Assembly (NCBI GenBank): GCA_017642935.1
Contig: JAEPOK010000001.1
Span: 372,001-436,000 of the forward strand
DNA from: Hyphomicrobiales bacterium
GTDB taxonomy: Bacteria; Pseudomonadota; Alphaproteobacteria; Rhizobiales; MH13
DNA: 64,000 nt
Direction: 5' to 3'
Under the pieces are notes generated by a model. That model worked only from the letters and a program-made list of their open reading frames with translations. It did no database searches and was not told the DNA's origin. Of this stretch, positions 1 through 64,000 are shown one piece after another. The position numbers and the translations under genes were made by a program. The stretch's first letter is position 1. Every line of letters starts with the position of its first letter.

Positions 1-402
1 CTTAAGGAACTACAAGCCTGGAACCTGGTACGCCTGAAACATCTGCCTGACGACCGGCGCGACTATTTTACCGCGCCCGACGATCTTTGGGAGATCGTGC
101 GCACGCTGGTGGCCGAGCGCAAAAAGCGTGAGATCGACCCGACACTGACCAAGCTGCGCGAGTTGGAGATGCAGGCTCCGGCCAGCGATGCTGACCAACA
201 CGCTCACACCAAAATTGCCGAGCTACGCCAGCTGATTGAGCTGCTCACCGGTTGGTATGACGACATGAACCGGCTCGACACCGAACGGCTCGTCCAACTG
301 CTGGCACTCGGCTCCAAGCTGCAGAAATTCGTCACCAAGGCGGAGACGATTGTGCCCTTTGGTCGATCCGCCAAAGACGCTGCCAAGGAGGAACGCTCCT
401 GA
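1..402 (+). CDS. GbsR/MarR-like transcriptional regulator, C-terminal part
   Basis: The frame is open from base 1, so the N-terminus with the winged-helix DNA-binding domain lies outside the window. About 133 residues remain. The start of the visible part, ELQAWNLVRLKHLPDDRRDY followed by F-T-A-P-D-D-L-W, resembles the conserved middle of GbsR/MarR-type regulators, followed by a charged helical tail typical of the family's dimerisation region. The stop codon overlaps the start of the bd-oxidase subunit I gene by one base (TGATG), so the two are translationally coupled. A role in controlling the oxidase genes is inferred from that coupling only. Assignment to the GbsR-like group is by visual resemblance. 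Confidence 0.6.
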   Translation, partial: LKELQAWNLVRLKHLPDDRRDYFTAPDDLWEIVRTLVAERKKREIDPTLTKLRELEMQAPASDADQHAHTKIAELRQLIELLTGWYDDMNRLDTERLVQLLALGSKLQKFVTKAETIVPFGRSAKDAAKEERS

Positions 403-1784
403 TGGATACCCTTATTCTCTCGCGTATTCAGTTCGGCGCGAACATCTCCTTCCACATCCTTTTCCCGACCATCACGATTGCGCTTGGCTGGGTGCTGTTG
501 TTCTTCAAACTGCGCTTCAATGCGACCGGCGATGATCGCTGGATGGATGCCTACCGGTTCTTCGTCAAAGTGTTCGCGCTTACGTTCGCGCTTGGCGTGG
601 TGTCGGGCATTACGATGAGCTTCCAGTTTGGCACCAACTGGCCGGGCTTCATGGAAACGGTCGGCAATATTGCCGGGCCGCTGCTCGCCTATGAGGTGCT
701 GACGGCCTTCTTCCTGGAAGCTGTGTTTCTTGGCATCATGCTGTTCGGTTTCAGCCGTGTTCCGGGTTGGCTCCACACGCTGGCCACCTTCCTGGTCGCC
801 TTTGGCACGACCATGAGCGCGTTTTGGATCCTTGTGCTGAACTCCTGGATGCACACGCCGGCAGGCTACGAAATGATTGATGGCGTCGCCCATGCGACCG
901 ATTGGTTTGCGATCATCTTCAACCCATCGATGCCTTACCGTCTGGCGCACATGCTGCTCGCCAGTGGATTGACGGTCGCGTTCCTTTTGGCTGGCCTTTC
1001 GGCCTTCCGTATCCTGGTCGGCGAGCGCTCAGGTTCGGCGCGGCTTTCGCTGAAAACCGGCGTCTGGTTGGCTGCCGCCCTAATCCCGGTCCAGATTTTC
1101 GCTGGCGATCTTCATGGTCTCAACACATTGGAGCACCAGCCGGCCAAAGTCGCGGCCATGGAAGGCAATTGGGAAACCCAAGGCAATGTGCCACTGCTCC
1201 TGTTTGCCTTGCCGGATGAAGAGGCCCGCGAGAACCATTTCGAGATCGCCATTCCCAACGGCGCGAGCCTCATCTTGAAACACGAAGCCGATGGCGTCGT
1301 TCCAGGTCTCAATAACTTTGTGGCCGAGGATGGAACGATCATGCATCCGCCGGTGAACCCTGTGTTCTGGTCGTTCCGTATTATGGTCGGAACGGGTCTT
1401 GCCATGCTGGCTTTATCCTGGACTGCGGCCTTTCTCTTCTGGCGGCGTGGCACAGAGCAGGTGAACCCCTGGCTGTTGCGCGGGTTGGTGGCCATGACCT
1501 TTTCTGGCTGGGTGGCGACTCTAGCCGGTTGGTACACGACCGAGATTGGCCGTCAGCCCTGGCTCGTGACCGGTGTTATGCAAACCTATGAGGCAGTCGC
1601 GAATGTGCCCGCGCCGATGGTGCTCTCCACGCTACTTGTCTACCTGGCGATCTATGCCGGACTGACGCTCGCCTATGTGGCGGTGCTTTTCTACCTTGCC
1701 CGCAGGGCGGCCAAAGGTGATCTGCCCAAGTCGATGACACCTGCGTCAGGTGCGGCAGAAGTCGCGCTGGTTCCGGGGGAGTAG
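402..1784 (+). CDS. cydA: Cytochrome bd-type quinol oxidase subunit I (CioA/CydA)
   Basis: 460 residues. Subunit I of a cytochrome bd oxidase carries the quinol site and the haems, oxidising quinol and reducing O2 to water at the inner membrane without proton pumping. The N-terminal helix has the haem-ligand histidine context FGANISFHILFP; a second His lies in PYRLAHMLLASG, and GRQPWLVTGVMQT is the conserved late motif. HQPAKVAAMEGNWET marks the quinol-binding Q-loop. The Q-loop lacks the long insertion of E. coli CydA, so this is the short-loop form often called CioA (cyanide-insensitive oxidase). It is followed after 4 bases by subunit II. High-affinity respiration at low oxygen is the expected role. 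Confidence 0.95.
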   Translation: MDTLILSRIQFGANISFHILFPTITIALGWVLLFFKLRFNATGDDRWMDAYRFFVKVFALTFALGVVSGITMSFQFGTNWPGFMETVGNIAGPLLAYEVLTAFFLEAVFLGIMLFGFSRVPGWLHTLATFLVAFGTTMSAFWILVLNSWMHTPAGYEMIDGVAHATDWFAIIFNPSMPYRLAHMLLASGLTVAFLLAGLSAFRILVGERSGSARLSLKTGVWLAAALIPVQIFAGDLHGLNTLEHQPAKVAAMEGNWETQGNVPLLLFALPDEEARENHFEIAIPNGASLILKHEADGVVPGLNNFVAEDGTIMHPPVNPVFWSFRIMVGTGLAMLALSWTAAFLFWRRGTEQVNPWLLRGLVAMTFSGWVATLAGWYTTEIGRQPWLVTGVMQTYEAVANVPAPMVLSTLLVYLAIYAGLTLAYVAVLFYLARRAAKGDLPKSMTPASGAAEVALVPGE

Positions 1785-1788
1785 AGTG

Positions 1789-2802
1789 ATGAGTTTGCTG
1801 TTCAACGACCCTACAGTCTGGCTGCCGGTGGTGTTTGCCGGGCTGATGGGGGCAACGATCCTGATCTATGTGATCCTGGATGGCTTCGACCTTGGCATCG
1901 GCATGTTGACGCCGTTGGTTGGTGAAGCTGACCGCGACAAAATGATCGCATCGATCGGCCCGTTCTGGGATGCCAATGAAACCTGGCTCGTTTTGGCGGT
2001 GGGATTGCTGCTTGTGGCCTTTCCCGCTGCTCACGGCACCATTCTCACTGCGCTCTATTTGCCCGTCGGCGTCATGCTTGTTGGTCTCATATTGCGCGGT
2101 GTCGCGTTCGAGTTTCGCGTCAAGGCTCCGGCCCCCAACAAACCCTTGTGGGATTGGGCCTTTTTCGGCGGTTCCTTGATGACGGCGTTGTCGCAGGGCT
2201 TCATGCTCGGCCTTTACATTATGGGCCTGGAATGGAGCTTCGCCACCATCGCCTTTGCCGGCCTTACCGCGCTCTGCACAGCGGCGGGATACGCCTTTAT
2301 CGGGGCCTGTTGGCTCATCATCAAAGCCGAAGGTGGCTTACAAGTTCGCGCTGTCCTGTGGGCGAAACGCGGCCTGGCCGGGGTCCTTATCGGCTTTATA
2401 GGGATTTCAGCGGCAACGCCGCTGGTCTCGGAGCGGATCTTTGCCAAATGGTTCTCGGTCCCGGAAATCATTTTGCTCGCGCCGCTACCGATCACGGCCG
2501 TGTTGGTCACTGGCTTGTTGGCCTGGACCTTGACGCATCTTCCGGATGAAACCGACAGGTTTCGGCATGTGCCGTTCATCGGCGCGAGCATTCTGTTCAC
2601 ACTCGCCTTTTTCGGTCTCGCCTACTCGTTCTACCCCTATGTCGTGCCGGAGCAATTGACGCTTTATGAGGCAGCGAGCGCGCCGGAAAGCCTGATGATC
2701 ATCCTGGTCGGCGTGATCTTTGTCATGCCGATGATCGCTGCTTACTCGGTTCTGGCCTATGTGGTGTTTCGCGGCAAGGTGCGCGAGCTGCGCTACGACT
2801 AG
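1789..2802 (+). CDS. cydB: Cytochrome bd-type quinol oxidase subunit II (CioB/CydB)
   Basis: 337 residues from ATG at 1789 (a GTG directly before it, at 1786, is also in frame; an upstream GTG at 1750 would overlap cydA heavily and adds residues unlike the family). The protein has multiple membrane helices. The early motif ILDGFDLGIGML and the block NETWLVLAVGLLLVAFPAAH are characteristic of CydB, which pairs with subunit I to hold the haem b595/d site. It lies 4 bases after cydA. No cydX-like small gene follows; the next gene is convergent, 25 bases on. Confidence 0.95.
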   Translation: MSLLFNDPTVWLPVVFAGLMGATILIYVILDGFDLGIGMLTPLVGEADRDKMIASIGPFWDANETWLVLAVGLLLVAFPAAHGTILTALYLPVGVMLVGLILRGVAFEFRVKAPAPNKPLWDWAFFGGSLMTALSQGFMLGLYIMGLEWSFATIAFAGLTALCTAAGYAFIGACWLIIKAEGGLQVRAVLWAKRGLAGVLIGFIGISAATPLVSERIFAKWFSVPEIILLAPLPITAVLVTGLLAWTLTHLPDETDRFRHVPFIGASILFTLAFFGLAYSFYPYVVPEQLTLYEAASAPESLMIILVGVIFVMPMIAAYSVLAYVVFRGKVRELRYD

Positions 2803-2827
2803 GGCGTGGACAACCGCGAAAACGAGC

Positions 2828-3751
2828 CTAAGCTGGACGATCTCCAGTCTGGTCCAGCGGGAAGGTTTCAAGCAGCGACCATATGAGGTCCTCGCTTTTG
2901 GTCGTCTCATCATTGAGGCGGGCGGCAGTGATGGTCAGTTCGCAGCTTGGCAGGGTTGCGGACAGGTCATGCAAGCTGCCGGTCTCCAGTTCCTTGCGTG
3001 CCAGGGACAGCGGGACCCAGGCAACGCCAATCGCTGAAGCCGCGAATTCCAGAGCAGCCAAGGTGAGAGCGGTTTCGACCCGTGGCACCGCGTCGGCAAG
3101 GCTTCTCACGCGCGGCAAAATTGTGCGGTCCATGACCTGTCCGAGAAAAACATCGTTTGGGTAGGCGATGATCGGCAACTGGCCTGCGGCAAATCGTTCG
3201 TTGAGCAAGCTGTCATCGGTCGCCGAGAAGACCGGCACGAGCCGGTCCGTGCCGACCGTCAGCGTTTGCAAGAACTCCGCTGACTCATCGAGTTCCTGAT
3301 CCGGCGCCTGATAGAGAAGTGCCAGATCGGCCTGACGGGCGAGCAGCAGGCTGAAACAATCGTCCAAATTGGCTGAGCGAAGGCGAACATAGAGCTCGGC
3401 ATGACGGCTCTGAAGGACCCTCAGAACGCGCGGTGTAAAAGCGGCGGTGAGGGCGTGCTGGCTGGCAATCACCAACCGATTGCCGGAAAGACGGCTGCTT
3501 CGCTGGAGATCGGTTGAAAGTTGCCGCAGGCTGCCGACCAACCGTGCGATCTCGGACTTGTTTTCATCCGTCGTCGGTTTCAGCTGGATCGGTTTCCGGG
3601 TTCGATCGAACAGCTCCACGCCCAGATGATCTTCAATTTGCTGGATGCGGCGTGAAAAGGCCGAGGGCGTCAGGTGTCGGCGATCGGCCGCCTCGGTGAA
3701 TGAGCCGGTATCGGCGACTGCCAAAATATCTTCAAGCCACTCCAAACGCAC
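2828..3751 (-). CDS. LysR-type regulator, divergent from cuyA (CuyR-like)
   Basis: 307 residues. The N-terminal winged helix-turn-helix is clear: WLEDILAVADTGSFTEAADR, then HLTPSAFSRRIQQIEDHLGV, followed by a periplasmic-binding-protein-like effector domain. It is divergent from cuyA with a 110-base gap, the usual LysR arrangement. In Ruegeria pomeroyi a regulator (CuyR) sits next to the cysteate lyase gene; by analogy this protein may sense cysteate or a related sulfonate and activate the rightward operon. An inverted repeat of T-N11-A form lies in the gap (3767-3779). Effector and target are inferred from position. The end is convergent with cydB. Confidence 0.85.
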   Translation of the reverse strand: MRLEWLEDILAVADTGSFTEAADRRHLTPSAFSRRIQQIEDHLGVELFDRTRKPIQLKPTTDENKSEIARLVGSLRQLSTDLQRSSRLSGNRLVIASQHALTAAFTPRVLRVLQSRHAELYVRLRSANLDDCFSLLLARQADLALLYQAPDQELDESAEFLQTLTVGTDRLVPVFSATDDSLLNERFAAGQLPIIAYPNDVFLGQVMDRTILPRVRSLADAVPRVETALTLAALEFAASAIGVAWVPLSLARKELETGSLHDLSATLPSCELTITAARLNDETTKSEDLIWSLLETFPLDQTGDRPA

Positions 3752-3766
3752 GATAACCTCCTAAGT

Positions 3767-3779
3767 TGCAAGATTTGCA
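3767..3779. promoter_or_regulatory. Candidate LysR-binding inverted repeat between lysR and cuyA
   Basis: The sequence TGCAAGATTTGCA is a 5-bp inverted repeat (TGCAA/TTGCA) around a 3-base centre and fits the T-N11-A pattern of LysR-type boxes. It lies 16 bases upstream of the regulator start codon and about 83 bases upstream of cuyA, where an autoregulatory/activation site is expected. A related half site (GCATTTGCA) occurs near 3798. Seen in sequence; function inferred. Confidence 0.45.
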
Positions 3780-3861
3780 CTTTAGATCAAAAATTTCGCA
3801 TTTGCATTGAGGTTTTTGGTCGGCAAGACTGCGATGGTGCAATTTTGACAAAGGACGGACC

Positions 3862-4884
3862 ATGCACCTCGCTCGTTTTTCTCGGCTTAGGCTGGCGCAT
3901 CTTCCAACTCCTCTGGAACCGATGGCGCGATTAAGCAAGGAGCTTGGAGGCCCGGAGATTTGGATCAAACGTGACGACTGCACAGGCATGTCGACCGGTG
4001 GCAACAAGACGCGCAAGCTTGAGTTCCTGATGGCCGAAGCCGAGGCGATGAATGCCGACATCGTCATGACGCAGGGGGCGACCCAGTCAAACCATGCCCG
4101 TCAGACAGCGGCGTTCGCGTCCAAGCTTGGCATGAAGTGCCATATCTTGCTGGAGGATCGCACGGGCTACAGCGATCACAATTACAACGATAATGCCAAT
4201 GTGTTGCTCGACCATTTGCATGGCGCGACGACGGCCAAATATCCCGGTGGCCACGACATGCCCGGTGAGATGGAAAAGGCCGCCGAGGCGGCGCGCGCCG
4301 AGGGCAAAAACGTCTATGTGATCCCCGGTGGCGGGTCGAACCCGACTGGCGCGCTCGGCTACGTCAATTGCGCGATGGAGTTGCTCACGCAGGCCAATGA
4401 ACAGGGCCTTGTGATTGATCATCTGGTGCACGCCACCGGCTCGTCTGGAACACAGGCTGGCTTGATCGTTGGGTTGAAGGCGTTGAACGCTGGGATTCCA
4501 CTGCTCGGGTTCGGAACCCGCGCGCCGCAGCCCAAACAAGAGCAGATGGTCTACGATCTGGCCTGCAAGACGGCTGAGAAGATGGGTCTACCTGGTGTCG
4601 TCGCTCGCGAGGATGTGCGCGCCGATACGAACTATGTCGGCGAAGGCTATGGCCTGCCGCGCGATGACACGTTGGAAGCCATCCGCATGTTTGCTGAACT
4701 GGAAGGCATTCTGCTTGATCCGGTCTATTCGGGCAAAGGGGCAGCGGGCCTCATCGATTATGTGCGCAAGGGGCATTTCAAAAAGGGCGAGCGGATCGTG
4801 TTCCTGCACACGGGCGGGTCCGCGGCTCTGTTCGGCTATGATGCGTTTTTCGCCGACACTTCGATGGCGCAGGCGGCGGAGTAG
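3862..4884 (+). CDS. cuyA: L-cysteate sulfo-lyase (CuyA), D-cysteine desulfhydrase family
   Basis: 340 residues. PLP-dependent enzyme of the ACC deaminase/D-cysteine desulfhydrase fold. The PLP-lysine motif is [11 protein letters not shown], followed by [15 protein letters not shown] and the glycine-rich loop [17 protein letters not shown]. From memory the sequence follows marine CuyA closely along its length, including HLARF at the start and [13 protein letters not shown] near the end. CuyA (EC 4.4.1.25) cleaves L-cysteate to pyruvate, ammonia and sulfite. Neighbours support this over plain D-cysteine desulfhydrase: a sulfite/sulfate-type exporter, an HpsN-like sulfonate-alcohol dehydrogenase and RidA are in the same operon. 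Start ATG at 3862 has AAGGACGG as ribosome site. The next gene follows after 3 bases. Confidence 0.85.
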
Positions 4885-4887
4885 GGC

Positions 4888-6090
4888 ATGGGTCTGCCAC
4901 CCTTCAGAGGCAGTTTCACGCAGCAGGAGCCGATCCCCGATGAGGGGATCGCGGCCGCTGTCGAGGTGATGCAGTCCGGACGTTTGCACCGCTATAACGT
5001 CTTGGCGGGTGAAGAGTCCGAGACGGTCGGGCTGGAGCGCGACTACGCCGCTTGGCAAGGCTCAGACTACTGTCTGGCCGTGGCATCTGGCGGCCAAGCG
5101 ATGCAGATCGCTCTGCGCGCCGCAGGCGTCAAACCTGGCGACAAGGTTCTCACAAACGCGTTCACGCTCGCGCCCGTGCCTGGCGCCATAGCTGGCGTTG
5201 GCGCTGAGCCTGTGTTGGTGGAAATCACCGAGGACTTGGTCATCGATTTGGATGATCTTCGGGCCAAAGCCGAAGGGTTGGGTGCCAAGGTGCTCATGCT
5301 CTCCAATATGCGTGGACATCTCTGCGACATGGACGCGCTGATGGCGCTGGCGGCGAGCCTTGATATCACGGTGCTTGAAGACTGCGCACACACCATGGGC
5401 GCATCTTGGCGGGGAAAGAAATCTGGCAGGTTTGGGTTGGCCGGTTGTTTCTCAAGCCAGACCTACAAGCATATCAATTCCGGTGAGGGCGGGCTGATAA
5501 CCTCCTCCGATGACGCCTTCATGGCGCGCGCCATCATGCTGTCGGGCTCGTACATGATGTTCGATCGGCATGGCGCTGGCCCTTCAGCCGACGTTTATGC
5601 CGACATCAAGCTGGACACGCCCAACATATCGGCGCGCATGGACAATCTGCGGGCGGCGATCCTTCGCCCGCAGTTGGCCAAGCTCGATGATGCCATCGCG
5701 CGCTGGAATGATCGCTACCGCACTGTCGAAGCCGGTCTTGCCCAATCCGACATTTTCCATCTGCCTCAGCGCCCAAGCGAAGAGTTCTTCGTCGGCTCAT
5801 CGATTCAATTCATGATGCCTGGCTTGGAGGCGGCAGCTGCGCGCGCCTTTCTGCGCGACACGGCGGAGCGTGGCGTTGACCTGAAATGGTTCGGCGATGC
5901 CAATCCTGTTGCCTTTACCTCCGCCCACCCGAGCTGGCGCTATGTGCCGCGGCAACACTTGCCGCAAACGGACCGCGTGTTAGCCGGTCTTTTCGATATG
6001 CGCTTGCCGCTGACCTTTTCGTTGGCTGATTGCGAATTGATTGCCGCCCATATCGTCGAAGCGGCCAACGCGCTGGTGGCCAATGCCTGA
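4888..6090 (+). CDS. DegT/DnrJ/EryC1/StrS-family PLP enzyme (aminotransferase-like)
   Basis: 400 residues of the fold-type I sugar aminotransferase family. The schiff-base lysine lies in SSQTYKHINSGEGGLI, and VLEDCAHTMGASWRGK has the conserved Asp and cofactor pocket. Family members transaminate keto-sugars or keto-cyclitols, usually with glutamate or glutamine as donor. In the cuy operon it could remove or exchange the amino group of a small amino-alcohol sulfonate (for example cysteinolate to 3-hydroxy-2-oxopropanesulfonate), which would feed the DHPS route encoded at 43-54 kb; that is inference. Starts 3 bases after cuyA and overlaps the racemase gene by 8 bases, so it belongs to the operon. 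Confidence 0.75.
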   Translation: MGLPPFRGSFTQQEPIPDEGIAAAVEVMQSGRLHRYNVLAGEESETVGLERDYAAWQGSDYCLAVASGGQAMQIALRAAGVKPGDKVLTNAFTLAPVPGAIAGVGAEPVLVEITEDLVIDLDDLRAKAEGLGAKVLMLSNMRGHLCDMDALMALAASLDITVLEDCAHTMGASWRGKKSGRFGLAGCFSSQTYKHINSGEGGLITSSDDAFMARAIMLSGSYMMFDRHGAGPSADVYADIKLDTPNISARMDNLRAAILRPQLAKLDDAIARWNDRYRTVEAGLAQSDIFHLPQRPSEEFFVGSSIQFMMPGLEAAAARAFLRDTAERGVDLKWFGDANPVAFTSAHPSWRYVPRQHLPQTDRVLAGLFDMRLPLTFSLADCELIAAHIVEAANALVANA

Positions 6091-6883
6091 ACGAGCCGCC
6101 CTTCGACCTGTTGGTGTTTTGGGGGGCATGGGCCCGGAAGCGACGTTGCTGTTCATGCAGCGCGTTCTGGCTGCCGTGCCTGCGCAAGATGATGCCGATC
6201 ATATCCCGTTGCTTGTCGATCAAAATCCACAAGTCCCCTCACGTATTGCCGCCTTGATTGAAGACAGAGGCGAGGATCCCTCGCCAGTGCTTGCAGCTAT
6301 GGCACGGCGTCTTGAAACGGCAGGCGCCCAGGCGCTCGTCATGCCGTGCAATACCGCGCACGCCTATGCGCCCGCCATTCGAGCCGCTGTGACCATACCC
6401 TTCTTGTCGATGGTGGACGTGACCGCAAAAGCCATTGCTGCCCGATATCCAGGCGCGACTGTCGGCATGTTGGCGTCTCCTGCCGTGAAGCTAACCGGCG
6501 TGTTTGAACTGGCCTTTGACGCGGTAGATCTCACGCCGCTCTATGCCAAAGACCAGGGCGAGTTGCTGCAGGCCATTCGCTGCCTGAAGCAGGATGGCAG
6601 CGATCTAGGTGCACGAGAAACAGCCCTTCAGGCCGCCAACGCGTTGCGGGCTGCTGGCGCCGATGTGGTGTTGGTCGGGTGCAGCGAGTTCTCTTTGCTT
6701 ACTTCAGCCATCGCCGCTCACGGCGCGACCATCGACAGCCTCGATGCGCTTGTCGCCGCAACCATTTCCTTTTCGCACTCTGGGGACACCGCAAAAGGCG
6801 TCTCCCCCACGGCCGTGCATCGACCGGGCACGTCCGCCTCGAAACACCAAACCGGTCAAACAAAAAGGGAAGCAGCATTATGA
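6083..6883 (+). CDS. Aspartate/glutamate racemase family protein
   Basis: 266 residues from ATG at 6083, inside the end of the upstream gene. Family signatures are all present: GVLGGMGPEATLLF near the N-terminus and the two catalytic cysteines in VMPCNTAHAYAP and VLVGCSEFSLL. These cofactor-independent enzymes epimerise acidic amino acids by a two-cysteine mechanism. Cysteate is the sulfonate analogue of aspartate, so conversion of D-cysteate to the L form used by CuyA is an attractive role (inference). The last 40 or so residues are a low-complexity tail beyond the usual fold. The stop codon overlaps the start of the binding-protein gene (ATGATGA). Confidence 0.8.
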   Translation: MPERAALRPVGVLGGMGPEATLLFMQRVLAAVPAQDDADHIPLLVDQNPQVPSRIAALIEDRGEDPSPVLAAMARRLETAGAQALVMPCNTAHAYAPAIRAAVTIPFLSMVDVTAKAIAARYPGATVGMLASPAVKLTGVFELAFDAVDLTPLYAKDQGELLQAIRCLKQDGSDLGARETALQAANALRAAGADVVLVGCSEFSLLTSAIAAHGATIDSLDALVAATISFSHSGDTAKGVSPTAVHRPGTSASKHQTGQTKREAAL

Positions 6884-7842
6884 TGAAATCCGTGTCAAAG
6901 ACGGCACTGGCAACCAGTGTGTGTGCGCTCGCGGCCGTCTCATCGGCCCAAGCGGCCGATCTGGTGCTTGGCGTGCCTAACTGGCCGGCGGCCAACGCGA
7001 CCGCGAACATTCTCAAAGTCGTGATCGAAGAGAATTTCGGCCTTGATGTCGAATTGCAGAACGGCACAAACCCGATCATTTTTGAGGCCATGGACGCTGG
7101 GTCCATGCATTTGCACCCCGAAGTGTGGATGCCGAACCAGCAAAACTTGCACGACCGTTATGTGCAGGAAAATCAATCGGTTGTGATGAACACCAATCCT
7201 GTGCAAGCCGTGCAAGGCATGTGCGTGCCGACCTACATTGCTGAGCAGCACGACATCACCAGCATTGAAGACCTGACCGATCCGGAGAAGATGGCAATCT
7301 TCGACTTTGACGGCAACGGAACGCCGGAAGTCTGGATCGGCGCGCCCGGTTGGGCCTCTACTGCTATCGAGCGCATTCGTGCCCGCTCTTATGGCTATGA
7401 TGAGGTCATGGACCTGCAGGAGTATGACGGATCGGTCGCATGGGGTGCACTTGGCACGGCGGTTGCCGCTGAAGAGCCATGGATCGGCTTCTGCTACGAT
7501 CCACACTTCATCTTCGTTGCTTATGACCTGACCATCCTGGAAGAACCGGCCCATGACCCGGACACCTGGACGATCATTCAGCCGACCGACGACCCGGCCT
7601 GGCTTGAGAAGTCTGAAGCTTCGACGGCTTGGAACGGCGCGACGCTGCATCTGCACTACGCGGCCAGCGTTCAGGATGACTTCCCTGAAGTCGCCGCCAT
7701 GTTTGATGCTTACCAGATGCCGTCTGAAGCCCTTAGCGAAATGGGTTACGCCCTCAGCGTGCAGGGCGAAGATGCTGCCGATTTCGCCCGTCGCTGGGTG
7801 GACGAGAACGAAGATGTCGTTCTTGGCTGGCTGACAAACTAG
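6880..7842 (+). CDS. Betaine/ProX-type ABC transporter substrate-binding protein
   Basis: 320 residues. It has a Sec signal peptide (MMKSVSKTALATSVCALAAV, then SSAQA), followed by an OpuAC/ProX-like binding domain beginning DLVLGVPNWPAANAT. LHPEVWMPNQQ and several aromatic residues are as in quaternary-amine binders, which cage cationic groups with Trp/Tyr. Start is ATG 6880 or the adjacent ATG 6883; GGAAGC precedes it. It is the first gene of an SBP-ATPase-permease set. The operon suggests an amino-sulfonate (a zwitterionic osmolyte-like compound such as cysteinolate, cysteate or taurine) as ligand rather than glycine betaine, but the sequence alone cannot decide. Confidence 0.85.
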   Translation: MMKSVSKTALATSVCALAAVSSAQAADLVLGVPNWPAANATANILKVVIEENFGLDVELQNGTNPIIFEAMDAGSMHLHPEVWMPNQQNLHDRYVQENQSVVMNTNPVQAVQGMCVPTYIAEQHDITSIEDLTDPEKMAIFDFDGNGTPEVWIGAPGWASTAIERIRARSYGYDEVMDLQEYDGSVAWGALGTAVAAEEPWIGFCYDPHFIFVAYDLTILEEPAHDPDTWTIIQPTDDPAWLEKSEASTAWNGATLHLHYAASVQDDFPEVAAMFDAYQMPSEALSEMGYALSVQGEDAADFARRWVDENEDVVLGWLTN

Positions 7843-7850
7843 CTCCCTCC

Positions 7851-7892
7851 CGGGTGGCCGCTTCGGCGGCCACTCGTCTCCCCCCGTTTTTT
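7851..7892 (+). terminator. Hairpin with T-run between binding-protein and ATPase genes (likely attenuator)
   Basis: GTGGCCGC-TTCG-GCGGCCAC is a perfect 8-bp stem capped by a UUCG tetraloop (7854-7873). It extends to 11 bp with one G-T pair at 7851-7876. A run of six T lies 11 bases beyond. It starts 9 bases after the binding-protein stop. Such hairpins between a binding-protein gene and the rest of an ABC operon usually protect the upstream mRNA and partly terminate transcription, raising the binding protein over the membrane parts. Confidence 0.6.
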
Positions 7893-7925
7893 GAAGCCTT
7901 CAGTGCCAGCGTGGAAGTGAAGCCC

Positions 7926-8975
7926 GTGGATGTGAATCCCAAGCCGGAAGCCGTCGTCGAGCTTTCCAATGTCTGGAAGGTGTTCGGCGAACGCTCTGCA
8001 CAGACCGTCGAAGCAGCCAAAAACACTGGGCTCACCAAAGCCGAAGCACTGGAGGAGTACGGCACCGTCATTGGCGTGCGCGATGCCAGTTTCTCGGTCG
8101 CGCGCGGCGAAATCTTCTGCATCATGGGTCTGTCGGGGTCGGGCAAATCGACACTGGTGCGCCATGTGAACCGGCTGATCGAGCCGACCGCTGGGACCAT
8201 CAAAGTGCTCGGCGAAGATGTCAGTGCGATGGGTGTAAAGGATCTGCGCGCGATGCGCTCGCGCCATATCGGCATGGTGTTTCAGCACATGGCGCTGATG
8301 CCGCATCGCTCGGTGCGTGAGAATGTTGCCTATCCTTTGGAAATTCGCGGCGTGCCGAAATCGCAGCGCTGGGCTGTGTCAGATCACACTTTGGGCTTAG
8401 TCGACTTGCAGGGCTTTGAGGACCGGCTGCCGCGTGAACTCTCCGGTGGCATGCAGCAGCGTGTGGGGATTGCGCGCGCGCTGGCATCCGACCCGGAAAT
8501 CCTTCTGATGGACGAGCCGTTTTCCGCGCTCGATCCCTTGATCCGCCTGCAGCTTCAAGATCAGTTCAGTGCGCTGGTCTCGGAGCTCAAAAAGACGACG
8601 CTTTTCATCACCCATGATTTGGATGAAGCGATCCGTATTGGCCATCGCATCGCCATCATGAAGGACGGTGTGATTGTTCAAATCGGCACGCCCGAAGAGA
8701 TCGTCACCAAGCCCGCCGATGACTATGTGCGTGAGTTTGTTCAAGGCATTTCACGGCTGAAGCTGGTGAAGGCGCATTCCATCATGCAGCCGCTCAACGG
8801 TTATGACCGATCGGCTTTGACCAATGCGACACGCGCGTCGAGCGACACCGACCTCGACACGTTGATCGACATGTCGGTCGATAGCGACGCGCCGGTGGTC
8901 GTCACCGAAGGCGGAAACGAGGTTGGTTACATCTCCAAGGCCATGTTGCTGCGCGGCATCCAGGGCGGGAAATAG
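7926..8975 (+). CDS. Betaine/proline-type ABC transporter ATP-binding protein (ProV-like)
   Basis: About 349 residues. Walker A is MGLSGSGKSTLVRHVNR, signature LSGGMQQRVGIARALA, Walker B ILLMDEPFSALD, with switch His in LFITHDLDEAIRIG. The segment with EYGTVIGVRDASFSVARGE before the ATPase and a CBS-like C-terminal tail (DTLIDMSVDSDAPVVVTEGG) match ProV/OpuAA architecture. The start is uncertain: GTG 7926 (preceded by GGAAGTGAAG) or GTG 7932 are preferred. A more upstream GTG at 7854 sits inside the intergenic hairpin and is unlikely. It energises uptake together with the adjacent permease. Confidence 0.85.
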   Translation: MDVNPKPEAVVELSNVWKVFGERSAQTVEAAKNTGLTKAEALEEYGTVIGVRDASFSVARGEIFCIMGLSGSGKSTLVRHVNRLIEPTAGTIKVLGEDVSAMGVKDLRAMRSRHIGMVFQHMALMPHRSVRENVAYPLEIRGVPKSQRWAVSDHTLGLVDLQGFEDRLPRELSGGMQQRVGIARALASDPEILLMDEPFSALDPLIRLQLQDQFSALVSELKKTTLFITHDLDEAIRIGHRIAIMKDGVIVQIGTPEEIVTKPADDYVREFVQGISRLKLVKAHSIMQPLNGYDRSALTNATRASSDTDLDTLIDMSVDSDAPVVVTEGGNEVGYISKAMLLRGIQGGK

Positions 8976-8984
8976 GGGGCTGCG

Positions 8985-10589
8985 ATGACCGATCAGACCA
9001 TGACCGACCAGACAATGCCGCGAGACCTGTCCAGGTCCAGTGCCGACGCGCCGAAGGCGTCTGCCGTTGCCGATGTCCAGGTGGATCGTGCGGCGCTCGA
9101 CCAATCCATCGCAGAGTTTGCGCAGCGCAACGCTGCCTACTATCAGCGCATATTCCATAAGATCCACGACACGACATCGGGCATTCCGCTCACCTTCAAT
9201 GCCGCTGCTGCCTTGCTCGGACCGCTATGGGCCGCCGCGCGGGGTGCCTGGGGAATGTTTTGGGGGTTCCTGATCCTGGAAATCATCGCTTGGGTGCAGA
9301 TCGGGCGCGGGACTTGGGGTGAACTCGGCGCCGCTGACTTGCAACAGGCAATCCGCCAGGAAACGCGGGCGCAGGAGTTTCTTGATCGGTCCGCTGCCGC
9401 GATTGCGGCGGGCGAAGATGGCTCGCGATTTGAGACGCTCGGCAACAATTTGATGCGGGCAGCGGAACGCAGCCGTGGTGCCGCTGAGGCTGCTGCCGCC
9501 GACGCACTGATGATCCTAATGACCGGAATCGTGCTGCTCATCGTCATTCGTGTCGTGCAGGGCATCTGGAGCAACATCGCCTATGAGAAGCAGTATTCGG
9601 CCTGGCGAGTGACGCCCGACAAGGTGGCGTCCGGCGTTAGCATGGTGTCCGCTGGCTTCGGTGCGCTGTTGCTGCTCGCAGTGATGCCACTGACTGTCTA
9701 CCGCTTCACAGTTGAAAACGTGCCGGAGTTTCTTCTCGCCTTCCCGGCAACGCCCGATCACTACACCGATACGGCACGCTGGCTTGAAGGCCAAATCGAT
9801 GCGGCGGCATCGGCTGGCTCGGGTACGTTCGACGGGATCGTGCTCGCCGTTCGCACCGTGCTCGACACGGTGTCACTCGCGCTGATGGGCACGCCGTGGC
9901 CGGTGGTCATGATTGTCATCTGTGTGGTGGCGTGGCGTTCGGCTGGCCCGCGCGTGGCGATCTTCACGGCTGCGGCACTCGCTTACATCGCTTTCCTGGG
10001 CTACTGGGAAATCGCCATGGAAACGGTGGCGCTTGTTGGCGCGGCGGTTGTGCTTTGCGTGGTGATCGGCATCCCGCTTGGCATTTGGTTTGGCAAGTCC
10101 TTGCGGGCCTACAAGTTTGCCGAGCCGGTGCTCGACCTGATGCAAACGCTGCCGGCCTTTGTCTACCTCATTCCGATCATTGCGTTTTTCGGGACTGGCA
10201 ACCCGCCTGGTATCCTTGCGACGATCATTTTCGGCATGCCGCCAGTGATTAGGCTGACAGCGCTTGGTATTCGCGGTGTGCCAGAGAGCATCAAAGAAGC
10301 GGCTTCCGCCTTCGGGGCTTCGCGGCGACAGATCTTACGTGATGTGGAAATCCCGTTGGCGCTGCCATCCATCATGACCGGCGTGAACCAGACCATCCTA
10401 ATGTGCCTATCGATGGTGGTGATCATCTCGCTGATCGGTGGCGGCGGCCTTGGCCAGGTGATCCTGGAGGCGCTGCAGTTCGCAGCCAAGGGGCCAGGTC
10501 TTCTGGGCGGGTTTGCCATTCTCTTCGTTGCCATGGTCATCGACCGCATTGTGCAAGGTGCGTTCCGCCGCGCCGATTTGAAGACCTAA
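8985..10589 (+). CDS. Betaine-type ABC transporter permease with long N-terminal extension (ProW-like)
   Basis: 534 residues, against about 280-390 for usual ProW/OpuAB. The C-terminal half is the BPD_transp_1 permease with the ATPase-contact EAA loop around ESIKEAASAFGASRRQIL and the block DLMQTLPAFVYLIPIIAFF. The N-terminal half carries an extra membrane segment group (LLGPLWAAARGAWGMFWGF, then LMILMTGIVLLIVIRVVQGI and another near residue 220) separated by an Ala/Arg-rich soluble stretch. The N-terminus contains a perfect pentapeptide repeat MTDQT-MTDQT-M, giving three in-frame ATG codons (8985, 9000, 9015), so the true start is uncertain. It lies 9 bases after the ATPase gene. Confidence 0.85.
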   Translation: MTDQTMTDQTMPRDLSRSSADAPKASAVADVQVDRAALDQSIAEFAQRNAAYYQRIFHKIHDTTSGIPLTFNAAAALLGPLWAAARGAWGMFWGFLILEIIAWVQIGRGTWGELGAADLQQAIRQETRAQEFLDRSAAAIAAGEDGSRFETLGNNLMRAAERSRGAAEAAAADALMILMTGIVLLIVIRVVQGIWSNIAYEKQYSAWRVTPDKVASGVSMVSAGFGALLLLAVMPLTVYRFTVENVPEFLLAFPATPDHYTDTARWLEGQIDAAASAGSGTFDGIVLAVRTVLDTVSLALMGTPWPVVMIVICVVAWRSAGPRVAIFTAAALAYIAFLGYWEIAMETVALVGAAVVLCVVIGIPLGIWFGKSLRAYKFAEPVLDLMQTLPAFVYLIPIIAFFGTGNPPGILATIIFGMPPVIRLTALGIRGVPESIKEAASAFGASRRQILRDVEIPLALPSIMTGVNQTILMCLSMVVIISLIGGGGLGQVILEALQFAAKGPGLLGGFAILFVAMVIDRIVQGAFRRADLKT

Positions 10590-10598
10590 GGATTCTCT

Positions 10599-11903
10599 AT
10601 GCCGACCTATTTGAAGTCAGCGGTGAAAACGGCTGAGACGGACCAGTCCGACGTGCAGCAGACCGTTGCCGAGATGTTGCGGGCCATTGAGGCCGGCGGC
10701 GACGCGGTCGCCATGGACTATTGCCGCACATTCGATGGTTGGGGTGGCGATATCGTCGTTGAGCGCGAGGCGATTGAGGCAGCAGTTGCCAAGGTACCCG
10801 AGCAGTTGAAGCAGGATATCCGTTTCGCGCACGATAACATTCGCCGGTTCGCTGAGGCTCAGCGCGCAACCATCCAGGAGTGCCAGATCGATGTCATTCC
10901 CGGGCTGACGGCAGGCCAGAAACAAATCCCGGTGTCAGCGGCCGGTTGCTATGTGCCCGGTGGTCGCTACAGCCATATTGCCTCGGCCATCATGACGATC
11001 ACCACTGCCAAGGTGGCCGGCGTGCCGCACATTGCCGCTTGCACGCCTCCAAAGGCTGGTGAAGGGATCCCGGCGGCGATTCTATTCACAATGGACCTTT
11101 GCGGCGCGGACGTGATCCTGAACATGGGCGGCGTCCAAGGCATCGCCGCAATGGCGAACGGCCTGTTTGGCCTGCCAAAGGCCGACATCTTGGTTGGTCC
11201 CGGAAACCAATTTGTCGCCGAAGCCAAACGGTTGCTGTTCGGACAGGTGGGGATCGACATGTTCGCCGGTCCGACCGATTCCATGGTCATTGCCGATAGC
11301 CTCGCCGACCCAAATGTTGTGGCCTGGGATCTGGTGGGGCAGGCCGAGCATGGCTACAACTCACCGGTTTGGCTGGTCACGGACAGCCAGGCATTGGCTG
11401 ATCAGGTCATGGCGCGTGTACCGTCGCTAATCGGTCAGTTGCCCAAAACCAATGCTGACAACGCGCAGGCTGCTTGGCGCGATTATGCCGAGATCATCCT
11501 CTGCGCGGATCGTGAAGAGATGGCACAACTGGCTGATACCTATGCGCCCGAGCATTTGCACGTGCAGGCGGACGATCTGGAATGGTGGCTGGCGCGGCTT
11601 TCCAGTTACGGTTCGCTGTTCCTGGGCGAGGAAACCACGGTTGCCTTTGGCGACAAGGCTGCGGGCCCCAACCATGTGCTGCCGACATCGGGAGCGGCGC
11701 GCTACACCGGCGGGTTGTCAGTGCACAAGTTCATGAAGACTGTGACCTGGCAGCGCGCCACACGTGATGGCGCTCGGCCGGTCGCCGAAGCGACGGCGCG
11801 CATCTCGCGCCTTGAAGGCATGGAAGGGCATGCTAAGACGGCGGACATTCGCCTTGAGAAATACTTCCCTCAAGAGACGTTCGATCTTCGCGCGACCAGC
11901 TAG
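10599..11903 (+). CDS. HpsN-like sulfonate alcohol dehydrogenase (histidinol dehydrogenase family)
   Basis: 434 residues. Histidinol-dehydrogenase fold: Zn ligands Gln and His in LVGQAEHGYNS, Asp in AFGDKAAGPNHVLPTS, His in LEGMEGHAKTADIR, and the general-base Glu-His pair in YAPEHLHVQA. No histidine genes lie nearby. The sequence resembles HpsN, which oxidises (R)-DHPS to (R)-sulfolactate in two NAD-dependent steps, and it is a close paralogue of the gene at 49038-50345. Here it is in an operon with CuyA, not SuyAB. The logical reaction would be oxidation of the primary alcohol of an amino-sulfonate (cysteinolate to cysteate); substrate is inferred. Start ATG 10599 lies 9 bases after the permease gene. 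Confidence 0.8.
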   Translation: MPTYLKSAVKTAETDQSDVQQTVAEMLRAIEAGGDAVAMDYCRTFDGWGGDIVVEREAIEAAVAKVPEQLKQDIRFAHDNIRRFAEAQRATIQECQIDVIPGLTAGQKQIPVSAAGCYVPGGRYSHIASAIMTITTAKVAGVPHIAACTPPKAGEGIPAAILFTMDLCGADVILNMGGVQGIAAMANGLFGLPKADILVGPGNQFVAEAKRLLFGQVGIDMFAGPTDSMVIADSLADPNVVAWDLVGQAEHGYNSPVWLVTDSQALADQVMARVPSLIGQLPKTNADNAQAAWRDYAEIILCADREEMAQLADTYAPEHLHVQADDLEWWLARLSSYGSLFLGEETTVAFGDKAAGPNHVLPTSGAARYTGGLSVHKFMKTVTWQRATRDGARPVAEATARISRLEGMEGHAKTADIRLEKYFPQETFDLRATS

Positions 11904-11918
11904 TCTGGGGGCTGTCCC

Positions 11919-12899
11919 TTGTTTTCCATCTTCAAACCGCTGGCCGGCGGCTATAGCGGTCTTGCGCTGGCTGTTACCATTGCGCTTTGCGCGGGGTTCT
12001 TGTCAGAGCATTACGGCGCGCCGGTCATGCTGTTCGCGCTGCTTGTCGGCATGGCTTTCAACTTCCTCGCCGACCACCCCAAATGTGCTGGCGGGATCAC
12101 GTTCGCCTCCAAGTCGCTGCTGCGAATGGGCGTCGCATTGCTAGGCTTTCGTTTGAGCCTTGGCGATGTCACGGCGCAGGGCTGGGAGCCGGTGGCGGTG
12201 ATCATTGCACTGGTGGTGTTGACGATCGCCAGCGGTGCGCTGCTAGCCCCTTTGTTCAAGCGCAAGATCGCGTTTGGCATCTTGACCGGAGGTGCGACGG
12301 CCATTTGCGGGGCGTCTGCCGCTCTGGCGATATCGGCGGTTATGCCCAAACGCGACAATCTGGAGCGGGACACGCTGTTCACGGTGGTCGCCGTCACCAC
12401 GCTGAGCACTGTCGCGATGGTGCTCTACCCGCTGCTGTTCTCCGTGCTCGGATTCAACGATGAGCAGGCAGGGTTTCTGATCGGAGCGACAATCCACGAT
12501 GTGGCGCAGGTCGTCGGCGCTGGTTTTTCGATCAGCGATGAGGCCGGCAATGTTGCAACGCTCACCAAGCTTCAGCGGGTCTTGCTCCTGCCATTGGTCA
12601 TTCTCGCCATCCTGCTGGCAACGCAAAAGAGTGATGGCGAACGGGTTGGCATCCCGCTGTTCGTGATCGCCTTTATCGTTTTCATGTTGATCAACTCGAC
12701 CGGCGTTTTGCCGGAAGCGATTGTCGCGTCTTTCGTTGAAGCGAGCCGGTGGATGCTGATCACGGCCATTGCCGCGCTGGGGGTCAAAACCTCACTCGGT
12801 GCCATGGTCAATCTTGGCGGCAATCACATTGCGCTGGTGGTTGCTCAGACAGTTTTCCTGCTTGGCGCGGCGATCGCGGCCAAGCTTCTTTTTCTCTGA
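11919..12899 (+). CDS. Putative sulfite/sulfate exporter (YeiH/SuyZ/TauZ family)
   Basis: 326 residues, largely hydrophobic with about 10 helices. Family PF03601 (TC 2.A.98, putative sulfate exporter), shown by ICGASAALAISAVMP and the highly conserved GATIHDVAQVVGAGFSIS. Homologues TauZ and SuyZ accompany desulfonating enzymes and are thought to remove sulfite or sulfate made in the cytoplasm. Position after CuyA and HpsN-like genes fits that job. The start is TTG at 11919 with TCTGGGGGCTG as ribosome site; no better ATG exists nearby. A second family member is at 43655-44719. Confidence 0.85.
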   Translation: MFSIFKPLAGGYSGLALAVTIALCAGFLSEHYGAPVMLFALLVGMAFNFLADHPKCAGGITFASKSLLRMGVALLGFRLSLGDVTAQGWEPVAVIIALVVLTIASGALLAPLFKRKIAFGILTGGATAICGASAALAISAVMPKRDNLERDTLFTVVAVTTLSTVAMVLYPLLFSVLGFNDEQAGFLIGATIHDVAQVVGAGFSISDEAGNVATLTKLQRVLLLPLVILAILLATQKSDGERVGIPLFVIAFIVFMLINSTGVLPEAIVASFVEASRWMLITAIAALGVKTSLGAMVNLGGNHIALVVAQTVFLLGAAIAAKLLFL

Positions 12900-12923
12900 C
12901 ACACCCAAAAGGGAGACATCCAA

Positions 12924-13301
12924 ATGCCCGTTACCACTTTGATTGCTGAAGGCGCCCCGCCAGCTGTTGGTCCCTACAGCCATGCCGCACAGGCAGGCGA
13001 CACGCTCTACATTTCTGGTTGCCTTGCGCTTGATGAGACGGGCACGTTCCTTGGCGGCGATGCTGCAGCCCAGGCTCGTCAGGCGCTGAGCAATTTGGGC
13101 AAGGTGCTGGCGGCAGGCGGCCTTGGGCCGAGCGATGTTGCTAAAGCGGTGGTTTTTCTCACTGATATGGGCGATTTCGCCGCTGTGAACGCCGTTTACG
13201 CGGAGTTCTTCGGCGACCATAAACCGGCGCGTTCGTGCATTGCCGTTGCCGCGCTGCCTCTTGGCGCAACGGTTGAGATTGAAGCCGTCGCCGTCAAATA
13301 G
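12924..13301 (+). CDS. RidA/YjgF/YER057c-family enamine/imine deaminase
   Basis: 125 residues, normal family length. GPYSHAAQAGDTLYISG is the RidA N-terminal signature and the catalytic Arg is in KPARSCIAVAALPLGATVEI. RidA hydrolyses 2-aminoacrylate and related imines to keto acids and ammonia, preventing damage to PLP enzymes. CuyA-type beta-elimination of sulfite from cysteate releases exactly this kind of intermediate, which gives a clear reason for the gene to close the cuy operon. GGGAGA precedes ATG 12924. The next gene is convergent. Confidence 0.9.
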   Translation: MPVTTLIAEGAPPAVGPYSHAAQAGDTLYISGCLALDETGTFLGGDAAAQARQALSNLGKVLAAGGLGPSDVAKAVVFLTDMGDFAAVNAVYAEFFGDHKPARSCIAVAALPLGATVEIEAVAVK

Positions 13302-13316
13302 CGGCCGATTGCACGG

Positions 13317-14600
13317 CTATGTGGCGCGCCAGCAGAGGCGCGCCACGCCAACACTGGCTTCGGATTCGTCAGCTTGCACGATAGGCACGCCCAAATGCCG
13401 CTCGCGTATCGCTGTCCAGACGGGGTTTTTGGCACCGCCTCCGGCAGTGAGAACGCGTTTTGGGGCAGGGGCGCCAAGCTCTGTCAGCCGTGCGTAACCT
13501 TGCGCCTCAATGCGGGCGATGCTCTCCAACATTCCTTTGAGAAAGTCCGCGTCACTTTGTGGGCGTGGTGCGAGCCGTGGCGCGAGATCTGGATCATTGA
13601 TGGGGAACCGTTCGCCGGGCTTGAGCAGCGGGTAATAGTCCAAGTCACTTGGTGTTTTGGGATCGATCTGCGCGCTTAATGCGGTCAGTTCATCGCTTGT
13701 GAAAAACGCGGCCAGCACACCGCCGCCGGTGTTGGATGCGCCGCCGGCCAGCCAGCTATTACCGACCTTGTGGCTGTAAACACCGCTGACCGGATCATCG
13801 ATGCGTTTATCGCTGAGCAGTTTGATCGCGAGCGTTGTGCCTAGCGAGGTCACAGCGTCACCGACATGTCGCCCGCCAGACGCTAGAAACGCCGCAATGC
13901 TGTCGGTGGTGCCCGCATGCAGTTGAAGGGTGGGCGATAATGCAAAACGTTTTGCTATGTCGCCGCCAAGTGTGGCGATGGGTGTGCCTGTGCGATGAAC
14001 GTCAGGCAGGATTTCGGTTCGCACGCCCAACGCTTCGAACCAGGATGGCCAGCGGCAGGTTTCTGGGTCCCAGCCGAGCTTTAACGCGTTGTTGTCGTCT
14101 GAGCCGAGCGAGGTGCCCGCAAGCTTTGCGGTGATGAAATCGGCTTGGTGCATGAGGTGCTTGGCTTTGCCAGCTTTGTCGTGGGCTTGCAGGTGCAACA
14201 TGCGCGCCAAGGCTGATGAGCTTCCGCGTGTGATGGATGTCGGTTCAGCAAAATGGTTGATGCGTTCAGCTTCCGGCGTGAACCCCGAGCTGTTGTACAA
14301 AAGCGCTGGTGTGACGGGGGTCAGCTGATCATCAACAAGAACTATGGACCCTGATGTTCCATCGACCGCGGCGCGGCTGATGTGCTGGGGATCAATGCCC
14401 AGGGTCTGTAACTGTTGGATTTGCGTGTCCAACGCCCGCGACACGGCATCCCACCAAGCCAGTGCGTCTTCGTTTGAGGTGGACGCGTGGCTCGCTTTCG
14501 CGGTTCCTATCACGCTTCCATTGCCGTTAACGACGGCGGTGCGCACACCGGAGGTGCCGATATCAATGCCAAGCGCGAAGTCGGATGCGCCGTTGGTCAT
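13317..14600 (-). CDS. FGGY-family carbohydrate kinase (D-ribulokinase-like group)
   Basis: 427 residues. FGGY kinase fold: GIDIGTSGVRTAVV (ATP loop), DGTSGSIVLVD, LHAGTTDSIAAFLASG and the C-terminal GGGAKNPVWTAIRE adenosine loop. The stretch LGSDDNNALKLGWDPETCRW is like the short D-ribulose kinase group of cyanobacteria and plants rather than xylulokinase or glycerol kinase; this is a recollection and not a search result. It is the last gene of the operon MBL-HAD-aldolase-kinase and overlaps the aldolase stop by 4 bases (ATGA). It would phosphorylate a ketose or polyol before aldol cleavage. Confidence 0.75.
   Translation of the reverse strand: MTNGASDFALGIDIGTSGVRTAVVNGNGSVIGTAKASHASTSNEDALAWWDAVSRALDTQIQQLQTLGIDPQHISRAAVDGTSGSIVLVDDQLTPVTPALLYNSSGFTPEAERINHFAEPTSITRGSSSALARMLHLQAHDKAGKAKHLMHQADFITAKLAGTSLGSDDNNALKLGWDPETCRWPSWFEALGVRTEILPDVHRTGTPIATLGGDIAKRFALSPTLQLHAGTTDSIAAFLASGGRHVGDAVTSLGTTLAIKLLSDKRIDDPVSGVYSHKVGNSWLAGGASNTGGGVLAAFFTSDELTALSAQIDPKTPSDLDYYPLLKPGERFPINDPDLAPRLAPRPQSDADFLKGMLESIARIEAQGYARLTELGAPAPKRVLTAGGGAKNPVWTAIRERHLGVPIVQADESEASVGVARLCWRAT
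13321..13346. terminator. Perfect 10-bp hairpin at the convergent ridA/kinase junction
   Basis: GTGGCGCGCC and GGCGCGCCAC form a perfect inverted repeat around a 6-base loop. It covers the last codons of the kinase gene and starts 20 bases after the ridA stop. There is no T-run on either side, so it may act as an mRNA 3'-end stabiliser or a Rho-assisted bidirectional stop and not a classical terminator. Confidence 0.45.
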
Positions 14601-15562
14601 GACTTACGGGCGGCCAGGGCTTGGCGGTAATTTTCGGCGTCCCAGTTGAGCAGCTCGGCCTCGGCCTCACTGCCTATGGCATTGGGCGTCCAGGATGGAG
14701 GCAGGCGCGTGAGAACATCGCTGAGGCATTGTGCCATCGCGCGCTGCGCCGACGTTGCATCGGCTCGAATAGCCAATCCTTGGCCCTCGATCAGACAGGC
14801 CGGTGCACCATCCACTGGTTTGGTCGGCAGGGCGGGTCCAAGAAAAACGACATGATCGGGGTAATAGGAGCCTGTCGTCGCAAGGCTGAACAGCCGCTTG
14901 TCCTGCGCCACCGCACTGGTGTTCAGCCAAACGAATCCATCTGGCGCATCGCTTTGAGGTGTCGCGCCATCCGTCACAATGGGCACGGCCAAGCGTATTT
15001 CCACTTCACACATTAGAGTGGCGACGTCGGGGGCGCTGTCTCCGGCAACGATCAAGCCGTGATTGCCGAGCACAAAAACCTGAACGTTGGGTGTCATCTC
15101 CGCGGCGATGGCTTCGGTCAACGGACGTCCGGGCTTTCGATAGGGCACGAATGCCGCCGGCAAGCCATTTAGTTTTTCGCGTGCCGCGTCCAACCCTTGA
15201 TCGCTGGTGGCATGGACGAGTGTAGCCACTGAGTGGGTGTGTGCGACGACGGGCCAATCGATAAGCGCGTGAAAGGTGGTCTCGATGGAGGGGCGCAGCC
15301 CGCGCTCGGGATCTAGTATGGCAGCCTGACAGGTTCCATCGCCGGCACCTTTAGCTTCAGAAAGAGCGATCACGCGGTCTACGGCGACGAAAATGTCTTG
15401 GTCGAGGGCGTTGGCAAGTTCCGTCCCGGAGGCTTTGATCCACAGTGTCTCGCCCAGTTTGATGGACGTGTTGCCGCCTGGGCCCTGGACGCGAAGCGGG
15501 TCGCTGCCGCAATCGGCGGAAAGCTCCAAGAAGTCGCGCGGAAGGGGTGCTTGCTCACCCAT
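14597..15562 (-). CDS. Class II aldolase/adducin-family protein (long form)
   Basis: 321 residues from ATG at 15562, chosen because AGGAGAGAG precedes it; an open frame continues further upstream but overlaps the HAD gene. The fold's phosphate/metal region is visible: GPGGNTSIKLG with WIKASGTEL, Zn ligands in VAHTHSVATLVHA, and the third His in LGNHGLIVAG. At over 300 residues it has an extra C-terminal part compared with fuculose-phosphate aldolase (about 215), like RhaD-type two-domain proteins. With the kinase and HAD genes it suggests cleavage of a phosphorylated sugar. The start overlaps the HAD stop by 8 bases and the stop overlaps the kinase start by 4. Confidence 0.75.
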   Translation of the reverse strand: MGEQAPLPRDFLELSADCGSDPLRVQGPGGNTSIKLGETLWIKASGTELANALDQDIFVAVDRVIALSEAKGAGDGTCQAAILDPERGLRPSIETTFHALIDWPVVAHTHSVATLVHATSDQGLDAAREKLNGLPAAFVPYRKPGRPLTEAIAAEMTPNVQVFVLGNHGLIVAGDSAPDVATLMCEVEIRLAVPIVTDGATPQSDAPDGFVWLNTSAVAQDKRLFSLATTGSYYPDHVVFLGPALPTKPVDGAPACLIEGQGLAIRADATSAQRAMAQCLSDVLTRLPPSWTPNAIGSEAEAELLNWDAENYRQALAARKS

Positions 15563-16418
15563 AGTTTTTTCTCTCTCCTGCCAGGCGGCCAATGACGAAA
15601 TCGGGCAATGGCGCTTGGTGTTCCTTTGCCAATTCGGCAGCGGTTGCCAGCGCGTCACCGTGTTCAAACGCTTCTGCGTGCAGCCCCCCTGTGACGAATG
15701 CCGTCTTCCAGCCTGCGGCGGCACCACCTGCAACATCGTGTTCCAGTGAGTCGCCGACCATCAGTATGGATGACGGCGCGATGCAGAGTGCTGCGGCTAG
15801 GGCATCGAACACGGGCCGATAGGGTTTGCCGTAAAACACCACATCTACTCCAGAGTCTTGGTACGCATGGGCGAGGGCGCCAGGGGACAGTTGCACTACC
15901 CCATCGGCGCGCGGCGATCCACGGTCGGGGTTGGTGCAGAAAAGCGGCAAGCCTTGTTTCAGTGCCTCGTCAAGCTGGGCCCGTTCCGCGACGCCATCAC
16001 CGCCTTCAGGCAGGCCCATCAAAAGCACCGCATCGGCCTCGTCCGTATTGTCGGTCCATTCGACGGATAATCCTTCGCCCCACCTTTGCTCGTCGCCTGG
16101 TTTGGCGGTTATCGCGAAGAGGCGGCCGGGATTGACCCGTCCTATGTGCACGTCCTGCCAGAACGCCTCGCCGGAGGTCATGACCTCATCGAACAAATCG
16201 GCGGGCAGACCCATCGCCGCGATACGCTCGCGATTGGGTGCAGCGCGCTTGCCGGAATTGGAAAGGACGGCCAACTTCTTACCCGCCGCAGCGAGCGCCA
16301 CTATTGCTTCGGCGGCGCCGGGGTAGGGGGTGGAGCCATTGTGCAGCACCCCCCATTGATCAAACACCACCGCATCGCATTGATCGGCCACGGCCATCAG
16401 GCTGTCGATGATGTGCAT
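15555..16418 (-). CDS. HAD-superfamily IIA hydrolase (sugar-phosphate phosphatase-like)
   Basis: 287 residues. HAD motif I is VVFDQWGVLHNGSTPYPGA. It has Gln at the position where the second Asp (DxD) usually lies, as in the TIGR01459-type subgroup often seen in alphaproteobacteria. Motif II is AVLSNSGKR, motif III Lys in VVFYGKPYRPVF, and motif IV LMVGDSLEHDVAGG. NagD-like proteins dephosphorylate small phosphate esters. Position between a lactonase-like gene and a class II aldolase gene implies a role in the same sugar pathway, perhaps as phosphate-ester overflow control. Substrate unknown. Confidence 0.7.
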   Translation of the reverse strand: MHIIDSLMAVADQCDAVVFDQWGVLHNGSTPYPGAAEAIVALAAAGKKLAVLSNSGKRAAPNRERIAAMGLPADLFDEVMTSGEAFWQDVHIGRVNPGRLFAITAKPGDEQRWGEGLSVEWTDNTDEADAVLLMGLPEGGDGVAERAQLDEALKQGLPLFCTNPDRGSPRADGVVQLSPGALAHAYQDSGVDVVFYGKPYRPVFDALAAALCIAPSSILMVGDSLEHDVAGGAAAGWKTAFVTGGLHAEAFEHGDALATAAELAKEHQAPLPDFVIGRLAGERKNYG

Positions 16419-16427
16419 CGCGTTTGA

Positions 16428-17354
16428 TCAATCCGGTGTTGGGGGCACAAGGCCAGCAATGTAGGCTTCGACATCCTCTTTGGGCATTGCCGGTGCGGCT
16501 TTGTCTACCGATCCCGCAGGCATGTCACCAAAGTAGAATTGATAGCCCGGGATCACCTGGCGGCGCTTGCGGATCGGCATGCCTTCATAAGGGAACACGT
16601 CGGAGCGGGCGTTCGCCACTTTGTCATGGCAGGCCAAAATGTAATCGGCGCGCTTGTCCAACTCCTCCACCGATTTCCAGCCTTCGAAGGAGTTCACGAA
16701 GCGCGCTGGGACCCAGTAGCGCCATCCCTCGGCAGGATTGGGTTCCATGTTGCGCTCTTGGAAGATGGCATCGCCAGCAACGACGATGTCGCCGGCTGAA
16801 GTTGCGACTGTCACCGCCATGTGGCCGACAGAATGTCCTGGTGTGTGGAACATGGTGATGCCGGGCAGTACTTCACACTCATCTTCCACGGCCTCAAACA
16901 CACAGCCTGCATACGCGTGTTCTATGCCCAGATAGCCGGACTCATAGGTGCGGTAGTAGAGGGGAAGCGGGTTATAGGCCATTTCGATTTCGGCCTTGGG
17001 CGCGATGTAGCGTGCGTTCTTGAACTCTTTCATGTTCTGCACATGGTCCCAGTGCAGATGCGTGAAGACGATGGCGTCGATTTCGTCTGGGTGCACGCCG
17101 AGCTTCTGCTCAAGATGCTCATGCACCTGCAGGCAGCCGCGCTTGTCGCACTTGTGATGGTATTTGGTGGCGCGCTCCTCATCGCAAAGGCCGGTGTCGA
17201 TCAGGATCTTATGCTCGCCGGTATCGACATAATGGCAGTAGACCGGGTTCCAGATTTTTTGGCCCGCCGGTCCCTTCCAGAAAATGTAGGTGCCGAGATC
17301 GGCCTCCAGCCAGCCGGTGTTGATCGGATAAATTTTCGTCTCTTGAATGCCCAT
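16428..17354 (-). CDS. Metallo-beta-lactamase-fold hydrolase, N-acyl-homoserine-lactonase-like
   Basis: 308 residues. The dinuclear Zn motif is FTHLHWDHVQN; further ligands are His in FHTPGHSVGHMAV, Asp in VVAGDAIFQ and His in YILACHDKVANARSD. The overall pattern is that of the AHL-lactonase family, many members of which act on other lactones. As first gene of an operon with aldolase, phosphatase and kinase genes, opening of a sugar lactone is more plausible than quorum quenching; this is inference. A GntR operator-like palindrome lies 31 bases upstream of the start (17385-17396). Confidence 0.7.
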   Translation of the reverse strand: MGIQETKIYPINTGWLEADLGTYIFWKGPAGQKIWNPVYCHYVDTGEHKILIDTGLCDEERATKYHHKCDKRGCLQVHEHLEQKLGVHPDEIDAIVFTHLHWDHVQNMKEFKNARYIAPKAEIEMAYNPLPLYYRTYESGYLGIEHAYAGCVFEAVEDECEVLPGITMFHTPGHSVGHMAVTVATSAGDIVVAGDAIFQERNMEPNPAEGWRYWVPARFVNSFEGWKSVEELDKRADYILACHDKVANARSDVFPYEGMPIRKRRQVIPGYQFYFGDMPAGSVDKAAPAMPKEDVEAYIAGLVPPTPD

Positions 17355-17384
17355 ACTGCTCCGCTCCGGCTATTGCACTCGCCT

Positions 17385-17396
17385 TTTGTATACAAA
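17385..17396. promoter_or_regulatory. GntR operator candidate upstream of the lactonase-kinase operon
   Basis: TTTGTATACAAA is a perfect 12-bp palindrome between the GntR gene and the MBL-fold gene. The same core TTGTATACAA occurs in the GntR/ABC divergent gap (18193-18206). FCD-type GntR proteins bind palindromes of this type. The repeated core around one regulator gene makes a shared operator likely. Confidence 0.65.
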
Positions 17397-17455
17397 CTTT
17401 CACATCTGTCTACAGGAAAGCGTGCCAAGCGATCAGAATGGCGGTTTTGATGTGA

Positions 17456-18109
17456 TCAGTTGGCGGCGAGCACGCGCATGAAGCTCTCTTCCATATGCTT
17501 GCGCATATAGTCGAAGGCATCGTTGGAATCGGCGGAGAAGATTTTTTCCAGAAGTTCATCGTGGCTGTGAGCCGAAGCGATGAGGTCAGCCTTCGTGGCG
17601 AATTTCTTGGCGCGAAACGGCCCTGTTCGGCGACGAAAGTCCGAGGCCATTTGCTGGATATAGGGGTTGCCTGTTGCCTGATAGATGGCGAAGTGCAGCG
17701 CCTCATTGGCGCGCAAATAGGCCTGAAAATCTCCAGCTTTCGCCGCTTCATGACAGCGAGCTTGGGCGGCTTCGAGCTGTGACTTGGCCAGCAACGTCAG
17801 GCGTTGTGCCACCAGCCGTGCACACAGAGCCTCAATCTCGTGCATCGCCTCAAACATCTGCGCCAGTTCTTCGCGCGTGTACTGCGCAACGCGGGTGCCG
17901 CGACCTTCGCTTGGCTCCAGGACCCCTTGCGCGGTCAAACGCCCAAGCGCCTCACGGACAGGGGTGCGCGACGCGCCGAAGCGCTCGGCCAGGCGGGTTT
18001 CATCCAGGCGCTGGCCTGGCTCGATCTGACCGGCGGCGATTTCGTCGAGCAGCGCGCTTTCAATGCGCTGTGCCACGCTGACGCGAGCGCGTTGGGTGAC
18101 CGTGTTCAT
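17456..18109 (-). CDS. GntR-family regulator, FadR (FCD) subfamily
   Basis: 217 residues. N-terminal winged HTH: RLDETRLAERFGASRTPVRE then ALGRLTAQGVLE; C-terminal all-helical FCD ligand domain with metal-site-type residues (Asp/Glu in LRANEALHFAIYQATGN and His in IASAHSHDEL). FCD regulators commonly sense sugar acids or other small carboxylates. It is divergent from the ABC importer operon and upstream of the lactonase-kinase operon, with matching palindromes in both gaps, so it likely controls both. Confidence 0.85.
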   Translation of the reverse strand: MNTVTQRARVSVAQRIESALLDEIAAGQIEPGQRLDETRLAERFGASRTPVREALGRLTAQGVLEPSEGRGTRVAQYTREELAQMFEAMHEIEALCARLVAQRLTLLAKSQLEAAQARCHEAAKAGDFQAYLRANEALHFAIYQATGNPYIQQMASDFRRRTGPFRAKKFATKADLIASAHSHDELLEKIFSADSNDAFDYMRKHMEESFMRVLAAN

Positions 18110-18192
18110 TCAAAGGGTCTCCTTTGCACTCAGAGGTAGCCTAGGTCGGGCGTAAACACAATGATCGGGCTATTTTGTATGTTTTTGATTGC

Positions 18193-18206
18193 TTTTGTAT
18201 ACAAAA
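18193..18206. promoter_or_regulatory. GntR operator candidate in the gntR/ABC divergent gap
   Basis: TTTTGTATACAAAA is a perfect 14-bp palindrome, 41 bases before the ATPase start and 84 bases from the GntR start. It shares a 12-bp core with the site at 17385-17396. A half-site-like TATTTTGTATG lies just upstream near 18172. Confidence 0.7.
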
Positions 18207-18246
18207 TATGTGTTCCTCGGCGAACTGGGAGAAAAGAAGAGCTGTA

Positions 18247-19326
18247 ATGCCCGAAATCCGGCTGGAAAACCTGCGCAAGGCCTATGGCGCCGTCACGGTC
18301 ATCGAGGATCTCAACCTTACGATGGATGACGGTGAGTTCACGGTGCTCGTCGGACCTTCCGGCTGTGGCAAGTCCACGACGCTGCGGATGATTGCCGGGT
18401 TGGAGTCTGTCACGGACGGGACAATCTCCATCGGTGATCGTGATGTGACACGGCTTGATCCGAAAGATCGCGATCTGGCGATGGTGTTTCAGGATTACGC
18501 GCTCTACCCGCACATGAACGTCGCCAAAAACATGTCGTTTGCCTTGCGCCTGGCTCGATACCCCAAGGCGGATATCGATAAGCGCGTCAAAGAGGTGGCC
18601 GCCACGCTAGGGCTAACCGAGTATCTTGACCGCAAACCTGGCGCACTTTCCGGCGGCCAACGTCAGCGTGTGGCGATGGGCCGGGCTTTGGTACGCAATG
18701 CGTCCACCTTTTTGTTCGACGAACCGCTCTCCAATCTCGACGCAAAGCTGCGCGGTCAGATGCGCGCGGAATTGGCGCTGATGAGCAAGCGCATTCAAAA
18801 GAACATGGTCTATGTGACCCATGATCAGATCGAGGCGATGACCCTCGGCGATAAGATCGTGGTGATGCGCGGTGGTGAAATTATGCAGGCCGGCACGCCC
18901 GAGGAACTGTATCGCCGACCGGCCAACCGTTTCGTTGCCGGCTTTATCGGCTCGCCGACCATGAATTTCCTGAGTGCAGAGCTCGCCCAAGAGGGTGAGC
19001 TTCTCTTCGCAACTGGTCCTGGCTTCAAAATCCCGCTTTCCCCTGAGCGCAACCAAAAACTGTCCAGCCATGTTGGTCGGGACGTGCAACTTGGCGTGCG
19101 GCCGTCGGCCTTTTCTGAAGATGCGGGGCCGGACGCCCTGACCCTGCCCATCATCTTATCGGAGTATATCGGCGCGCAGTCTGTGCTGATGTCGGAGTTG
19201 GGCGGACAGAACGTCCAAATCGAAATTTCAACGGCAGCGCCGATCCCAGCAGGGCAGTCGCGGTCGTTCCGGATCGATGAAAAGGAACTGCATCTCTTCG
19301 ATCCGAAAACTGAAGCGGCGCTTTAA
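18247..19326 (+). CDS. Carbohydrate ABC transporter ATP-binding protein (MalK/UgpC type)
   Basis: 359 residues from ATG 18247; an upstream in-frame start at 18175 would run across the operator and is rejected. Walker A VGPSGCGKSTTLRMIAG, signature LSGGQRQRVAMGRALVR, Walker B FLFDEPLSNLD, then the C-terminal TOBE/regulatory part typical of CUT1 ATPases (GVRPSAFSED). It energises uptake by the following SBP and two permeases. AAGAAGAGC serves as ribosome site. Regulated by the adjacent GntR protein through the palindrome upstream (inferred). Confidence 0.9.
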   Translation: MPEIRLENLRKAYGAVTVIEDLNLTMDDGEFTVLVGPSGCGKSTTLRMIAGLESVTDGTISIGDRDVTRLDPKDRDLAMVFQDYALYPHMNVAKNMSFALRLARYPKADIDKRVKEVAATLGLTEYLDRKPGALSGGQRQRVAMGRALVRNASTFLFDEPLSNLDAKLRGQMRAELALMSKRIQKNMVYVTHDQIEAMTLGDKIVVMRGGEIMQAGTPEELYRRPANRFVAGFIGSPTMNFLSAELAQEGELLFATGPGFKIPLSPERNQKLSSHVGRDVQLGVRPSAFSEDAGPDALTLPIILSEYIGAQSVLMSELGGQNVQIEISTAAPIPAGQSRSFRIDEKELHLFDPKTEAAL

Positions 19327-19381
19327 CGCCGCAGACGACCGGCCTGCACGACAGGTCTTTCACCATCCTGGGAGGATAAAG

Positions 19382-20722
19382 ATGAAACTGTTTAAGACAC
19401 TGACCGCAGCGGCTGTCGCCACGACGGCGCTCACTGGGGTCGCCATGACCGGGGCGGCTCTGGCCAATCCCTATGCGCCCTATGAGGGCGAAACGCTTGT
19501 GGTGAACTTCCCCGCCCACCCGCACTACAATGCGGTGCTGGAAGTGCTGCCGTTGTTCACCGAAGAAACTGGCATCGAAGTCGAAGTTGATCAGCTTCAG
19601 TATCTGCGTATGCGCGAACGCCAAACGCTGGAACTGACGCAGGATGAGGGTGATTACGATCTCATCGCCTACGTCGTGTTTTCAAAGGCTGACTACGTGT
19701 TTGCCGACCAGTTGCACAATCTGGCCCGCTTTTTCATGGACCCCGCGCTGGCTGACCCAAGCTACAATGCTGACGATCTGATCGACGGGTATGTGCAAAA
19801 CATCGGCGTCGCCGGTGGCACAAAAGGCTATTTGCCCGGTCCAACCGGTTCGCTGTTCGGCATTCCGTTCGGTTCGGAAACCTCGGTTCTTGGCTACCGT
19901 ACCGACATCTTCGAAGAGCACGGTCTTGAGGTGCCTGAAACCTACGAAGAGCTGCTGGAACTGGCATGCCTTATCCCTGAGCTGGAACCTGGTATGGGCG
20001 GTCTTGCCTCTCGCGCTGCTTCCGGTCACCAGGCAAGCCACGCGTATCTGTTGCACCTCAACCCGCTGGGCGGTGGCATCTTTGACGATAACTGGGAGCC
20101 GATCGTGAACAACGCCGCTGGCGTTGAGGCGGCTGAAGCTCTCAAAACCATCGTCGATTGCGGCATCGAAGGGTCCACGACATTTGGCCCATCCGAAGCT
20201 GCTGCTGCTTTCGCGCAGGGTCAATATGCGATGTTCCTTGACTCCATCGCGTTTGCTGCTGGTTTTGAAGACCCATCACGCTCTACGGTTGCCGGCAATG
20301 TGGGCTGGGCGATGCACCCGATGGGTGTTGAGCGCGCCTCGCAGACAGGCGGTTTTGGCCTTGCCATTCCGCGCAATGCCAACAACCCCGAAGCTGCGTT
20401 CCTGCTGATGCAGTGGCTGACCTCCCCGCGGATCGATTTGATGATCGCCATGGAAGGCGGTAACCCATCACGCTTCTCCACCTATCAGGATGCCGCTCTC
20501 AACGAGCGTTTCCCTTACTCGGCAACCTTTGGAGAAGCCCTGCAGTTTGCAGATCCAGATTGGCGTCCGATCATCCCGACCTGGGGTGAAATCAACGCTG
20601 ACCTTGGCACAACGCTCAGCCAGATCCTGACCGAGGATCTGGACATCCAGGAAGCTTTGGACGGCGTTGCGGAACGTAGCCGCGCGATCATGGAAGAAGC
20701 TGGGTACTACACCTGGAACTAA
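19382..20722 (+). CDS. Extracellular solute-binding protein, family 1 (CUT1 type)
   Basis: 446 residues from ATG 19382 with GGGAGGA as a strong ribosome site. Sec signal peptide about 32 residues (MKLFKTLTAAAVATTALTGV, then AMTGAALA). The mature part has the two-lobed family-1 layout; NFPAHPHYNAVLEVLPLFTE opens the first lobe and LFGIPFGSETSVLGYRTDIF is the hinge block where sugars usually bind. Family members bind sugars, polyols, glycerol phosphate or oligosaccharides. The ligand cannot be named; kinase/aldolase/lactonase neighbours suggest a sugar, sugar acid or lactone. Confidence 0.85.
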   Translation: MKLFKTLTAAAVATTALTGVAMTGAALANPYAPYEGETLVVNFPAHPHYNAVLEVLPLFTEETGIEVEVDQLQYLRMRERQTLELTQDEGDYDLIAYVVFSKADYVFADQLHNLARFFMDPALADPSYNADDLIDGYVQNIGVAGGTKGYLPGPTGSLFGIPFGSETSVLGYRTDIFEEHGLEVPETYEELLELACLIPELEPGMGGLASRAASGHQASHAYLLHLNPLGGGIFDDNWEPIVNNAAGVEAAEALKTIVDCGIEGSTTFGPSEAAAAFAQGQYAMFLDSIAFAAGFEDPSRSTVAGNVGWAMHPMGVERASQTGGFGLAIPRNANNPEAAFLLMQWLTSPRIDLMIAMEGGNPSRFSTYQDAALNERFPYSATFGEALQFADPDWRPIIPTWGEINADLGTTLSQILTEDLDIQEALDGVAERSRAIMEEAGYYTWN

Positions 20723-20743
20723 GCCAGGCCTATGCCTGAAGAC

Positions 20744-20774
20744 TGGCGGCGGACTGGACATCGGCCCGCCGCCA
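20744..20774 (+). promoter_or_regulatory. Intergenic hairpin after the ABC binding-protein gene
   Basis: TGGCGGCGG and CCGCCGCCA form a perfect 9-bp stem with a 13-base loop, 21 bases after the stop codon of the binding protein and before the first permease. No T-run follows. It most likely stabilises the upstream mRNA, as at 7851-7892 and 52308-52332. Confidence 0.5.
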
Positions 20775-20832
20775 CCCTGCCACCGAAGCCCAATACCAAG
20801 GCTCAAAGCAACCGCGCCATGAATAGGCAACC

Positions 20833-21771
20833 ATGAACATCCAAGCTGCCAACCGGCTCACGCCCTATATGTTCCTGGCGCCTGCTGCTGCGGTGATGAT
20901 CATCGCGCTGCTCTACCCCATCGGGTACATGGTCTATGCCAGTTTTCTGGACTGGAACCCGAGCCAGCGCATCGGCGAGGCGGAGTTTGTCGGCCTTCGC
21001 AACTACATAAATCTCTGGAATTCAGCCAGCTTCTGGGAAAGCTTCGGCGTCACCATCCGTTTTGCAGCGCTGGTTGTTTCCCTGGAAATGTTCTTAGGCG
21101 TTGGTTTGGCCCTGCTGCTCGACAGGCAGTTGCGCGGGATGGCCGTGCTGCGCACGATATTCATTCTGCCGATGATGATTGCGCCCATCGTGGTCGGCCT
21201 GATGTGGCGCTACATGTACCACCCGCAGGTTGGCCCATTTAACCGCTGGCTGGAAGCACTGGGCTTCGACAAGATCCCATTTCTGGGTGACAGCAGCTGG
21301 GCCTTTGCCTCGGTCGTCATTGCCGACATCTGGCAGTGGACGCCGTTCATTTTTATTCTTGCGCTTGCCGCCCTTCAGTCGCTTCCCCAGTCGGCCCTTG
21401 AGGCAGCGCGCGTTGATGGCGCCAATGGCTGGCAGCAGGTGCTTTACATCAAACTGCCTTTGATGATGCCGGTGCTGATTGTCACCTGCCTGCTGCGCCT
21501 GATCGATGCCTTTAAAGTTCTCGAAGTGATCCTTGTCATGACCAATGGCGGGCCGGGACTTTCGACGGAAATCTTGTCGCTGCGCATTTCGCGAACGGCC
21601 TCGGAGTTCCGGCAGCTCGGCGAGGCGGCGGCCATGTCGAACTATCTGCTCATCTTGTTGATGCTGATCACCGCCGTCATGTTCATTTACACGCGGCTCA
21701 ACGATGCTCGATTGGCGCGCATCCGTGCTGCTGGCGCCAAGGCCGCACAGGCCGAAGAGGAGGCCGTTTAG
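20833..21771 (+). CDS. Carbohydrate ABC transporter permease 1 (MalF type)
   Basis: 312 residues with six predicted helices. NRLTPYMFLAPAAAVMIIAL is the typical first helix of CUT1 permeases, and ALEAARVDGANGWQQVLYIK is the EAA loop that contacts the ATPase. It lies 110 bases after the binding protein (the gap holds a hairpin) and 2 bases before permease 2. It forms the translocation channel with its partner. Confidence 0.9.
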   Translation: MNIQAANRLTPYMFLAPAAAVMIIALLYPIGYMVYASFLDWNPSQRIGEAEFVGLRNYINLWNSASFWESFGVTIRFAALVVSLEMFLGVGLALLLDRQLRGMAVLRTIFILPMMIAPIVVGLMWRYMYHPQVGPFNRWLEALGFDKIPFLGDSSWAFASVVIADIWQWTPFIFILALAALQSLPQSALEAARVDGANGWQQVLYIKLPLMMPVLIVTCLLRLIDAFKVLEVILVMTNGGPGLSTEILSLRISRTASEFRQLGEAAAMSNYLLILLMLITAVMFIYTRLNDARLARIRAAGAKAAQAEEEAV

Positions 21772-21773
21772 TC

Positions 21774-22655
21774 ATGTCCCAGCCCGCCTCGCACGGCCAA
21801 GAGCGCGTCAACCCCGCCTTCTATGTGCTGCTCATTTGCCTGGTTTTCATGTCAGCCGGCCCGATCGTGCTGATGCTGATGAACTCATTCAAGCTGAACG
21901 TGGACATCACCTCGCCGACCGCCAACCTGTTCTTCATGCCGACTCTTCAAAACTATGAGACGGCGCTTTGCGAGTTTTTGCCTTATGAGCCAGAACATCT
22001 GCGCCGCTGCGACCCGACGTTTGGCCGGGCGTTGGTCAACTCGCTGATCATTTCGCTGGCCTCCACTGCACTCACACTGATTTTGGGCTGCATGGCAGCC
22101 TATTCCATCGTGCGCTTCAAATATCTGGGCCGCGACACGGCAAGCTTCACGACGCTCATCATGCGCATGGTGCCACCAGCGGTGCTGTTGGTGCCGGTGT
22201 TCGGCATCTGGAACGAACAGTTCGGGCTGGATGGCACGCGCTCGGGCATCATCCTGGTCTATGTGGCCATGAACCTGCCGTTCGTGATCTGGATCCTGCA
22301 AAGCTTTATCGTGCAGGTTCCCATCCAGCTGGAAGAGGCAGCCCGCATTGATGGGGCAGGGCCGTTCCGTGTTTTCTTTCTGGTGGTCCTACCGCTCATA
22401 CAGCCGGGTCTTGCTGCGGCAGCAATCTTCACGTTCCGCGTGGCGTGGAACGAGTTCCTGCTGGCCAATGCACTGGCTGACCGCAACACTCGCACCGTGC
22501 CGGTGACGATTGTGAACTCCATCACCGAGTTCAACATCGACTGGGGTGTGATCATGGCCACCGGCATGCTGCTTGCCATTCCACCCATCCTCTTCACTTT
22601 CTTTGCCTCGCGTCAGATCATCACCGGCATGACCGCGGGTGCCGTGAAGGGTTAG
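21774..22655 (+). CDS. Carbohydrate ABC transporter permease 2 (MalG type)
   Basis: 293 residues with six helices. The EAA loop is QLEEAARIDGAGPFRVFFLV and the C-terminus has the usual RQIITGMTAGAVKG ending of MalG-like proteins. After the first helix there is a periplasmic insertion with two cysteines (TALCEFLPYEPEHLRRCD), slightly unusual for the family and possibly a disulfide. Partner of the preceding permease. The UPF0261 gene starts 5 bases after its stop, indicating one transcript. Confidence 0.9.
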   Translation: MSQPASHGQERVNPAFYVLLICLVFMSAGPIVLMLMNSFKLNVDITSPTANLFFMPTLQNYETALCEFLPYEPEHLRRCDPTFGRALVNSLIISLASTALTLILGCMAAYSIVRFKYLGRDTASFTTLIMRMVPPAVLLVPVFGIWNEQFGLDGTRSGIILVYVAMNLPFVIWILQSFIVQVPIQLEEAARIDGAGPFRVFFLVVLPLIQPGLAAAAIFTFRVAWNEFLLANALADRNTRTVPVTIVNSITEFNIDWGVIMATGMLLAIPPILFTFFASRQIITGMTAGAVKG

Positions 22656-22660
22656 CGTCG

Positions 22661-23857
22661 ATGGGCTGTTCCGTCCTGCTGCTGGCGACGATGGAAACCA
22701 AGCATGAGGCCATTGCCTATTTCAAACAGGCGATGGACCGGCATGGCGTGCATTGCCATGTGCTTGACCTGTCCTTGAACGCCGATGGCGAGGTGCTGTC
22801 AGGCGCGCGCAAGCTGCAATCCATGGCTGATGTGGCGAACAATGCCTCGGTTATGGCGCGTGAGGCCATTAAGGCCGGGGCAACGGCGGCCGTTTCCATT
22901 GGCGGTGGAACGGGTGGTGAAATTGCGCTGCAGGTGATGCGCGGCATGCCCTTCGCGTTTCCCAAAATGCTGGTGACCACGCTTCCCTTCGATCCGCGCT
23001 ATGCGCTGGCTGACAATGCGATCATCATCGTGCCGACGCTGGCCGATGTCTGCGGCATCAACGCAGCCCTCCGGCAGGTGCTCGAAAACGCCGCTGCCAT
23101 GCTGGCTGGCCTCTGCCAGACATCGAACATGCTCCCCCACGTTTCCACCAATCCTTCCGTTGGCATCACGGCACTTGGAGCCACGGGCGCCTGCGCGGAC
23201 GGTCTGTCGGCTGCATTGAACGCCGAAGGCCGGGAGGCGACAGTGTTCCACGCCAATGGGTTCGGTGGCGCCGCCTATGCCCGTTTTGCCCGCTGCGGCA
23301 CATTCCACACCGTCGTCGATATGACCCTTCACGAACTGACCCGCATTCATGTGGCAGGCGCGCATGTGGAGATGCCGGATCGGCTGACGGCGGCACGCGA
23401 CTGCGGTGTGCCCCAGGTGGTCTTGCCGGGAGGGCTGAACTTCATCGGTCTTGGCGAGTTGTCGCTGGTGCCACCGGCCTATCTGGAGCGCCCGCATTAT
23501 CAGCACACAGGCTATTTTACCCATGTGCAGGTGAGTGAAGACGAAATGGCCTTGGTCGCCGGAATACTCGCCGACGCGCTTGATGGTGCAGAGGTCCCGG
23601 TCACCCTGCTTGTGCCGATGGGTGGTTTTTCCCACCAGGACCGGCCAGGCGGCGCCATTGAATCGCCAGCGCTGCGCGAAGTGTTCTTGGAGGTCATGCG
23701 CGCGCGCGTTTCCTCGACCGTCACCCTGCAGACGCTCGACCATCACATCAACGATGCCGGCACGGTGCACGCCATAATGAATGCGCTGCGCCCTCATCTG
23801 CCTGCCCTTGAACAAGCCCCCCGTGAAGGAGCCCCCCATGCCCGCGCAGAAGCCTGA
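22661..23857 (+). CDS. UPF0261/Tm-1-like ATP-binding-domain protein
   Basis: 398 residues. The protein matches the UPF0261 (Tm-1-like) family: an N-terminal half with LLATMETKHEAIAYFKQAMD and the glycine-rich SIGGGTGGEIALQVMRGMP, and a C-terminal half with HANGFGGAAYARFA and PGGLNFIGLGEL. Plant Tm-1 binds ATP and viral helicase, but the bacterial function is unknown. The family often lies in catabolic operons next to a TIM-barrel partner; here the partner is a class II aldolase whose start overlaps it by 20 bases. It may carry out a step on the sugar or acid taken up by the upstream ABC system. Not assigned further. Confidence 0.7.
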   Translation: MGCSVLLLATMETKHEAIAYFKQAMDRHGVHCHVLDLSLNADGEVLSGARKLQSMADVANNASVMAREAIKAGATAAVSIGGGTGGEIALQVMRGMPFAFPKMLVTTLPFDPRYALADNAIIIVPTLADVCGINAALRQVLENAAAMLAGLCQTSNMLPHVSTNPSVGITALGATGACADGLSAALNAEGREATVFHANGFGGAAYARFARCGTFHTVVDMTLHELTRIHVAGAHVEMPDRLTAARDCGVPQVVLPGGLNFIGLGELSLVPPAYLERPHYQHTGYFTHVQVSEDEMALVAGILADALDGAEVPVTLLVPMGGFSHQDRPGGAIESPALREVFLEVMRARVSSTVTLQTLDHHINDAGTVHAIMNALRPHLPALEQAPREGAPHARAEA

Positions 23858-24512
23858 CGTATCAGAACTGGAAGCCAAGAAGGATGCGCTAATTGCCACC
23901 GCGCGGCGCTGCTTTGATCGGGGCTTGCAGACCAACGCCGGGGGCAATCTTTCCGTTCGCTTGGCGTCAGCCGACGCAATTGTCATCAAACCGTCGGGTG
24001 TCGGCTTTGCCGAATGCACGCGGGACAATCTACAAGTCGCCTTTCTGGATGGAACACTGGAACCGTCGGCCTTTAAGCCGTCCAAGGACCTTGATTTCCA
24101 CGCCGATCTCTACCGCATCCGTCCGGACATCAATGCCATCGTGCACTGCCACAGCCCGTGGGCGACAGGCTACGCCTCGGCCGGTATCGAGATACCGTGC
24201 CTGACTGTTCAAACCATCGAGAAGATCGGCCGTATGCCGTTGATACCGCTGTCGGCCAATGGCGGGCCGCAGACGGATGTGGAGATTTCACCGGTCTTTC
24301 AAGACCCATCGATCCGCGCCGCGGTGCTCGCTAACCACGGAACGATTGGCGTTGGAAAAACTCTGATGGCCGCGCAGTATCTGGCCGAAATCATTGAAGA
24401 AACAGCGCATATTGCCTTTGTACGCGACGCGTTGATGGCGGCACATGGCAAGAGCCTTGCCGATCTGCCGCGCTATGGAACGGCGGCCGAGGCTGCCGCA
24501 GCAACCGCCTGA
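23838..24512 (+). CDS. Class II aldolase/adducin-family protein (short form)
   Basis: 224 residues, the normal length for fuculose-phosphate aldolase/ribulose-phosphate 4-epimerase relatives. Start ATG 23838 has GAAGGAGCC as ribosome site; it lies within the end of the UPF0261 gene. NAGGNLSVRL is the substrate-phosphate loop, Zn ligands are in VHCHSPWATGYA and LANHGTIGVG, and the acidic residue is in LDFHADLYR. Reaction unknown: aldol cleavage, epimerisation or decarboxylation of a phosphorylated sugar or sugar acid are possible. It is a second, divergent class II aldolase within the same GntR-linked locus. Confidence 0.8.
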   Translation: MPAQKPDVSELEAKKDALIATARRCFDRGLQTNAGGNLSVRLASADAIVIKPSGVGFAECTRDNLQVAFLDGTLEPSAFKPSKDLDFHADLYRIRPDINAIVHCHSPWATGYASAGIEIPCLTVQTIEKIGRMPLIPLSANGGPQTDVEISPVFQDPSIRAAVLANHGTIGVGKTLMAAQYLAEIIEETAHIAFVRDALMAAHGKSLADLPRYGTAAEAAAATA

Positions 24513-24638
24513 CGCATCGTTACGCCCTTACGTTGAATCGTACATGGATCAGCTTCAGGTCGTCCGATTTTCCTTCACCAGGTTCTCGCGATGTGTAAGG
24601 GTCGGCTAAAGTAGTCGTGTATCCTTCAGGGCCGGTTG

Positions 24639-25397
24639 ATGAATTATTCCTCGCCGCATGCGTCTTTTCGCACGCGTTGTGATCAGTGCTCCATCCATAA
24701 TCGCGCCATTTGCAGCCGAGCATCGTCGGCTGCCGCCCAAGAGCTTCAAAGCCTCAGCCGAATCCGTAAGTTTTCTGCTGGACAGGTGATCCTTGGTGAG
24801 CGTCAGCCGGGCGGATTTCTCGGTAATGTCGTCTCCGGCATGGTGAAGCTGTGCAAGACGCTCGAAGACGGCCGTCAGCAAGTGGTCGGGCTGCTGTTCC
24901 CGTCCGATTTTTTTGGTCGACCCTTTGAAGATGCCGCGCCGTTTTCCTTCGAGGCAGCGACAGATGTTGAGATCTGCGTGTTTGAACGCCAGGCGTTTGA
25001 GAGCCTGCTTGCGCAGTATCCCGAAGTTGAACATGAGCTGCTCGTGCAGGTGCTGACCGAGTTGGACGCTGCGCGTGAATGGATGGTGCTGCTTGGATGC
25101 CAAACGGCCCGCGAGAAGGTTGCAAGCTTCCTCTTAATGTTGCTGCGGCGGTCCAATCTCATGGGGTGTGAAAAGGCCGGGAAACCAGAAACACAAATCG
25201 TGACATTTCCGGTTAGTCGCAAGGATGTGGCACTCTATCTTGGCACGACACCGGAGACTGTATCGCGTCAGATTCAGTGGATGTCGCGCAACGACATTCT
25301 AACGATCATCGACGCGCAGACCTTTGCAATCACCGACGTGCACCGGTTGGCGCAGACGGCGGCACATGAAGAGTGGCTGGATCAGTTGAGCGCCTGA
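24639..25397 (+). CDS. fnrL: FnrL: Crp/Fnr-family oxygen-sensing regulator
   Basis: 252 residues from ATG 24639 (a TTG directly upstream is also possible). Cysteines at residues 14, 17, 25 and 113 (CDQCSIHNRAIC and VEICVFE) match the four [4Fe-4S] ligands of Rhodobacter FnrL. The cyclic-nucleotide-like barrel is followed by the recognition helix YLGTTPETVSRQIQWM, whose Glu, Ser and Arg read the TTGAT half-site in Fnr proteins. It activates microaerobic and anaerobic genes. The bd oxidase at the start of the window is a plausible target, but I saw no clear TTGAT-N4-ATCAA site here. It ends convergently with ppsA. Confidence 0.9.
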   Translation: MNYSSPHASFRTRCDQCSIHNRAICSRASSAAAQELQSLSRIRKFSAGQVILGERQPGGFLGNVVSGMVKLCKTLEDGRQQVVGLLFPSDFFGRPFEDAAPFSFEAATDVEICVFERQAFESLLAQYPEVEHELLVQVLTELDAAREWMVLLGCQTAREKVASFLLMLLRRSNLMGCEKAGKPETQIVTFPVSRKDVALYLGTTPETVSRQIQWMSRNDILTIIDAQTFAITDVHRLAQTAAHEEWLDQLSA

Positions 25398-25407
25398 TGG
25401 CGCTCAA
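25386..25407. terminator. Hairpin at the fnrL/ppsA convergent junction, stop codon in loop
   Basis: TTGAGCGCC-TGAT-GGCGCTCAA is a perfect 9-bp stem with a 4-base loop that holds the fnrL stop codon. It lies 21 bases beyond the ppsA stop on the other strand. No clear T-run on either side; probably a shared transcript end or 3' stabiliser. Confidence 0.45.
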
Positions 25408-25427
25408 TGTCTCTCTCAACCTGTTGA

Positions 25428-27809
25428 TCAGCTGACCTTTTCGGCTTCGGCGACATTGGCTTTGACAGCGAGGAAGCTGTCAGGGGTCACCGATATGCTG
25501 TCGATTCCTGCTTCCACCAAAAACTTGGCAAAGGTCGGGTCGTTGCTCGGCGCCTGACCGCACAGCCCAACCTTGGCACCCGCCTGATGGGCGCGGGCGA
25601 TCACCGTTTCGATCATCCATTTGACGGCATCGTTCTGCTCTTCAAAAACGCCGGAGAGATGTTCGTTGTCACGATCAACGCCCAAGGTGAGCTGGGTCAG
25701 ATCGTTCGATCCGATGGAGAAACCGGAGAACCGCTTGGCGAATTCGTTTGCCAGAATGACGTTCGATGGCACCTCGCACATGACATAGATGTCGAGGCCG
25801 TTTTTACCTCTCTCCAGGCCGTTTTTGGCCATGACATCGAGCACCAGATCAGCTTCCTCCGGCGTCCGGCAGAACGGGATCATGACCAGTACGTTGGTGA
25901 AGCCAAGATCCTCACGCAAATGGCGGATTGCTTGGCATTCCAGAGCAAAACCATCGCGGTAGATGTCGGCATAGTAACGCGAGGCGCCGCGCAGCCCGAT
26001 CATCGGGTTTTCTTCATCCGGCTCGAACGCCGATCCACCGAGCAGTTTGGCGTACTCGTTGGTTTTAAAATCGCTCATCCGCACGATCACCGGGTTGGGA
26101 TGAGCAACAGCGGCGATGCGCGAAAGGCCTCGGGCTAGCGTTTCGACGAAATAGTGTTTCTTGTCATCGTACCCGCGCGTCAGCGCTTCGATTTCTTGCT
26201 TGTCGTGATCATCGTGCAGCGTATCAAAATTCACCAACGCCATCGGATGCACCTGCACGGCGGAGTTCACCACGAACTCCATGCGGGCGAGGCCGACTCC
26301 ATCCGACGGTAGGCGCCACCAGCGAAATGCTGAGGCCGGGTTGGCTAAGTTCAGCATGATTTTCGTGTTGGTGTCGGGCACATGGTCAAGCTTGATGTCT
26401 TCGACATCGAAATCGAGATAGCCCTGATAGATGTCGCCCTGTTCGCCCCCAGCACAGGAAACCGTCACCTGCTGGCGGTCGTGCAGAACATGTGTGGCGT
26501 CTCCTGTGCCAACAATGGCCGGAATGCCGAGCTCACGGCTGACAATGGCGGCGTGGGAGGTGCGCCCGCCATGGTCGGTGACGATCGCGGCCGCCCGCTT
26601 CATGATCGGCACCCAGTCGGGGTCGGTCGTCGATGTGACAAGCACTGATCCGTCGATAAAACGCTCAATGTCCTGTGCGCTTTCAATGATGCAGATCGGA
26701 CCCTGGGTGATGGCGTTGCCGACGCTCAGACCGCTCAGGATCGGGGTATCCTTGGTGTTGAGGGTGAAGTTTTTCATGACCTGATGATCGGCGCGCGATT
26801 GCACCGTCTCTGGCCGCGCTTGCACGATGTAAAGCTCGCCGGTTTCGCCGTCCTTGGCCCATTCCATGTCCATTGGCTGGCCATAGTGCTTCTCGATGGT
26901 GACGGCTTGGCGCGCCAGGGCCGCGATTTCTGCGTCGCTCAAGACAAAGCTTTGCTGCTCGCGCTTGGAAGTGGGCACGTTGATGGTCTCGCCGCCTTCC
27001 TGACCAGCATAGATCATCTTCTGCTCTTTCTCCCCGAGCCGTTTTTCGACGATCGGTTGGAGCGCTTCATTATCCAGGAAGGGCTTGAACACCTGGTACT
27101 CATCGGGGTTCACCGCGCCCTGGACGACGTTTTCGCCAAGGCCCCAGGCGGCGTTGATGAGCACAACCTTGTCGAAGCCGGTTTCGGTGTCGATGGAGAA
27201 CATGACGCCCGACCCGCCAATATCGGAGCGCACCATGAGCTGAACCCCAACTGAAAGCGCGACCTTCTCGTGGTCGAAGCCTTTCATGGTGCGGTACATG
27301 ATGGCCCGGTCGGTGAACAGCGAGGCGTAGCAGCGCCGACAGGTGGCGAGCAGCGCATCGGGCCCGCGTACGTTGAGGAAGGTTTCCTGCTGGCCAGCAA
27401 AGCTTGCATCGGGCAGATCTTCAGCGGTGGCGCTTGAACGCACGGCCACGGAAAGTTCGTCCGCACCGACCCGCTTCTGCAGCTCGTCGAAATGCGCCAC
27501 GATGTCGTCACGCAAATCCTGCGGCCATTCACCGGCGATGAAGGCTTTACGGATGTGTGTACCCGCCTCTTGCAGCGTCATCTGCTTGTTGGTGAGGCGT
27601 TTCAGCGTTTCGTCGAGCACCTTGTCCAAGCCATTGTGTTTTACGAAATTGCGAAACGCATCAGCGGTGGTCGCAAAACCGGACGGGACCTTGATGCCGG
27701 CACTGCCCAGCTGCTGAACCATTTCGCCAAGCGAGGAGTTTTTGCCGCCGACCAGGGCAACGTCGCCGCGTGCCAAATCGTCAAACCAGATGATGTTTTT
27801 CGTGCCCAT
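25428..27809 (-). CDS. ppsA: Phosphoenolpyruvate synthase
   Basis: 793 residues. Catalyses pyruvate + ATP + water to PEP + AMP + phosphate, the gluconeogenic entry for cells growing on pyruvate-yielding substrates such as the sulfonates encoded here. N-terminal ATP-grasp domain (LVGGKNSSLGEMVQQLGSAG), phospho-His swivel domain (HGGRTSHAAIVSRELGIPAI), and C-terminal PEP/pyruvate TIM barrel (FSIGSNDLTQLTLGVDRD and VGLCGQAPSNDP with the active-site Cys). Length is that of PpsA and not of pyruvate phosphate dikinase (about 880). Start ATG 27809 has AGAGAGGAAAC upstream. Confidence 0.93.
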   Translation of the reverse strand: MGTKNIIWFDDLARGDVALVGGKNSSLGEMVQQLGSAGIKVPSGFATTADAFRNFVKHNGLDKVLDETLKRLTNKQMTLQEAGTHIRKAFIAGEWPQDLRDDIVAHFDELQKRVGADELSVAVRSSATAEDLPDASFAGQQETFLNVRGPDALLATCRRCYASLFTDRAIMYRTMKGFDHEKVALSVGVQLMVRSDIGGSGVMFSIDTETGFDKVVLINAAWGLGENVVQGAVNPDEYQVFKPFLDNEALQPIVEKRLGEKEQKMIYAGQEGGETINVPTSKREQQSFVLSDAEIAALARQAVTIEKHYGQPMDMEWAKDGETGELYIVQARPETVQSRADHQVMKNFTLNTKDTPILSGLSVGNAITQGPICIIESAQDIERFIDGSVLVTSTTDPDWVPIMKRAAAIVTDHGGRTSHAAIVSRELGIPAIVGTGDATHVLHDRQQVTVSCAGGEQGDIYQGYLDFDVEDIKLDHVPDTNTKIMLNLANPASAFRWWRLPSDGVGLARMEFVVNSAVQVHPMALVNFDTLHDDHDKQEIEALTRGYDDKKHYFVETLARGLSRIAAVAHPNPVIVRMSDFKTNEYAKLLGGSAFEPDEENPMIGLRGASRYYADIYRDGFALECQAIRHLREDLGFTNVLVMIPFCRTPEEADLVLDVMAKNGLERGKNGLDIYVMCEVPSNVILANEFAKRFSGFSIGSNDLTQLTLGVDRDNEHLSGVFEEQNDAVKWMIETVIARAHQAGAKVGLCGQAPSNDPTFAKFLVEAGIDSISVTPDSFLAVKANVAEAEKVS

Positions 27810-27883
27810 GCTGTTTCCTCTCTGCTACCGCTCTGCGGCGATTGTTGCGTGAATTTGCGTGTTTAGTTTGTGTCTGGCGGTCG

Positions 27884-28297
27884 TTAGCCCCATTGGCTTG
27901 CGAGGGCGCGCAGCGCATCGGTGCGGCTCAATTGGCCGACCAGATTGCCGCTATCCATCACCGGAAAGCGGCGAAACGGCTTTTCAATGAAGAGGTTTGT
28001 GGCGCTGATGATGTCGATACTGGCGTCGATCGTCGTCACTGGATGGCTCATATAAGCGTCCACATGCCCGCCCCAATCGCGATAGTAACTGGCATCCAGC
28101 GCAGCCTTCAGGCAGTCGCGCTTGGTGAGAACGCCGACCAGCAACCCATCACTGTCGAGTACTGGCGCGCCGGATATCCGCCGGTCGAGCAGGATGTTCA
28201 TCGCGCGATTGATTTCCATGTCAGGCGTCAGCGTCACCAGATCGCGCGTCATAAAGTCAGCGACCAGGGGCAGGGAATCGGCGGACCTGGTGTTCAT
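27884..28297 (-). CDS. CBS-domain-pair protein coupled to nqrM
   Basis: 137 residues, essentially one Bateman module: two CBS repeats (VADFMTRDLVTLTPDMEINR and DAYMSHPVTTIDASIDIISA). These bind adenosyl nucleotides such as AMP or ATP and act as energy sensors. Its ATG overlaps the stop codon of nqrM, so it is the last translationally coupled gene of the Na+-NQR operon. It could tune NQR or the next gene ppsA to cellular energy state; that is inference. The ORF is open further upstream, but the ATG at 28297 matches family length. Confidence 0.8.
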   Translation of the reverse strand: MNTRSADSLPLVADFMTRDLVTLTPDMEINRAMNILLDRRISGAPVLDSDGLLVGVLTKRDCLKAALDASYYRDWGGHVDAYMSHPVTTIDASIDIISATNLFIEKPFRRFPVMDSGNLVGQLSRTDALRALASQWG

Positions 28298-28464
28298 GGC
28301 TCGTGCTCCACCATTTTGCGGTTCGGGCAGGTGGCGCACTCAATGTCTTTCAGACAGGCAACGCCGCCGCAGGAGCCTTCGATCGGCTTGCGCCCTGCCA
28401 TCACACCGATGGCGAGCCCGCCGATGGCCAATGCGAAGATGCTGAAAGTGAAAAGAAAGATCAT
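28294..28464 (-). CDS. nqrM: NqrM, Na+-NQR maturation factor (DUF539)
   Basis: 56 residues. Read directly from the minus strand: one N-terminal helix (MIFLFTFSIFALAIGGLAIG) then GRKPIEGSCGGVAC and IECATCPNRK. The four cysteines (CGGVAC and CATC) are the hallmark of NqrM, which delivers iron for the intramembrane [2Fe-2S]/Fe site between NqrD and NqrE. It follows apbE by 9 bases and overlaps the CBS gene, consistent with the common nqrA-F-apbE-nqrM order. Confidence 0.92.
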   Translation of the reverse strand: MIFLFTFSIFALAIGGLAIGVMAGRKPIEGSCGGVACLKDIECATCPNRKMVEHEP

Positions 28465-28473
28465 CGTCCCCTC

Positions 28474-29436
28474 CTACGCCGTCACATGGTCGGCGAAAGC
28501 GCCGGTCATTGTTTCGCGGAAGCCGGAGGGTGTTGGTTCTAAGAAAAGCGCCGCGATGCGCTGTTCTTGTGCGAGTTCAATCCCCCGGCTCGGCCCAAGG
28601 ACGGTGAGGGCGGTCGCCAGCGCATCGGCTTGCATGGCGCTGGCGGCCAGAACCGACACCGAGGCCAGGTCTTGATCAACTGGGCGCTGTTGGCGCGGGT
28701 CAATGAGGTGGCTGAACGCGATGCGCCCTCGATGGCCATTGGGTGTGTGGCCGGAACTTGCTAGCGCCATCTGCCCGGGCGCGACGATGCGGTGGGCCGT
28801 GATCTGACGCTCTCCTGGTCGCTCGATGGCAACCTGCCAGGGCCGGCCTGCGGGATGCTCACCGATAGCGGCCACTTCGCCGCCTAGCTCGACCAGTGCC
28901 GAGGTCACGCCTTCGTGACGCAAGGCTTGTTTGATCTCATCCAGGGCATGGCCCTTGGCGATGCCGCAAAGGTCCAGGGTCATGTCGGCCTGAGTCTTGC
29001 GGACGGCATCACCGCGAACACCGATCGCATCAAAGGTTCCCGAGCCCCCTTCAATGCGGCCAAAGCCAAACCGGGCAACCGCTGGTCCGACGGTTGGGTC
29101 GAAGGCGCCGCCAGTGGCACGTGCGACGTCGAGGCTTGCTGACACAACGCGGCAAACATCACCCGGCATGGCTTGCCAATCTGTGCTCGGCAAAGCGTTG
29201 AATCGTGAAATGTCAGAGTCGGCGCGCCAGGGTGACATCTGCTGGTCCACGCGCCGGATTACGGCTTCGATCAACGGGCGCAGACGCATTTCATCCAAGC
29301 CCGGCTCGCCGGAAAAGCGCCAGGTGCTGCCAAAGGCGTGCCCGCCAATAGACAAAGAAGAGGCTTGCGATGGAAGCGCCCAAACCAGCCCAATGGTTGC
29401 GGTACTGGCCAAAAAACTGCGTCGTGTAAACGTCAT
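28474..29436 (-). CDS. apbE: FAD:protein FMN transferase (ApbE)
   Basis: 320 residues. A signal peptide with an RR motif (MTFTRRSFLASTATIGLVWA) sends it out of the cytoplasm. ApbE uses FAD to attach FMN to Thr in [ST]GAT motifs of NqrB, NqrC or RnfG/D. Conserved parts visible: GHAFGSTWRFSG near the N-terminus, DLCGIAKGHALDEIKQAL (flavin site) and LASVSVLAASAMQADALATA with the metal-binding Asp. It follows nqrF by 2 bases, so it serves this NQR. Confidence 0.93.
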   Translation of the reverse strand: MTFTRRSFLASTATIGLVWALPSQASSLSIGGHAFGSTWRFSGEPGLDEMRLRPLIEAVIRRVDQQMSPWRADSDISRFNALPSTDWQAMPGDVCRVVSASLDVARATGGAFDPTVGPAVARFGFGRIEGGSGTFDAIGVRGDAVRKTQADMTLDLCGIAKGHALDEIKQALRHEGVTSALVELGGEVAAIGEHPAGRPWQVAIERPGERQITAHRIVAPGQMALASSGHTPNGHRGRIAFSHLIDPRQQRPVDQDLASVSVLAASAMQADALATALTVLGPSRGIELAQEQRIAALFLEPTPSGFRETMTGAFADHVTA

Positions 29437-29438
29437 CG

Positions 29439-30659
29439 TCAGACCCCGAAATCATCGTTGAAGATGTGATCGCGATCGACACCCAGATCGTCGAGCATCT
29501 GGAAAACCGCACGGATCATGAGTGGCGGGCCGCAGAGATGGTATTCGCAGTTCTCCGGTTCCGGATGGTCACGCAGATACCGGTCGAGTGCGATCTGATG
29601 GACAAAGCCGACGGCACCCTGCCAATCATCATCCGGCTGTGGGTCGGAGAGCGCGACTGTCCAATCGAAGTTTTCGTGCGTGGCCGCCAGCCCATCCAGC
29701 TCATCAACGTAAAGCAGTTCGGCCTTGTTGCGCGCGCCATACCAAAGCGACATCTTCCGCCCACTTTTGGTGATCCCGAGCTGCTCATGGATGAGCGCAC
29801 GAAGCGGCGCCATGCCAACGCCGCCACCAATGAAGACCATTTCCTTGTCGGTCGGTTGGGCGCGGAAGCTGCCGAACGGCCCGGACGTTATGACCTCCTG
29901 GCCCGGCTGCAAGGCGAAGAGCCATGACGATACGATCCCCGGCTCGGCCTCGGGGACGGATGGCGGCGGCAGAGCGAGACGAATGTTGAGAACGACGCGG
30001 CGGGCGGCCGTATCCTCTGGACGATTGGAAATGGAGTAGGCGCGGGTGACCTCTTCATCGCTGCGCACGCTGAGATTCTTGATCGATTGCCAAGCGGTGC
30101 TGTGCGCTTCGGGCACGTCAATGCTTGTGTAGTCGAGCGCGTAGGGCGGGGCGCTGACTTGCACATAATTGCCGGCGACGATCGTGGCGTCGACTTCATC
30201 AGGCAGTTGCAGAACGATCTCGCGGATGAGGGGCGTGAGGGCGGTAACCGAGTGAACGGTACAAGTGTAGCTGGTCGCGCCAACCCATTCCTGTGGCGCT
30301 TCGACCTGCATGTCGTCACGAAGCGTGACCTGGCAGGCAAGGTGGACTCCGGCGCGCCGGTCGGCATTGGAAAGCCGTGCGGTCTCAACCGGCTGGTAGC
30401 CTTGGTGTTCGTCGAGCACGGTGACCCGGCATAAGCCGCAAGTCCCAGCCCCGGCGCAGGCAGACGGCACAAGCACATCATGTTCATGCAGGGCGGTGAG
30501 AAGTTTTTGACCGGTTTTGACATCGAACGCATTCGAGCCGTTGACGGTTATAACGGCAGGGTGAGCCGGCATCAGTACACCCCGCGCCAGCATCACCATG
30601 GCGGTGAGCGCGAGCACCACGATGACGATCAAAAGGGTGCCGAACAGGATCACACTCAT
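29439..30659 (-). CDS. nqrF: Na+-NQR subunit F (NADH dehydrogenase, FAD/2Fe-2S)
   Basis: 406 residues. One N-terminal helix, then a ferredoxin domain whose [2Fe-2S] ligands are in [14 protein letters not shown] with the last Cys in HLACQV. The ferredoxin-reductase domain has the FAD motif [11 protein letters not shown] and the nucleotide motif [20 protein letters not shown]. NqrF takes hydride from NADH and passes electrons into the sodium pump. Its start overlaps the nqrE stop by 4 bases. Confidence 0.95.
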
Positions 30660-31255
30660 GGCGCGAGCCTGGCAAAGGCGGAAAAGCCCAGCGACATCAG
30701 CCCCGTGACAATGAAGGCGATGCCAAGGCCTTGAAGGCCGGACGGGATGTTGGCGTATTTCAACCGCTCACGAATGGCTGCAAACGTGATGATGGCGAGC
30801 GCCCAGCCGAAACCGCTGCCGAATCCGTAGACGACGGACTCGCCGAAATCATACTGCCGCTCGACCATAAACAGACTTCCGCCGAGGATCGCGCAGTTGA
30901 CGGTGATCAGCGGTAGGAAAACGCCAAGCGCGTTGTAGAGCACCGGCACATACCGATCGAGCGCCATTTCCAGCACCTGGACGAAGGCGGCGATGACGCC
31001 AATAAACGCGATCAGCTTCAGATAGGTGAGGTCCATCTCCGGCAGGCCAAGAAAGCCCCAAGCGCCTTCGACCAGCAAACCGTTGAAGATCAGATTGTTG
31101 AGTGGAACTGTCAGCGTCTGCACTGCGATGACCGCGATGCCCAGACCAACTGCTGTTTCGAAACGTTCGGAAACAGCGAGAAAGGTGCAGACGCCAAGAA
31201 AAAAGGAGAGCGCCAGGTTCTCCCCGAAGATGGCCGTAAGAAGCAGATCGGTCAT
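30656..31255 (-). CDS. nqrE: Na+-NQR subunit E
   Basis: 199 residues from ATG 31255, which overlaps the nqrD stop (ATGA). Six helices in the NqrE/RnfA fold; [20 protein letters not shown] and [19 protein letters not shown] each carry one of the cysteines that hold the intramembrane iron centre with NqrD. Part of the membrane electron path from NqrF to NqrC. Confidence 0.95.
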
Positions 31256-31917
31256 GAGCGACCCCCTGCCGATTTCAGCGAGGGGTGCAGTTTGAACTTC
31301 GGTGGTTCGACTTGTGCGGTCCAGCGGGTGCGGATGACCCAAATCAGTAAGCCGATAATGAAGAACGCTGCCGGCGCAAGCTGCATAAGCCCCAGTGGCT
31401 CAAACCATCCGCCATCGGCCACCGTAACCAACACGGTCTGGCCGAACAGGGTCCCGGCGCCCAGCAGTTCGCGGATGCCGCCAACGATCATCAGGATCAG
31501 GCTGTAGCCGAGGCCATTGCCCAGACCGTCAAGGATGGATGGACCAACCGGATTGCGCATGGCGAAGGCTTCGGCGCGGCCAAGTACCAGGCAATTGGTG
31601 ACGATGAGGCCGACGAACACGGAAAGTTGCTGGCTGATCTCGAAGGCGAACGCCTGCATCAGCTCATCGATCACGATCACCAGCGAAGCGATGATGGTGA
31701 TCTGGATGATCAGGCGAATGCTGGTGGGAATGTGATGGCGGATGAGGCTGATGATCGCCGCCGACATGCAGAGAACCGCAGTCAGCGCCACCGACATCAT
31801 AGCTGCGGTCGTCAGCGACGTTGTAACCGCGAGCGCGGAACAGATGCCGAGGATTTGCAGCGTGACCGGGTTTTCCTTCACCAGCGGTGTGGTGAGGTGG
31901 TGGGTCCATCGCGCCAT
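31252..31917 (-). CDS. nqrD: Na+-NQR subunit D
   Basis: 221 residues, six helices, NqrD/RnfE fold with the inverted-topology relation to Nqr[21 protein letters not shown] and [20 protein letters not shown] contain the two cysteines expected for the shared iron site; [20 protein letters not shown] is the family signature. It begins immediately before the nqrC stop position on the reverse strand (adjacent coding). Confidence 0.95.
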
Positions 31918-32709
31918 CTACAAACCCTCCTGCCGAAGCTGGTCAAGGAAGGGGCCGTAGCCGTTCGGGCCCATCCAAAATTGCAAGGCGAAGGTCACGC
32001 CATCCCCGGTGCGCGTCGCGCCGGAAATGCCGTCCACCTGATGCACGCTCTGCGCCTCGCCCCGCACAACCTCAATGACAATGTCGCCATGCTCATTGAG
32101 CAGTTCTTTGCCCGGCCACCGGGCTTGCCAGTCGGGCTCGGTGATCCGTGCGCCAAGGCCGGGGGTTTCGCCTTGCTCGGTGATCGTGAGGGTCGCGACA
32201 GTTGATAGGTCTGCCTCCAGCGCCAGCATGGCTCTGATGGTCGATGCGTAGCCGCTGCCATAAACGGGCAGGACAATGAGCAAGATGTTGCCGTCGCGTT
32301 CCAGAAGATGGACCGGCGCGTGGTTTGGTCGGCGGCGGATGCTTGCCAAATCTTCTTCGGTTGAGAGTTCGATCGATTGAGCCGGATCGTTGGCGGCGGC
32401 CATCATGTCGAAGCTGGCTGGATCGATCTCTGGCGCGAAGGCTCCGGTTGTCAGGTCAACGATCCGTGTTTCTAGCGCTGTAACGCCAGCTTCTTCCATC
32501 ACCTCGCGCATGCCCGGCAGCGTGTCGAGCATGGCCTCCATACGAGCGGCCTGCTCGGCCTCAATCTGTTCTTGTTGGATTGGGTCGAGCAGCACCGATG
32601 CGGTCGAGACCAAGACGGCACATACGAAGGCGACCAGCGCGGCGATCACAACCGTCTTGGTGGTGTCGTCGTTAGGGCGTGCCAAAATTGCGGCGACGGG
32701 GTTAGCCAT
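31918..32709 (-). CDS. nqrC: Na+-NQR subunit C (covalent FMN)
   Basis: 263 residues from ATG 32709; the longer open frame overlaps nqrB and is not supported. One N-terminal helix, then the periplasmic FMN-binding domain. The flavinylation motif is intact in DGISGATRTGDGVTFAL, where the Thr of SGAT receives FMN from ApbE. ETPGLGARITEPDWQARWPG is the second conserved block. It carries electrons on the outer face of the membrane toward NqrB. Confidence 0.95.
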   Translation of the reverse strand: MANPVAAILARPNDDTTKTVVIAALVAFVCAVLVSTASVLLDPIQQEQIEAEQAARMEAMLDTLPGMREVMEEAGVTALETRIVDLTTGAFAPEIDPASFDMMAAANDPAQSIELSTEEDLASIRRRPNHAPVHLLERDGNILLIVLPVYGSGYASTIRAMLALEADLSTVATLTITEQGETPGLGARITEPDWQARWPGKELLNEHGDIVIEVVRGEAQSVHQVDGISGATRTGDGVTFALQFWMGPNGYGPFLDQLRQEGL

Positions 32710-33541
32710 GCTGACCTCGTGCGTGGCGGCGCTCACGATTGTAGGCGTTGGCAAGCACCATGAGATGATCGATGAGCGGCGCAAAAAGGCTGGCAAGCAG
32801 GGCGGCAAAGACAACTGCCTCGGCCGTCAGGCCTTCCATGGAGAACCCAGCAAAAAGGGCTGTCAAAAAGCCAGCGAGGGCGCCGTAGACCCAACGACCG
32901 GGGTTGGTGCAGGCAGCGCCAAGAGGGTCCGCGACCAGGAACACCAGGCCGACCGACAGTGTGATGGCCAGAGAGATCGGGTCCCAGATTGTTGATGTGA
33001 AGCCGATGGCGGCGAGTGCGATGAGCGAGGTCGCCAAGAGAACACGCCAAGAAATGAGCCCGGCAATGAACAACAGAATCGCGCCGGGCAGTGTTGCCAG
33101 TGCGACCGTCAACTCGGGCGCAGCGAGCGTGAGTTGTGGAAACGAAAAGACCAGAAGGGCAAGTGACGCCGCTGCCGGGTTGACGAAGCCAAATCCTCGC
33201 CCGCCAAATACCAGTTCCCCAAGCACCACGCCAAGCGACAAGGCAACCGCCAGCTGCCAGGCCTCAACGCCAAGCGGTGCAAACGGGGTGACCACCATTG
33301 CGGTGGTCAAGCCGTGAAAAGAGAAATCAGCGTGACGCAGGAAGGCAAAAAGGTTTTCCCAGATCAGCGCCACAACCAGGCAGGTTAGAAACAACGGGAC
33401 GACGAGCGGTCCACGCGCGATGATATCCACCGCCAGGATTGGCGCGAGCGCGATCGCTTGTAGAAGGCTGACGCGGCCAGCGCTGGAGATCAGCGGCAGC
33501 AGAGGCGCCGCGCGCAGGGTTGGGCCGTTGAGATGGCGCAT
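32702..33541 (-). CDS. nqrB: Short NqrB/RnfD-like subunit of the NQR complex
   Basis: 279 residues; classical NqrB is about 410 and RnfD about 350. Helices and the signatures FGGRGFGFVNPAAASLALLV, LISWRVLLATSLIALAAIG and FLVADPLGAACTNPGRWVYG place it in the NqrB/RnfD family and at the nqrB position. It starts directly at the family core, with no N-terminal cytoplasmic region. No [ST]GAT flavinylation motif can be found: the loop between the FSFPQL and ISWR blocks, where it normally lies, is only about 25 residues here. The subunit may lack covalent FMN. Start ATG overlaps the nqrA stop by one base. Confidence 0.85.
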   Translation of the reverse strand: MRHLNGPTLRAAPLLPLISSAGRVSLLQAIALAPILAVDIIARGPLVVPLFLTCLVVALIWENLFAFLRHADFSFHGLTTAMVVTPFAPLGVEAWQLAVALSLGVVLGELVFGGRGFGFVNPAAASLALLVFSFPQLTLAAPELTVALATLPGAILLFIAGLISWRVLLATSLIALAAIGFTSTIWDPISLAITLSVGLVFLVADPLGAACTNPGRWVYGALAGFLTALFAGFSMEGLTAEAVVFAALLASLFAPLIDHLMVLANAYNRERRHARGQHG

Positions 33542-34845
33542 CAGGCGGCATCCTCGGCGAGTTCGTCGAGCACGGCGCGCAGGAGCTGGCGGTAATCGGC
33601 GCCGCTGGTGCAAACATGGTTGAGCGCGGCGACATCCTCTTCGACCAGATCGAGCGCGCCAAGCCGTTTGGCCGCCTGCGCATCGCCGACACTCAAGGCG
33701 CGCATCATCGGCACAGCAAGCACATTGGCGGGCAGTGCCTGGTCCATGGTGTTGTTGGGGACCAAGGGCGATGCATTGTTGCTGCCGAAAAAGGGTAGGC
33801 GGTCGGTCCAAGCCGGGCGTTGTCTGTGTTGGCGTCCCGACACCACCGAAATCTGAGTATCGTAGCGACCAAGAAAACCGAGTTCACGGCCGGAAACCGA
33901 AGATCCGGACAGAGTTCGGGTGAGCTTCCGCTCGTTGGTTGCCGCGGTCTGCTCGCCATCCAGCAGACCGCGCAGGCGGGCACCGAGCCGCGCTTCAACC
34001 AGACGAGGTTTGCTAAGATGGTCGCCCGTTAGCGCGACGACCCGCCGGCCATCATGACGGCCTGTGAGGAACAGAGTGCCGATGGCGATCACATCTTGAA
34101 AGCCAATGGTCCAAACCTGGGCTTCGAGTGATGCCGGCGAAAGCCGATGGATGTGCGTGGAGGCCAGGCCGGCCTGGTAGCTGCCGTCAAAGTGTGCGGC
34201 GCGCAGGGCCACGCCTTCCGGGATGCGCACACCGCTTACTTTCGGCAGACAAACATAGACCAGCCCATCGGCCAGCTTGGCCACCGCGGACAGGCCGCGT
34301 TCAAAGGCTTCTTGGCTCGCCGCGATGACGGGATCGGGATCGACCGCGCCGGGTGCCAAATCAATTGCCGACACAAATACCGCTTTGGGTGTGGCGTCCG
34401 ATGCCGGGATGAGCCCGAAGGGTCGGGAACGAAATGCAGGCCAGTGGCCGTGATCCAAAAGTGCCGATCGAACGGAATCGGCATTGCTGCAATCAGGGAG
34501 CTTGGCGGAGGCGCCGTTCTCACGGTCTCCGGCAACTGCCCGGATGACGACGGCCGAAAGCGTTCGCCGCGGGCCGTAGTCCATCGAGACTATTTCGCCG
34601 GCTAGAGGCGCGACGAAACGGACCGCTTCGTCTTTGCGGTCGACAAAAAGCGTGTCGCCCTCATCGACTTTTGCGCCGACGTCGACTTGGAAGCGTGGCC
34701 GCGTGCCGGGATAATCGATGCCGAGAAGCGCGGCGGCGGCGACACGCTTGGACCGGTCGATTTCCGGTGACATGGTGCTGGACGCAGCGAAGCGCAGTCC
34801 GCTCCGAACGGAGACGGACTTTAACGGTTTGCGTTCAATCGACAT
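33541..34845 (-). CDS. nqrA: Na+-NQR subunit A
   Basis: 434 residues. Peripheral cytoplasmic subunit implicated in ubiquinone binding. Barrel-sandwich region DVGAKVDEGDTLFVDRKDEA and the ALTGDHLSKPRLVEARLGA block are as in NqrA; the C-terminal part ends with SVGDAQAAKRLGALDLVEED, containing the LGALEL-type motif of the family. First gene of nqrABCDEF-apbE-nqrM-CBS. The N-terminus lacks the usual short lead and starts MSIERKPLK. Divergent from the pentaheme cytochrome with a 155-base gap. Confidence 0.88.
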   Translation of the reverse strand: MSIERKPLKSVSVRSGLRFAASSTMSPEIDRSKRVAAAALLGIDYPGTRPRFQVDVGAKVDEGDTLFVDRKDEAVRFVAPLAGEIVSMDYGPRRTLSAVVIRAVAGDRENGASAKLPDCSNADSVRSALLDHGHWPAFRSRPFGLIPASDATPKAVFVSAIDLAPGAVDPDPVIAASQEAFERGLSAVAKLADGLVYVCLPKVSGVRIPEGVALRAAHFDGSYQAGLASTHIHRLSPASLEAQVWTIGFQDVIAIGTLFLTGRHDGRRVVALTGDHLSKPRLVEARLGARLRGLLDGEQTAATNERKLTRTLSGSSVSGRELGFLGRYDTQISVVSGRQHRQRPAWTDRLPFFGSNNASPLVPNNTMDQALPANVLAVPMMRALSVGDAQAAKRLGALDLVEEDVAALNHVCTSGADYRQLLRAVLDELAEDAA

Positions 34846-34909
34846 TTACCGCCGAGACAGGAGCGTTGATCGGGCCACGATGCACCTTCCAGCATCGCAG
34901 AATAGGGGT

Positions 34910-34927
34910 CATTGACGGTCGTCAATG
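34910..34927. promoter_or_regulatory. Inverted repeat in the nqrA/pentaheme-cytochrome gap
   Basis: CATTGACG-GT-CGTCAATG is a perfect 8-bp inverted repeat with a 2-base centre, about 65 bases from nqrA and 73 bases from the cytochrome start. Its position between divergent genes suggests an operator used by both. No regulator gene is adjacent. Confidence 0.5.
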
Positions 34928-35000
34928 CGTCGGCGGAGCGACAGGGTAAGACCGAAGGGCCAGTCGGGCTTCCCTTCCCTCAAGGACAGGATCGACCTCC

Positions 35001-36125
35001 ATGTGCCTTTCAGCTTTGCGCATCCCCAAAATCTTCGCCGTTGCCGTTTTGATCGCCGTGATCGGGCTGCCCGCCGGTCAGGTGGCCGCTCAAGATGATG
35101 CGGGAGAGAACGCGATCGTTCAGTTGCAAAGCATCGTCGAGGCTTGGCTTGCATCGCCACACGCCGACATCACCAGCGATGCATTCCACCATTGGGATGA
35201 GGATGGCGAAATCCCGGCAACCTGTGCGACCTGCCATACGAGCTTCGGTTTCATCGAATATGTGCGCGGCGCAATGGATCAGGCAGGTGTCGCGCCGATG
35301 GCGATGCCCACCGGCGGCACGGTGAATTGCGCGGCGTGCCATAGCGAGGCATCGGCGGTGCTGGTCAGCGTTCCTTTCCCGTCCGGCGTCAGCGTTGACA
35401 CGTTTGGCAGCTCGGCGACCTGCGCTGTCTGTCATCAAGGCCGTAATGCCGGGACCGACGTTGTGGCAGCGACCGATGGGTTGGACGAGGATTCGGTGTC
35501 GGAAGATCTGAGCTTTATAAACGTCCACTACGCGCCCTCAGCAGCAACGCTGATGGGATCGATTACCGGTGGTGGGTTCGAATATCCAGGCCGTGACTAT
35601 AAGGGCCAGTTCACGCACGTGCCGGACTTTGCGACCTGCACAAGCTGCCACCAGCCGCACAGCCTTGAGCCGGCGGCGGCGATCGAAACCTGCGCTGCGT
35701 GCCACACTGGTGCTGAGGAGTTTGCCGACATCCGCACGACACAGGTTGATGTGGACGGCGACGGCGATACGTCCGAAGGGATCGCCAACCCGATCCATAC
35801 ACTGCATGACCAGCTCCACGCTGCCATCCAGGCCTATGGCGCCGATGTCGCTGGGACGCCGATCATTTATGCCGATCAGTTCCCGTATTTCTTCATCGAC
35901 ACCAACGGCGATGGCGAGGTCAGCGACGGCGAAGCAGCGTTCCCCAATCGCTATGCCGCTTGGACCCCGCGCCTGTTGAAGGCTGCTTACAACTACCAGT
36001 TCATCGCCAAGGATCATGGCGCGTATGCGCACAATCCTCACTATGCGCTGCAACTGCTTTATGACAGCCTTGAGGACCTGAGCGGCCAGGTGAGCGTAGA
36101 TATTGCCTCGCTAACAAGGCCCTAG
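35001..36125 (+). CDS. Secreted pentaheme cytochrome c with EF-hand motifs
   Basis: 374 residues. A hydrophobic N-terminal segment (IFAVAVLIAVIGLPAGQVAA) serves as signal peptide. Five CxxCH haem motifs: CATCH (75-79), CAACH (110-114), CAVCH (141-145), CTSCH (213-217) and CAACH (231-235). After the haem region are two calcium-type acidic loops, VDVDGDGDTSEG (near 250) and the textbook EF-hand loop DTNGDGEVSDGE (300-311). It resembles soluble multihaem electron carriers, but I do not recognise a named family. Location divergent from the NQR operon and upstream of an antiporter suggests a link to periplasmic electron transfer. Partner and acceptor unknown. Confidence 0.8.
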   Translation: MCLSALRIPKIFAVAVLIAVIGLPAGQVAAQDDAGENAIVQLQSIVEAWLASPHADITSDAFHHWDEDGEIPATCATCHTSFGFIEYVRGAMDQAGVAPMAMPTGGTVNCAACHSEASAVLVSVPFPSGVSVDTFGSSATCAVCHQGRNAGTDVVAATDGLDEDSVSEDLSFINVHYAPSAATLMGSITGGGFEYPGRDYKGQFTHVPDFATCTSCHQPHSLEPAAAIETCAACHTGAEEFADIRTTQVDVDGDGDTSEGIANPIHTLHDQLHAAIQAYGADVAGTPIIYADQFPYFFIDTNGDGEVSDGEAAFPNRYAAWTPRLLKAAYNYQFIAKDHGAYAHNPHYALQLLYDSLEDLSGQVSVDIASLTRP

Positions 36126-36177
36126 TGGCCGCGTGCCGGTCGGACCGTCTGCCCCTCTGACCGGCATGGATTGCTGA

Positions 36178-37347
36178 ATGGATCTCGCCCAATCGCACGC
36201 GCTGGTGCTTGTTGCTATCGGCGTCCTCTTTCTGGGTGGTCTGGCACTGGATGCCTTCGGGCGGATCGTGCATGTTCCGCGCGTCACACTTCTGATGCTG
36301 CTTGGTGCGCTGCTTGGCCCACCCATCCTGGATGTGCTGCCGGACGCAATTGCCGACGGCAACCCGATCTACACCGATCTTGCGCTGACCATGGTGGCGT
36401 TTCTGCTTGGCAGCTCGCTGAGCCGGGCGACGCTGGCGGCGCATGGCCGGGAAATCCTGCTCATCTCGATCATCGTCGTGCTCGTTTCGATCACGCTTGT
36501 TGCCGGTGGGCTTTATCTGCTCGGCGTGCCGCTGCCCATCGCTCTGCTGCTGGGTGGTATTTCCGCGGCCACCGCACCGGCGGCTACGCATGATGTCATC
36601 CGGCAGTCGGGCAAAACAGGCAAATTCGTCACCAATCTCACGGGCATCGTCGCCATCGATGATGCTTGGGGCCTTCTGGCCTTCAGTGTGCTTTTGACAC
36701 TTGCCGCTCTTTTGCTTGGCAACGGCACCGATGGCGGGGCCGTGTTTCACGCTTTCTATGAGGCTGGTGGTGGCATTGTCCTTGGCTTTGCGATCGGGCT
36801 GCCGGCGGCTTACTTGACGGGCAGGTTGAAGCAAGGCGAACCCTCGCTGGTGGAGGCGATTGGCGTGGTGATGCTCTGCACCGGCCTTTCGCTCTATTTT
36901 GAGGTTTCGTTCCTCTTGACCGGCATGGTGTGCGGCGCGGTGATCGTCAATTTTGCCCGTCACCATGATCGGCCGTTTCATGAGATTGAGCGGATCGAAT
37001 GGCCGTTTCTGCTGCTCTTTTTCGTCATGGCCGGCGCCTCGCTGCATGTTGAAGCGTTGATGGCGCTCGGCGTTGCCGGTGTCGGTTATTGCGTCCTGCG
37101 GTTTGGCGCGCGGCTGGTTGGCGGCTGGCTTGGCGGCAAGGCGTCTGGCCTCCCCGCTGGCGAAGGGGTCTTGATGGGCATGGCGCTGATGCCGCAGGCG
37201 GGCGTTGCCATCGGCATGGCGCTGGTCGCCAGCGATCACTTCCCGCAGTATCGCGAGACGCTGGTGACGATCACCATTGCCAGCACCATCTTTTTTGAGA
37301 TCGTCGGGCCGCTGATGACGCAGTATGCGCTGAAAAAAACGGACTGA
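36178..37347 (+). CDS. Cation:proton antiporter (CPA family, Na+/H+ exchanger type)
   Basis: 389 residues with about 12 helices. TAPAATHDVIRQSG and IVAIDDAWGLLAF hold the paired acidic residues and broken-helix motif typical of Na+(K+)/H+ antiporters. There is no C-terminal TrkA-N domain, so it is a minimal membrane form. It lies 52 bases after the cytochrome gene on the same strand. With NQR creating a sodium gradient nearby, use or balance of that gradient is plausible. It ends convergently with dnaE2. Confidence 0.88.
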   Translation: MDLAQSHALVLVAIGVLFLGGLALDAFGRIVHVPRVTLLMLLGALLGPPILDVLPDAIADGNPIYTDLALTMVAFLLGSSLSRATLAAHGREILLISIIVVLVSITLVAGGLYLLGVPLPIALLLGGISAATAPAATHDVIRQSGKTGKFVTNLTGIVAIDDAWGLLAFSVLLTLAALLLGNGTDGGAVFHAFYEAGGGIVLGFAIGLPAAYLTGRLKQGEPSLVEAIGVVMLCTGLSLYFEVSFLLTGMVCGAVIVNFARHHDRPFHEIERIEWPFLLLFFVMAGASLHVEALMALGVAGVGYCVLRFGARLVGGWLGGKASGLPAGEGVLMGMALMPQAGVAIGMALVASDHFPQYRETLVTITIASTIFFEIVGPLMTQYALKKTD

Positions 37348-37362
37348 TGGCGCTCCGGACCT

Positions 37363-40300
37363 TCAGTGAAAATCGCGTGATTTGGGGATGATGCGCACAT
37401 CGCGTGGATGGGCGCCGCGGCTTGGCACCGCGTCCTGCAAACGGGCATCGCGGACAAGCCCGGCTTTCACACTGTCGGCGCGTGAAAGCACGGGTCGGAG
37501 AACCTCATCGGCTCGGGCCAGGCTGTTGGAGGCCGCGTGCAGCGTGGACAGGCTTTGCAAGGCATCGGTGCGATCTTTCAAAGACGTTGCCATCAAGTGG
37601 ATCACACCCTCCTTGCTGCGCTGAACATGGCCCATCACCTGCATCAGCTTTGATGCCATCACCACGCGGCGAAAGCGTTCAAAGCGGCTCGCCCAAAGCA
37701 CCACATTCACAATGCCGGTTTCGTCTTCCAGCGTGATGAAGATGGCGTTGCCCTTGCCGGGACGTTGGCGGATCAGCACCACGCCTGCCGTTTTCACCCA
37801 TTGTCCATCAGGGGCGTTTTCCACTTGCTGGCAGGTGAGCAGTTTTTCGGCATCGAACTGCGGGCGCAGAAGTGCCATGGGATGAGCTTTCAGCGACAGG
37901 CGAATGGTCTGGTAGTCGGCGACCACGTGCTCATTCAGCGCCATGGTGGGCAGCTTGGCATCGGGTTCGGCGCTCAGTTCATTGCGGTTGGCGGCTTCGA
38001 ACAAGGGTAGGGGGTCATCATCGGGAAGGCGCCGCACGGCCCAAAGTGCCTCGCGGCGGTCCATCCCGGTGGAGCGGAACGCATCGGCCTCGGCCAGAAG
38101 CTTGAGCGCCCGGTGGGGCAGGCGGGCACGCTGCCAAAGATCTTCGGCGTTCTCGTAGTTTTCGGTTCGAGCGGTAAACAGTCTGTCCGCCCACTCTTGG
38201 TGAAAGCCATCGACCTGACGAAAGCCAAGGCGCAGCGCCAGCTCGCCGTCTTCGCGCTCCAGCGTGTTGTCCCAGTGGCTGTGGTTGATGTCCACTTTGC
38301 GCACCTCGACATGGTTCTCCTGCGTGTTGCGCACGATCTGTGCGGGCGCGTAAAAGCCCATCGGCTGAGCGTTGAGCAGGGCGCAGGCGAACACCGCCGG
38401 GTGGTGGTGTTTGATCCAGGAGGAGATGTAGACCAGCTTGGCAAAACTGGCGGCGTGGCTTTCAGGAAAGCCGTATTCGCCAAAGCCCTTAATCTGGTTG
38501 AAGCAACGCTCGGCGAAGTCACGCTCATAGCCGCGCTTGACCATGCCTTCGACCATCATCTCTTCGAACTTGTGGATCGTGCCGACATGGCGAAACGTTG
38601 CCATGGCACGGCGCAGGCCGTTGGCCTGTTCGGGGCTGAACTCTGCAGCCACCATGGCGATCTTCATCGCCTGCTCCTGAAACAGCGGCACCCCAAGCGT
38701 ACGCCCGAGCACATGCCGTAGCTCCTTGGGATCATGCGGCGGGGCGGGCTCGGGAAACACCACCTCTTCCTCGCCATTTCGCCGACGCAGATAGGGGTGA
38801 ACCATGTCGCCCTGGATCGGGCCGGGACGGACGATGGCAACCTGAATGACGAGGTCGTAGAACTCGCGCGGTTTCAGGCGCGGCAGCATGTTGATCTGCG
38901 CCCGGCTTTCCACCTGGAACACGCCGATGGATTCGCCTCGGCAGAGCATGTCGTAGACGTCTTCATCGCCCTCTTCGATGTCGTGCATTTCAAGGTGCAG
39001 CTTCTCATGCTCTTTGAGCAGGTCGAGCCCCTTGCGGATGCAGGTCAGCATGCCGAGCGCCAACACATCAACCTTCATCAGGCCAAGCGCGTCGATATCG
39101 TCCTTGTCCCATTCGATGAAGGTGCGATCGTCCATCGCCGCATTGCCAACGGGTACCAGCGCGTCCAGTCGGTCGCGGGTGAGGACGAAACCGCCCACAT
39201 GTTGGGAGAGATGGCGCGGAAAGCCCATGATCTGATGGGCAAGGTCAAGCACCTGGTGAACGATGGGATTGGCCGGATCGAGGCCGGCTTCGCGCATGTG
39301 CTTGGCGTTCACCTCGCGGCCAAACGATCCCCAGACGGTGCCGGCCATGCGGGCAGTGACATCTTCGGTCAGCCCCAAAGCCTTGCCGACCTCGCGCAAG
39401 GCGCTGCGCGGGCGATAGCGCACGATGGTCGCGGCGATGCCTGCCCGGTCGCGGCCATAGCGCTCATAGATATGCTGGATGACCTCCTCGCGTCGTTCAT
39501 GCTCAAAATCGACGTCGATATCGGGCGGTTCTTTGCGCTCTGATGAAATGAAGCGAGCGAACAAAAGGTCGTGTTCGGCCGGATCGACAGCGGTGATGCC
39601 CAGCACGTAGCAGACGGCGGAATTGGCAGCCGAGCCGCGCCCCTGGCACAAAATACCCTTGTCCTGCGCGACGCGCACGATCTCGTGGATCGTCAGAAAA
39701 TAGGGCGCGTAGTCTAGCTGTTTGATCAGCGCCAATTCGTCCTTCAAAAGCCGTTTGACCTTCTCCGATACGCCGGTGTGGTAGTAGCGGTAGGGCGCGT
39801 GGCGCCAGACCAGTTCCTCCAGCCAGTCCTGCGCGGTTCGGCCAGGCGGCACGGGCTCGTCGGGGTAGGTGTAGGCAAGCTGATCAAGCGTGAAGTCGAT
39901 GCGGGCGAGAGCGGCCTGCGTTTCGGTCAACGCCTCCGGTACATCCTTGAACAGGCGGGCCATTTCCGCTGGCGGTTTCAGGTGCCGTTCGGCATTGGCT
40001 TCCAGTCGCTTGCCAGCCTGATCCAGCGTGCACCCTTCGCGGATGCAGGTGAGCACATCTTGCAAGGCGCGTTGTTCCGGCGCGTGATAGAGGACGTCGT
40101 TGGTCGCCAGAAGCGGCACGCCTGCCTTGTCGGCTTGCGTTTTCAACGCGGCCAAGCGGCGGCGATCATCGCCCTTGCGACCCATGGTGGCGGCGAGCCA
40201 GACCGCGCCCGGCGCATGGTGGTTGAGCGCTTGGAGCGTTGCCTTGAGGCGCGCTTCGCCGGTGTCTGGCAGGACAATCAAAAGCAGGTCGCGGGCGTGG

Positions 40301-40695
40301 CTGAACAGGTCCTCGCAGGTGAGCAGGCAGTCGCCCTTCTCGGCGCGGCGCTTGCCCAGCGTGAGAAGGCGGCAGAGCCTGCCCCAGCCTTCTTTGTTTT
40401 CCGGATAGGCGAGAATGTCCGGTGTGCCATCGGCAAAAACCAGCCGTGCGCCAACGACCAGTTGAAACCTCTCGGCTGCTTTGCGCACGGAGGCGTCTTC
40501 GTGTTCGCGAAGTTCTTTCAAAGCGCTGTAGGCGCGCACGACACCGGCGACGCTGTTCTCATCGGCGATCCCGATCCCGGTATGGCCGAGCGCCAGGGCC
40601 TCTGTCACCAGATCGCCAGGATGCGACGCGCCGTGCAGGAAGGTGAAGTTGCTGCGCACGCAAAGATCGGCAAAGGCGGGGTTCGTGTCTGGCAT
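37363..40695 (-). CDS. dnaE2: Error-prone DNA polymerase DnaE2 (ImuC)
   Basis: 1110 residues. C-family polymerase: N-terminal PHP domain (FADLCVRSNFTFLHGASHPG), palm acidic residues in PPDIDVDFEHERREEVIQHI, and the C-terminal OB-fold (NAIFITLEDETGIVNVVLWA). Length and lack of the beta-clamp-rich tail separate it from the replicative DnaE. It performs SOS-induced translesion synthesis with ImuA and ImuB. ATG overlaps the imuB stop by one base (TGATG). Third gene of the cassette behind a LexA box. Confidence 0.96.
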   Translation of the reverse strand: MPDTNPAFADLCVRSNFTFLHGASHPGDLVTEALALGHTGIGIADENSVAGVVRAYSALKELREHEDASVRKAAERFQLVVGARLVFADGTPDILAYPENKEGWGRLCRLLTLGKRRAEKGDCLLTCEDLFSHARDLLLIVLPDTGEARLKATLQALNHHAPGAVWLAATMGRKGDDRRRLAALKTQADKAGVPLLATNDVLYHAPEQRALQDVLTCIREGCTLDQAGKRLEANAERHLKPPAEMARLFKDVPEALTETQAALARIDFTLDQLAYTYPDEPVPPGRTAQDWLEELVWRHAPYRYYHTGVSEKVKRLLKDELALIKQLDYAPYFLTIHEIVRVAQDKGILCQGRGSAANSAVCYVLGITAVDPAEHDLLFARFISSERKEPPDIDVDFEHERREEVIQHIYERYGRDRAGIAATIVRYRPRSALREVGKALGLTEDVTARMAGTVWGSFGREVNAKHMREAGLDPANPIVHQVLDLAHQIMGFPRHLSQHVGGFVLTRDRLDALVPVGNAAMDDRTFIEWDKDDIDALGLMKVDVLALGMLTCIRKGLDLLKEHEKLHLEMHDIEEGDEDVYDMLCRGESIGVFQVESRAQINMLPRLKPREFYDLVIQVAIVRPGPIQGDMVHPYLRRRNGEEEVVFPEPAPPHDPKELRHVLGRTLGVPLFQEQAMKIAMVAAEFSPEQANGLRRAMATFRHVGTIHKFEEMMVEGMVKRGYERDFAERCFNQIKGFGEYGFPESHAASFAKLVYISSWIKHHHPAVFACALLNAQPMGFYAPAQIVRNTQENHVEVRKVDINHSHWDNTLEREDGELALRLGFRQVDGFHQEWADRLFTARTENYENAEDLWQRARLPHRALKLLAEADAFRSTGMDRREALWAVRRLPDDDPLPLFEAANRNELSAEPDAKLPTMALNEHVVADYQTIRLSLKAHPMALLRPQFDAEKLLTCQQVENAPDGQWVKTAGVVLIRQRPGKGNAIFITLEDETGIVNVVLWASRFERFRRVVMASKLMQVMGHVQRSKEGVIHLMATSLKDRTDALQSLSTLHAASNSLARADEVLRPVLSRADSVKAGLVRDARLQDAVPSRGAHPRDVRIIPKSRDFH

Positions 40696-42350
40696 CAGGC
40701 GAAAAGTCCGTGCACGAACCAGCCGGGACGCTCGGTCTCCTGGCCGTAGAGCCCGTCGCGGAACACCCAGAAACGGCGGCCTTGCGTGTCTTCCACGCGG
40801 TAATAGTCGCGGGTGAGGCTGGCATCATCGAGCCGCCACCATTCCGGAGCGATCCTTTCAGGCCCCTCGGCGCGTGCCACATCGTGCAGCACGCGGCGCC
40901 AACGGAATTTCAGCGGCGGTCCGTCGGGAATTTCCGCCAGCGCTTCGATGCGCTGCGGATGCTGGAACATGTGGAGGGGGCGGCGCGGCGGTTCATCAGG
41001 ATGGCCGGCGTCCCAAACAAGGTCCGGCATGGCGATCTGATCGGTCAGCTGTTTGGAAGGATAGTCCTTGGCGGCGACCTCATAAGCGGCGCGCTCGGGG
41101 ATGTGGGTTTGCGCACTGGCAAAGCGCAGTACCGCGTCCTTGCCGAGCCGGGTTGAAAGCGTGTCGACAAGCGCGGCCACCTCCTCATCGGCCATTTCAT
41201 GGCTATCAAGGCTGGTCTGAGGCTGCGCAAACGGCGCGCAGGCGGCCACCGACAGACGTAGAAGGTCGTAGCCGAAACCGGGATCAAGCGGATCGGCGAG
41301 CGTGTCGATGCGCTCGCGGAAAAGTCGCAAAATGGGCGCGGCTGCACGGGTGGGCAGGGACGTTTCCACGCGCAAACGGCGCACCGCACCATCGGTGCGG
41401 AACAGGCTTGCCTCGAATGCCGTGCCGCCTTGCCCACGCTTTTCCAGCATCGCACCAGCCTCGCCCATCAAATGCTCGATGGTCGCCAGCACATCCTCTT
41501 CGCGGCCAATCGGTTCGCCGAACCGACGCTCCACCGTGCATTGGGGCAAGGGGCGGCGGGCAATGATGGCGATGTCTTCTTCGCCAAGAACCCGTGTCAG
41601 ATTTGTGGGCAGATCCCTGCCGAAACGCGCCGCCAAGGGTGCGCGCGGCCGGGTGGCGAGATCGCCGATGGTGGCAAGCCCGGCGCGGTTCAGGGCGACG
41701 CAGGTGTCGTGGCCAATGCCCAGTGCAGCCACGGGCAGCGTGGCCATGGCAGCGGGTTCGGCGCCTTTGGGCACGATGCCACCTTTGCCAAAACGGGCAA
41801 GGGCGCGGGCCGTGTCGGGGGTGGATGCGATGGCAGAGGCGATCTCCATGCCGGCTTGCGTGAAGCGGAGGCTTAGATCGTTGCGCAGTTCGCTCTCGCC
41901 GCCGAAAAGATGGGCGCAGCCGGTGATGTCGAGCACCACGCCATCGGCGCCATCCAAGGCGACCAGAGGTGTGTAGCGATCACAGAAATCGGCCATGCGG
42001 TCCAGAAGCGCGCTGTCGGCGGGCCGGTCGGTATCGACGGCGATAAGCTCCGGCACGCGCGCCCTTGCATCGGCCAGTGTCAGACCAGGGGTCAGGCCAA
42101 GCGTCAGCGCAGTTTGGCTGACGGCTGCGAGCCGCATCGCGCCGCGATGCTTCTCGATGAAGACGATCGGAGCCTTATCCTGTTCGGGCCAATGGCTTGC
42201 CTGCCGCCTTAAGCGATCGGCGGGCAGAAACGGAAACCACACCGCCAGATAGCGGCTCGCCGGGGAGCGGCTGACCGGCTGAGCGTTTTTCGCCTGCGAT
42301 ACGCGTGATGGCTTGCTCTGTTGCGATGGATTTGAACTGGCCGAGCTCAT
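40695..42350 (-). CDS. imuB: ImuB, inactive Y-family polymerase of the mutasome
   Basis: 551 residues from ATG 42350, which has GGAG seven bases upstream; a GTG 15 bases earlier is possible. The Y-family fold begins at SRYLAVWFPFLPADRLRRQA, but the catalytic acidic residues of true Y polymerases (an Asp in the first motif) are absent, as expected for ImuB, which bridges the beta-clamp and DnaE2. The gene overlaps the end of imuA by 176 bases in another frame, an unusually long coding overlap. Confidence 0.93.
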   Translation of the reverse strand: MSSASSNPSQQSKPSRVSQAKNAQPVSRSPASRYLAVWFPFLPADRLRRQASHWPEQDKAPIVFIEKHRGAMRLAAVSQTALTLGLTPGLTLADARARVPELIAVDTDRPADSALLDRMADFCDRYTPLVALDGADGVVLDITGCAHLFGGESELRNDLSLRFTQAGMEIASAIASTPDTARALARFGKGGIVPKGAEPAAMATLPVAALGIGHDTCVALNRAGLATIGDLATRPRAPLAARFGRDLPTNLTRVLGEEDIAIIARRPLPQCTVERRFGEPIGREEDVLATIEHLMGEAGAMLEKRGQGGTAFEASLFRTDGAVRRLRVETSLPTRAAAPILRLFRERIDTLADPLDPGFGYDLLRLSVAACAPFAQPQTSLDSHEMADEEVAALVDTLSTRLGKDAVLRFASAQTHIPERAAYEVAAKDYPSKQLTDQIAMPDLVWDAGHPDEPPRRPLHMFQHPQRIEALAEIPDGPPLKFRWRRVLHDVARAEGPERIAPEWWRLDDASLTRDYYRVEDTQGRRFWVFRDGLYGQETERPGWFVHGLFA

Positions 42351-43056
42351 GGTGCCACTCCACACGCCAGCTTTGTCCGTGGGTGCCGGCTTTGTTGCGT
42401 AAAAGGGTGATGTCGAAGGTTGGATATCCAGGGGCGCCCGCTGCCAAAGCCCGTGAGGGCGCGGCGCGCACCTGCCAGCGGGTGAAGGCGGTGCTTGCCT
42501 GCTCTTGGGTGGCGGCGCGCAACAAAAAAGGGGTTGTGCCTGAGTGTTCGGCGGCCAGCGCCAAGCGCCGCGTTGCGGTCAGATCAAGCTCTTTGGGTGA
42601 TCCCCAGGCTTCGATAATAACGGCGCTGAGAGAGGCGCAGCGCACCGCCTCCAGCCCGGCAGATAAAAGATGAATCGGCTTGCCGACCCGCACGCTGATG
42701 AGATTGGCCGGATCAAGTCCGATGCCGCTTAACCCGTGCGGATAAAGCCGGCCTGTTTCGCTTTCGCTCATCGTTTGGCGGATCCACACAATGGAACGTG
42801 CATCTTCAGAACGGTTTGAGAGCGTGGCCCTTTGGACAAGCGCCGCAGCAAAGCCACTGGTGGCGGCCATATCGGCGGTCTCGCTGGCGTAAGCTTCGTG
42901 CAAAAGCCCCAGCGGCAGACCGCCTTTCAGATGCGCATCGATGGCAGGAACACCCAGGGCAAGCTGGCCACGCGCACGCCATGTATGGTCACGGGGGGTT
43001 AGCGCCTCCAATTGGCGGCGTAAGTTTACGGCGGACGCGTTTATCGGTTGGCCCAT
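42175..43056 (-). CDS. imuA: ImuA, RecA-like SOS mutasome protein
   Basis: 293 residues from ATG 43056 (a GTG at 43068 is the alternative). LPLGLLHEAYASETADMAAT is the degenerate RecA-like region where the Walker A motif is eroded, as in ImuA homologues. Needed with ImuB and DnaE2 for damage-induced mutagenesis. A LexA box lies 29 bases upstream. The C-terminal 58 codons overlap imuB. Confidence 0.92.
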   Translation of the reverse strand: MGQPINASAVNLRRQLEALTPRDHTWRARGQLALGVPAIDAHLKGGLPLGLLHEAYASETADMAATSGFAAALVQRATLSNRSEDARSIVWIRQTMSESETGRLYPHGLSGIGLDPANLISVRVGKPIHLLSAGLEAVRCASLSAVIIEAWGSPKELDLTATRRLALAAEHSGTTPFLLRAATQEQASTAFTRWQVRAAPSRALAAGAPGYPTFDITLLRNKAGTHGQSWRVEWHHELGQFKSIATEQAITRIAGEKRSAGQPLPGEPLSGGVVSVSARRSLKAAGKPLARTG

Positions 43057-43077
43057 GATGTGATTCACAGCCTTAAG

Positions 43078-43099
43078 AGTATATGTTCCTGTTTTGTTC
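43078..43099 (-). promoter_or_regulatory. LexA (SOS) box and -10 element of the imuA-imuB-dnaE2 operon
   Basis: GTTC-CTGTTTT-GTTC at 43085-43099 exactly fits the alphaproteobacterial LexA consensus GTTC-N7-GTTC. On the coding (minus) strand a TATACT -10 hexamer follows directly (43078-43083), so bound LexA would cover the promoter. This predicts damage induction of the cassette. Confidence 0.85.
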
Positions 43100-43212
43100 T
43101 ATAACAGACTCCCCAGCGCCAAGAGTCAATCGCTGGCGTGATTTTGGCTGTGATTTGTGCCGTGACGCGTGGGGTGACACGCGCTGGCGCCACCCTCAAA
43201 CATCGGTCGCGA

Positions 43213-43620
43213 TTAACGCAGCACCAACACCGAGCAGTGGGCGCGGCGGACAACGCGCGCCGTGGTCGAGCCCAGCACATAATCAGTGGCGCCAGGGGCA
43301 TGCGAGCCCATGATGATCAGTTCGATGCCGTTCTCATGGGCGTAGTTGGCGATTTGGACGCCTGGCTTACCTGTGATCACCTTGCATTCAAGGTCAGGGG
43401 CATCGCCAGCTACAGCTTGCAGCTTACCAAGGATGCTCGTTGTCAGATGGTTTTCCGACTTTACGGTCACAAACTCGGCGACGAAGCCGCTGACCTGTTC
43501 CAGCACGGTGAGAAGGATGATCTTGCCGCCCGGCGCCAGCATTTCGCGGGCGCGGACAAGTTTTTGCGCGACGAGCGTTTCATGGTCGAGCGCGACGGGG
43601 ATGAGGATAGAATTATACAT
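43213..43620 (-). CDS. Universal stress protein (UspA family)
   Basis: 135 residues from ATG 43620. SILIPVALDHETLVAQKLVR is the N-terminal strand-helix with an Asp in the ATP pocket, and IIMGSHAPGATDYVLGSTTA is close to the G-2x-G-9x-G(S/T) nucleotide-binding motif. USP proteins of this size often sit with TRAP transporters (compare TeaD) and regulate uptake. Here it is the last gene of the sulfonate operon, 34 bases after the exporter gene. Confidence 0.88.
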   Translation of the reverse strand: MYNSILIPVALDHETLVAQKLVRAREMLAPGGKIILLTVLEQVSGFVAEFVTVKSENHLTTSILGKLQAVAGDAPDLECKVITGKPGVQIANYAHENGIELIIMGSHAPGATDYVLGSTTARVVRRAHCSVLVLR

Positions 43621-43654
43621 GGTGTCCTTTCCTATCGGTTGCCATCGGGGGGCA

Positions 43655-44719
43655 TCACCAAAGCGCGATAACACCCAGGACGTGGAGCCCGAGCCCGAAG
43701 AAGATTGCAATGAAGAGGGTCTGTGCAACGAGAAATGCCACAGCTGATCTGCCGACTTTGACCACATCGCTAAGGCGGGTTTTGAGGCCAACGGCGGCAA
43801 TAGCGAGCAGAAGCAGCCAGCCTGAAAGCGTGGCGGCGACCTGGGTGAGGATCGGCGGGACGGCAAAAAGTGAATTGATGGTGGCGAGCAGAACGAACAC
43901 CATCACAAAGCCCGGCATCAGCGGCGGTCGGGCGCTGCTCGTCTCGCCATCCCGTTCCCGTGTGGCGCTGACGAACCGGATAATGAGGGCCGCGCCGATC
44001 ACAATGGGTGCCAGCATCGAAACGCGTAGCAGTTTCACCAGCGTAGCCGTCTCGCCGGCCTCGTTGGAAATGGAAAAACCCGCACCGACAACTTGTGCCA
44101 CATCGTGGATGGTGGCGCCGAGAAACACACCGGCCACATAGTCGCTGAGCCCGAAAAAGTGCGTCACGGGCGGGTAGGCGATCATGGCAACAGTGGACAG
44201 CACCGTGACGCCGACAATGGTGAAGACCAGCCTATCTTCTGAGCGCTCATCGCGTGGCAGAACGGCGGCGATAGCAATGGCTGCTGATGCCCCACAAATG
44301 GCCACGGCGCCGGCTGACAGAAACCCAAAGCGATATTGAAACCCTGCAAGCCGTGCGGTCACCAGGCCAAAGGCAATGGTTGCAAAAACAGCGCCTGCGA
44401 TGAGCAAGACAGTCGGCAGACCTAGACCGGTCACCATCTCAAAACTGATCCGCGCGCCGAGCAGTGCCACACCGATCCGTAAGACAGGTTTGGCGCCATA
44501 GGCGATCCCCGGTTTGCAGCGCGGGACTTGCGACAAAAAATTCAGCATCAGGCCGATGACCAGCGCCATCAGCATGGCTGGGATTTGTGAGTTATCAGCG
44601 ATGAACTGGCTCGCCATCGCGATGAGCGCGGCAAGCGCTAGACCGGGGAAGAAATCGTAGAGGCGCTGCCACCACGTGTCTGGCGGTTCACTGAGCGCGA
44701 TGTTGGCTTGATCGATCAT
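43655..44719 (-). CDS. suyZ: Putative sulfite/sulfate exporter SuyZ-like (YeiH family)
   Basis: 354 residues, about 10 helices, same PF03601 family as the protein at 11919-12899: ICGASAAIAIAAVLP and GATIHDVAQVVGAGFSIS are shared. It has a longer N-terminus (MIDQANIALSEPPDTWWQRL). In suyAB loci SuyZ is proposed to export sulfite or sulfate freed by the sulfo-lyase. ATG overlaps the comC stop (ATGA), giving tight coupling to the sulfolactate genes. Confidence 0.85.
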   Translation of the reverse strand: MIDQANIALSEPPDTWWQRLYDFFPGLALAALIAMASQFIADNSQIPAMLMALVIGLMLNFLSQVPRCKPGIAYGAKPVLRIGVALLGARISFEMVTGLGLPTVLLIAGAVFATIAFGLVTARLAGFQYRFGFLSAGAVAICGASAAIAIAAVLPRDERSEDRLVFTIVGVTVLSTVAMIAYPPVTHFFGLSDYVAGVFLGATIHDVAQVVGAGFSISNEAGETATLVKLLRVSMLAPIVIGAALIIRFVSATRERDGETSSARPPLMPGFVMVFVLLATINSLFAVPPILTQVAATLSGWLLLLAIAAVGLKTRLSDVVKVGRSAVAFLVAQTLFIAIFFGLGLHVLGVIALW

Positions 44720-45747
44720 CGCTGACCACCAGCCAGGCGCGCCTCGCCCTCGGCCAACGCTTGTACTTGCTGGACGTAATGCCGGGGCACATCCAGACCG
44801 TGTTCCCGTGCGGCCTTAAGGCTTGCCGCGCGGCGTTCTCCGGGCAAACGCGCGTCTTCCAGATGGCTGATAGTGGTCAGCAATTCTTCCAGCCGCTCGG
44901 AAAATCCAGACTGTTCGTGCGGCTTCAACGCGATCAAGAACTGTCCAACGCGCGGTGGCGGGCCTTCGCCGGTAAAAAAGGACGACGCTTGGCGGCTCAT
45001 CGCAGCGCCTGTGAGCAGGGCTGCCAAAATCTCCACCATGAGAGCCAACGACGTCCCCTTGGCGCGGCCAATCGGCACCATGGTTCCTTTCAGGCCTTCG
45101 TGCGGGTCGGTGGTCGGATTGCCGCCGGCGTCGAGCGCCCATCCTTCGGGGATGCGCGCGCCCGTTTTTGCCGCATGCATGACCTTGCCGCGCGCTACAC
45201 GGCTCAGCGAAAGGTCGATCACCAGGGGTGACGCATTCTGGCGTGGTGCGGCGAAGGCGATGGGATTGGTGCCAAAGACGGGAACCGACGACCCCCAAGG
45301 CGCAATCGCTGCGGGTGCGTTGGCAAACATCATTGCCACCAGCCCTTTGGTGGCCAGCGCTTCGACATGCTGGGCGAGGGCACCGCAATGATGTGAGTTG
45401 GTCACGGCCATCGTGGCGACGCCCTGAGTTTCAGCTGCAGTTTCCCCTTCCTCAATGGCTTGTTCAAGGGCCGGGTAGGCGAAGCCAAACTTAGCATCGG
45501 TCAGCAGACTTCCCGGCGCCAGGACCTCTGTCTGTGGGTTGGCGTTGCCAGCAATCTTGCCGCTTCGAACTTGTGCCACATAGTCGTCAATGCGTGAGAA
45601 CCCATGGCCGGCTTGACCCTCGGCTTCCGCCCCGACCAAAGCGCGGGCAACGCTATCGGCCGTCGACAAGGGCACGCCATTGGCGACAAAGGCCGATGAC
45701 ACCAGCGCGTTCGCGTCTTCAAGGCTGAGACGAACCATGTCGCTCAT
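44716..45747 (-). CDS. comC: (R)-sulfolactate dehydrogenase, ComC type (malate/L-lactate dehydrogenase family)
   Basis: 343 residues of the Ldh_2 (type 2 malate/lactate dehydrogenase) fold. Motifs: GHGFSRIDDYVAQVRSGKIA, the catalytic-region VTNSHHCGALAQHVEALA, and GTNPIAFAAPRQ. ComC oxidises (R)-sulfolactate to sulfopyruvate in sulfolactate-degrading bacteria and runs the other way in coenzyme M synthesis. Its place between suyB and the exporter supports that substrate. No obvious (S)-sulfolactate dehydrogenase (SlcC) is in the window, so the enantiomer cycle would be incomplete or served elsewhere. Confidence 0.82.
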   Translation of the reverse strand: MSDMVRLSLEDANALVSSAFVANGVPLSTADSVARALVGAEAEGQAGHGFSRIDDYVAQVRSGKIAGNANPQTEVLAPGSLLTDAKFGFAYPALEQAIEEGETAAETQGVATMAVTNSHHCGALAQHVEALATKGLVAMMFANAPAAIAPWGSSVPVFGTNPIAFAAPRQNASPLVIDLSLSRVARGKVMHAAKTGARIPEGWALDAGGNPTTDPHEGLKGTMVPIGRAKGTSLALMVEILAALLTGAAMSRQASSFFTGEGPPPRVGQFLIALKPHEQSGFSERLEELLTTISHLEDARLPGERRAASLKAAREHGLDVPRHYVQQVQALAEGEARLAGGQR

Positions 45748-45762
45748 GAGGCATGTCCTGGT

Positions 45763-45789
45763 TGCGGGCGGCCGTTCGAGCCGCCCGCA
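45763..45789 (-). promoter_or_regulatory. Perfect 10-bp hairpin between suyB and comC
   Basis: TGCGGGCGGC and GCCGCCCGCA pair perfectly around a 7-base loop, in the 53-base gap after suyB. No T-run follows on the minus strand. It probably protects the suyAB part of the mRNA, giving more lyase than downstream dehydrogenase and exporter. Confidence 0.5.
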
Positions 45790-45800
45790 TGGGAGGGGTT

Positions 45801-46982
45801 TTAGGCGCTGCGATAGAGCTTGGTCATCGAGAACTCGCGGTGACCCAGCGCTTCGGCAGCCGTGTTGCGGCCATTGGCCGTGCGACGGATCATTTCGATC
45901 AAGGCATCACCCGCCTCATCGATGGTCTGCTCGCGGCGCAAAATGCCGGACACATCGACATCCACATGCTCACCCATAGTGCGCACGGTGCGCGGGTTCG
46001 CGGTGATTTTGATCACCGGCACGATGGGGTTGCCGACCACATTGCCTTGCCCAGTCGGGAAAGTGTGGATGACGGCGCCACCGGCGGCCATCAGCGTCAC
46101 GCATTCGGCAGCTGCAGACGAGGAGTCCATGAAATAGAGACCGTTGCCCTGACCGGGCGCTTCGGCTGGCTCAAGAATGTCGATGTACTGCGACGTGCGA
46201 CCGATTTTCTCCAGATTGCCCAGGGCCTTCTCTTCGATGGTCGTCAGACCGCCTTCGATATTGCCTTTGGTTGGCTGACTATCGGAAAGATCATCGGTCT
46301 GGTGGGCGAAGATGACGTCGTCCTGATAGGCCTTCCACATTTTGTACCAGCGCTCGCCAACCTCTTCATTGATGGCGCGTTTCTGGCAGATGTGCTCGGC
46401 GCCTGTGATCTCCGACGTTTCACCGAAGAAGCCGGTGATGCCTTCAGGCAGCAGCTTGTCGTACATGTTGCCGACGGTAGGGCAGGAACCCAGACCGGTG
46501 GTGGTGTCGGATTCACCACATTTGGTGGACACCCAAAGCTCTTTGACCGAGCATTCTACACGCTGGATTTCCGACGCCTGATGGACGAAATCCTTGGCGG
46601 CCCAGGACGCAGCGCGGATGGTTTCCAAATCGCCCTTTTGCTCGATGGAGAACTCGGCAACCGGCTTGCCAGTCTTGCGGATGCCGTCGGCGATGCGCTT
46701 CGTCCAGCCCGGCTCAATGCCGATCACCACAACCGAGTGGACGTTGGGGTTGGCGCCTGTGCCGATGATGGTGCGGAAATGTAATTCCAGGTCTTCGCCG
46801 AACTGCAAGCGGCCATAGGCGTGCGGGATCGCCAGCGTGCCTTTGATGTTGTTGGCAACCGCCTCACAGGCAGCATTGGAAATGTCGTCCACCGGCAAAA
46901 TCAGCACGTGGTTGCGCACGCCGACGCGGCCGTTCTCGCGCCGGTAGCCATGGAAAGTGATGTTTGAATATTTCGATGCCAT
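45801..46982 (-). CDS. suyB: (2R)-3-sulfolactate sulfo-lyase large subunit SuyB
   Basis: 393 residues of the altronate dehydratase (UxaA C-terminal) family. The conserved metal-site block is [20 protein letters not shown], with [14 protein letters not shown] and [20 protein letters not shown] further on. SuyAB splits (R)-sulfolactate into pyruvate and sulfite using iron. Paired SuyA, ComC and an exporter argue for sulfolactate instead of altronate. It follows suyA by 9 bases. Confidence 0.92.
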
Positions 46983-46993
46983 GATTTTCGGTC

Positions 46994-47284
46994 CTACCAG
47001 CGCTTAGTTTTGCAGTTGTGGGTGTGCAGGTGCTCGCCCTGCGCCACGTCGGCGACGATTTTGCCGATGTCTTCGCCGTATTTCATGCAGGTATCGCCCG
47101 TTTTCAGGTCTTTCAGCGCGATCTTGTGGCCAATGGGCACATCGTGCTTGGCGGTCAGGCGGAACGTTGAATTGTCGTGGGTAATGCAGCACAGCATGTC
47201 GGTACCTGCAGTTAGCCCCTCAACCACGACAACGCCGACATTGTCGGCCTGCTCGTGAACAAGAAGGTGTGGAATTTCAGACAT
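46994..47284 (-). CDS. suyA: (2R)-3-sulfolactate sulfo-lyase small subunit SuyA
   Basis: 96 residues, one SAF domain as in the N-terminal part of altronate dehydratase. [38 protein letters not shown] and the end [14 protein letters not shown] match known SuyA. The small subunit completes the active site with SuyB. Preceded by the zinc alcohol dehydrogenase gene (10-base gap) in the same operon. Confidence 0.93.
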
Positions 47285-47294
47285 GGATGTCTCC

Positions 47295-48287
47295 TCAATG
47301 ATCTGGTTTTAATAGGATTTTTGGTGCGGGGACCGTGCCAGCGCGAATCGCCTGGAAGGCCGCCTGGCCATCTTCCAGAGGCCAATTGTCGGTCCAGTCG
47401 AGGGTGCCGAGGCGGCCCTCGAACATCGCTTGGGTCGTGTCGCGGAAGTCCTGCGCGGTGTAGGTGTACGTGCCTATAAAGGTGATTTCCTGCAGCGTCA
47501 TCCGCCGGATATCGAGACCGCCAGCGGCGCTGCCGAGGCCGATATGAACGATCACCCCGCCGGGTTTGGCGTGCGCCGAGGCCTGCGAGCGTGAGGCTTC
47601 GATGCCAACGCCATCGACGATGATGTCAAACATCTGAGTGGCCGACAGTTGATCGGGGGCGATCGAGTTTTGGCCGCACTGTTCATTCAGATATGTGCGT
47701 CGCTCAGCGTTGGGTTCAACAATCAAAATGTCAGAGATGCCTTGAGCCTTCAGGCTCAAGGCAGCGCCCAAGCCAATGGCGCCCCCACCCATGACAAGCG
47801 CATTTGCTTGGCTGGGATTTACGATCAGTGCTTTGCCAAGGCGTACGGCATGCCAGCCACAGGCGATGGGTTCGGCCAAGGCCGCCTTGTCGGTGCTGAT
47901 CGTATCGGGCAGGGCAACGAGGTTCCGCTCAGGCATCGCCAACTGTTCAGCAAACCCGCCTTCGCGCGGCTGCATGGAGATGATCTGCCGATCGGGGCAA
48001 AGATTGTCGCGGCCCGATACGCAGGCCTTACAATGACCGCAGGTGACGAGCGGGTTCACCGTCACGCGTTGCCCGCTGTTCGGTCCACTGGTCAGGGTTC
48101 CGCTCACCTCATGCCCAAGGATCAACGGGGCAGGGCGGCGCTCATCGTGACCGAGAAAGGCGTGCAAGTCCGAGCCGCAAATGCCGACACTGTCGACGCG
48201 CACCATGACCTCGCCATCGGCTGCCACCGGGTCGGCGACATCGCGATAGGCAAGCGTCTCGGGCGCGGTGTAGACGAGGGCCTTCAT
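47295..48287 (-). CDS. Zinc-dependent alcohol dehydrogenase, candidate DHPS 2-dehydrogenase (HpsO/HpsP role)
   Basis: 330 residues from ATG 48287, overlapping the SDR stop by 4 bases. Medium-chain dehydrogenase: catalytic Zn ligands in GICGSDLHAF and LILGHEVSG, structural Zn cysteines in CGHCKACVSGRDNLC, NAD loop MGGGAIGLGAALSL. In DHPS-degrading Cupriavidus and Ruegeria, two dehydrogenases (HpsO, HpsP) interconvert (S)- and (R)-DHPS through the 2-keto compound. This gene and the next form that pair here; I do not assign which is O or P. Confidence 0.8.
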   Translation of the reverse strand: MKALVYTAPETLAYRDVADPVAADGEVMVRVDSVGICGSDLHAFLGHDERRPAPLILGHEVSGTLTSGPNSGQRVTVNPLVTCGHCKACVSGRDNLCPDRQIISMQPREGGFAEQLAMPERNLVALPDTISTDKAALAEPIACGWHAVRLGKALIVNPSQANALVMGGGAIGLGAALSLKAQGISDILIVEPNAERRTYLNEQCGQNSIAPDQLSATQMFDIIVDGVGIEASRSQASAHAKPGGVIVHIGLGSAAGGLDIRRMTLQEITFIGTYTYTAQDFRDTTQAMFEGRLGTLDWTDNWPLEDGQAAFQAIRAGTVPAPKILLKPDH

Positions 48288-49045
48288 TTGGCGGTGTAGC
48301 CTCCGTCGAGCATCAGCACCTGGCCGGTCACATAGGCGGACGCTTGCGAGCACAGAAAGAGAAGGGGACCGTCAAGATCTTCCAGCTCTCCGTTGCGGCC
48401 GATGCAGGTTTGCGCGGCGTTCCGGGCGGCACGGTCCGGATCGTCGAAGACGGCGGCGGTGAGTTCGGTGCGAAAGAAGCCCGGGCCGATGGCGTTTGCA
48501 GTGATGCCGTCAGCCGACCAGGCCTGCGCCATCGCGCGGGTAAGCTGGCCGATGCCGCCCTTGGACGCGCCATAAGAAAGCCCACCGGGAAAGGCCCGGG
48601 TCGTTTGCAGGCTCGCGAATGTCACGATGCGGCCCCAGCCTGCTTCTCGCATAGCTGGCACGAGGGCTTGGCTTAGGAAAAACGGCGCGGCGAGGTTCAA
48701 GTCCATCGTCACATCCCAACCATCGGGTGTGACGTCGTCGGCTGGCTCGCGATTGTTGATGCCTGCCGCATGAACCAATATCGATGGCGATCCAAACGGT
48801 TCAGAGACTTGGGCTGCAACGCCCCTCAGCGATGCGCGATCGGATAGATCGGCCTCAACGCCACGCACCTTGTTGCCGCCCTCGGCTTGAAGTTCATCGA
48901 GCGCAGATCGACGACGGGCAACGCCGACGACATGCGCTCCGGCGCGTGCCAGCACAAGCGCCGCACGACGGCCAAGGCCGGCGCTAGCTCCAGTGACGCA
49001 GGCAACGCGGCCTTTGACATCAAAGAGGGCAGACGGCTCAGTCAT
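48284..49045 (-). CDS. Short-chain dehydrogenase, candidate DHPS 2-dehydrogenase (HpsO/HpsP role)
   Basis: 253 residues, classical SDR. Cofactor loop VTGASAGLGRRAALVLA (a small residue pattern favouring NAD(P)), NNREPA for the NxxG-type site, catalytic Ser in FASLQTTRA and YGASKGG with Tyr and Lys. C-terminal YVTGQVLMLDGGYTAK is typical. It begins inside the end of hpsN (8-base overlap) and ends overlapping the zinc dehydrogenase. Pair-wise racemisation of DHPS is inferred from the cluster. Confidence 0.82.
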   Translation of the reverse strand: MTEPSALFDVKGRVACVTGASAGLGRRAALVLARAGAHVVGVARRRSALDELQAEGGNKVRGVEADLSDRASLRGVAAQVSEPFGSPSILVHAAGINNREPADDVTPDGWDVTMDLNLAAPFFLSQALVPAMREAGWGRIVTFASLQTTRAFPGGLSYGASKGGIGQLTRAMAQAWSADGITANAIGPGFFRTELTAAVFDDPDRAARNAAQTCIGRNGELEDLDGPLLFLCSQASAYVTGQVLMLDGGYTAK

Positions 49046-50345
49046 TCGCCGTCAGATCGAAGGTCTCATCGGGAAAGTATTTGTGCAGGCGAATGTCGGC
49101 CGTGCGGGCGTGACCTTCCATGCCTTCCAAGCGCGAGATACGGGCCGTGGCTTCCGCCACCGGCTTGGCACCCTCGCGGGTGGCCCGCTGCCAGGTCACG
49201 ATCTTCATGAATTTGTGGACCGAAAGACCGCCAGTGTAGTTCGCGGCACCTGACGTGGGCAGCACATGGTTGGTGCCAGAGGCTTTATCGCCAAAGGCAA
49301 CGGTCGTTTCTTCGCCTAGGAACAGGGACCCATAGCAGGAGAGGCGGCCAAGCCACCAATCCAGATCATCGGCCTGCACGGTTAGGTGTTCGGGTGCATA
49401 GGCATCTGATGTTGCCGCCATTTCTTCGCGATCACCGCACAGGATGACTTCGGCATAGTCGCGCCAGGCGGCGGTGGCGTTGTCGCGATTGACCTCCGGC
49501 AGATCATTGATCAGTTCCGGCACCAGACGCATGACCTCTTCGGCAAGTGAGCGATCATCCGTGATCAACCAGACCGGCGAGTTGTAGCCGTGCTCGGCCT
49601 GGCCAACGAGGTCAGCTGCCACTACGTTCGGATCGGCTGTCTTGTCGGCAAGGATAAGACTGTCGGTGGGTCCGGCAATCATGTCGATGCCGACACGTCC
49701 AAACAGGATACGTTTGGCTTCGGCCACGAATTGGTTGCCCGGGCCAACAAGAATATTGGCCTTGGGCAAGCCGAAAAGACCGAACGTCATGGCTGCCACG
49801 CCTTGGACACCGCCCATGGCGAGGATTTTGTCGGCGCCGCATTTGTGGGCGGTGTAGACGATGGCTGGGTTGATGCCGACGCCTGGACGTGGTGGCGAGC
49901 AGGCAACGATATGATCGCAGCCTGCCACCTTGGCCGTGGTCACTGTCATGATCGCGCTGGCAATGTGGCTGTAGCGCCCGCCGGGCACGTAACAACCAGC
50001 CGCCGACACCGGAATAGTGCGTTGCCCCGCCACCAGGCCTGGCACGATCTCCACTTCGACATCCTGCAAGGTGCTGCGCTGTGCTTCGGCAAAGCGCTTC
50101 ACATTGGCGTGGGCAAAGTCGATGTCGCGCTTCAACCGATCGGGAACCTGCGCCGATGCCGCCGCGATGTCCTCGTCTGTGAGCAAAACCGGCCCGTCAT
50201 ATTTGTCGAACTTGGCAGCATACTCCAACGCCTTCTCATCGCCGCCAGCCTCGATCTCGTCGAGGATGGTTTGCACGATCTTGTTGGTGTCTGACGCATC
50301 GCTCTCGGCGGTGAGCGGGGCCTTTTTCAGGTATTCAACGGTCAT
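49038..50345 (-). CDS. hpsN: Sulfopropanediol 3-dehydrogenase HpsN
   Basis: 435 residues from ATG 50345 (AGGA ten bases upstream; a GTG 9 bases earlier is less well placed). Histidinol dehydrogenase fold with ligands in LVGQAEHGYNS, AFGDKASGTNHVLPTS and LEGMEGHARTADIR and the base pair in YAPEHLTVQA. HpsN (EC 1.1.1.308) oxidises (R)-DHPS to (R)-sulfolactate with NAD+. Flanked by TRAP transporter and suyAB genes, which makes the assignment firm. Close paralogue of 10599-11903. Confidence 0.92.
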   Translation of the reverse strand: MTVEYLKKAPLTAESDASDTNKIVQTILDEIEAGGDEKALEYAAKFDKYDGPVLLTDEDIAAASAQVPDRLKRDIDFAHANVKRFAEAQRSTLQDVEVEIVPGLVAGQRTIPVSAAGCYVPGGRYSHIASAIMTVTTAKVAGCDHIVACSPPRPGVGINPAIVYTAHKCGADKILAMGGVQGVAAMTFGLFGLPKANILVGPGNQFVAEAKRILFGRVGIDMIAGPTDSLILADKTADPNVVAADLVGQAEHGYNSPVWLITDDRSLAEEVMRLVPELINDLPEVNRDNATAAWRDYAEVILCGDREEMAATSDAYAPEHLTVQADDLDWWLGRLSCYGSLFLGEETTVAFGDKASGTNHVLPTSGAANYTGGLSVHKFMKIVTWQRATREGAKPVAEATARISRLEGMEGHARTADIRLHKYFPDETFDLTAND

Positions 50346-50357
50346 TGATCGCACGTC

Positions 50358-51689
50358 CTATCGGAAATTATCGGGCAGAAGAGACGTGGAGAAGGCCGGG
50401 ATGTAGGCAATCATCAACGTCACAATCAGCATGAAGAAGACGAAGGGAATGGCGCGGTAGGCGATCTTCAAGATCGACTCGCCGGTTATCCCCGACACCA
50501 CAAACAGGTTGAGTCCCAAGGGGGGCGTGATGAAGCCCACCCCAAGCGCTGTGATCATCATGATGCAGAACTGGATCTGGTTCATTTCGATCTCTTGCGC
50601 GAGCGGCCAGAGGATCGGTGCCAGGATCACAATGTTTGGCGTTGTCTCCATCACGCAGCCAGCTGAGATGAGGATGATCACCATCATCAGGATGAGGATG
50701 TACTCGTTCTCGCTGACTGATGTCAGCGCGCCAACAAAGCCTTGCGGCACACCAATGATGGCGAGCGCTTCGGCGAGCGGAATTGAGAAGGCGATGATTG
50801 GGAGGATCACACCGTTCACTTTCGCTGAAGAGACCAGCATGGCCGGAAAGTCGGAGAACTTCAGAGTCTTGATGATGAAGCCGATGATGATGGTCACCAC
50901 CACCGCCACAGCGCCAGCCTCAGTAGGCGTCAAACGACCAGAGAAAATGCCGTAGAAGATGATGCCTGGAACAAGAAAAGCGTACCAACCGGACTTGATG
51001 GTTTTCCAAAGGTTCGCAGCCCATTCGCTGGTCGTCATGATGCCGCCACCCTCCCAGAGGTTCAGGCGGTTCATCACGATGTTTGTGACCAGGATGGAGA
51101 ACAGGATCAGAAGTCCCGGGATCACGGCTGCCAGGAACAATGTGGACACAGCAACACCCAGCACGAGGCCGATAATGATGTAGGCAATAGACGGCGGGAT
51201 AAGGATGCCGGTACAGGCACCGGCTGCCACCAGCGCGCAGGCATAGGGCCTCGGATAACCACTTTCCACCAGCCGGTCGATGGTCATGCGGCCCACCGCG
51301 GCAGCACCAGCAGCATCGGAGCCAGAGATGGCTGCGAACATGCCGCAGACGAGAACCGTGGCAGAGCCAAAGCCACCTTTGGCCCAGCAGGTCAGCGCCT
51401 CAGCAACATCCAAGAACTTACGACTGAGCCCCGTTCGCACCAGCACATCGCCGGTGAGGATGAAGAGCGGCACGGCGGTCAGCGCGAAGGCGTCGATACC
51501 AGAAAACAGTTTCTCGCCGACAAGGCTGAGAGGAAGCGCCTGCGACCAAACCAACATCAAGATGGTAGCTGATCCGATAGCCGCCCAGACAGGCACGGCC
51601 AACGCGACGAGAACAACGAAAAGAATAACGGGAGCGTAAAAGTCCCAGCCAAGGATGAGTTCGGCTGCGCCGAGTTGTTGCCACATCAT
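50358..51689 (-). CDS. dctM: TRAP transporter large permease (DctM type), DHPS uptake
   Basis: 443 residues, about 12 helices. DctM signatures: GIDAFALTAVPLFILTGDVL, GMFAAISGSDAAGAAAVGR, and GVGFITPPLGLNLFVVSGIT. Moves the substrate with a sodium gradient together with the small permease and the binding protein. The order SBP-small-large followed by hpsN is that of the HpsKLM importer in DHPS users. ATG start has GGGAGGG upstream. Confidence 0.93.
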   Translation of the reverse strand: MMWQQLGAAELILGWDFYAPVILFVVLVALAVPVWAAIGSATILMLVWSQALPLSLVGEKLFSGIDAFALTAVPLFILTGDVLVRTGLSRKFLDVAEALTCWAKGGFGSATVLVCGMFAAISGSDAAGAAAVGRMTIDRLVESGYPRPYACALVAAGACTGILIPPSIAYIIIGLVLGVAVSTLFLAAVIPGLLILFSILVTNIVMNRLNLWEGGGIMTTSEWAANLWKTIKSGWYAFLVPGIIFYGIFSGRLTPTEAGAVAVVVTIIIGFIIKTLKFSDFPAMLVSSAKVNGVILPIIAFSIPLAEALAIIGVPQGFVGALTSVSENEYILILMMVIILISAGCVMETTPNIVILAPILWPLAQEIEMNQIQFCIMMITALGVGFITPPLGLNLFVVSGITGESILKIAYRAIPFVFFMLIVTLMIAYIPAFSTSLLPDNFR

Positions 51690-51703
51690 GATCTGAGCCC
51701 TCC

Positions 51704-52219
51704 CTAATCGAACAATTTGTCGCCTTCGTAGACCGGGCGGCCGTGACGAAGGTCGTTGAGATCACGCAGGAAGGACTGCACGAGGCGGAAAATGACGAGC
51801 GCGAAACCGAAGGGCACTGCGAAAAGGAAAAAGTACATGCCGACCCGCAGGCCATGGCTGACCGACTGGAACTTCCAGGAGACGTGTACCGATTCCCAAG
51901 ACCAGTAGAGAGCGATCAGGGCGACCACAAACATTGCAATGTCGCCGAACATGTACAGCAGTGCTTTGGCGCGCGGGCCGATGTAGTTCATGATCACATC
52001 GATGCGAATGTGGCCGCGCTCTTTGACGGCAGCAGCAGCGCCGATCCATGCAAGATAGATGAAGCAGTAGCGCACGATCTCCTCGCCCCAGATGGACGAG
52101 TAAGAAAACACCTCGCGGCGCACCACTTCGATGAACATGGTTCCAACGAGCATCACGTAGAACATGAGCAGCAACCACCGCTCACCGTTCTTATCAATTG
52201 CCTTGTACAGTGCCGTCAT
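51704..52219 (-). CDS. dctQ: TRAP transporter small permease (DctQ type)
   Basis: 171 residues from ATG 52219, four helices. VVRREVFSYSSIWGEEIVRY is the DctQ signature containing the conserved Arg and Glu-Glu pair, and VKERGHIRIDVIMNY follows. Partner of DctM. Separated from the binding-protein gene by a 125-base gap with a strong hairpin. Confidence 0.9.
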   Translation of the reverse strand: MTALYKAIDKNGERWLLLMFYVMLVGTMFIEVVRREVFSYSSIWGEEIVRYCFIYLAWIGAAAAVKERGHIRIDVIMNYIGPRAKALLYMFGDIAMFVVALIALYWSWESVHVSWKFQSVSHGLRVGMYFFLFAVPFGFALVIFRLVQSFLRDLNDLRHGRPVYEGDKLFD

Positions 52220-52307
52220 GAGTTCCTCGCGTGCGGCCAAGATGCATCGCGCGCTCAGCGACTGCCGAGCATGCGGGTGCAATGCTTTACGGTGCAGGGG
52301 GATGGTG

Positions 52308-52332
52308 GGTCGGCGCCAACAAAGCGCCGACC
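52308..52332 (-). promoter_or_regulatory. Intergenic hairpin after the TRAP binding-protein gene
   Basis: GGTCGGCGC and GCGCCGACC pair over 9 bp around a 7-base loop, 12 bases after the binding-protein stop on the minus strand. No T-run. It is the third complete transport operon in the window with such a hairpin at the same place. Confidence 0.5.
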
Positions 52333-52344
52333 GCAGATCTATGC

Positions 52345-53487
52345 TTAGGCGTCGTGGACGTAGAAGCGTCCGCGCGTTCCAGCTGCCTCTTCCAGACGTG
52401 TGAACGTATCCATATCGCCAGCCAGGTCCGTTTTGAACGTGTCCCAGTCGCTATTCTGGTAGCCACCAGCATCCTGCCATTCGGCAAGCTGATCATCGGA
52501 CAGAGTGTGAAATTCCACGCCGTTCTCAATCAGCTGTGACATGGCGTAGGAGCGCGCCGATGGAACTTTCGAAAGGTTCTGATGCTGGGTCACTTCGCCA
52601 GCAAACTCGATACCTTCCTGAACGTCCGCAGGCAGGCTGTTGAACCACTCAAGATTGATGGAGTAGACCTGACTGTCAGGAACTGCCTGAGTGAAGGTCA
52701 CGTGGCTGAGAATCTCGCCGAAGCCAAACACGTGCAGCGCGCCCACAGATGGGTCAAGCGCATCGGCAACACCCTGACGGATAGCAGAAGGTGTTTCGCC
52801 CCATGCCACCGGCGTCGGGTTCGCACCCACCATGCGATAGTACTGCTGAAGCATCGCAGAACCAGGCACACGGAACTTCACGCCCGACAGGTCGCTCGGC
52901 GTAATCACCGCATTGCCGCCCTGACGAACAGCCACAACACGTGGATCGATCACGATGTAAAACAGCGCTTTGAAGCCTGATGCTGCGATCTTGGGGTCAA
53001 CTTCCTGCTTCCATGCGTCGGACGACGTTAGGTTGGTGAAGCGCTGGTTGGAACCGCAGAAGTAAGGCAGGTTGATGAGGTCAACCACGGATGCAAACGG
53101 TGCAAAGTTTGCCAGGCTGTGCTGTGCACACTGGATCGTGCCGCCCTGCACAGCCTGCGCCAATGCGCCACCAGCGCCAAGCTGGCCGCCGGGTGCCAAA
53201 CGCACATAGACCTTGCCGTTCGTCATGTTCTGAACGTTTTCTTTGAGGTCCAGCTGCATGATGGGGTAGCTGCGTGATGCGCCCAGCACATAGGCTGTTG
53301 CCAGCGTCATCACGTGGTCAGCGGCGGCTTCGCGCTCGCGCTCTTCAGCAGCTGTCTGCGCCATCGCTTCATCAGAAAGGAGCATGCCGCCAGCGCCGGC
53401 AACAACAGCGGCGGTGAAGCCACCTTTGGCAGCAAGGCGCATAAAATTGCGTCGTTCCAGCGACTTGATCTGTTTTGTATCGTTCAT
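52345..53487 (-). CDS. dctP: TRAP transporter substrate-binding protein (DctP type), DHPS candidate
   Basis: 380 residues. A Tat-like signal, LERRNFMRLAAKGGFTAAVV, precedes an Ala-Gln cleavage region. DctP fold: KVYVRLAPGGQLGAGGALAQ and the ligand Arg region GVKFRVPGSAMLQQYYRMVG, where the conserved Arg binds an anionic group. A sulfonate is expected here. Twin-arginine export implies folding before secretion. First full-length transport gene of the operon, downstream of a 63-residue membrane protein. Confidence 0.88.
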   Translation of the reverse strand: MNDTKQIKSLERRNFMRLAAKGGFTAAVVAGAGGMLLSDEAMAQTAAEEREREAAADHVMTLATAYVLGASRSYPIMQLDLKENVQNMTNGKVYVRLAPGGQLGAGGALAQAVQGGTIQCAQHSLANFAPFASVVDLINLPYFCGSNQRFTNLTSSDAWKQEVDPKIAASGFKALFYIVIDPRVVAVRQGGNAVITPSDLSGVKFRVPGSAMLQQYYRMVGANPTPVAWGETPSAIRQGVADALDPSVGALHVFGFGEILSHVTFTQAVPDSQVYSINLEWFNSLPADVQEGIEFAGEVTQHQNLSKVPSARSYAMSQLIENGVEFHTLSDDQLAEWQDAGGYQNSDWDTFKTDLAGDMDTFTRLEEAAGTRGRFYVHDA

Positions 53488-53504
53488 CGTGTCCTCCCTA
53501 GGGA

Positions 53505-53696
53505 TCAGTCAGTTTTTTCGTTTTTTGATTTCGCCTTAGCCTCGGCGAGGAGGATTGCAGCCGAGAAACTAATCGCGGCGGCAAAAAGCAGCAGCATTTC
53601 CTGCACGTTGCTTAGAATGGCTGAACCATCAATCGATCCGGACACAACGTTTCCGACGAAGGCAAGGAACAGCAAGGCGGCGAGTGCAAAGTACAT
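53505..53696 (-). CDS. Small two-helix membrane protein leading the DHPS operon
   Basis: 63 residues: helix 1 MYFALAALLFLAFVGNVVSG, helix 2 near MLLLFAAAISFSAAILLAEA, then a charged tail AKSKNEKTD. AAGGAT lies well placed before the ATG. It lies between the LacI operator and the TRAP binding-protein gene (17-base gap), so it is the first gene of the transcript. I do not recognise the family. A role in assembling or regulating the TRAP membrane parts is possible. Confidence 0.6.
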   Translation of the reverse strand: MYFALAALLFLAFVGNVVSGSIDGSAILSNVQEMLLLFAAAISFSAAILLAEAKAKSKNEKTD

Positions 53697-53728
53697 TTTT
53701 CTTATCCTTGGGTTGCACCATTACACGT

Positions 53729-53744
53729 ATGTAAGCGCTTTCAT
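53729..53744. promoter_or_regulatory. LacI-family operator candidate between lacI and the DHPS operon
   Basis: ATGTAAGC-GCTTTCAT is a 16-bp palindrome with a single mismatched pair and a central CG step, the form typical of LacI/GalR operators. It lies 33 bases before the small membrane protein gene and 145 bases before the divergent LacI gene. Confidence 0.7.
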
Positions 53745-53888
53745 TTTGAAATGTAAACCCCTCCAATCCCATTCAGGCGCGGGCCTTCCCTTGCGATGGT
53801 GGATTTTCTAAGGTTTGTCCAAGGCTTCGGACCGGCACGTTTGGTTGGTCAGGTTGCGCAGATGGCCGGTGTGCAGGGCCTTGAGGGT

Positions 53889-54947
53889 ATGAGTTTGAAA
53901 AAAAACAACGCCAAGCGACCGGCCGACGCGCGTTCGATTCCCACCCTGCAAGATGTTGCCGAGCGCGCTGGGGTGTCCACCGCGACCGTCTCACGGTGTC
54001 TGAACTCTCCCGATCTGGTTGTCGATTCAACGCGTGATCGTGTTATGAAGGCAGTGCGCGAGCTTGGTTATGCGCCCAATTACGGTGCGCAAATCCTGGC
54101 CGCCAAACGCACCAATACCATCGGCGCTATCATCCCGACGATGGAGAACGCGATCTTCGCGCGCGGCCTTCAGGCCTTTCAGGAAGAACTTGGGCGGCAT
54201 GGCCAAACGCTGCTGGTGGCGAGCTCAGCCTACCGGCAGGATCTGGAAGCTGAGCAAATCCGCAATCTGGTGGCGCGTGGCGCCGATGCGCTTTTGCTGA
54301 TCGGCCATGATCGCATGCCAGAGGCCTATGATTTTCTTGACCGGCGTGCGCTGCCTTATTTGGTGGCCTGGACGTTCAATCCCGAGGCTGACCGCCTGTC
54401 GATCGGATTCAACAATAGGGTGGCGATGCGCGATTTTGCGTTGGAAGTTCTGCAACGCGGGCATCGGCGCATTGCGATTATCACCGCCGACCCAACCCAC
54501 AATGACCGAGCGCGTGAGCGCGTGGAGGGGATTGCCGAGGCGCTGGAAAGCTATGACCTCGATCCTGCAACGCTGCAGATCATCGAAACGAATTATTCGA
54601 TTGAAAACGGTGCGACCGCGTTTCGCCAGCTGATGGAAGGTGATTATCGGCCTACAGCGGTGATGTGCGGCAACGATGTGCTGGCGGTCGGCGCGTTGGA
54701 TATGGCGCGGCAGATGGGTATCGCTGTGCCAGAGGCTGTCTCCATCACCGGATTTGACGATATCGAACTGGCGCAGATCTCTACACCGCGTCTAACGACA
54801 GTCCACGTGCCGCATCGCGAGATGGGTCGGCGTGCCGCCGAAATTCTGATCCGGATGCTGGGCGGCGCCGACCCAGGCCCTAGTACCCAATTGCAGACGC
54901 AGATCATGCTGCGCGAGACGCTGGGTCCGGTGAGACTCGGCGCCTGA
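53889..54947 (+). CDS. LacI-family transcriptional regulator of the DHPS operon
   Basis: 352 residues from ATG 53889 (GAGG upstream); in-frame starts further up are less likely. HTH and hinge: TLQDVAERAGVSTATVSRCL, then YAPNYGAQILAAKRT. The sugar-type effector domain ends with SITGFDDIELAQISTPRLTT. It is divergent from the sulfonate operon with the operator at 53729-53744 between them, so it probably represses uptake and degradation until DHPS or a pathway product binds. LacI control of DHPS genes is inferred from position. Confidence 0.85.
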   Translation: MSLKKNNAKRPADARSIPTLQDVAERAGVSTATVSRCLNSPDLVVDSTRDRVMKAVRELGYAPNYGAQILAAKRTNTIGAIIPTMENAIFARGLQAFQEELGRHGQTLLVASSAYRQDLEAEQIRNLVARGADALLLIGHDRMPEAYDFLDRRALPYLVAWTFNPEADRLSIGFNNRVAMRDFALEVLQRGHRRIAIITADPTHNDRARERVEGIAEALESYDLDPATLQIIETNYSIENGATAFRQLMEGDYRPTAVMCGNDVLAVGALDMARQMGIAVPEAVSITGFDDIELAQISTPRLTTVHVPHREMGRRAAEILIRMLGGADPGPSTQLQTQIMLRETLGPVRLGA

Positions 54948-54965
54948 TGGACAACGCTTCTCAGG

Positions 54966-56993
54966 CTAGTGATCGACGAATGTGAGCGCGCCAAGGACCG
55001 GCGGTTGGCGGTGCTGTTCCAGGCGTCGCAGCGCATGGCGTACATCGGTGAGCGGCGTCTGTGCGTAGCGCATCGTCAGGATGGCGACATCGGCGAAAGA
55101 TAGCAGCGACCTTGCGTCGACAAAGGGTAGGACGGGCGCGCTGTCGATGACGATCAGATCGAACCTCTGTCGTGCGGCTTGCATAAGATCAGCGAAATTT
55201 TGACCGGTCACAAGCCTCTCGGGTTGGTCGAGCGGCGGCGATGCGTTGCCGAGGACGTGCAAGCCGGTGAGCGGGTCCTGAAAGGTGAGCGTTTCGATAT
55301 CATAGAGCGGGGTATGGCCTGTGAGCACGTCGGACAATTGTCCGTCCTTGGCATCGACCTGCCATTGTAGGCGGTCGAACAGTGCCGATTGGCGTAGATC
55401 AGTGTCGATAAGCAACGTTGGTTTGCCCGCCAAAGCCACATGCATGGCCAAAGACAGGGCAAGCGTCGACTTGCCTTCGCCGGCATTTGGCGAGGTCATC
55501 AGAACACTCAGATGCCCGTCTTCGCCGCGCCAAGACGCAACGGTCAGGCTCAGCCGCCGTACTGCTTCAGAATAGAGGGATACAGGGTCGTTGGTGATCA
55601 AGTCCTGCGGCGCGCCGGCATCGAAGCGCGAGACCTGAGGTAGGGTCGCTGCAACTTGGAGGTCCGTTGCCCGCTCGATAGTCTCTGCGTCCATGACGCC
55701 GCCGATAAACCGTTCACGAACCGCACCAACGCCGACGCCAACGGCAAGCCCGGCTAACAGCCCGAGCATCGTCGCAATCGGTACCGGTATGCGATTGTCG
55801 GATAAAGGCGGCATGGCCGGTGATAAGATGCGTGCGCCTAGTGCCTGGTCGTGGGAAAGAAGCTGCGCATCCTGCCATCGCTCGACTGCATCGCGGTAAA
55901 GCCCGCGCGTTAATTCAGCCTGTTCAGTCAACCGTCGCAGTGCATGCGCGACGCTGGGCGCCAGGCCGCCAGTATCGAGAAAATCTTGCAACTGATCGCG
56001 TGCATCGATCGTTGCCGTTTCGAGGGCCAGAAGGCGTTCATCGATTTGCGTTCGTCGCGTCTCCAGAGCGTCGCGGCGATTGTCTGCACCATCGCTCGAC
56101 GCAGCGACGCTGGCTGCAGTGACTGAGCCTGTGTAACCGGCAACCACAAGCTCAGTTTGTCGCAAGGTTTCGGTCAGGCCGGCGCGCTCGACGAACAAGG
56201 CCTGTCTTTCGTCGGCCAACTGACCAAGGACCGCTGCAACCGCACTTTTTTGCTCGGCACTAACCCCGTCTTGTGACGCAAGGTTGGCCGCAGCCGCGGC
56301 AAGCAACATGTCGTCGATCCGCCCTTCCAGGGCGCGCAGCTCCACCGCAAGGTCGGCGACCCGGGCGGCAAGCGCTGTCTGCGTCCGTCGGGTGGAGTGG
56401 GCATCGGCATCTGAACGTACGGTCAGATAGGCGGTGGCAATCCCGTTGGCGAGCCGAGAGGCTTGGACAGGCGAGGGGTTGCTGACCGTAATGCCGATGA
56501 CAAAGGTATCGCCGCGGCGCGCGATTGTGGTCTGGTCGGCCAGACGCTCAACAAGCCGTGTTTCTTGTTGCTGCGTGTCGGCTGACGCCGGCGATGCGCG
56601 TAATAACCGATCGGCAAGTTGCTGTAGGAGGCCAGGCGGACCGGATAGATCGGCGCGGATGAGGTCCATCTCGCGCACTGCCCTGCGCAGGGTTGTATCA
56701 GACCGAAGAAGTTCCACCTCGCTGTTGACGAATCCTTCAACCACAACCGTCAATCCGATCGGTGACTGCCGCTCATTTGAGGGCGTTGCGGAAGTATCGA
56801 CATGAACAAGCGCTGTTGCTGTGTACTGTGGCGTTGCGAGAAAAGCTGATGCCATCGCACCCAAGCTAACCACCACTCCGCATGTGACAATTGTTTTTAC
56901 ATTGCGCGTGATAAGTCGGCGAAATTTATTATGAAATTTTGTTCTCCTTGAAGAATAAATGTTCGATGAATGTCGTTGATTTGGTGAAAACAT
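54966..56993 (-). CDS. GumC/Wzc-type polysaccharide chain-length protein with CpsD-like ATPase
   Basis: 675 residues. N-terminal Wzz domain: one helix (VVVSLGAMASAFLATPQYTA), long periplasmic helices with coiled-coil character, second helix near IPVPIATMLGLLAGLAVGVG. The cytoplasmic BY-kinase-like domain has Walker A TSPNAGEGKSTLALSLAMH, Walker A' TLLIDTDLRQSALF and Walker B LIVIDSAPVL. The C-terminus stops at ALTFVDH and lacks the tyrosine-rich tail of Wzc, so autophosphorylation by the usual means is unlikely. No glycosyltransferase or export genes are nearby. Upstream sequence is AT-rich. Convergent with the LacI gene. Confidence 0.85.
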   Translation of the reverse strand: MFSPNQRHSSNIYSSRRTKFHNKFRRLITRNVKTIVTCGVVVSLGAMASAFLATPQYTATALVHVDTSATPSNERQSPIGLTVVVEGFVNSEVELLRSDTTLRRAVREMDLIRADLSGPPGLLQQLADRLLRASPASADTQQQETRLVERLADQTTIARRGDTFVIGITVSNPSPVQASRLANGIATAYLTVRSDADAHSTRRTQTALAARVADLAVELRALEGRIDDMLLAAAAANLASQDGVSAEQKSAVAAVLGQLADERQALFVERAGLTETLRQTELVVAGYTGSVTAASVAASSDGADNRRDALETRRTQIDERLLALETATIDARDQLQDFLDTGGLAPSVAHALRRLTEQAELTRGLYRDAVERWQDAQLLSHDQALGARILSPAMPPLSDNRIPVPIATMLGLLAGLAVGVGVGAVRERFIGGVMDAETIERATDLQVAATLPQVSRFDAGAPQDLITNDPVSLYSEAVRRLSLTVASWRGEDGHLSVLMTSPNAGEGKSTLALSLAMHVALAGKPTLLIDTDLRQSALFDRLQWQVDAKDGQLSDVLTGHTPLYDIETLTFQDPLTGLHVLGNASPPLDQPERLVTGQNFADLMQAARQRFDLIVIDSAPVLPFVDARSLLSFADVAILTMRYAQTPLTDVRHALRRLEQHRQPPVLGALTFVDH

Positions 56994-57304
56994 TGATCAA
57001 TCCACCTAATCTTACGTTACGTTAATCATGCTAGTATTCAATAATTGCTTTTCTTAATACTGCCGTATCCTTCGCGCTAATAGCGAACCCTTCTTATGGA
57101 CAGTAGGGTTTTTGCTTATGCTTTGGTCGTGCACGCCTCTTCACTCGGCAGCGTCTGTCGAAAGGGTCACCCCTGGGCTGCGACCATTGGTTGGCCGTAC
57201 AGGCGCTGACCTTTGTTTTGGCACGTTTTCGGATGGGAAAGCGGTATCCACACTCGCCAAAAACCCTCTAGGATGGCGGAAAAAACAATCCGGGAGGGGC
57301 TGCC
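56994..57304. other. Intergenic region, AT-rich on its left half
   Basis: The gap between the divergent GumC-like and CoA-transferase genes is 311 bases. The part up to about 57120 is much richer in A/T than its surroundings (runs such as CATTGATCAATCCACC and TTCAATAATTGC) and contains TTACGTTACGTTAA, a direct repeat of TTACG. TTCGCGCTAATAGCGAA near 57075 is a small inverted repeat. The right half is of normal composition. It probably holds both promoters. I see no supported gene. Confidence 0.5.
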
Positions 57305-59230
57305 GTGAAGGACAAAATTCTCTCAGCATCCGACGCTGCGGCCTTGGTCCGCGACGGGGATACGATCACCACATCGGGCTTTGTTGGGATCGGCGTGCCG
57401 GAGGCCCTTTTGGGCGCTCTGGAAACGCGGTTCATTGAGACGGCGGCACCACGCGATTTGACGCTTTTCTTCGCCGCAGGGCAGGGGGATGGCAAAGATC
57501 GCGGCCTGAACCATCTCGGCCATCCAGGGCTTCTCAAGCGTGTGGTTGGTGGTCATTGGGGGCTCATCCCCAAGGTTGGACGGCTCGCAATCGACGGGCT
57601 AATTGAAGCCTACAATTTGCCTCAAGGGGTGGTCAGCCATCTCTACCGCGACATCGCCGCCGGTAAGCCGGGAACACTGACCCATGTTGGCCTCGGAACT
57701 TTTGTCGATCCGCGCGTGGAAGGCGGTAAGATCAACGCCAACACGCGTGACGACTTGGTCAGTCTGATGCAAGTTGGCGGCAAGGAGTTTCTCTTCTACC
57801 AAGCCTTCCCGATTGACGTAGCCTTGCTGCGCGGATCGACTGCTGATCCGGCAGGCAATATCTCCATGGAGCGCGAGGCGCTCGTCATTGATGGTCTGGC
57901 GCAAGCGATGGCAGTGCGCAATTCTGGCGGCGTGGTCATCGTGCAGGTGGAACGCATTGCAGCGCGCGGGAGTCTGAGCCCGCGCGAGGTTCAGATACCG
58001 GCCGCTCTCGTCGATGCGGTGGTGGTGGCCGAGCCGCAGGACCATATGCAGACCTTTGCGACTGCCTATTCGCACCTGTTTGCCGGACGGTTCCGCGCGC
58101 CACCTGGCGCAGCGCCCGCCATGGACCTCAGTCCACGCAAGATCATTGCCAGGCGGGCGGCCTTCGAGCTCCCGGTCAATGGTGTGGTGAACCTTGGCAT
58201 TGGCATGCCGGAAGGCGTTGCTGCTGTGGCAGCCGAAGAAGGCTTGCTTGAGCATGTAACGCTGACGGCTGAACCGGGCGTCATGGGCGGACAGCCTGCA
58301 TCCGGGCTCGATTTTGGTGCGGCGATCAATACCGATGCCATCCTGCCCCAGCATCAGCAGTTTGATTTCTATGATGGCGGCGGCCTCGATCTGGCCGTTC
58401 TCGGCATGGCGGAGGTCGATGCGGTCGGCAATGTCAACGTCTCACGGTTTGGACCACGGCTTGCCGGGGCTGGCGGCTTCATCAATATCAGCCAGAATGC
58501 ACGCCAGGTCGTGTTCACCGGAACCTTCACAGCCGGCGGACTTGAGGTGGATGTTGGTGGCGGGCAAATCTCGATCGCCACCGAAGGCAGGGCCCGGAAG
58601 TTCCTGCAACAGGTTCAGCAGGTGACCTTTTCTGGCGAACGCGCGGCCGATCTCGGCACGCCGGTGCTGTTCGTGACGGAGCGCTGCGTTTTCCAACTCA
58701 CCAAGGATGGCTTGTACCTGGCGGAGGTCGCGCCGGGTATCGATGTGCAGGCTGATATTCTTGATCAGATGGGGTTCGCTCCCATTGTCGACCGGCCCGA
58801 CTTGATGGATGCCCGCCTGTTCGCCACCGAGCCGATGGGTCTTCGCATCGATTTGCTGCATCTCGATCTGGAAGATCGCATTGCCCTGGATGCCGCCACC
58901 AACCGGCTCTTCATCAATTTTGAGAAGCTGCGCATTCGCTCAGCCGAGGATGTGGAGCAGATCGCCGCGCGTGTCGAAACCCTGCTAGGTTCGCACGACC
59001 GCGCTGTTGACGTGATCGTCAATTATGATGGCACTCGGATTGATGAAGACATCGCCGAGGACTATGCGGCGATGGTCGCCGATCTGGAAGATCGCTTCTA
59101 TGCTCGTGTTACGCGTTATTCCTCCTCAGCCTTTATGCGGCTGAAGCTTGGCCAGACGCTGACCCGCGCGCCGCACATCTTCGAAACGGCTGAGGAGGCG
59201 CGGCGGTTCTTGGAGCAAGGTGAAGAGTGA
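57305..59230 (+). CDS. Acyl-CoA:acetate/3-ketoacid CoA-transferase (YdiF/Pct type)
   Basis: 641 residues, alpha and beta halves fused, from GTG 57305 with GGGAGGGG as ribosome site. First half: LVRDGDTITTSGFVGIGVPE; second half: NGVVNLGIGMPEGVAAVAAE, then the catalytic Glu in LTAEPGVMGGQPASG. Length extends about 110 residues past YdiF (about 530), with a C-terminal part that resembles acyl-CoA-linked extensions (FETAEEARRFLEQGEE). Transfers CoA between short-chain acids. Substrate not known; no clear pathway partner nearby. Confidence 0.88.
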   Translation: MKDKILSASDAAALVRDGDTITTSGFVGIGVPEALLGALETRFIETAAPRDLTLFFAAGQGDGKDRGLNHLGHPGLLKRVVGGHWGLIPKVGRLAIDGLIEAYNLPQGVVSHLYRDIAAGKPGTLTHVGLGTFVDPRVEGGKINANTRDDLVSLMQVGGKEFLFYQAFPIDVALLRGSTADPAGNISMEREALVIDGLAQAMAVRNSGGVVIVQVERIAARGSLSPREVQIPAALVDAVVVAEPQDHMQTFATAYSHLFAGRFRAPPGAAPAMDLSPRKIIARRAAFELPVNGVVNLGIGMPEGVAAVAAEEGLLEHVTLTAEPGVMGGQPASGLDFGAAINTDAILPQHQQFDFYDGGGLDLAVLGMAEVDAVGNVNVSRFGPRLAGAGGFINISQNARQVVFTGTFTAGGLEVDVGGGQISIATEGRARKFLQQVQQVTFSGERAADLGTPVLFVTERCVFQLTKDGLYLAEVAPGIDVQADILDQMGFAPIVDRPDLMDARLFATEPMGLRIDLLHLDLEDRIALDAATNRLFINFEKLRIRSAEDVEQIAARVETLLGSHDRAVDVIVNYDGTRIDEDIAEDYAAMVADLEDRFYARVTRYSSSAFMRLKLGQTLTRAPHIFETAEEARRFLEQGEE

Positions 59231-59235
59231 TGGCG

Positions 59236-60267
59236 TCAGACGCCCTCTGAGGACTGTTCCCAGAGGTTGATGTCGGCGTCATGGGCAAATTGGTCGATCT
59301 CGGCCAGTTCGTCCTCGGAGAATTCCATATTGCCGACCACGCCAACGCAATCTTCGATCTGCGAGGGTTTGGACGCGCCGATGAGTGCCGTCGTGATGCC
59401 GCCCTCTCGCAACACCCATGCAATCGCCATCTGGGCCAAGGTCTGGCCGCGCTTTTCGGCGATGGCGTTCAGGCCTCGGATGGACGCCAGTGTTGCGTCC
59501 GATAGGACGCCCGCATCGAGGGATTTATCCTGCGCTGCGCGGCTGCCTTCGGGGATGCCGCCCAGATATTTCTTGGTCAGTAGACCCTGGGCAAGGGGCG
59601 TGAAGGCAATCGAGCCGACACCAAGCTCTTTCAGGGTGTCTTTCAAACCGTCACGTTCCAGCCAGCGGTTGAACAAATTGTAGCTTGGCTGGTGGATAAG
59701 GCAGGGCGTGCCAAGCTCTTCCAGGATGGCGACGGCCTCGCGCGTGCGCTGCGAGTTGTAGGAGGAAATGCCTGCGTAGAGCGCCTTGCCGGAGCGCACG
59801 ATCTGGTCGAGCGCGCCCATGGTTTCTTCCAGCGGCGTGTTCGGGTCGAAACGGTGGGAATAGAAGATATCGACATAGTCGAGGCCCATGCGCTTCAGGC
59901 TCTGGTCGCAGGACGAGATCAGATATTTACGGGTGCCCCATTCGCCATAGGGGCCAGGCCACATCAGATAGCCGGCCTTGGAGGAAATAATCAGCTCATC
60001 GCGATAGCCGGCAAAGTCTGTGCGCAGTATCTCGCCAAAGGCTTCCTCGGCGCTGCCGGGAGGTGGTCCATAATTGTTGGCAAGATCGAAATGGGTGATG
60101 CCATGGTCGAACGCGGTCCGGCAGAGATCGCGCTTCACCTGATGTGGCGTGTCATGACCGAAATTGTGCCACAGCCCGAGCGAGATCACTGGCAGTTGCA
60201 GGCCGGATGCGCCGCAGCGGCGATAAACCATGCGGTCGTAGCGATCTGCGGCGGGTGTGTAGGTCAT
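59236..60267 (-). CDS. Aldo/keto reductase, YghZ/glyceraldehyde-3-phosphate reductase type
   Basis: 343 residues from ATG 60267 (AGAAAG upstream; the frame reaches higher but would overlap cysQ). MVYRRCGASGLQLPVISLGL is the conserved N-terminus of the YghZ/MgrA group. Catalytic Tyr in LANNYGPPPGSAEEAFG, Lys in IISSKAGYLMWPGPYGEWGT, His in IFYSHRFDPNTPLEET. E. coli YghZ reduces L-glyceraldehyde 3-phosphate and methylglyoxal. Convergent with the CoA-transferase gene (5 bases apart), 31 bases after cysQ. Confidence 0.9.
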   Translation of the reverse strand: MTYTPAADRYDRMVYRRCGASGLQLPVISLGLWHNFGHDTPHQVKRDLCRTAFDHGITHFDLANNYGPPPGSAEEAFGEILRTDFAGYRDELIISSKAGYLMWPGPYGEWGTRKYLISSCDQSLKRMGLDYVDIFYSHRFDPNTPLEETMGALDQIVRSGKALYAGISSYNSQRTREAVAILEELGTPCLIHQPSYNLFNRWLERDGLKDTLKELGVGSIAFTPLAQGLLTKKYLGGIPEGSRAAQDKSLDAGVLSDATLASIRGLNAIAEKRGQTLAQMAIAWVLREGGITTALIGASKPSQIEDCVGVVGNMEFSEDELAEIDQFAHDADINLWEQSSEGV

Positions 60268-60298
60268 GGTCAGTTTCTTTCTGTTGCGCTCGCGTCGG

Positions 60299-61150
60299 TC
60301 AGCCATTCTTGTCCGTTCGGTCTTTCAATTTCTCGCAACCCCAGGCGGTGAAGGCGCCGTTTCGCCAGCCTTCTGGTCCGAAGCGCACCCGCATGGGTTC
60401 ATCCTGTTCGTTGAGCACAACGCCGCCGGCGGCTTGCAATACGGCGATGCCGGCAGCCGTGTCCCACACCATGGTCGGTCCAAAGCGCGGATAGACGTCG
60501 GCTTTGCCTTCGGCGACCAAGCAGAATTTTAGGGCCGAGCCAATGGCGGTGGTGTTGCAACCGCTCATCTTCCCCAAAAAGGCTTCGGTCTTCGGGTCGC
60601 GGTGCGAGCGGCTGGCAACCGCGCGAATGGGCGTATCCGGGTCGGGGCAGGTGTTGATGGCGTGGATGTCGTCTCGGTCCACGGCATCGCCAGGGTGGAC
60701 CTTGGCGGCGAAGGCTGTGTCGCCAGCAAGCCACATTTTGTCATGGGCAGGCGCATAAACGACGCCGACGATGGGCACACCGTGTTCGACAAGCGCTATG
60801 TTGACGGAAAACTCGCCGTTCTTCTCGACAAATTCGCGTGTGCCATCAAGCGGATCGACGACGAAGAACAGATCGCCCAGCGCGTCTGGGTCAACGGTTT
60901 CAGCGCTTTCCTCAGATAGGACGGGGATGTCTGGCGCCAGGTCACGCAGCCCGTTGGCAACGATCTCGTCGGCGGCAAGATCGGCCTGGGTCAGCGGTGA
61001 CCCGTCCTCTTTGCCGATGACTTCAAATCCGTCCGCGTAGATGGCCATCACCGCGCGCCCGGCTTGCGAAGCTAGATTGGCCAGAGCTAGCGCCAGAGCA
61101 TTGCGATCTTGCGTCCAGTCGGTCGAGCGAGGCTGTGTGCCGGTGGCCAT
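60299..61150 (-). CDS. cysQ: 3'(2'),5'-bisphosphate nucleotidase CysQ
   Basis: 283 residues of the inositol monophosphatase-like family. Metal motif: VLSEESAETVD and FFVVDPLDGTREFVEKNGEF; C-terminal ligand in GPTMVWDTAAGIAVLQAAGG. CysQ removes 3'-phosphoadenosine 5'-phosphate from sulfate assimilation and keeps PAPS/PAP balanced. Length is about 30 residues above E. coli CysQ, mainly at the N-terminus (MATGTQPRSTDWTQDRNALA). Its presence is normal in sulfur-assimilating bacteria and does not prove a link with the sulfonate genes. Confidence 0.93.
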   Translation of the reverse strand: MATGTQPRSTDWTQDRNALALALANLASQAGRAVMAIYADGFEVIGKEDGSPLTQADLAADEIVANGLRDLAPDIPVLSEESAETVDPDALGDLFFVVDPLDGTREFVEKNGEFSVNIALVEHGVPIVGVVYAPAHDKMWLAGDTAFAAKVHPGDAVDRDDIHAINTCPDPDTPIRAVASRSHRDPKTEAFLGKMSGCNTTAIGSALKFCLVAEGKADVYPRFGPTMVWDTAAGIAVLQAAGGVVLNEQDEPMRVRFGPEGWRNGAFTAWGCEKLKDRTDKNG

Positions 61151-61245
61151 GGTTTGTCCGGGCGGAAAGGTTCGAGTCGAACGGTAGGCCCAAAGGTCGG
61201 CTGGTGTCCACAGCGTCAGAGGGCTGGCTCAGCACATGGCTTTTC

Positions 61246-61872
61246 TCAGAGACTGGCGCAAGCCTGGCGAGCGAGGTCTGTGATACGATTCCAGTCCTTG
61301 GCGGCAATGGCCTCTTTCGGTGTCAGCCAAGTGCCCCCGACCGCAAAGATGTTCGGCTCCGCCAATGTCTCTGATGCGGTTTCGGCTTTGATACCGCCGG
61401 TTGGACAGACCTTCATGTCGGGCATCACCGCATAGATCGCCTTGGCCATGGCTGTTCCGCCAGCCAGCGAAGCTGGAAAGAGCTTCACATCGTTCAATCC
61501 TTGATCGCGACAGGCCATAACCTCGGAGATCGTCTGACAGCCTGGAAGATGAGGGATCGGGGACTTTGCAACTGCTTCTAAAAGGCGCGGCGAAAGCCCC
61601 GGGCTGACGGTGAAATGCACGCCGGCATCCAGGCAGGTCTGAAGATCGTCCGGTGCTAACAAGGTCCCGACACCGACAAGCATCTCCGATCGCGCCTCGG
61701 CGATCCGCCGGGCCGCTGGAAGGCCAGCTGGGGTGCGCAAGGTCATTTCAATGCTCGTCAAGCCGCCTTCCAATAGAGCGTCAGCAAGCGGAAGCGCGTC
61801 GTCAGCATCCTCCACGACAACCACCGGGATGATGGGAGGGGTGGGGGCGTTGTCACTTAGACGCGGTGCCAT
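61246..61872 (-). CDS. eda: KDPG aldolase (Entner-Doudoroff)
   Basis: 208 residues from ATG 61872; longer starts would cross into the kinase promoter. IPVVVVEDADDALPLADALL and the catalytic Glu in SIEMTLRTPAG, and Schiff-base Lys in LNDVKLFPASLAGG. CPTGGIKAETASETLA binds phosphate. Cleaves 2-keto-3-deoxy-6-phosphogluconate to pyruvate and glyceraldehyde 3-phosphate. Divergent from the KDG kinase gene (108-base gap), so the two halves of KDG use lie together. Confidence 0.93.
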   Translation of the reverse strand: MAPRLSDNAPTPPIIPVVVVEDADDALPLADALLEGGLTSIEMTLRTPAGLPAARRIAEARSEMLVGVGTLLAPDDLQTCLDAGVHFTVSPGLSPRLLEAVAKSPIPHLPGCQTISEVMACRDQGLNDVKLFPASLAGGTAMAKAIYAVMPDMKVCPTGGIKAETASETLAEPNIFAVGGTWLTPKEAIAAKDWNRITDLARQACASL

Positions 61873-61980
61873 TCTGCATTCCTGCTTGTTTGCCTTGAGG
61901 CGGGTTGGGGCGGCATAGCCGGTTGCACGCGACAACGGCAAGGGCTTTGCGCGGCGCCGGTCGGCTTGTAAGGCAAGGGC

Positions 61981-62943
61981 ATGACCTTTCAAGACCCCTT
62001 TGCTTCGCTCGCCGACCCTGGCCGATCTTTGCGCGTTGCGACGCTCGGCGAGTGTATGATTGAACTTTCCGACCTTGGCGCCAGCGACGGACGCGTCGCG
62101 ATGGGCGTTGCCGGGGACACGCTGAATTTTGCCATCTACCTCGCGCGTTGTTGCCGGTGGGCCAACATCGAGGTCAGCTATCTGACGGCGCTTGGCGATG
62201 ATCAGTTGTCGGATCGGATGATTGCCGCCATGCGGGAGGAACAGGTCGCGTCGGACGATGTGGTGCGCCTAAAGGGCAAACTGCCTGGCATCTATGCGAT
62301 TGAGCTGGATGAAGCTGGTGAGCGCTCGTTTCGCTATTGGCGCTCGCAATCAGCCGCGAAAAGCATGTTCGGTGAGGAAGGGCTGAGCAATGAGACCATC
62401 GAAAGCTTCGACGTTTTTGCCCTGTCGGCGATCTCGCTTGCGATCCTACCGAAGGATGCGCGCAAGCGTCTGATTGATGTTTGTGGGCGGATGAAAGCCG
62501 CTGGCAAGGTCGTCGTGTTTGACAGCAATTATCGACCGGCGCTCTGGTCCAGCGAGGATGAGGCGCGAGAGGTGATCAGTGCCATGTGGGCAGCGACCAG
62601 TGTCGGCCTTCCTTCGCGCGATGATGAAGCCAAGCTTTGGCCAGGGGAAACGCCCGAGCAGCTATTTGCCCGGCTCAATGTGCCCGAAGTCGCCCTGAAA
62701 GACGGCGCAGGCGGGCCTTGGCTCTTCACCGGCGCGGCTTTGCCAAGGGCGGATTATCCTGCGGCTGATCAGGTCGTTGATACGACATCAGCGGGTGACT
62801 CATTTAACGCGGGCTATTTGTCCGCGCGCTTGCAAGGCAAGCTGCCAGAGGATGCAGCGATGGTGGGCCACAGGCTGGCCAGCGCAGTTATCGGCGAAAA
62901 AGGCGCGATTATTCCGCCGGCTGCGATGCCGAATCTGAGATAA
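61981..62943 (+). CDS. kdgK: 2-dehydro-3-deoxygluconokinase (PfkB family)
   Basis: 320 residues. PfkB fold: ATLGECMIELSD start, sugar-binding GVAGDTLNFAIYLARCC, catalytic-base GxGD motif in VVDTTSAGDSFNAGYLSARL. It phosphorylates KDG to KDPG for the aldolase divergently encoded beside it. ATG at 61981 follows AAGGCAAGGGC. The 3' end overlaps the convergent permease gene by 35 bases. Confidence 0.92.
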   Translation: MTFQDPFASLADPGRSLRVATLGECMIELSDLGASDGRVAMGVAGDTLNFAIYLARCCRWANIEVSYLTALGDDQLSDRMIAAMREEQVASDDVVRLKGKLPGIYAIELDEAGERSFRYWRSQSAAKSMFGEEGLSNETIESFDVFALSAISLAILPKDARKRLIDVCGRMKAAGKVVVFDSNYRPALWSSEDEAREVISAMWAATSVGLPSRDDEAKLWPGETPEQLFARLNVPEVALKDGAGGPWLFTGAALPRADYPAADQVVDTTSAGDSFNAGYLSARLQGKLPEDAAMVGHRLASAVIGEKGAIIPPAAMPNLR

Positions 62944-63772
62944 TGGCAGGCGCCCGCCGGTTGGGTTTCAACGTTTTCGCGACGAAAACCACGAGGAAGG
63001 CGGCCGTCAGCATTAGGATGATCGTTGGCGCCGGGGCGGAATCGATCCAGAAACTGGCGTAAATCCCCGCAAAGCTCGCGATCAAAGTCACGCCGACAGC
63101 GACCAGCATCATGCTGGCGAGGCGGCGCGTGACAAGGAAGGCGATCGCGCCCGGCGCAATCAGCAGACCGATGGCAAGGATGATGCCAACCGAGCTCAAG
63201 GTGGCCACGATGGTCAGTGAAAGCGCTGAAAGAAGCCCATAGTGCAACACCTTTGTCGGCAGACCGATGGTGCGTGCCTGAGCGGGGTCAAAAGCGTGCA
63301 GCATAAGATCGCGCCAGAAAAAAGCGATGCCAAGGGTGACGATCAGAGAAATCGAGCCCGTGACCCAGAGGTCTTGCGTGCCGATCCCGAGCATATTGCC
63401 GAACAGTATATGGTCCAGATGCATGCTGGTTGTGATGGACGCATAGATGACCAGCCCCAGCCCGAACATGCCGGAGAAAACGACGCCCAAGATGGTGTCC
63501 TGTTTGACCCGCGAGTTGTCCGATAAATAGCCGGTGGCGATGGAGCAGATTATGCCAGCGATGAACGCGCCGACCAAAAGCGGGATGCCGATCAGGTAAG
63601 CCAGGACGATGCCGGGTAGCACCGCATGAGCAAGTGCGTCGCCCATCAGCGACCAGCCCTTGAGCACCAAAAAACTGGACAGCAAGGCCGTCGGCACTGC
63701 CAAGATCGCGGCAACCAGAAAAGCCTTTTGCATGAAGCCAAACTGAAAGGGTAGAAGCAGCGCGTCTATCAT
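62909..63772 (-). CDS. sitD: Mn2+/Fe2+ ABC transporter permease (SitD-like)
   Basis: 287 residues, about 8 helices. FGFMQKAFLVAAILAVPTAL, then FLVLKGWSLMGDALAHAVLP is the ABC-3 permease signature; LDHILFGNMLGIG follows. It matches the Sit system (SitABCD) more than ZnuB by memory of sequence. Pairs with the permease at the window edge. Its last codons overlap the kdgK end. Confidence 0.88.
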   Translation of the reverse strand: MIDALLLPFQFGFMQKAFLVAAILAVPTALLSSFLVLKGWSLMGDALAHAVLPGIVLAYLIGIPLLVGAFIAGIICSIATGYLSDNSRVKQDTILGVVFSGMFGLGLVIYASITTSMHLDHILFGNMLGIGTQDLWVTGSISLIVTLGIAFFWRDLMLHAFDPAQARTIGLPTKVLHYGLLSALSLTIVATLSSVGIILAIGLLIAPGAIAFLVTRRLASMMLVAVGVTLIASFAGIYASFWIDSAPAPTIILMLTAAFLVVFVAKTLKPNRRAPAIISDSASQPAE

Positions 63773-63774
63773 GG

Positions 63775-64000
63775 CTAATGCCCCACAATAGGCGTCGCCA
63801 ATGGTTGGGCCTCACCGCCTTGACGTTCGAGGACCTCACGGCTTCGGCGTCTGTTGGCAAGCAGGCCATGCTTGGGAGCCCAAACAAAGGCGGCCAGAAA
63901 CAGCAGCGTCTGCAGGACGACGATTACGCCGCCAGTCGCACCGTCCAAGAAATAGCTGATGTAAGCGCCGACGAAGCAGGTGCTCGCGCCCAACACGACC
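63775..64000 (-). CDS. sitC: Mn2+/Fe2+ ABC transporter permease (SitC-like), C-terminal part
   Basis: Truncated by the window edge; about 75 residues of the C-terminal end remain. The last helix pair (CFVGAYISYFLDGATGGVIV) and the tail FVWAPKHGLLANRRRSREVL are characteristic of SitC/MntC-type permeases. It ends 2 bases before sitD, so both belong to one operon whose ATPase and binding protein lie beyond the edge. Confidence 0.85.
   Translation of the reverse strand, partial: VVLGASTCFVGAYISYFLDGATGGVIVVLQTLLFLAAFVWAPKHGLLANRRRSREVLERQGGEAQPLATPIVGH

Follow-up and report, generated by a model that had tools for sequence, protein, structure and literature searches.

A short NqrB lacking the covalent FMN site in an NQR operon linked to a pentahaem cytochrome gene: evidence for a possible electron route from NADH to the periplasm

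Where do the electrons of an NQR complex go when the subunit that should receive them from NqrC has lost its covalent FMN? This question is raised by a gene cluster in a stretch of 64,000 nucleotides from a Hyphomicrobiales bacterium, which is called the window below. In the NQR, electrons pass from NADH to the FAD and the 2Fe-2S cluster of NqrF, then to the 2Fe-2S cluster of NqrDE, the FMN of NqrC, the FMN of NqrB, the riboflavin of NqrB and finally to quinone (PMC12174285, PMC9325719). The genes of the window are arranged in the order nqrABCDEF-apbE-nqrM-CBS within one minus-strand operon, in which the gene ends mostly overlap or touch (Table 1). The ATG of nqrB overlaps the stop codon of nqrA, and 155 bp separate nqrA from a divergent gene encoding a pentahaem cytochrome. 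A gene encoding a Na+/H+ antiporter-like protein lies downstream of the cytochrome gene not only in the window but also in the locus L046.

Table 1. Features of the NQR gene cluster and its surroundings (positions within the window)
Feature	Position	Strand	Evidence
Crp/FNR-family regulator, N-terminal Cys cluster	24636..25397	+	Pfam cNMP_binding and HTH_Crp_2
Double-CBS-domain protein	27884..28297	-	Pfam CBS, two stretches
nqrM, 56 aa	28294..28464	-	PF04400 over cut-off
apbE, FAD:protein FMN transferase	28474..29436	-	Pfam ApbE 1.7e-65; sole match in own genome
nqrF, 406 aa, NADH/FAD/2Fe-2S input subunit	29439..30659	-	TIGR01941, 421 vs 295 bits
nqrE, 202 aa	30656..31264	-	TIGR01940, 286.1 vs 247.55 bits
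nqrD, 221 aa	31252..31917	-	TIGR01939, 272.9 vs 244.85 bits
nqrC, 263 aa, periplasmic FMN-binding subunit	31918..32709	-	TIGR01938, 185.2 vs 144 bits; PDB NqrC, 1e-51
DGISGAT flavinylation motif, NqrC residues 226-232	32014..32034	-	alignment with V. cholerae NqrC
Short nqrB homologue, 279 aa, without covalent-FMN site and N-terminal quinone-site helices	32702..33541	-	Pfam, alignment
NqrB residues 136-145, junction at the missing FMN-threonine loop	33107..33136	-	profile and alignment
nqrA homologue, 434 aa	33541..34845	-	Pfam NQRA_N/2nd/SLBB
FNR/FixK-type box TTGACGGTCGTCAA, between nqrA and the cytochrome gene	34912..34925	.	motif scan
Pentahaem c-type cytochrome, 374 aa, five CXXCH, divergent from nqrA	35001..36125	+	motifs and co-occurrence
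Na+/H+ antiporter-like protein, downstream of the cytochrome gene; link uncertain	36178..37347	+	PF00999

An earlier note on this DNA had reported a short NqrB-like protein without a visible flavinylation motif. Its coordinates were correct, and the 279 aa of the protein compare with 411 residues in the V. cholerae NqrB chain. The Pfam profile NQR2_RnfD_RnfE matches the protein at 2.8e-31 in two stretches (profile positions 12-132 and 173-291). The alignment with V. cholerae NqrB, in which the membrane core aligns, confirms the claimed absence of the N-terminal region and of the FMN loop. The window protein lacks the first approximately 50 residues, an insert of about 50 residues between TM1 and TM2, and about 60 residues containing S233-G-A-T236. 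At the latter deletion, position 209 of the TIGR01937 profile corresponds to residue 135 of the window protein and position 280 to residue 145. Inspection of the sequence revealed no GAT anywhere in the protein, as had been stated, which rules out that NqrB has a further flavinylation motif of the GAT type. In an alignment of 21 short, four gammaproteobacterial and 20 classical NqrB proteins (L105 and L116 were left out), the column of T236 contains threonine in 20/20 classical proteins, aspartate in 4/4 gammaproteobacterial proteins, and is deleted in 21/21 short ones.

The losses are not confined to the FMN loop. The quinone-site helix residues 26, 29 and 33 are absent from all 25 non-classical proteins (21 short and four gammaproteobacterial), and with them go the N-terminal amphipathic helices by which the ubiquinone site is closed. 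Among the quinone-contact residues, F159 is kept in none and G141 in six of the 21 short proteins (quinone-site residues as named in PMC10643135). The riboflavin contacts (PMC10643135, PMC9325719) are partly preserved: G198 is found in 21/21, D346 in 20/21 and T/S162 in 18/21 short proteins, and N200 and N203 are less well kept (12/21 and 10/21). The window protein itself has T162, N203, A205, F342 and D346, with glycine at position 200. A263, which contributes to the Na+ site of NQR through its backbone (PMC12174285), falls into a gap in 20/21 short proteins. A search for a T236Y mutant found nothing. The AlphaFold model of the window protein, calculated from a six-row alignment, is of low confidence (pLDDT 62.5) and contains about ten long helices. 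Its best structural matches are all NqrB or RnfD, with TM-scores near 0.35 and Z values of 8.3-10.2, which are middling for helical bundles, so that the model shows merely the expected fold.

A protein shortened to this extent could be an artefact, or the product of a frameshifted or decaying gene, and one of the loci, L105, does look decayed. However, an alternative start does not restore a full NqrB, since the extension in the same frame to a TTG codon (369 aa) is out-of-frame nqrA. Nor can the short length stem from a sequencing error, because open frames of 253-280 aa recur in 20 other copies, four of them on complete plasmids. Three close pairs of short nqrB genes show dN/dS values of 0.13, 0.15 and 0.22, indicating purifying selection on the gene in these three pairs. 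With 21 open aligned copies, we give practically no credence to the reading that the short NqrB is an artefact.

Besides the window, 21 further loci with a short NqrB were found, four of them on complete plasmids. In the same order, 40 of 297 genomes match NqrB, and 12 of these encode the short form (the window and L038-L048); for this count, 11 other short and three longer sequences were inspected and the other 25 were classified from the span of the match and the open frame. At the class level (337 genomes, E 1e-15), short NqrBs were found in G546 and G411 in addition to the genome of the window. At the phylum level, where 215 of 398 genomes match and rare short forms may be missed, G905, G887 and G927 were added among the matches listed. 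The named genome contigs contributed one short locus, L003. The four plasmid loci (L128-L131) belong to Paracoccus seriniphilus, Nitratireductor sp. OM-1, Pseudooceanicola algae and Shinella sp. HZN7, all of them Alphaproteobacteria. A tblastn search of the plasmids with the short NqrB returned no match although four plasmids encode it; we guess that the low-complexity filter is responsible. A related form occurs in four gammaproteobacterial MAGs, the NqrB proteins of which keep the FMN loop but have the aspartate in place of the FMN threonine.

The earlier note had asked whether the short form is a clade, and the trees agree with this. In the NqrD+E+F tree, a branch at 100/100 separates 17 short and four gammaproteobacterial loci from the 21 classical loci, and a further one at 100/96 sets the short loci apart as a clade. 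The grouping is weaker in the RNF-rooted NqrD+E tree (short 84/49, gammaproteobacterial 100/100, classical 99/94). The trees were calculated without the NQR of Bacteroidota, Chlamydiota and Planctomycetota and without L105, and L048 and L071 form long branches. These splits imply that the variant is an ancient offshoot of NQR among the Pseudomonadota sampled and no recent truncation.

The rest of the operon had been described as an otherwise complete NQR operon. This holds as far as the presence of six subunits and ApbE is concerned, but not for NqrA, which stays under the family cut-offs, nor for the quinone-site helices, which are lost. The NqrF, NqrD, NqrE and NqrC of the window each score over an NCBIfam equivalog cut-off (Table 1). 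The NqrB stays under such cut-offs, with best scores of 111.9 vs 414 and 95.4 vs 349.9 bits, and the NqrA fails all five NCBIfam nqrA cut-offs (for example, 337.6 vs 505 and 269.8 vs 321.05 bits). Two classical operons from the same order, L049 and L050, served as cut-off controls. Their NqrB proteins pass (599.9 and 507.7 bits for L049, 624.1 and 540.2 bits for L050), and their NqrA proteins pass two of the nqrA cut-offs (577.5 and 466.3 bits, 592.9 and 469 bits). NqrA and NqrB of the short loci L070 and L129 and of the gammaproteobacterial locus L004 are also under the cut-offs. Since NqrF, NqrD, NqrE and NqrC pass and NqrB and NqrA fail where the classical controls pass, the electron-input half of the complex is intact and its output half altered. 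The nqrA gene is nevertheless kept in 17 of 18 short loci; the genome of G411, which encodes a short NqrB, has no nqrA.

NqrC retains the DGISGAT motif, as the earlier note had observed, and the threonine aligned with the flavinylated one is encoded at 32014-32016; T225 of NqrC has a role in flavinylation (PMC12174285). The motif is kept in every aligned row, with serine instead of threonine as the last residue in L038, L039, L040 and L043. Serine in place of threonine may accept FMN. The predicted apbE gene is present as well, and in the genome of the window NqrC is the sole FMN_bind match and the apbE of the operon the sole ApbE match. Judged by sequence, three expectations of the earlier note are thus borne out: NqrC is expected to be flavinylated (motif kept, ApbE in the operon, NqrC as sole FMN_bind match), NqrB cannot hold FMN in its usual position, and electrons must take another path, with the FMN site of NqrB deleted in 21/21 short proteins. 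NqrM is thought to mature the [2Fe-2S] cluster of NqrDE. Its gene was detected in 6/13 short-NqrB genomes compared with 3/3 classical ones, and it is so short that it is easily missed. The double-CBS protein is a hallmark of the short-NqrB cluster: its gene is present in 18/18 short and 4/4 gammaproteobacterial loci and in 3/21 classical loci. The complex I gene nuoH was found in 17/17 genomes searched and COX1 in 14/14, which indicates that the short-NqrB complex is an addition to a normal respiratory chain.

The gene encoding the pentahaem cytochrome adjoins the operon in 15 of 18 loci and is divergent from nqrA in 13 of them. These 18 loci are the window, L003, L038-L048, L070, L071 and L103-L105, of which 17 were found through NqrB; the plasmid loci came from a search with the cytochrome and hence are not counted here. 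In L044, the gene lies downstream of the operon with one gene between, and in L105 it is upstream on the same strand and broken. L003, L043 and L071 have no neighbouring pentahaem gene and no homologue in their genomes at E 0.01; the genomes in which this search detected no homologue are those of L003-L007, G243 and G411. Across the 297 genomes, the cytochrome occurs in 11 of 12 short-NqrB genomes and in two others (Fisher p 2.8e-17, for genomes that are not independent); 13 clear matches were counted and a 14th (G165, E 1e-3) was dropped. The two others, G102 and G161, have the cytochrome without an NQR. Neither genome has NqrA, and G161 has no ApbE, so that its cytochrome cannot serve an ApbE-made flavoprotein. 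The cytochrome can therefore work with other partners. No redox partner was seen among the neighbours of the two lone cytochromes, which were viewed by their lengths and first residues. Conversely, the four gammaproteobacterial genomes have lost the FMN threonine yet lack the cytochrome, showing that the loss of the FMN site does not require it.

All five CXXCH motifs and many further residues are conserved in 21 aligned cytochromes. The start of the window cytochrome resembles a signal peptide, as judged by eye, and a search of solved structures with this protein gave nothing better than E 0.003. Five plasmids encode the cytochrome; four of them have the short-NqrB operon beside it, and the fifth is from Defluviimonas. 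There, a PepSY/cytochrome b561/DUF2271/ApbE module, which includes a PepSY-flavodoxin-NAD-binding fusion, lies 2-8 kb from the cytochrome gene, past an opposed two-component system. In this single case, two different NAD(P)H-linked flavin exporters apparently serve one cytochrome. In Pseudooceanicola algae, cytochrome oxidase genes are located downstream of the pentahaem cytochrome gene.

The region between nqrA and the cytochrome gene contains a possible control element. The palindrome TTGAY-N4-RTCAA, which we take to be the FNR/FnrL/FixK consensus, was searched for in the 280-bp region upstream of nqrA and found in 12/20 short loci, 0/4 gammaproteobacterial and 0/21 classical loci, against a background of 12 matches in the other 743,559 bp of the same loci. 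The 20 short regions include the plasmids L128-L131, with the box in L130 and L131, and leave out L105 and L071. Because related loci are not independent, the binomial value for the boxes overstates certainty, but the contrast with the classical operons is clear. The box of the window is the only match in 64 kb, where 0.18 are expected. L043, which lacks the cytochrome, is among the short loci with a box. The cytochrome of Defluviimonas has the box too, and the cytochromes of G102 and G161 have no exact box. The Crp/FNR-family regulator of the window (Table 1) is a candidate for binding the box. Taken together, the loss of the quinone-site helices, the weak NqrA, the divergent cytochrome and the FNR-type box imply that the cluster is more than an ordinary NQR with one odd subunit.

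We propose that the cluster encodes a six-subunit NQR from which the return path has been removed, with canonical NqrF, NqrD/E and NqrC. Electrons would pass from NADH to the FAD and 2Fe-2S cluster of NqrF, on to the 2Fe-2S cluster of NqrDE and to the FMN of NqrC. They would leave the complex there for the adjoining pentahaem cytochrome and, from it, reach a periplasmic or terminal acceptor. NqrB would act as a docking scaffold and perhaps as an ion path. The operon and the cytochrome gene would probably be switched on together at low oxygen by a regulator of the FNR/FixK type. Since the chain is preserved up to FMN-NqrC but its next step has been lost along with an intact quinone site, an outward exit is the simplest solution, and we regard such an oxygen-limited electron exporter as rather likely. 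Speaking for it are the split between passing and failing subunits at the cut-offs, the NqrC motif in all aligned rows, the loss of T236 and of the quinone-site residues, the linkage to the cytochrome, the FNR-type box, G411 without nqrA, the Defluviimonas module, and the SGTF and shorter loop profile of Methanosarcina acetivorans RnfD (see below). Points against it are the partly kept riboflavin contacts, NqrA in 17/18 loci, the absence of the cytochrome from L003, L043, L071 and the four gammaproteobacterial genomes, the cytochrome without an NQR in G102 and G161, NqrM in just 6/13 genomes, and the published view of the RnfD SGTF as a potential flavin site (PMC4023990).

Some of the same points are used by the main rival explanation, in which the FMN of NqrC docks closer and passes electrons directly to the riboflavin of NqrB and then to quinone at a remodelled site. 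The largely kept G198, D346 and T/S162, together with T162, N203, A205, F342 and D346 in the window protein, would suit such a short cut, as would the retention of NqrA; in two-subunit Nqr/Rnf-like complexes, an NqrC-like flavin has been modelled next to a non-covalent flavin site (PMC11334425). On the other hand, N200, N203 and G141 are kept in only part of the short proteins and F159 not at all, the N-terminal helices are absent from all short NqrBs, and the short cut leaves the cytochrome and the FNR box unexplained. We therefore consider it unlikely, while taking it seriously. The direction of flow could also be the opposite one, the pentahaem cytochrome taking up electrons from a donor in the periplasm and supplying them to FMN-NqrC and NqrF, where NADH would be made at the cost of the ion gradient. 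The sister complex RNF can run in reverse (PMC12174285), and with nuoH in 17/17 genomes forward NADH oxidation is not otherwise missing. However, control of the FNR type and the position of the cytochrome near what seems to be an NAD(P)H-linked exporter in Defluviimonas both fit export better, and no recurrent donor enzyme was noticed beside the loci, the neighbours of which were viewed unsystematically. Reverse flow is thus judged quite improbable.

Finally, the proximity of the cytochrome gene may be regulatory or historical, with NqrC handing its electrons to different acceptors in the periplasm, for instance flavoproteins or other cytochromes. An FAD_binding_2 protein with a Tat-like start (by eye) is encoded beside the operon in L003, a tetrahaem protein is encoded about 1.8 kb upstream in L071, no haem protein was seen in the gammaproteobacterial loci, and the cytochrome also exists without an NQR. 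Co-occurrence in 11/12 genomes and adjacency in 15/18 loci nevertheless make this explanation very unlikely.

The cluster resembles several known systems without being identical to any of them. With the Na+-NQR of the V. cholerae type it shares the six subunits in the same order, ApbE and NqrM, and NqrC, NqrD, NqrE and NqrF over the cut-offs. It differs in the absence of the FMN loop and quinone-site helices from NqrB, in an NqrA under the cut-offs, and in the added CBS gene, pentahaem cytochrome gene and FNR-type box. The two-subunit Nqr/Rnf-like systems also have an NqrB-like membrane protein without the flavinylation threonine, and one-way NAD(P)H export has been proposed for them (PMC8238504, PMC11334425). 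These consist of an NqrB-NqrF fusion and one NqrC-like protein and occur mainly in Actinobacteria and the candidate phyla radiation, whereas the window encodes six subunits, with NqrB and NqrF separate and no PF00175 NAD-binding domain fused to NqrB. The PepSY/DUF2271/ApbE modules likewise have a periplasmic, ApbE-linked flavin protein beside an NAD-binding protein of the membrane, and in Defluviimonas such a module lies near the same pentahaem cytochrome; their membrane protein is unrelated.

The RNF of Methanosarcina acetivorans with its cytochrome MmcA is a redox pump of the same family that is genetically tied to a multihaem cytochrome, as is the short-NqrB cluster in 15/18 loci. RnfG of this archaeon was proposed to reduce the multihaem cytochrome, and its RnfD contains SGTF where SGAT is expected, in which the authors see a potential flavin site (PMC4023990). 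Across the FMN loop, the family profile of the Methanosarcina-type RnfD has 19 positions beyond the window NqrB, compared with 61 in the profiles of NqrB and bacterial RnfD, a difference of about 42 positions; the same 19 and 61 were obtained with the NqrB of L070. We infer from this profile and the cited motif, by which the RnfD is known here, that the same FMN loop may have shrunk on two occasions, each time as a multihaem cytochrome took over as acceptor. Unlike the window operon, which has NqrA, NqrF and NADH instead, the M. acetivorans system is archaeal and has RnfB/RnfC and ferredoxin. The short-NqrB complex could represent a third mode of operation in the RNF/NQR family. It would be an NADH:multihaem-cytochrome-c oxidoreductase of six subunits, would deliver electrons in one direction into the periplasm at low oxygen and would have arisen independently of, and in parallel to, the Rnf-cytochrome system of Methanosarcina, both with a shortened FMN loop of the B/D subunit; we see the case for this as evenly balanced. 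Searches of open-licence PubMed Central found neither an NQR of six subunits whose NqrB lacks its flavin nor one linked to a multihaem cytochrome, and passages of PMC4014512, which deals with the evolution of NQR, mention no such form.

The route of Na+ through NQR is debated: it may run via NqrB or, in line with a proposal made for RNF, via the NqrD-E pair (PMC12174285). The natural variant could help to show where NQR moves sodium. NqrDE and NqrC are kept in it, and the FMN of NqrB, the quinone helices and A263 are lost, so that pumping by the clade would place the coupling in the first half of the complex. If the third mode is real and Na+ is still moved, pumping must lie in the NqrF-NqrDE-NqrC half, and the absence of Na+ pumping by the clade would support NqrB as the Na+ route. 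If electrons are indeed exported, the bacteria would, in addition to complex I, be able to pass electrons of NADH to cytochromes in the periplasm. Short-NqrB loci would be counted as NQR wherever NqrF is used as the marker (PMC8238504). The plasmid copies are annotated in part as ordinary NQR and in part as 'RnfABCDGE type ... subunit D'; the membership in RNF suggested by the latter annotation was rejected, since NqrA and NqrF are present.

A gene encoding a CBS-domain protein ends the operons of both the short-NqrB branch (18 of 18 loci) and the gammaproteobacterial relatives with Asp at the FMN threonine (4 of 4). A CBS-domain protein match was detected in only 3 of 21 classical NQR loci. 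The CBS-domain protein may act as a nucleotide-sensing regulator of the NQR complex.

Features in and around short-NqrB operons
Feature	Locus	Coordinates	Domain	Position
CBS-domain protein gene	window	27884-28297		end of operon
Na+/H+ exchanger-like gene	window	36178-37347	PF00999	after pentahaem cytochrome gene
Na+/H+ exchanger-like gene	L046	194-1393	PF00999	after pentahaem cytochrome gene
DNA polymerase III alpha-like (dnaE2-like) and imuB-like genes	window	37363-43068	IMS (imuB-like)	
FAD_binding_2 flavoprotein gene, Tat-like start	L003	6490-8085	FAD_binding_2	divergent from short-NqrB operon; operon without cytochrome

The order of the pentahaem cytochrome and exchanger-like genes is common to two distant members, the window and the short-NqrB locus L046; visual inspection also places genes for ion transporters close to some further loci. 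The dnaE2-like and imuB-like genes of the window probably form a mutagenesis cassette together with an adjoining ORF of 297 aa, which has no Pfam match and occupies the place expected for imuA.

The flavoprotein encoded next to the short-NqrB operon L003 is a possible alternative acceptor. In the short-NqrB locus of genome G411 (L071, 7429-15412), nqrA is absent from the operon and from the whole genome, and a single gene separates nqrB from the gene for a tetrahaem CXXCH protein, which lies upstream at a distance of approximately 1.8 kb.

The short-NqrB locus of G927 (L105) is a decaying copy, in which nqrB and nqrC are fused into one run, nqrF is truncated and the reading frame of the cytochrome gene is broken. 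On the Nitratireductor OM-1 plasmid (L129, 3330-4306), the annotation splits apbE into two ORFs.

The pentahaem cytochrome also occurs outside short-NqrB operons. On a Defluviimonas plasmid (L127, 9986-19084) its gene, preceded by an FNR-type box, lies near genes for a PepSY-flavodoxin-NAD-binding fusion, DUF2271 and ApbE. Genomes G102 (L067) and G161 (L066) contain the cytochrome and no NQR; G161 lacks ApbE as well.
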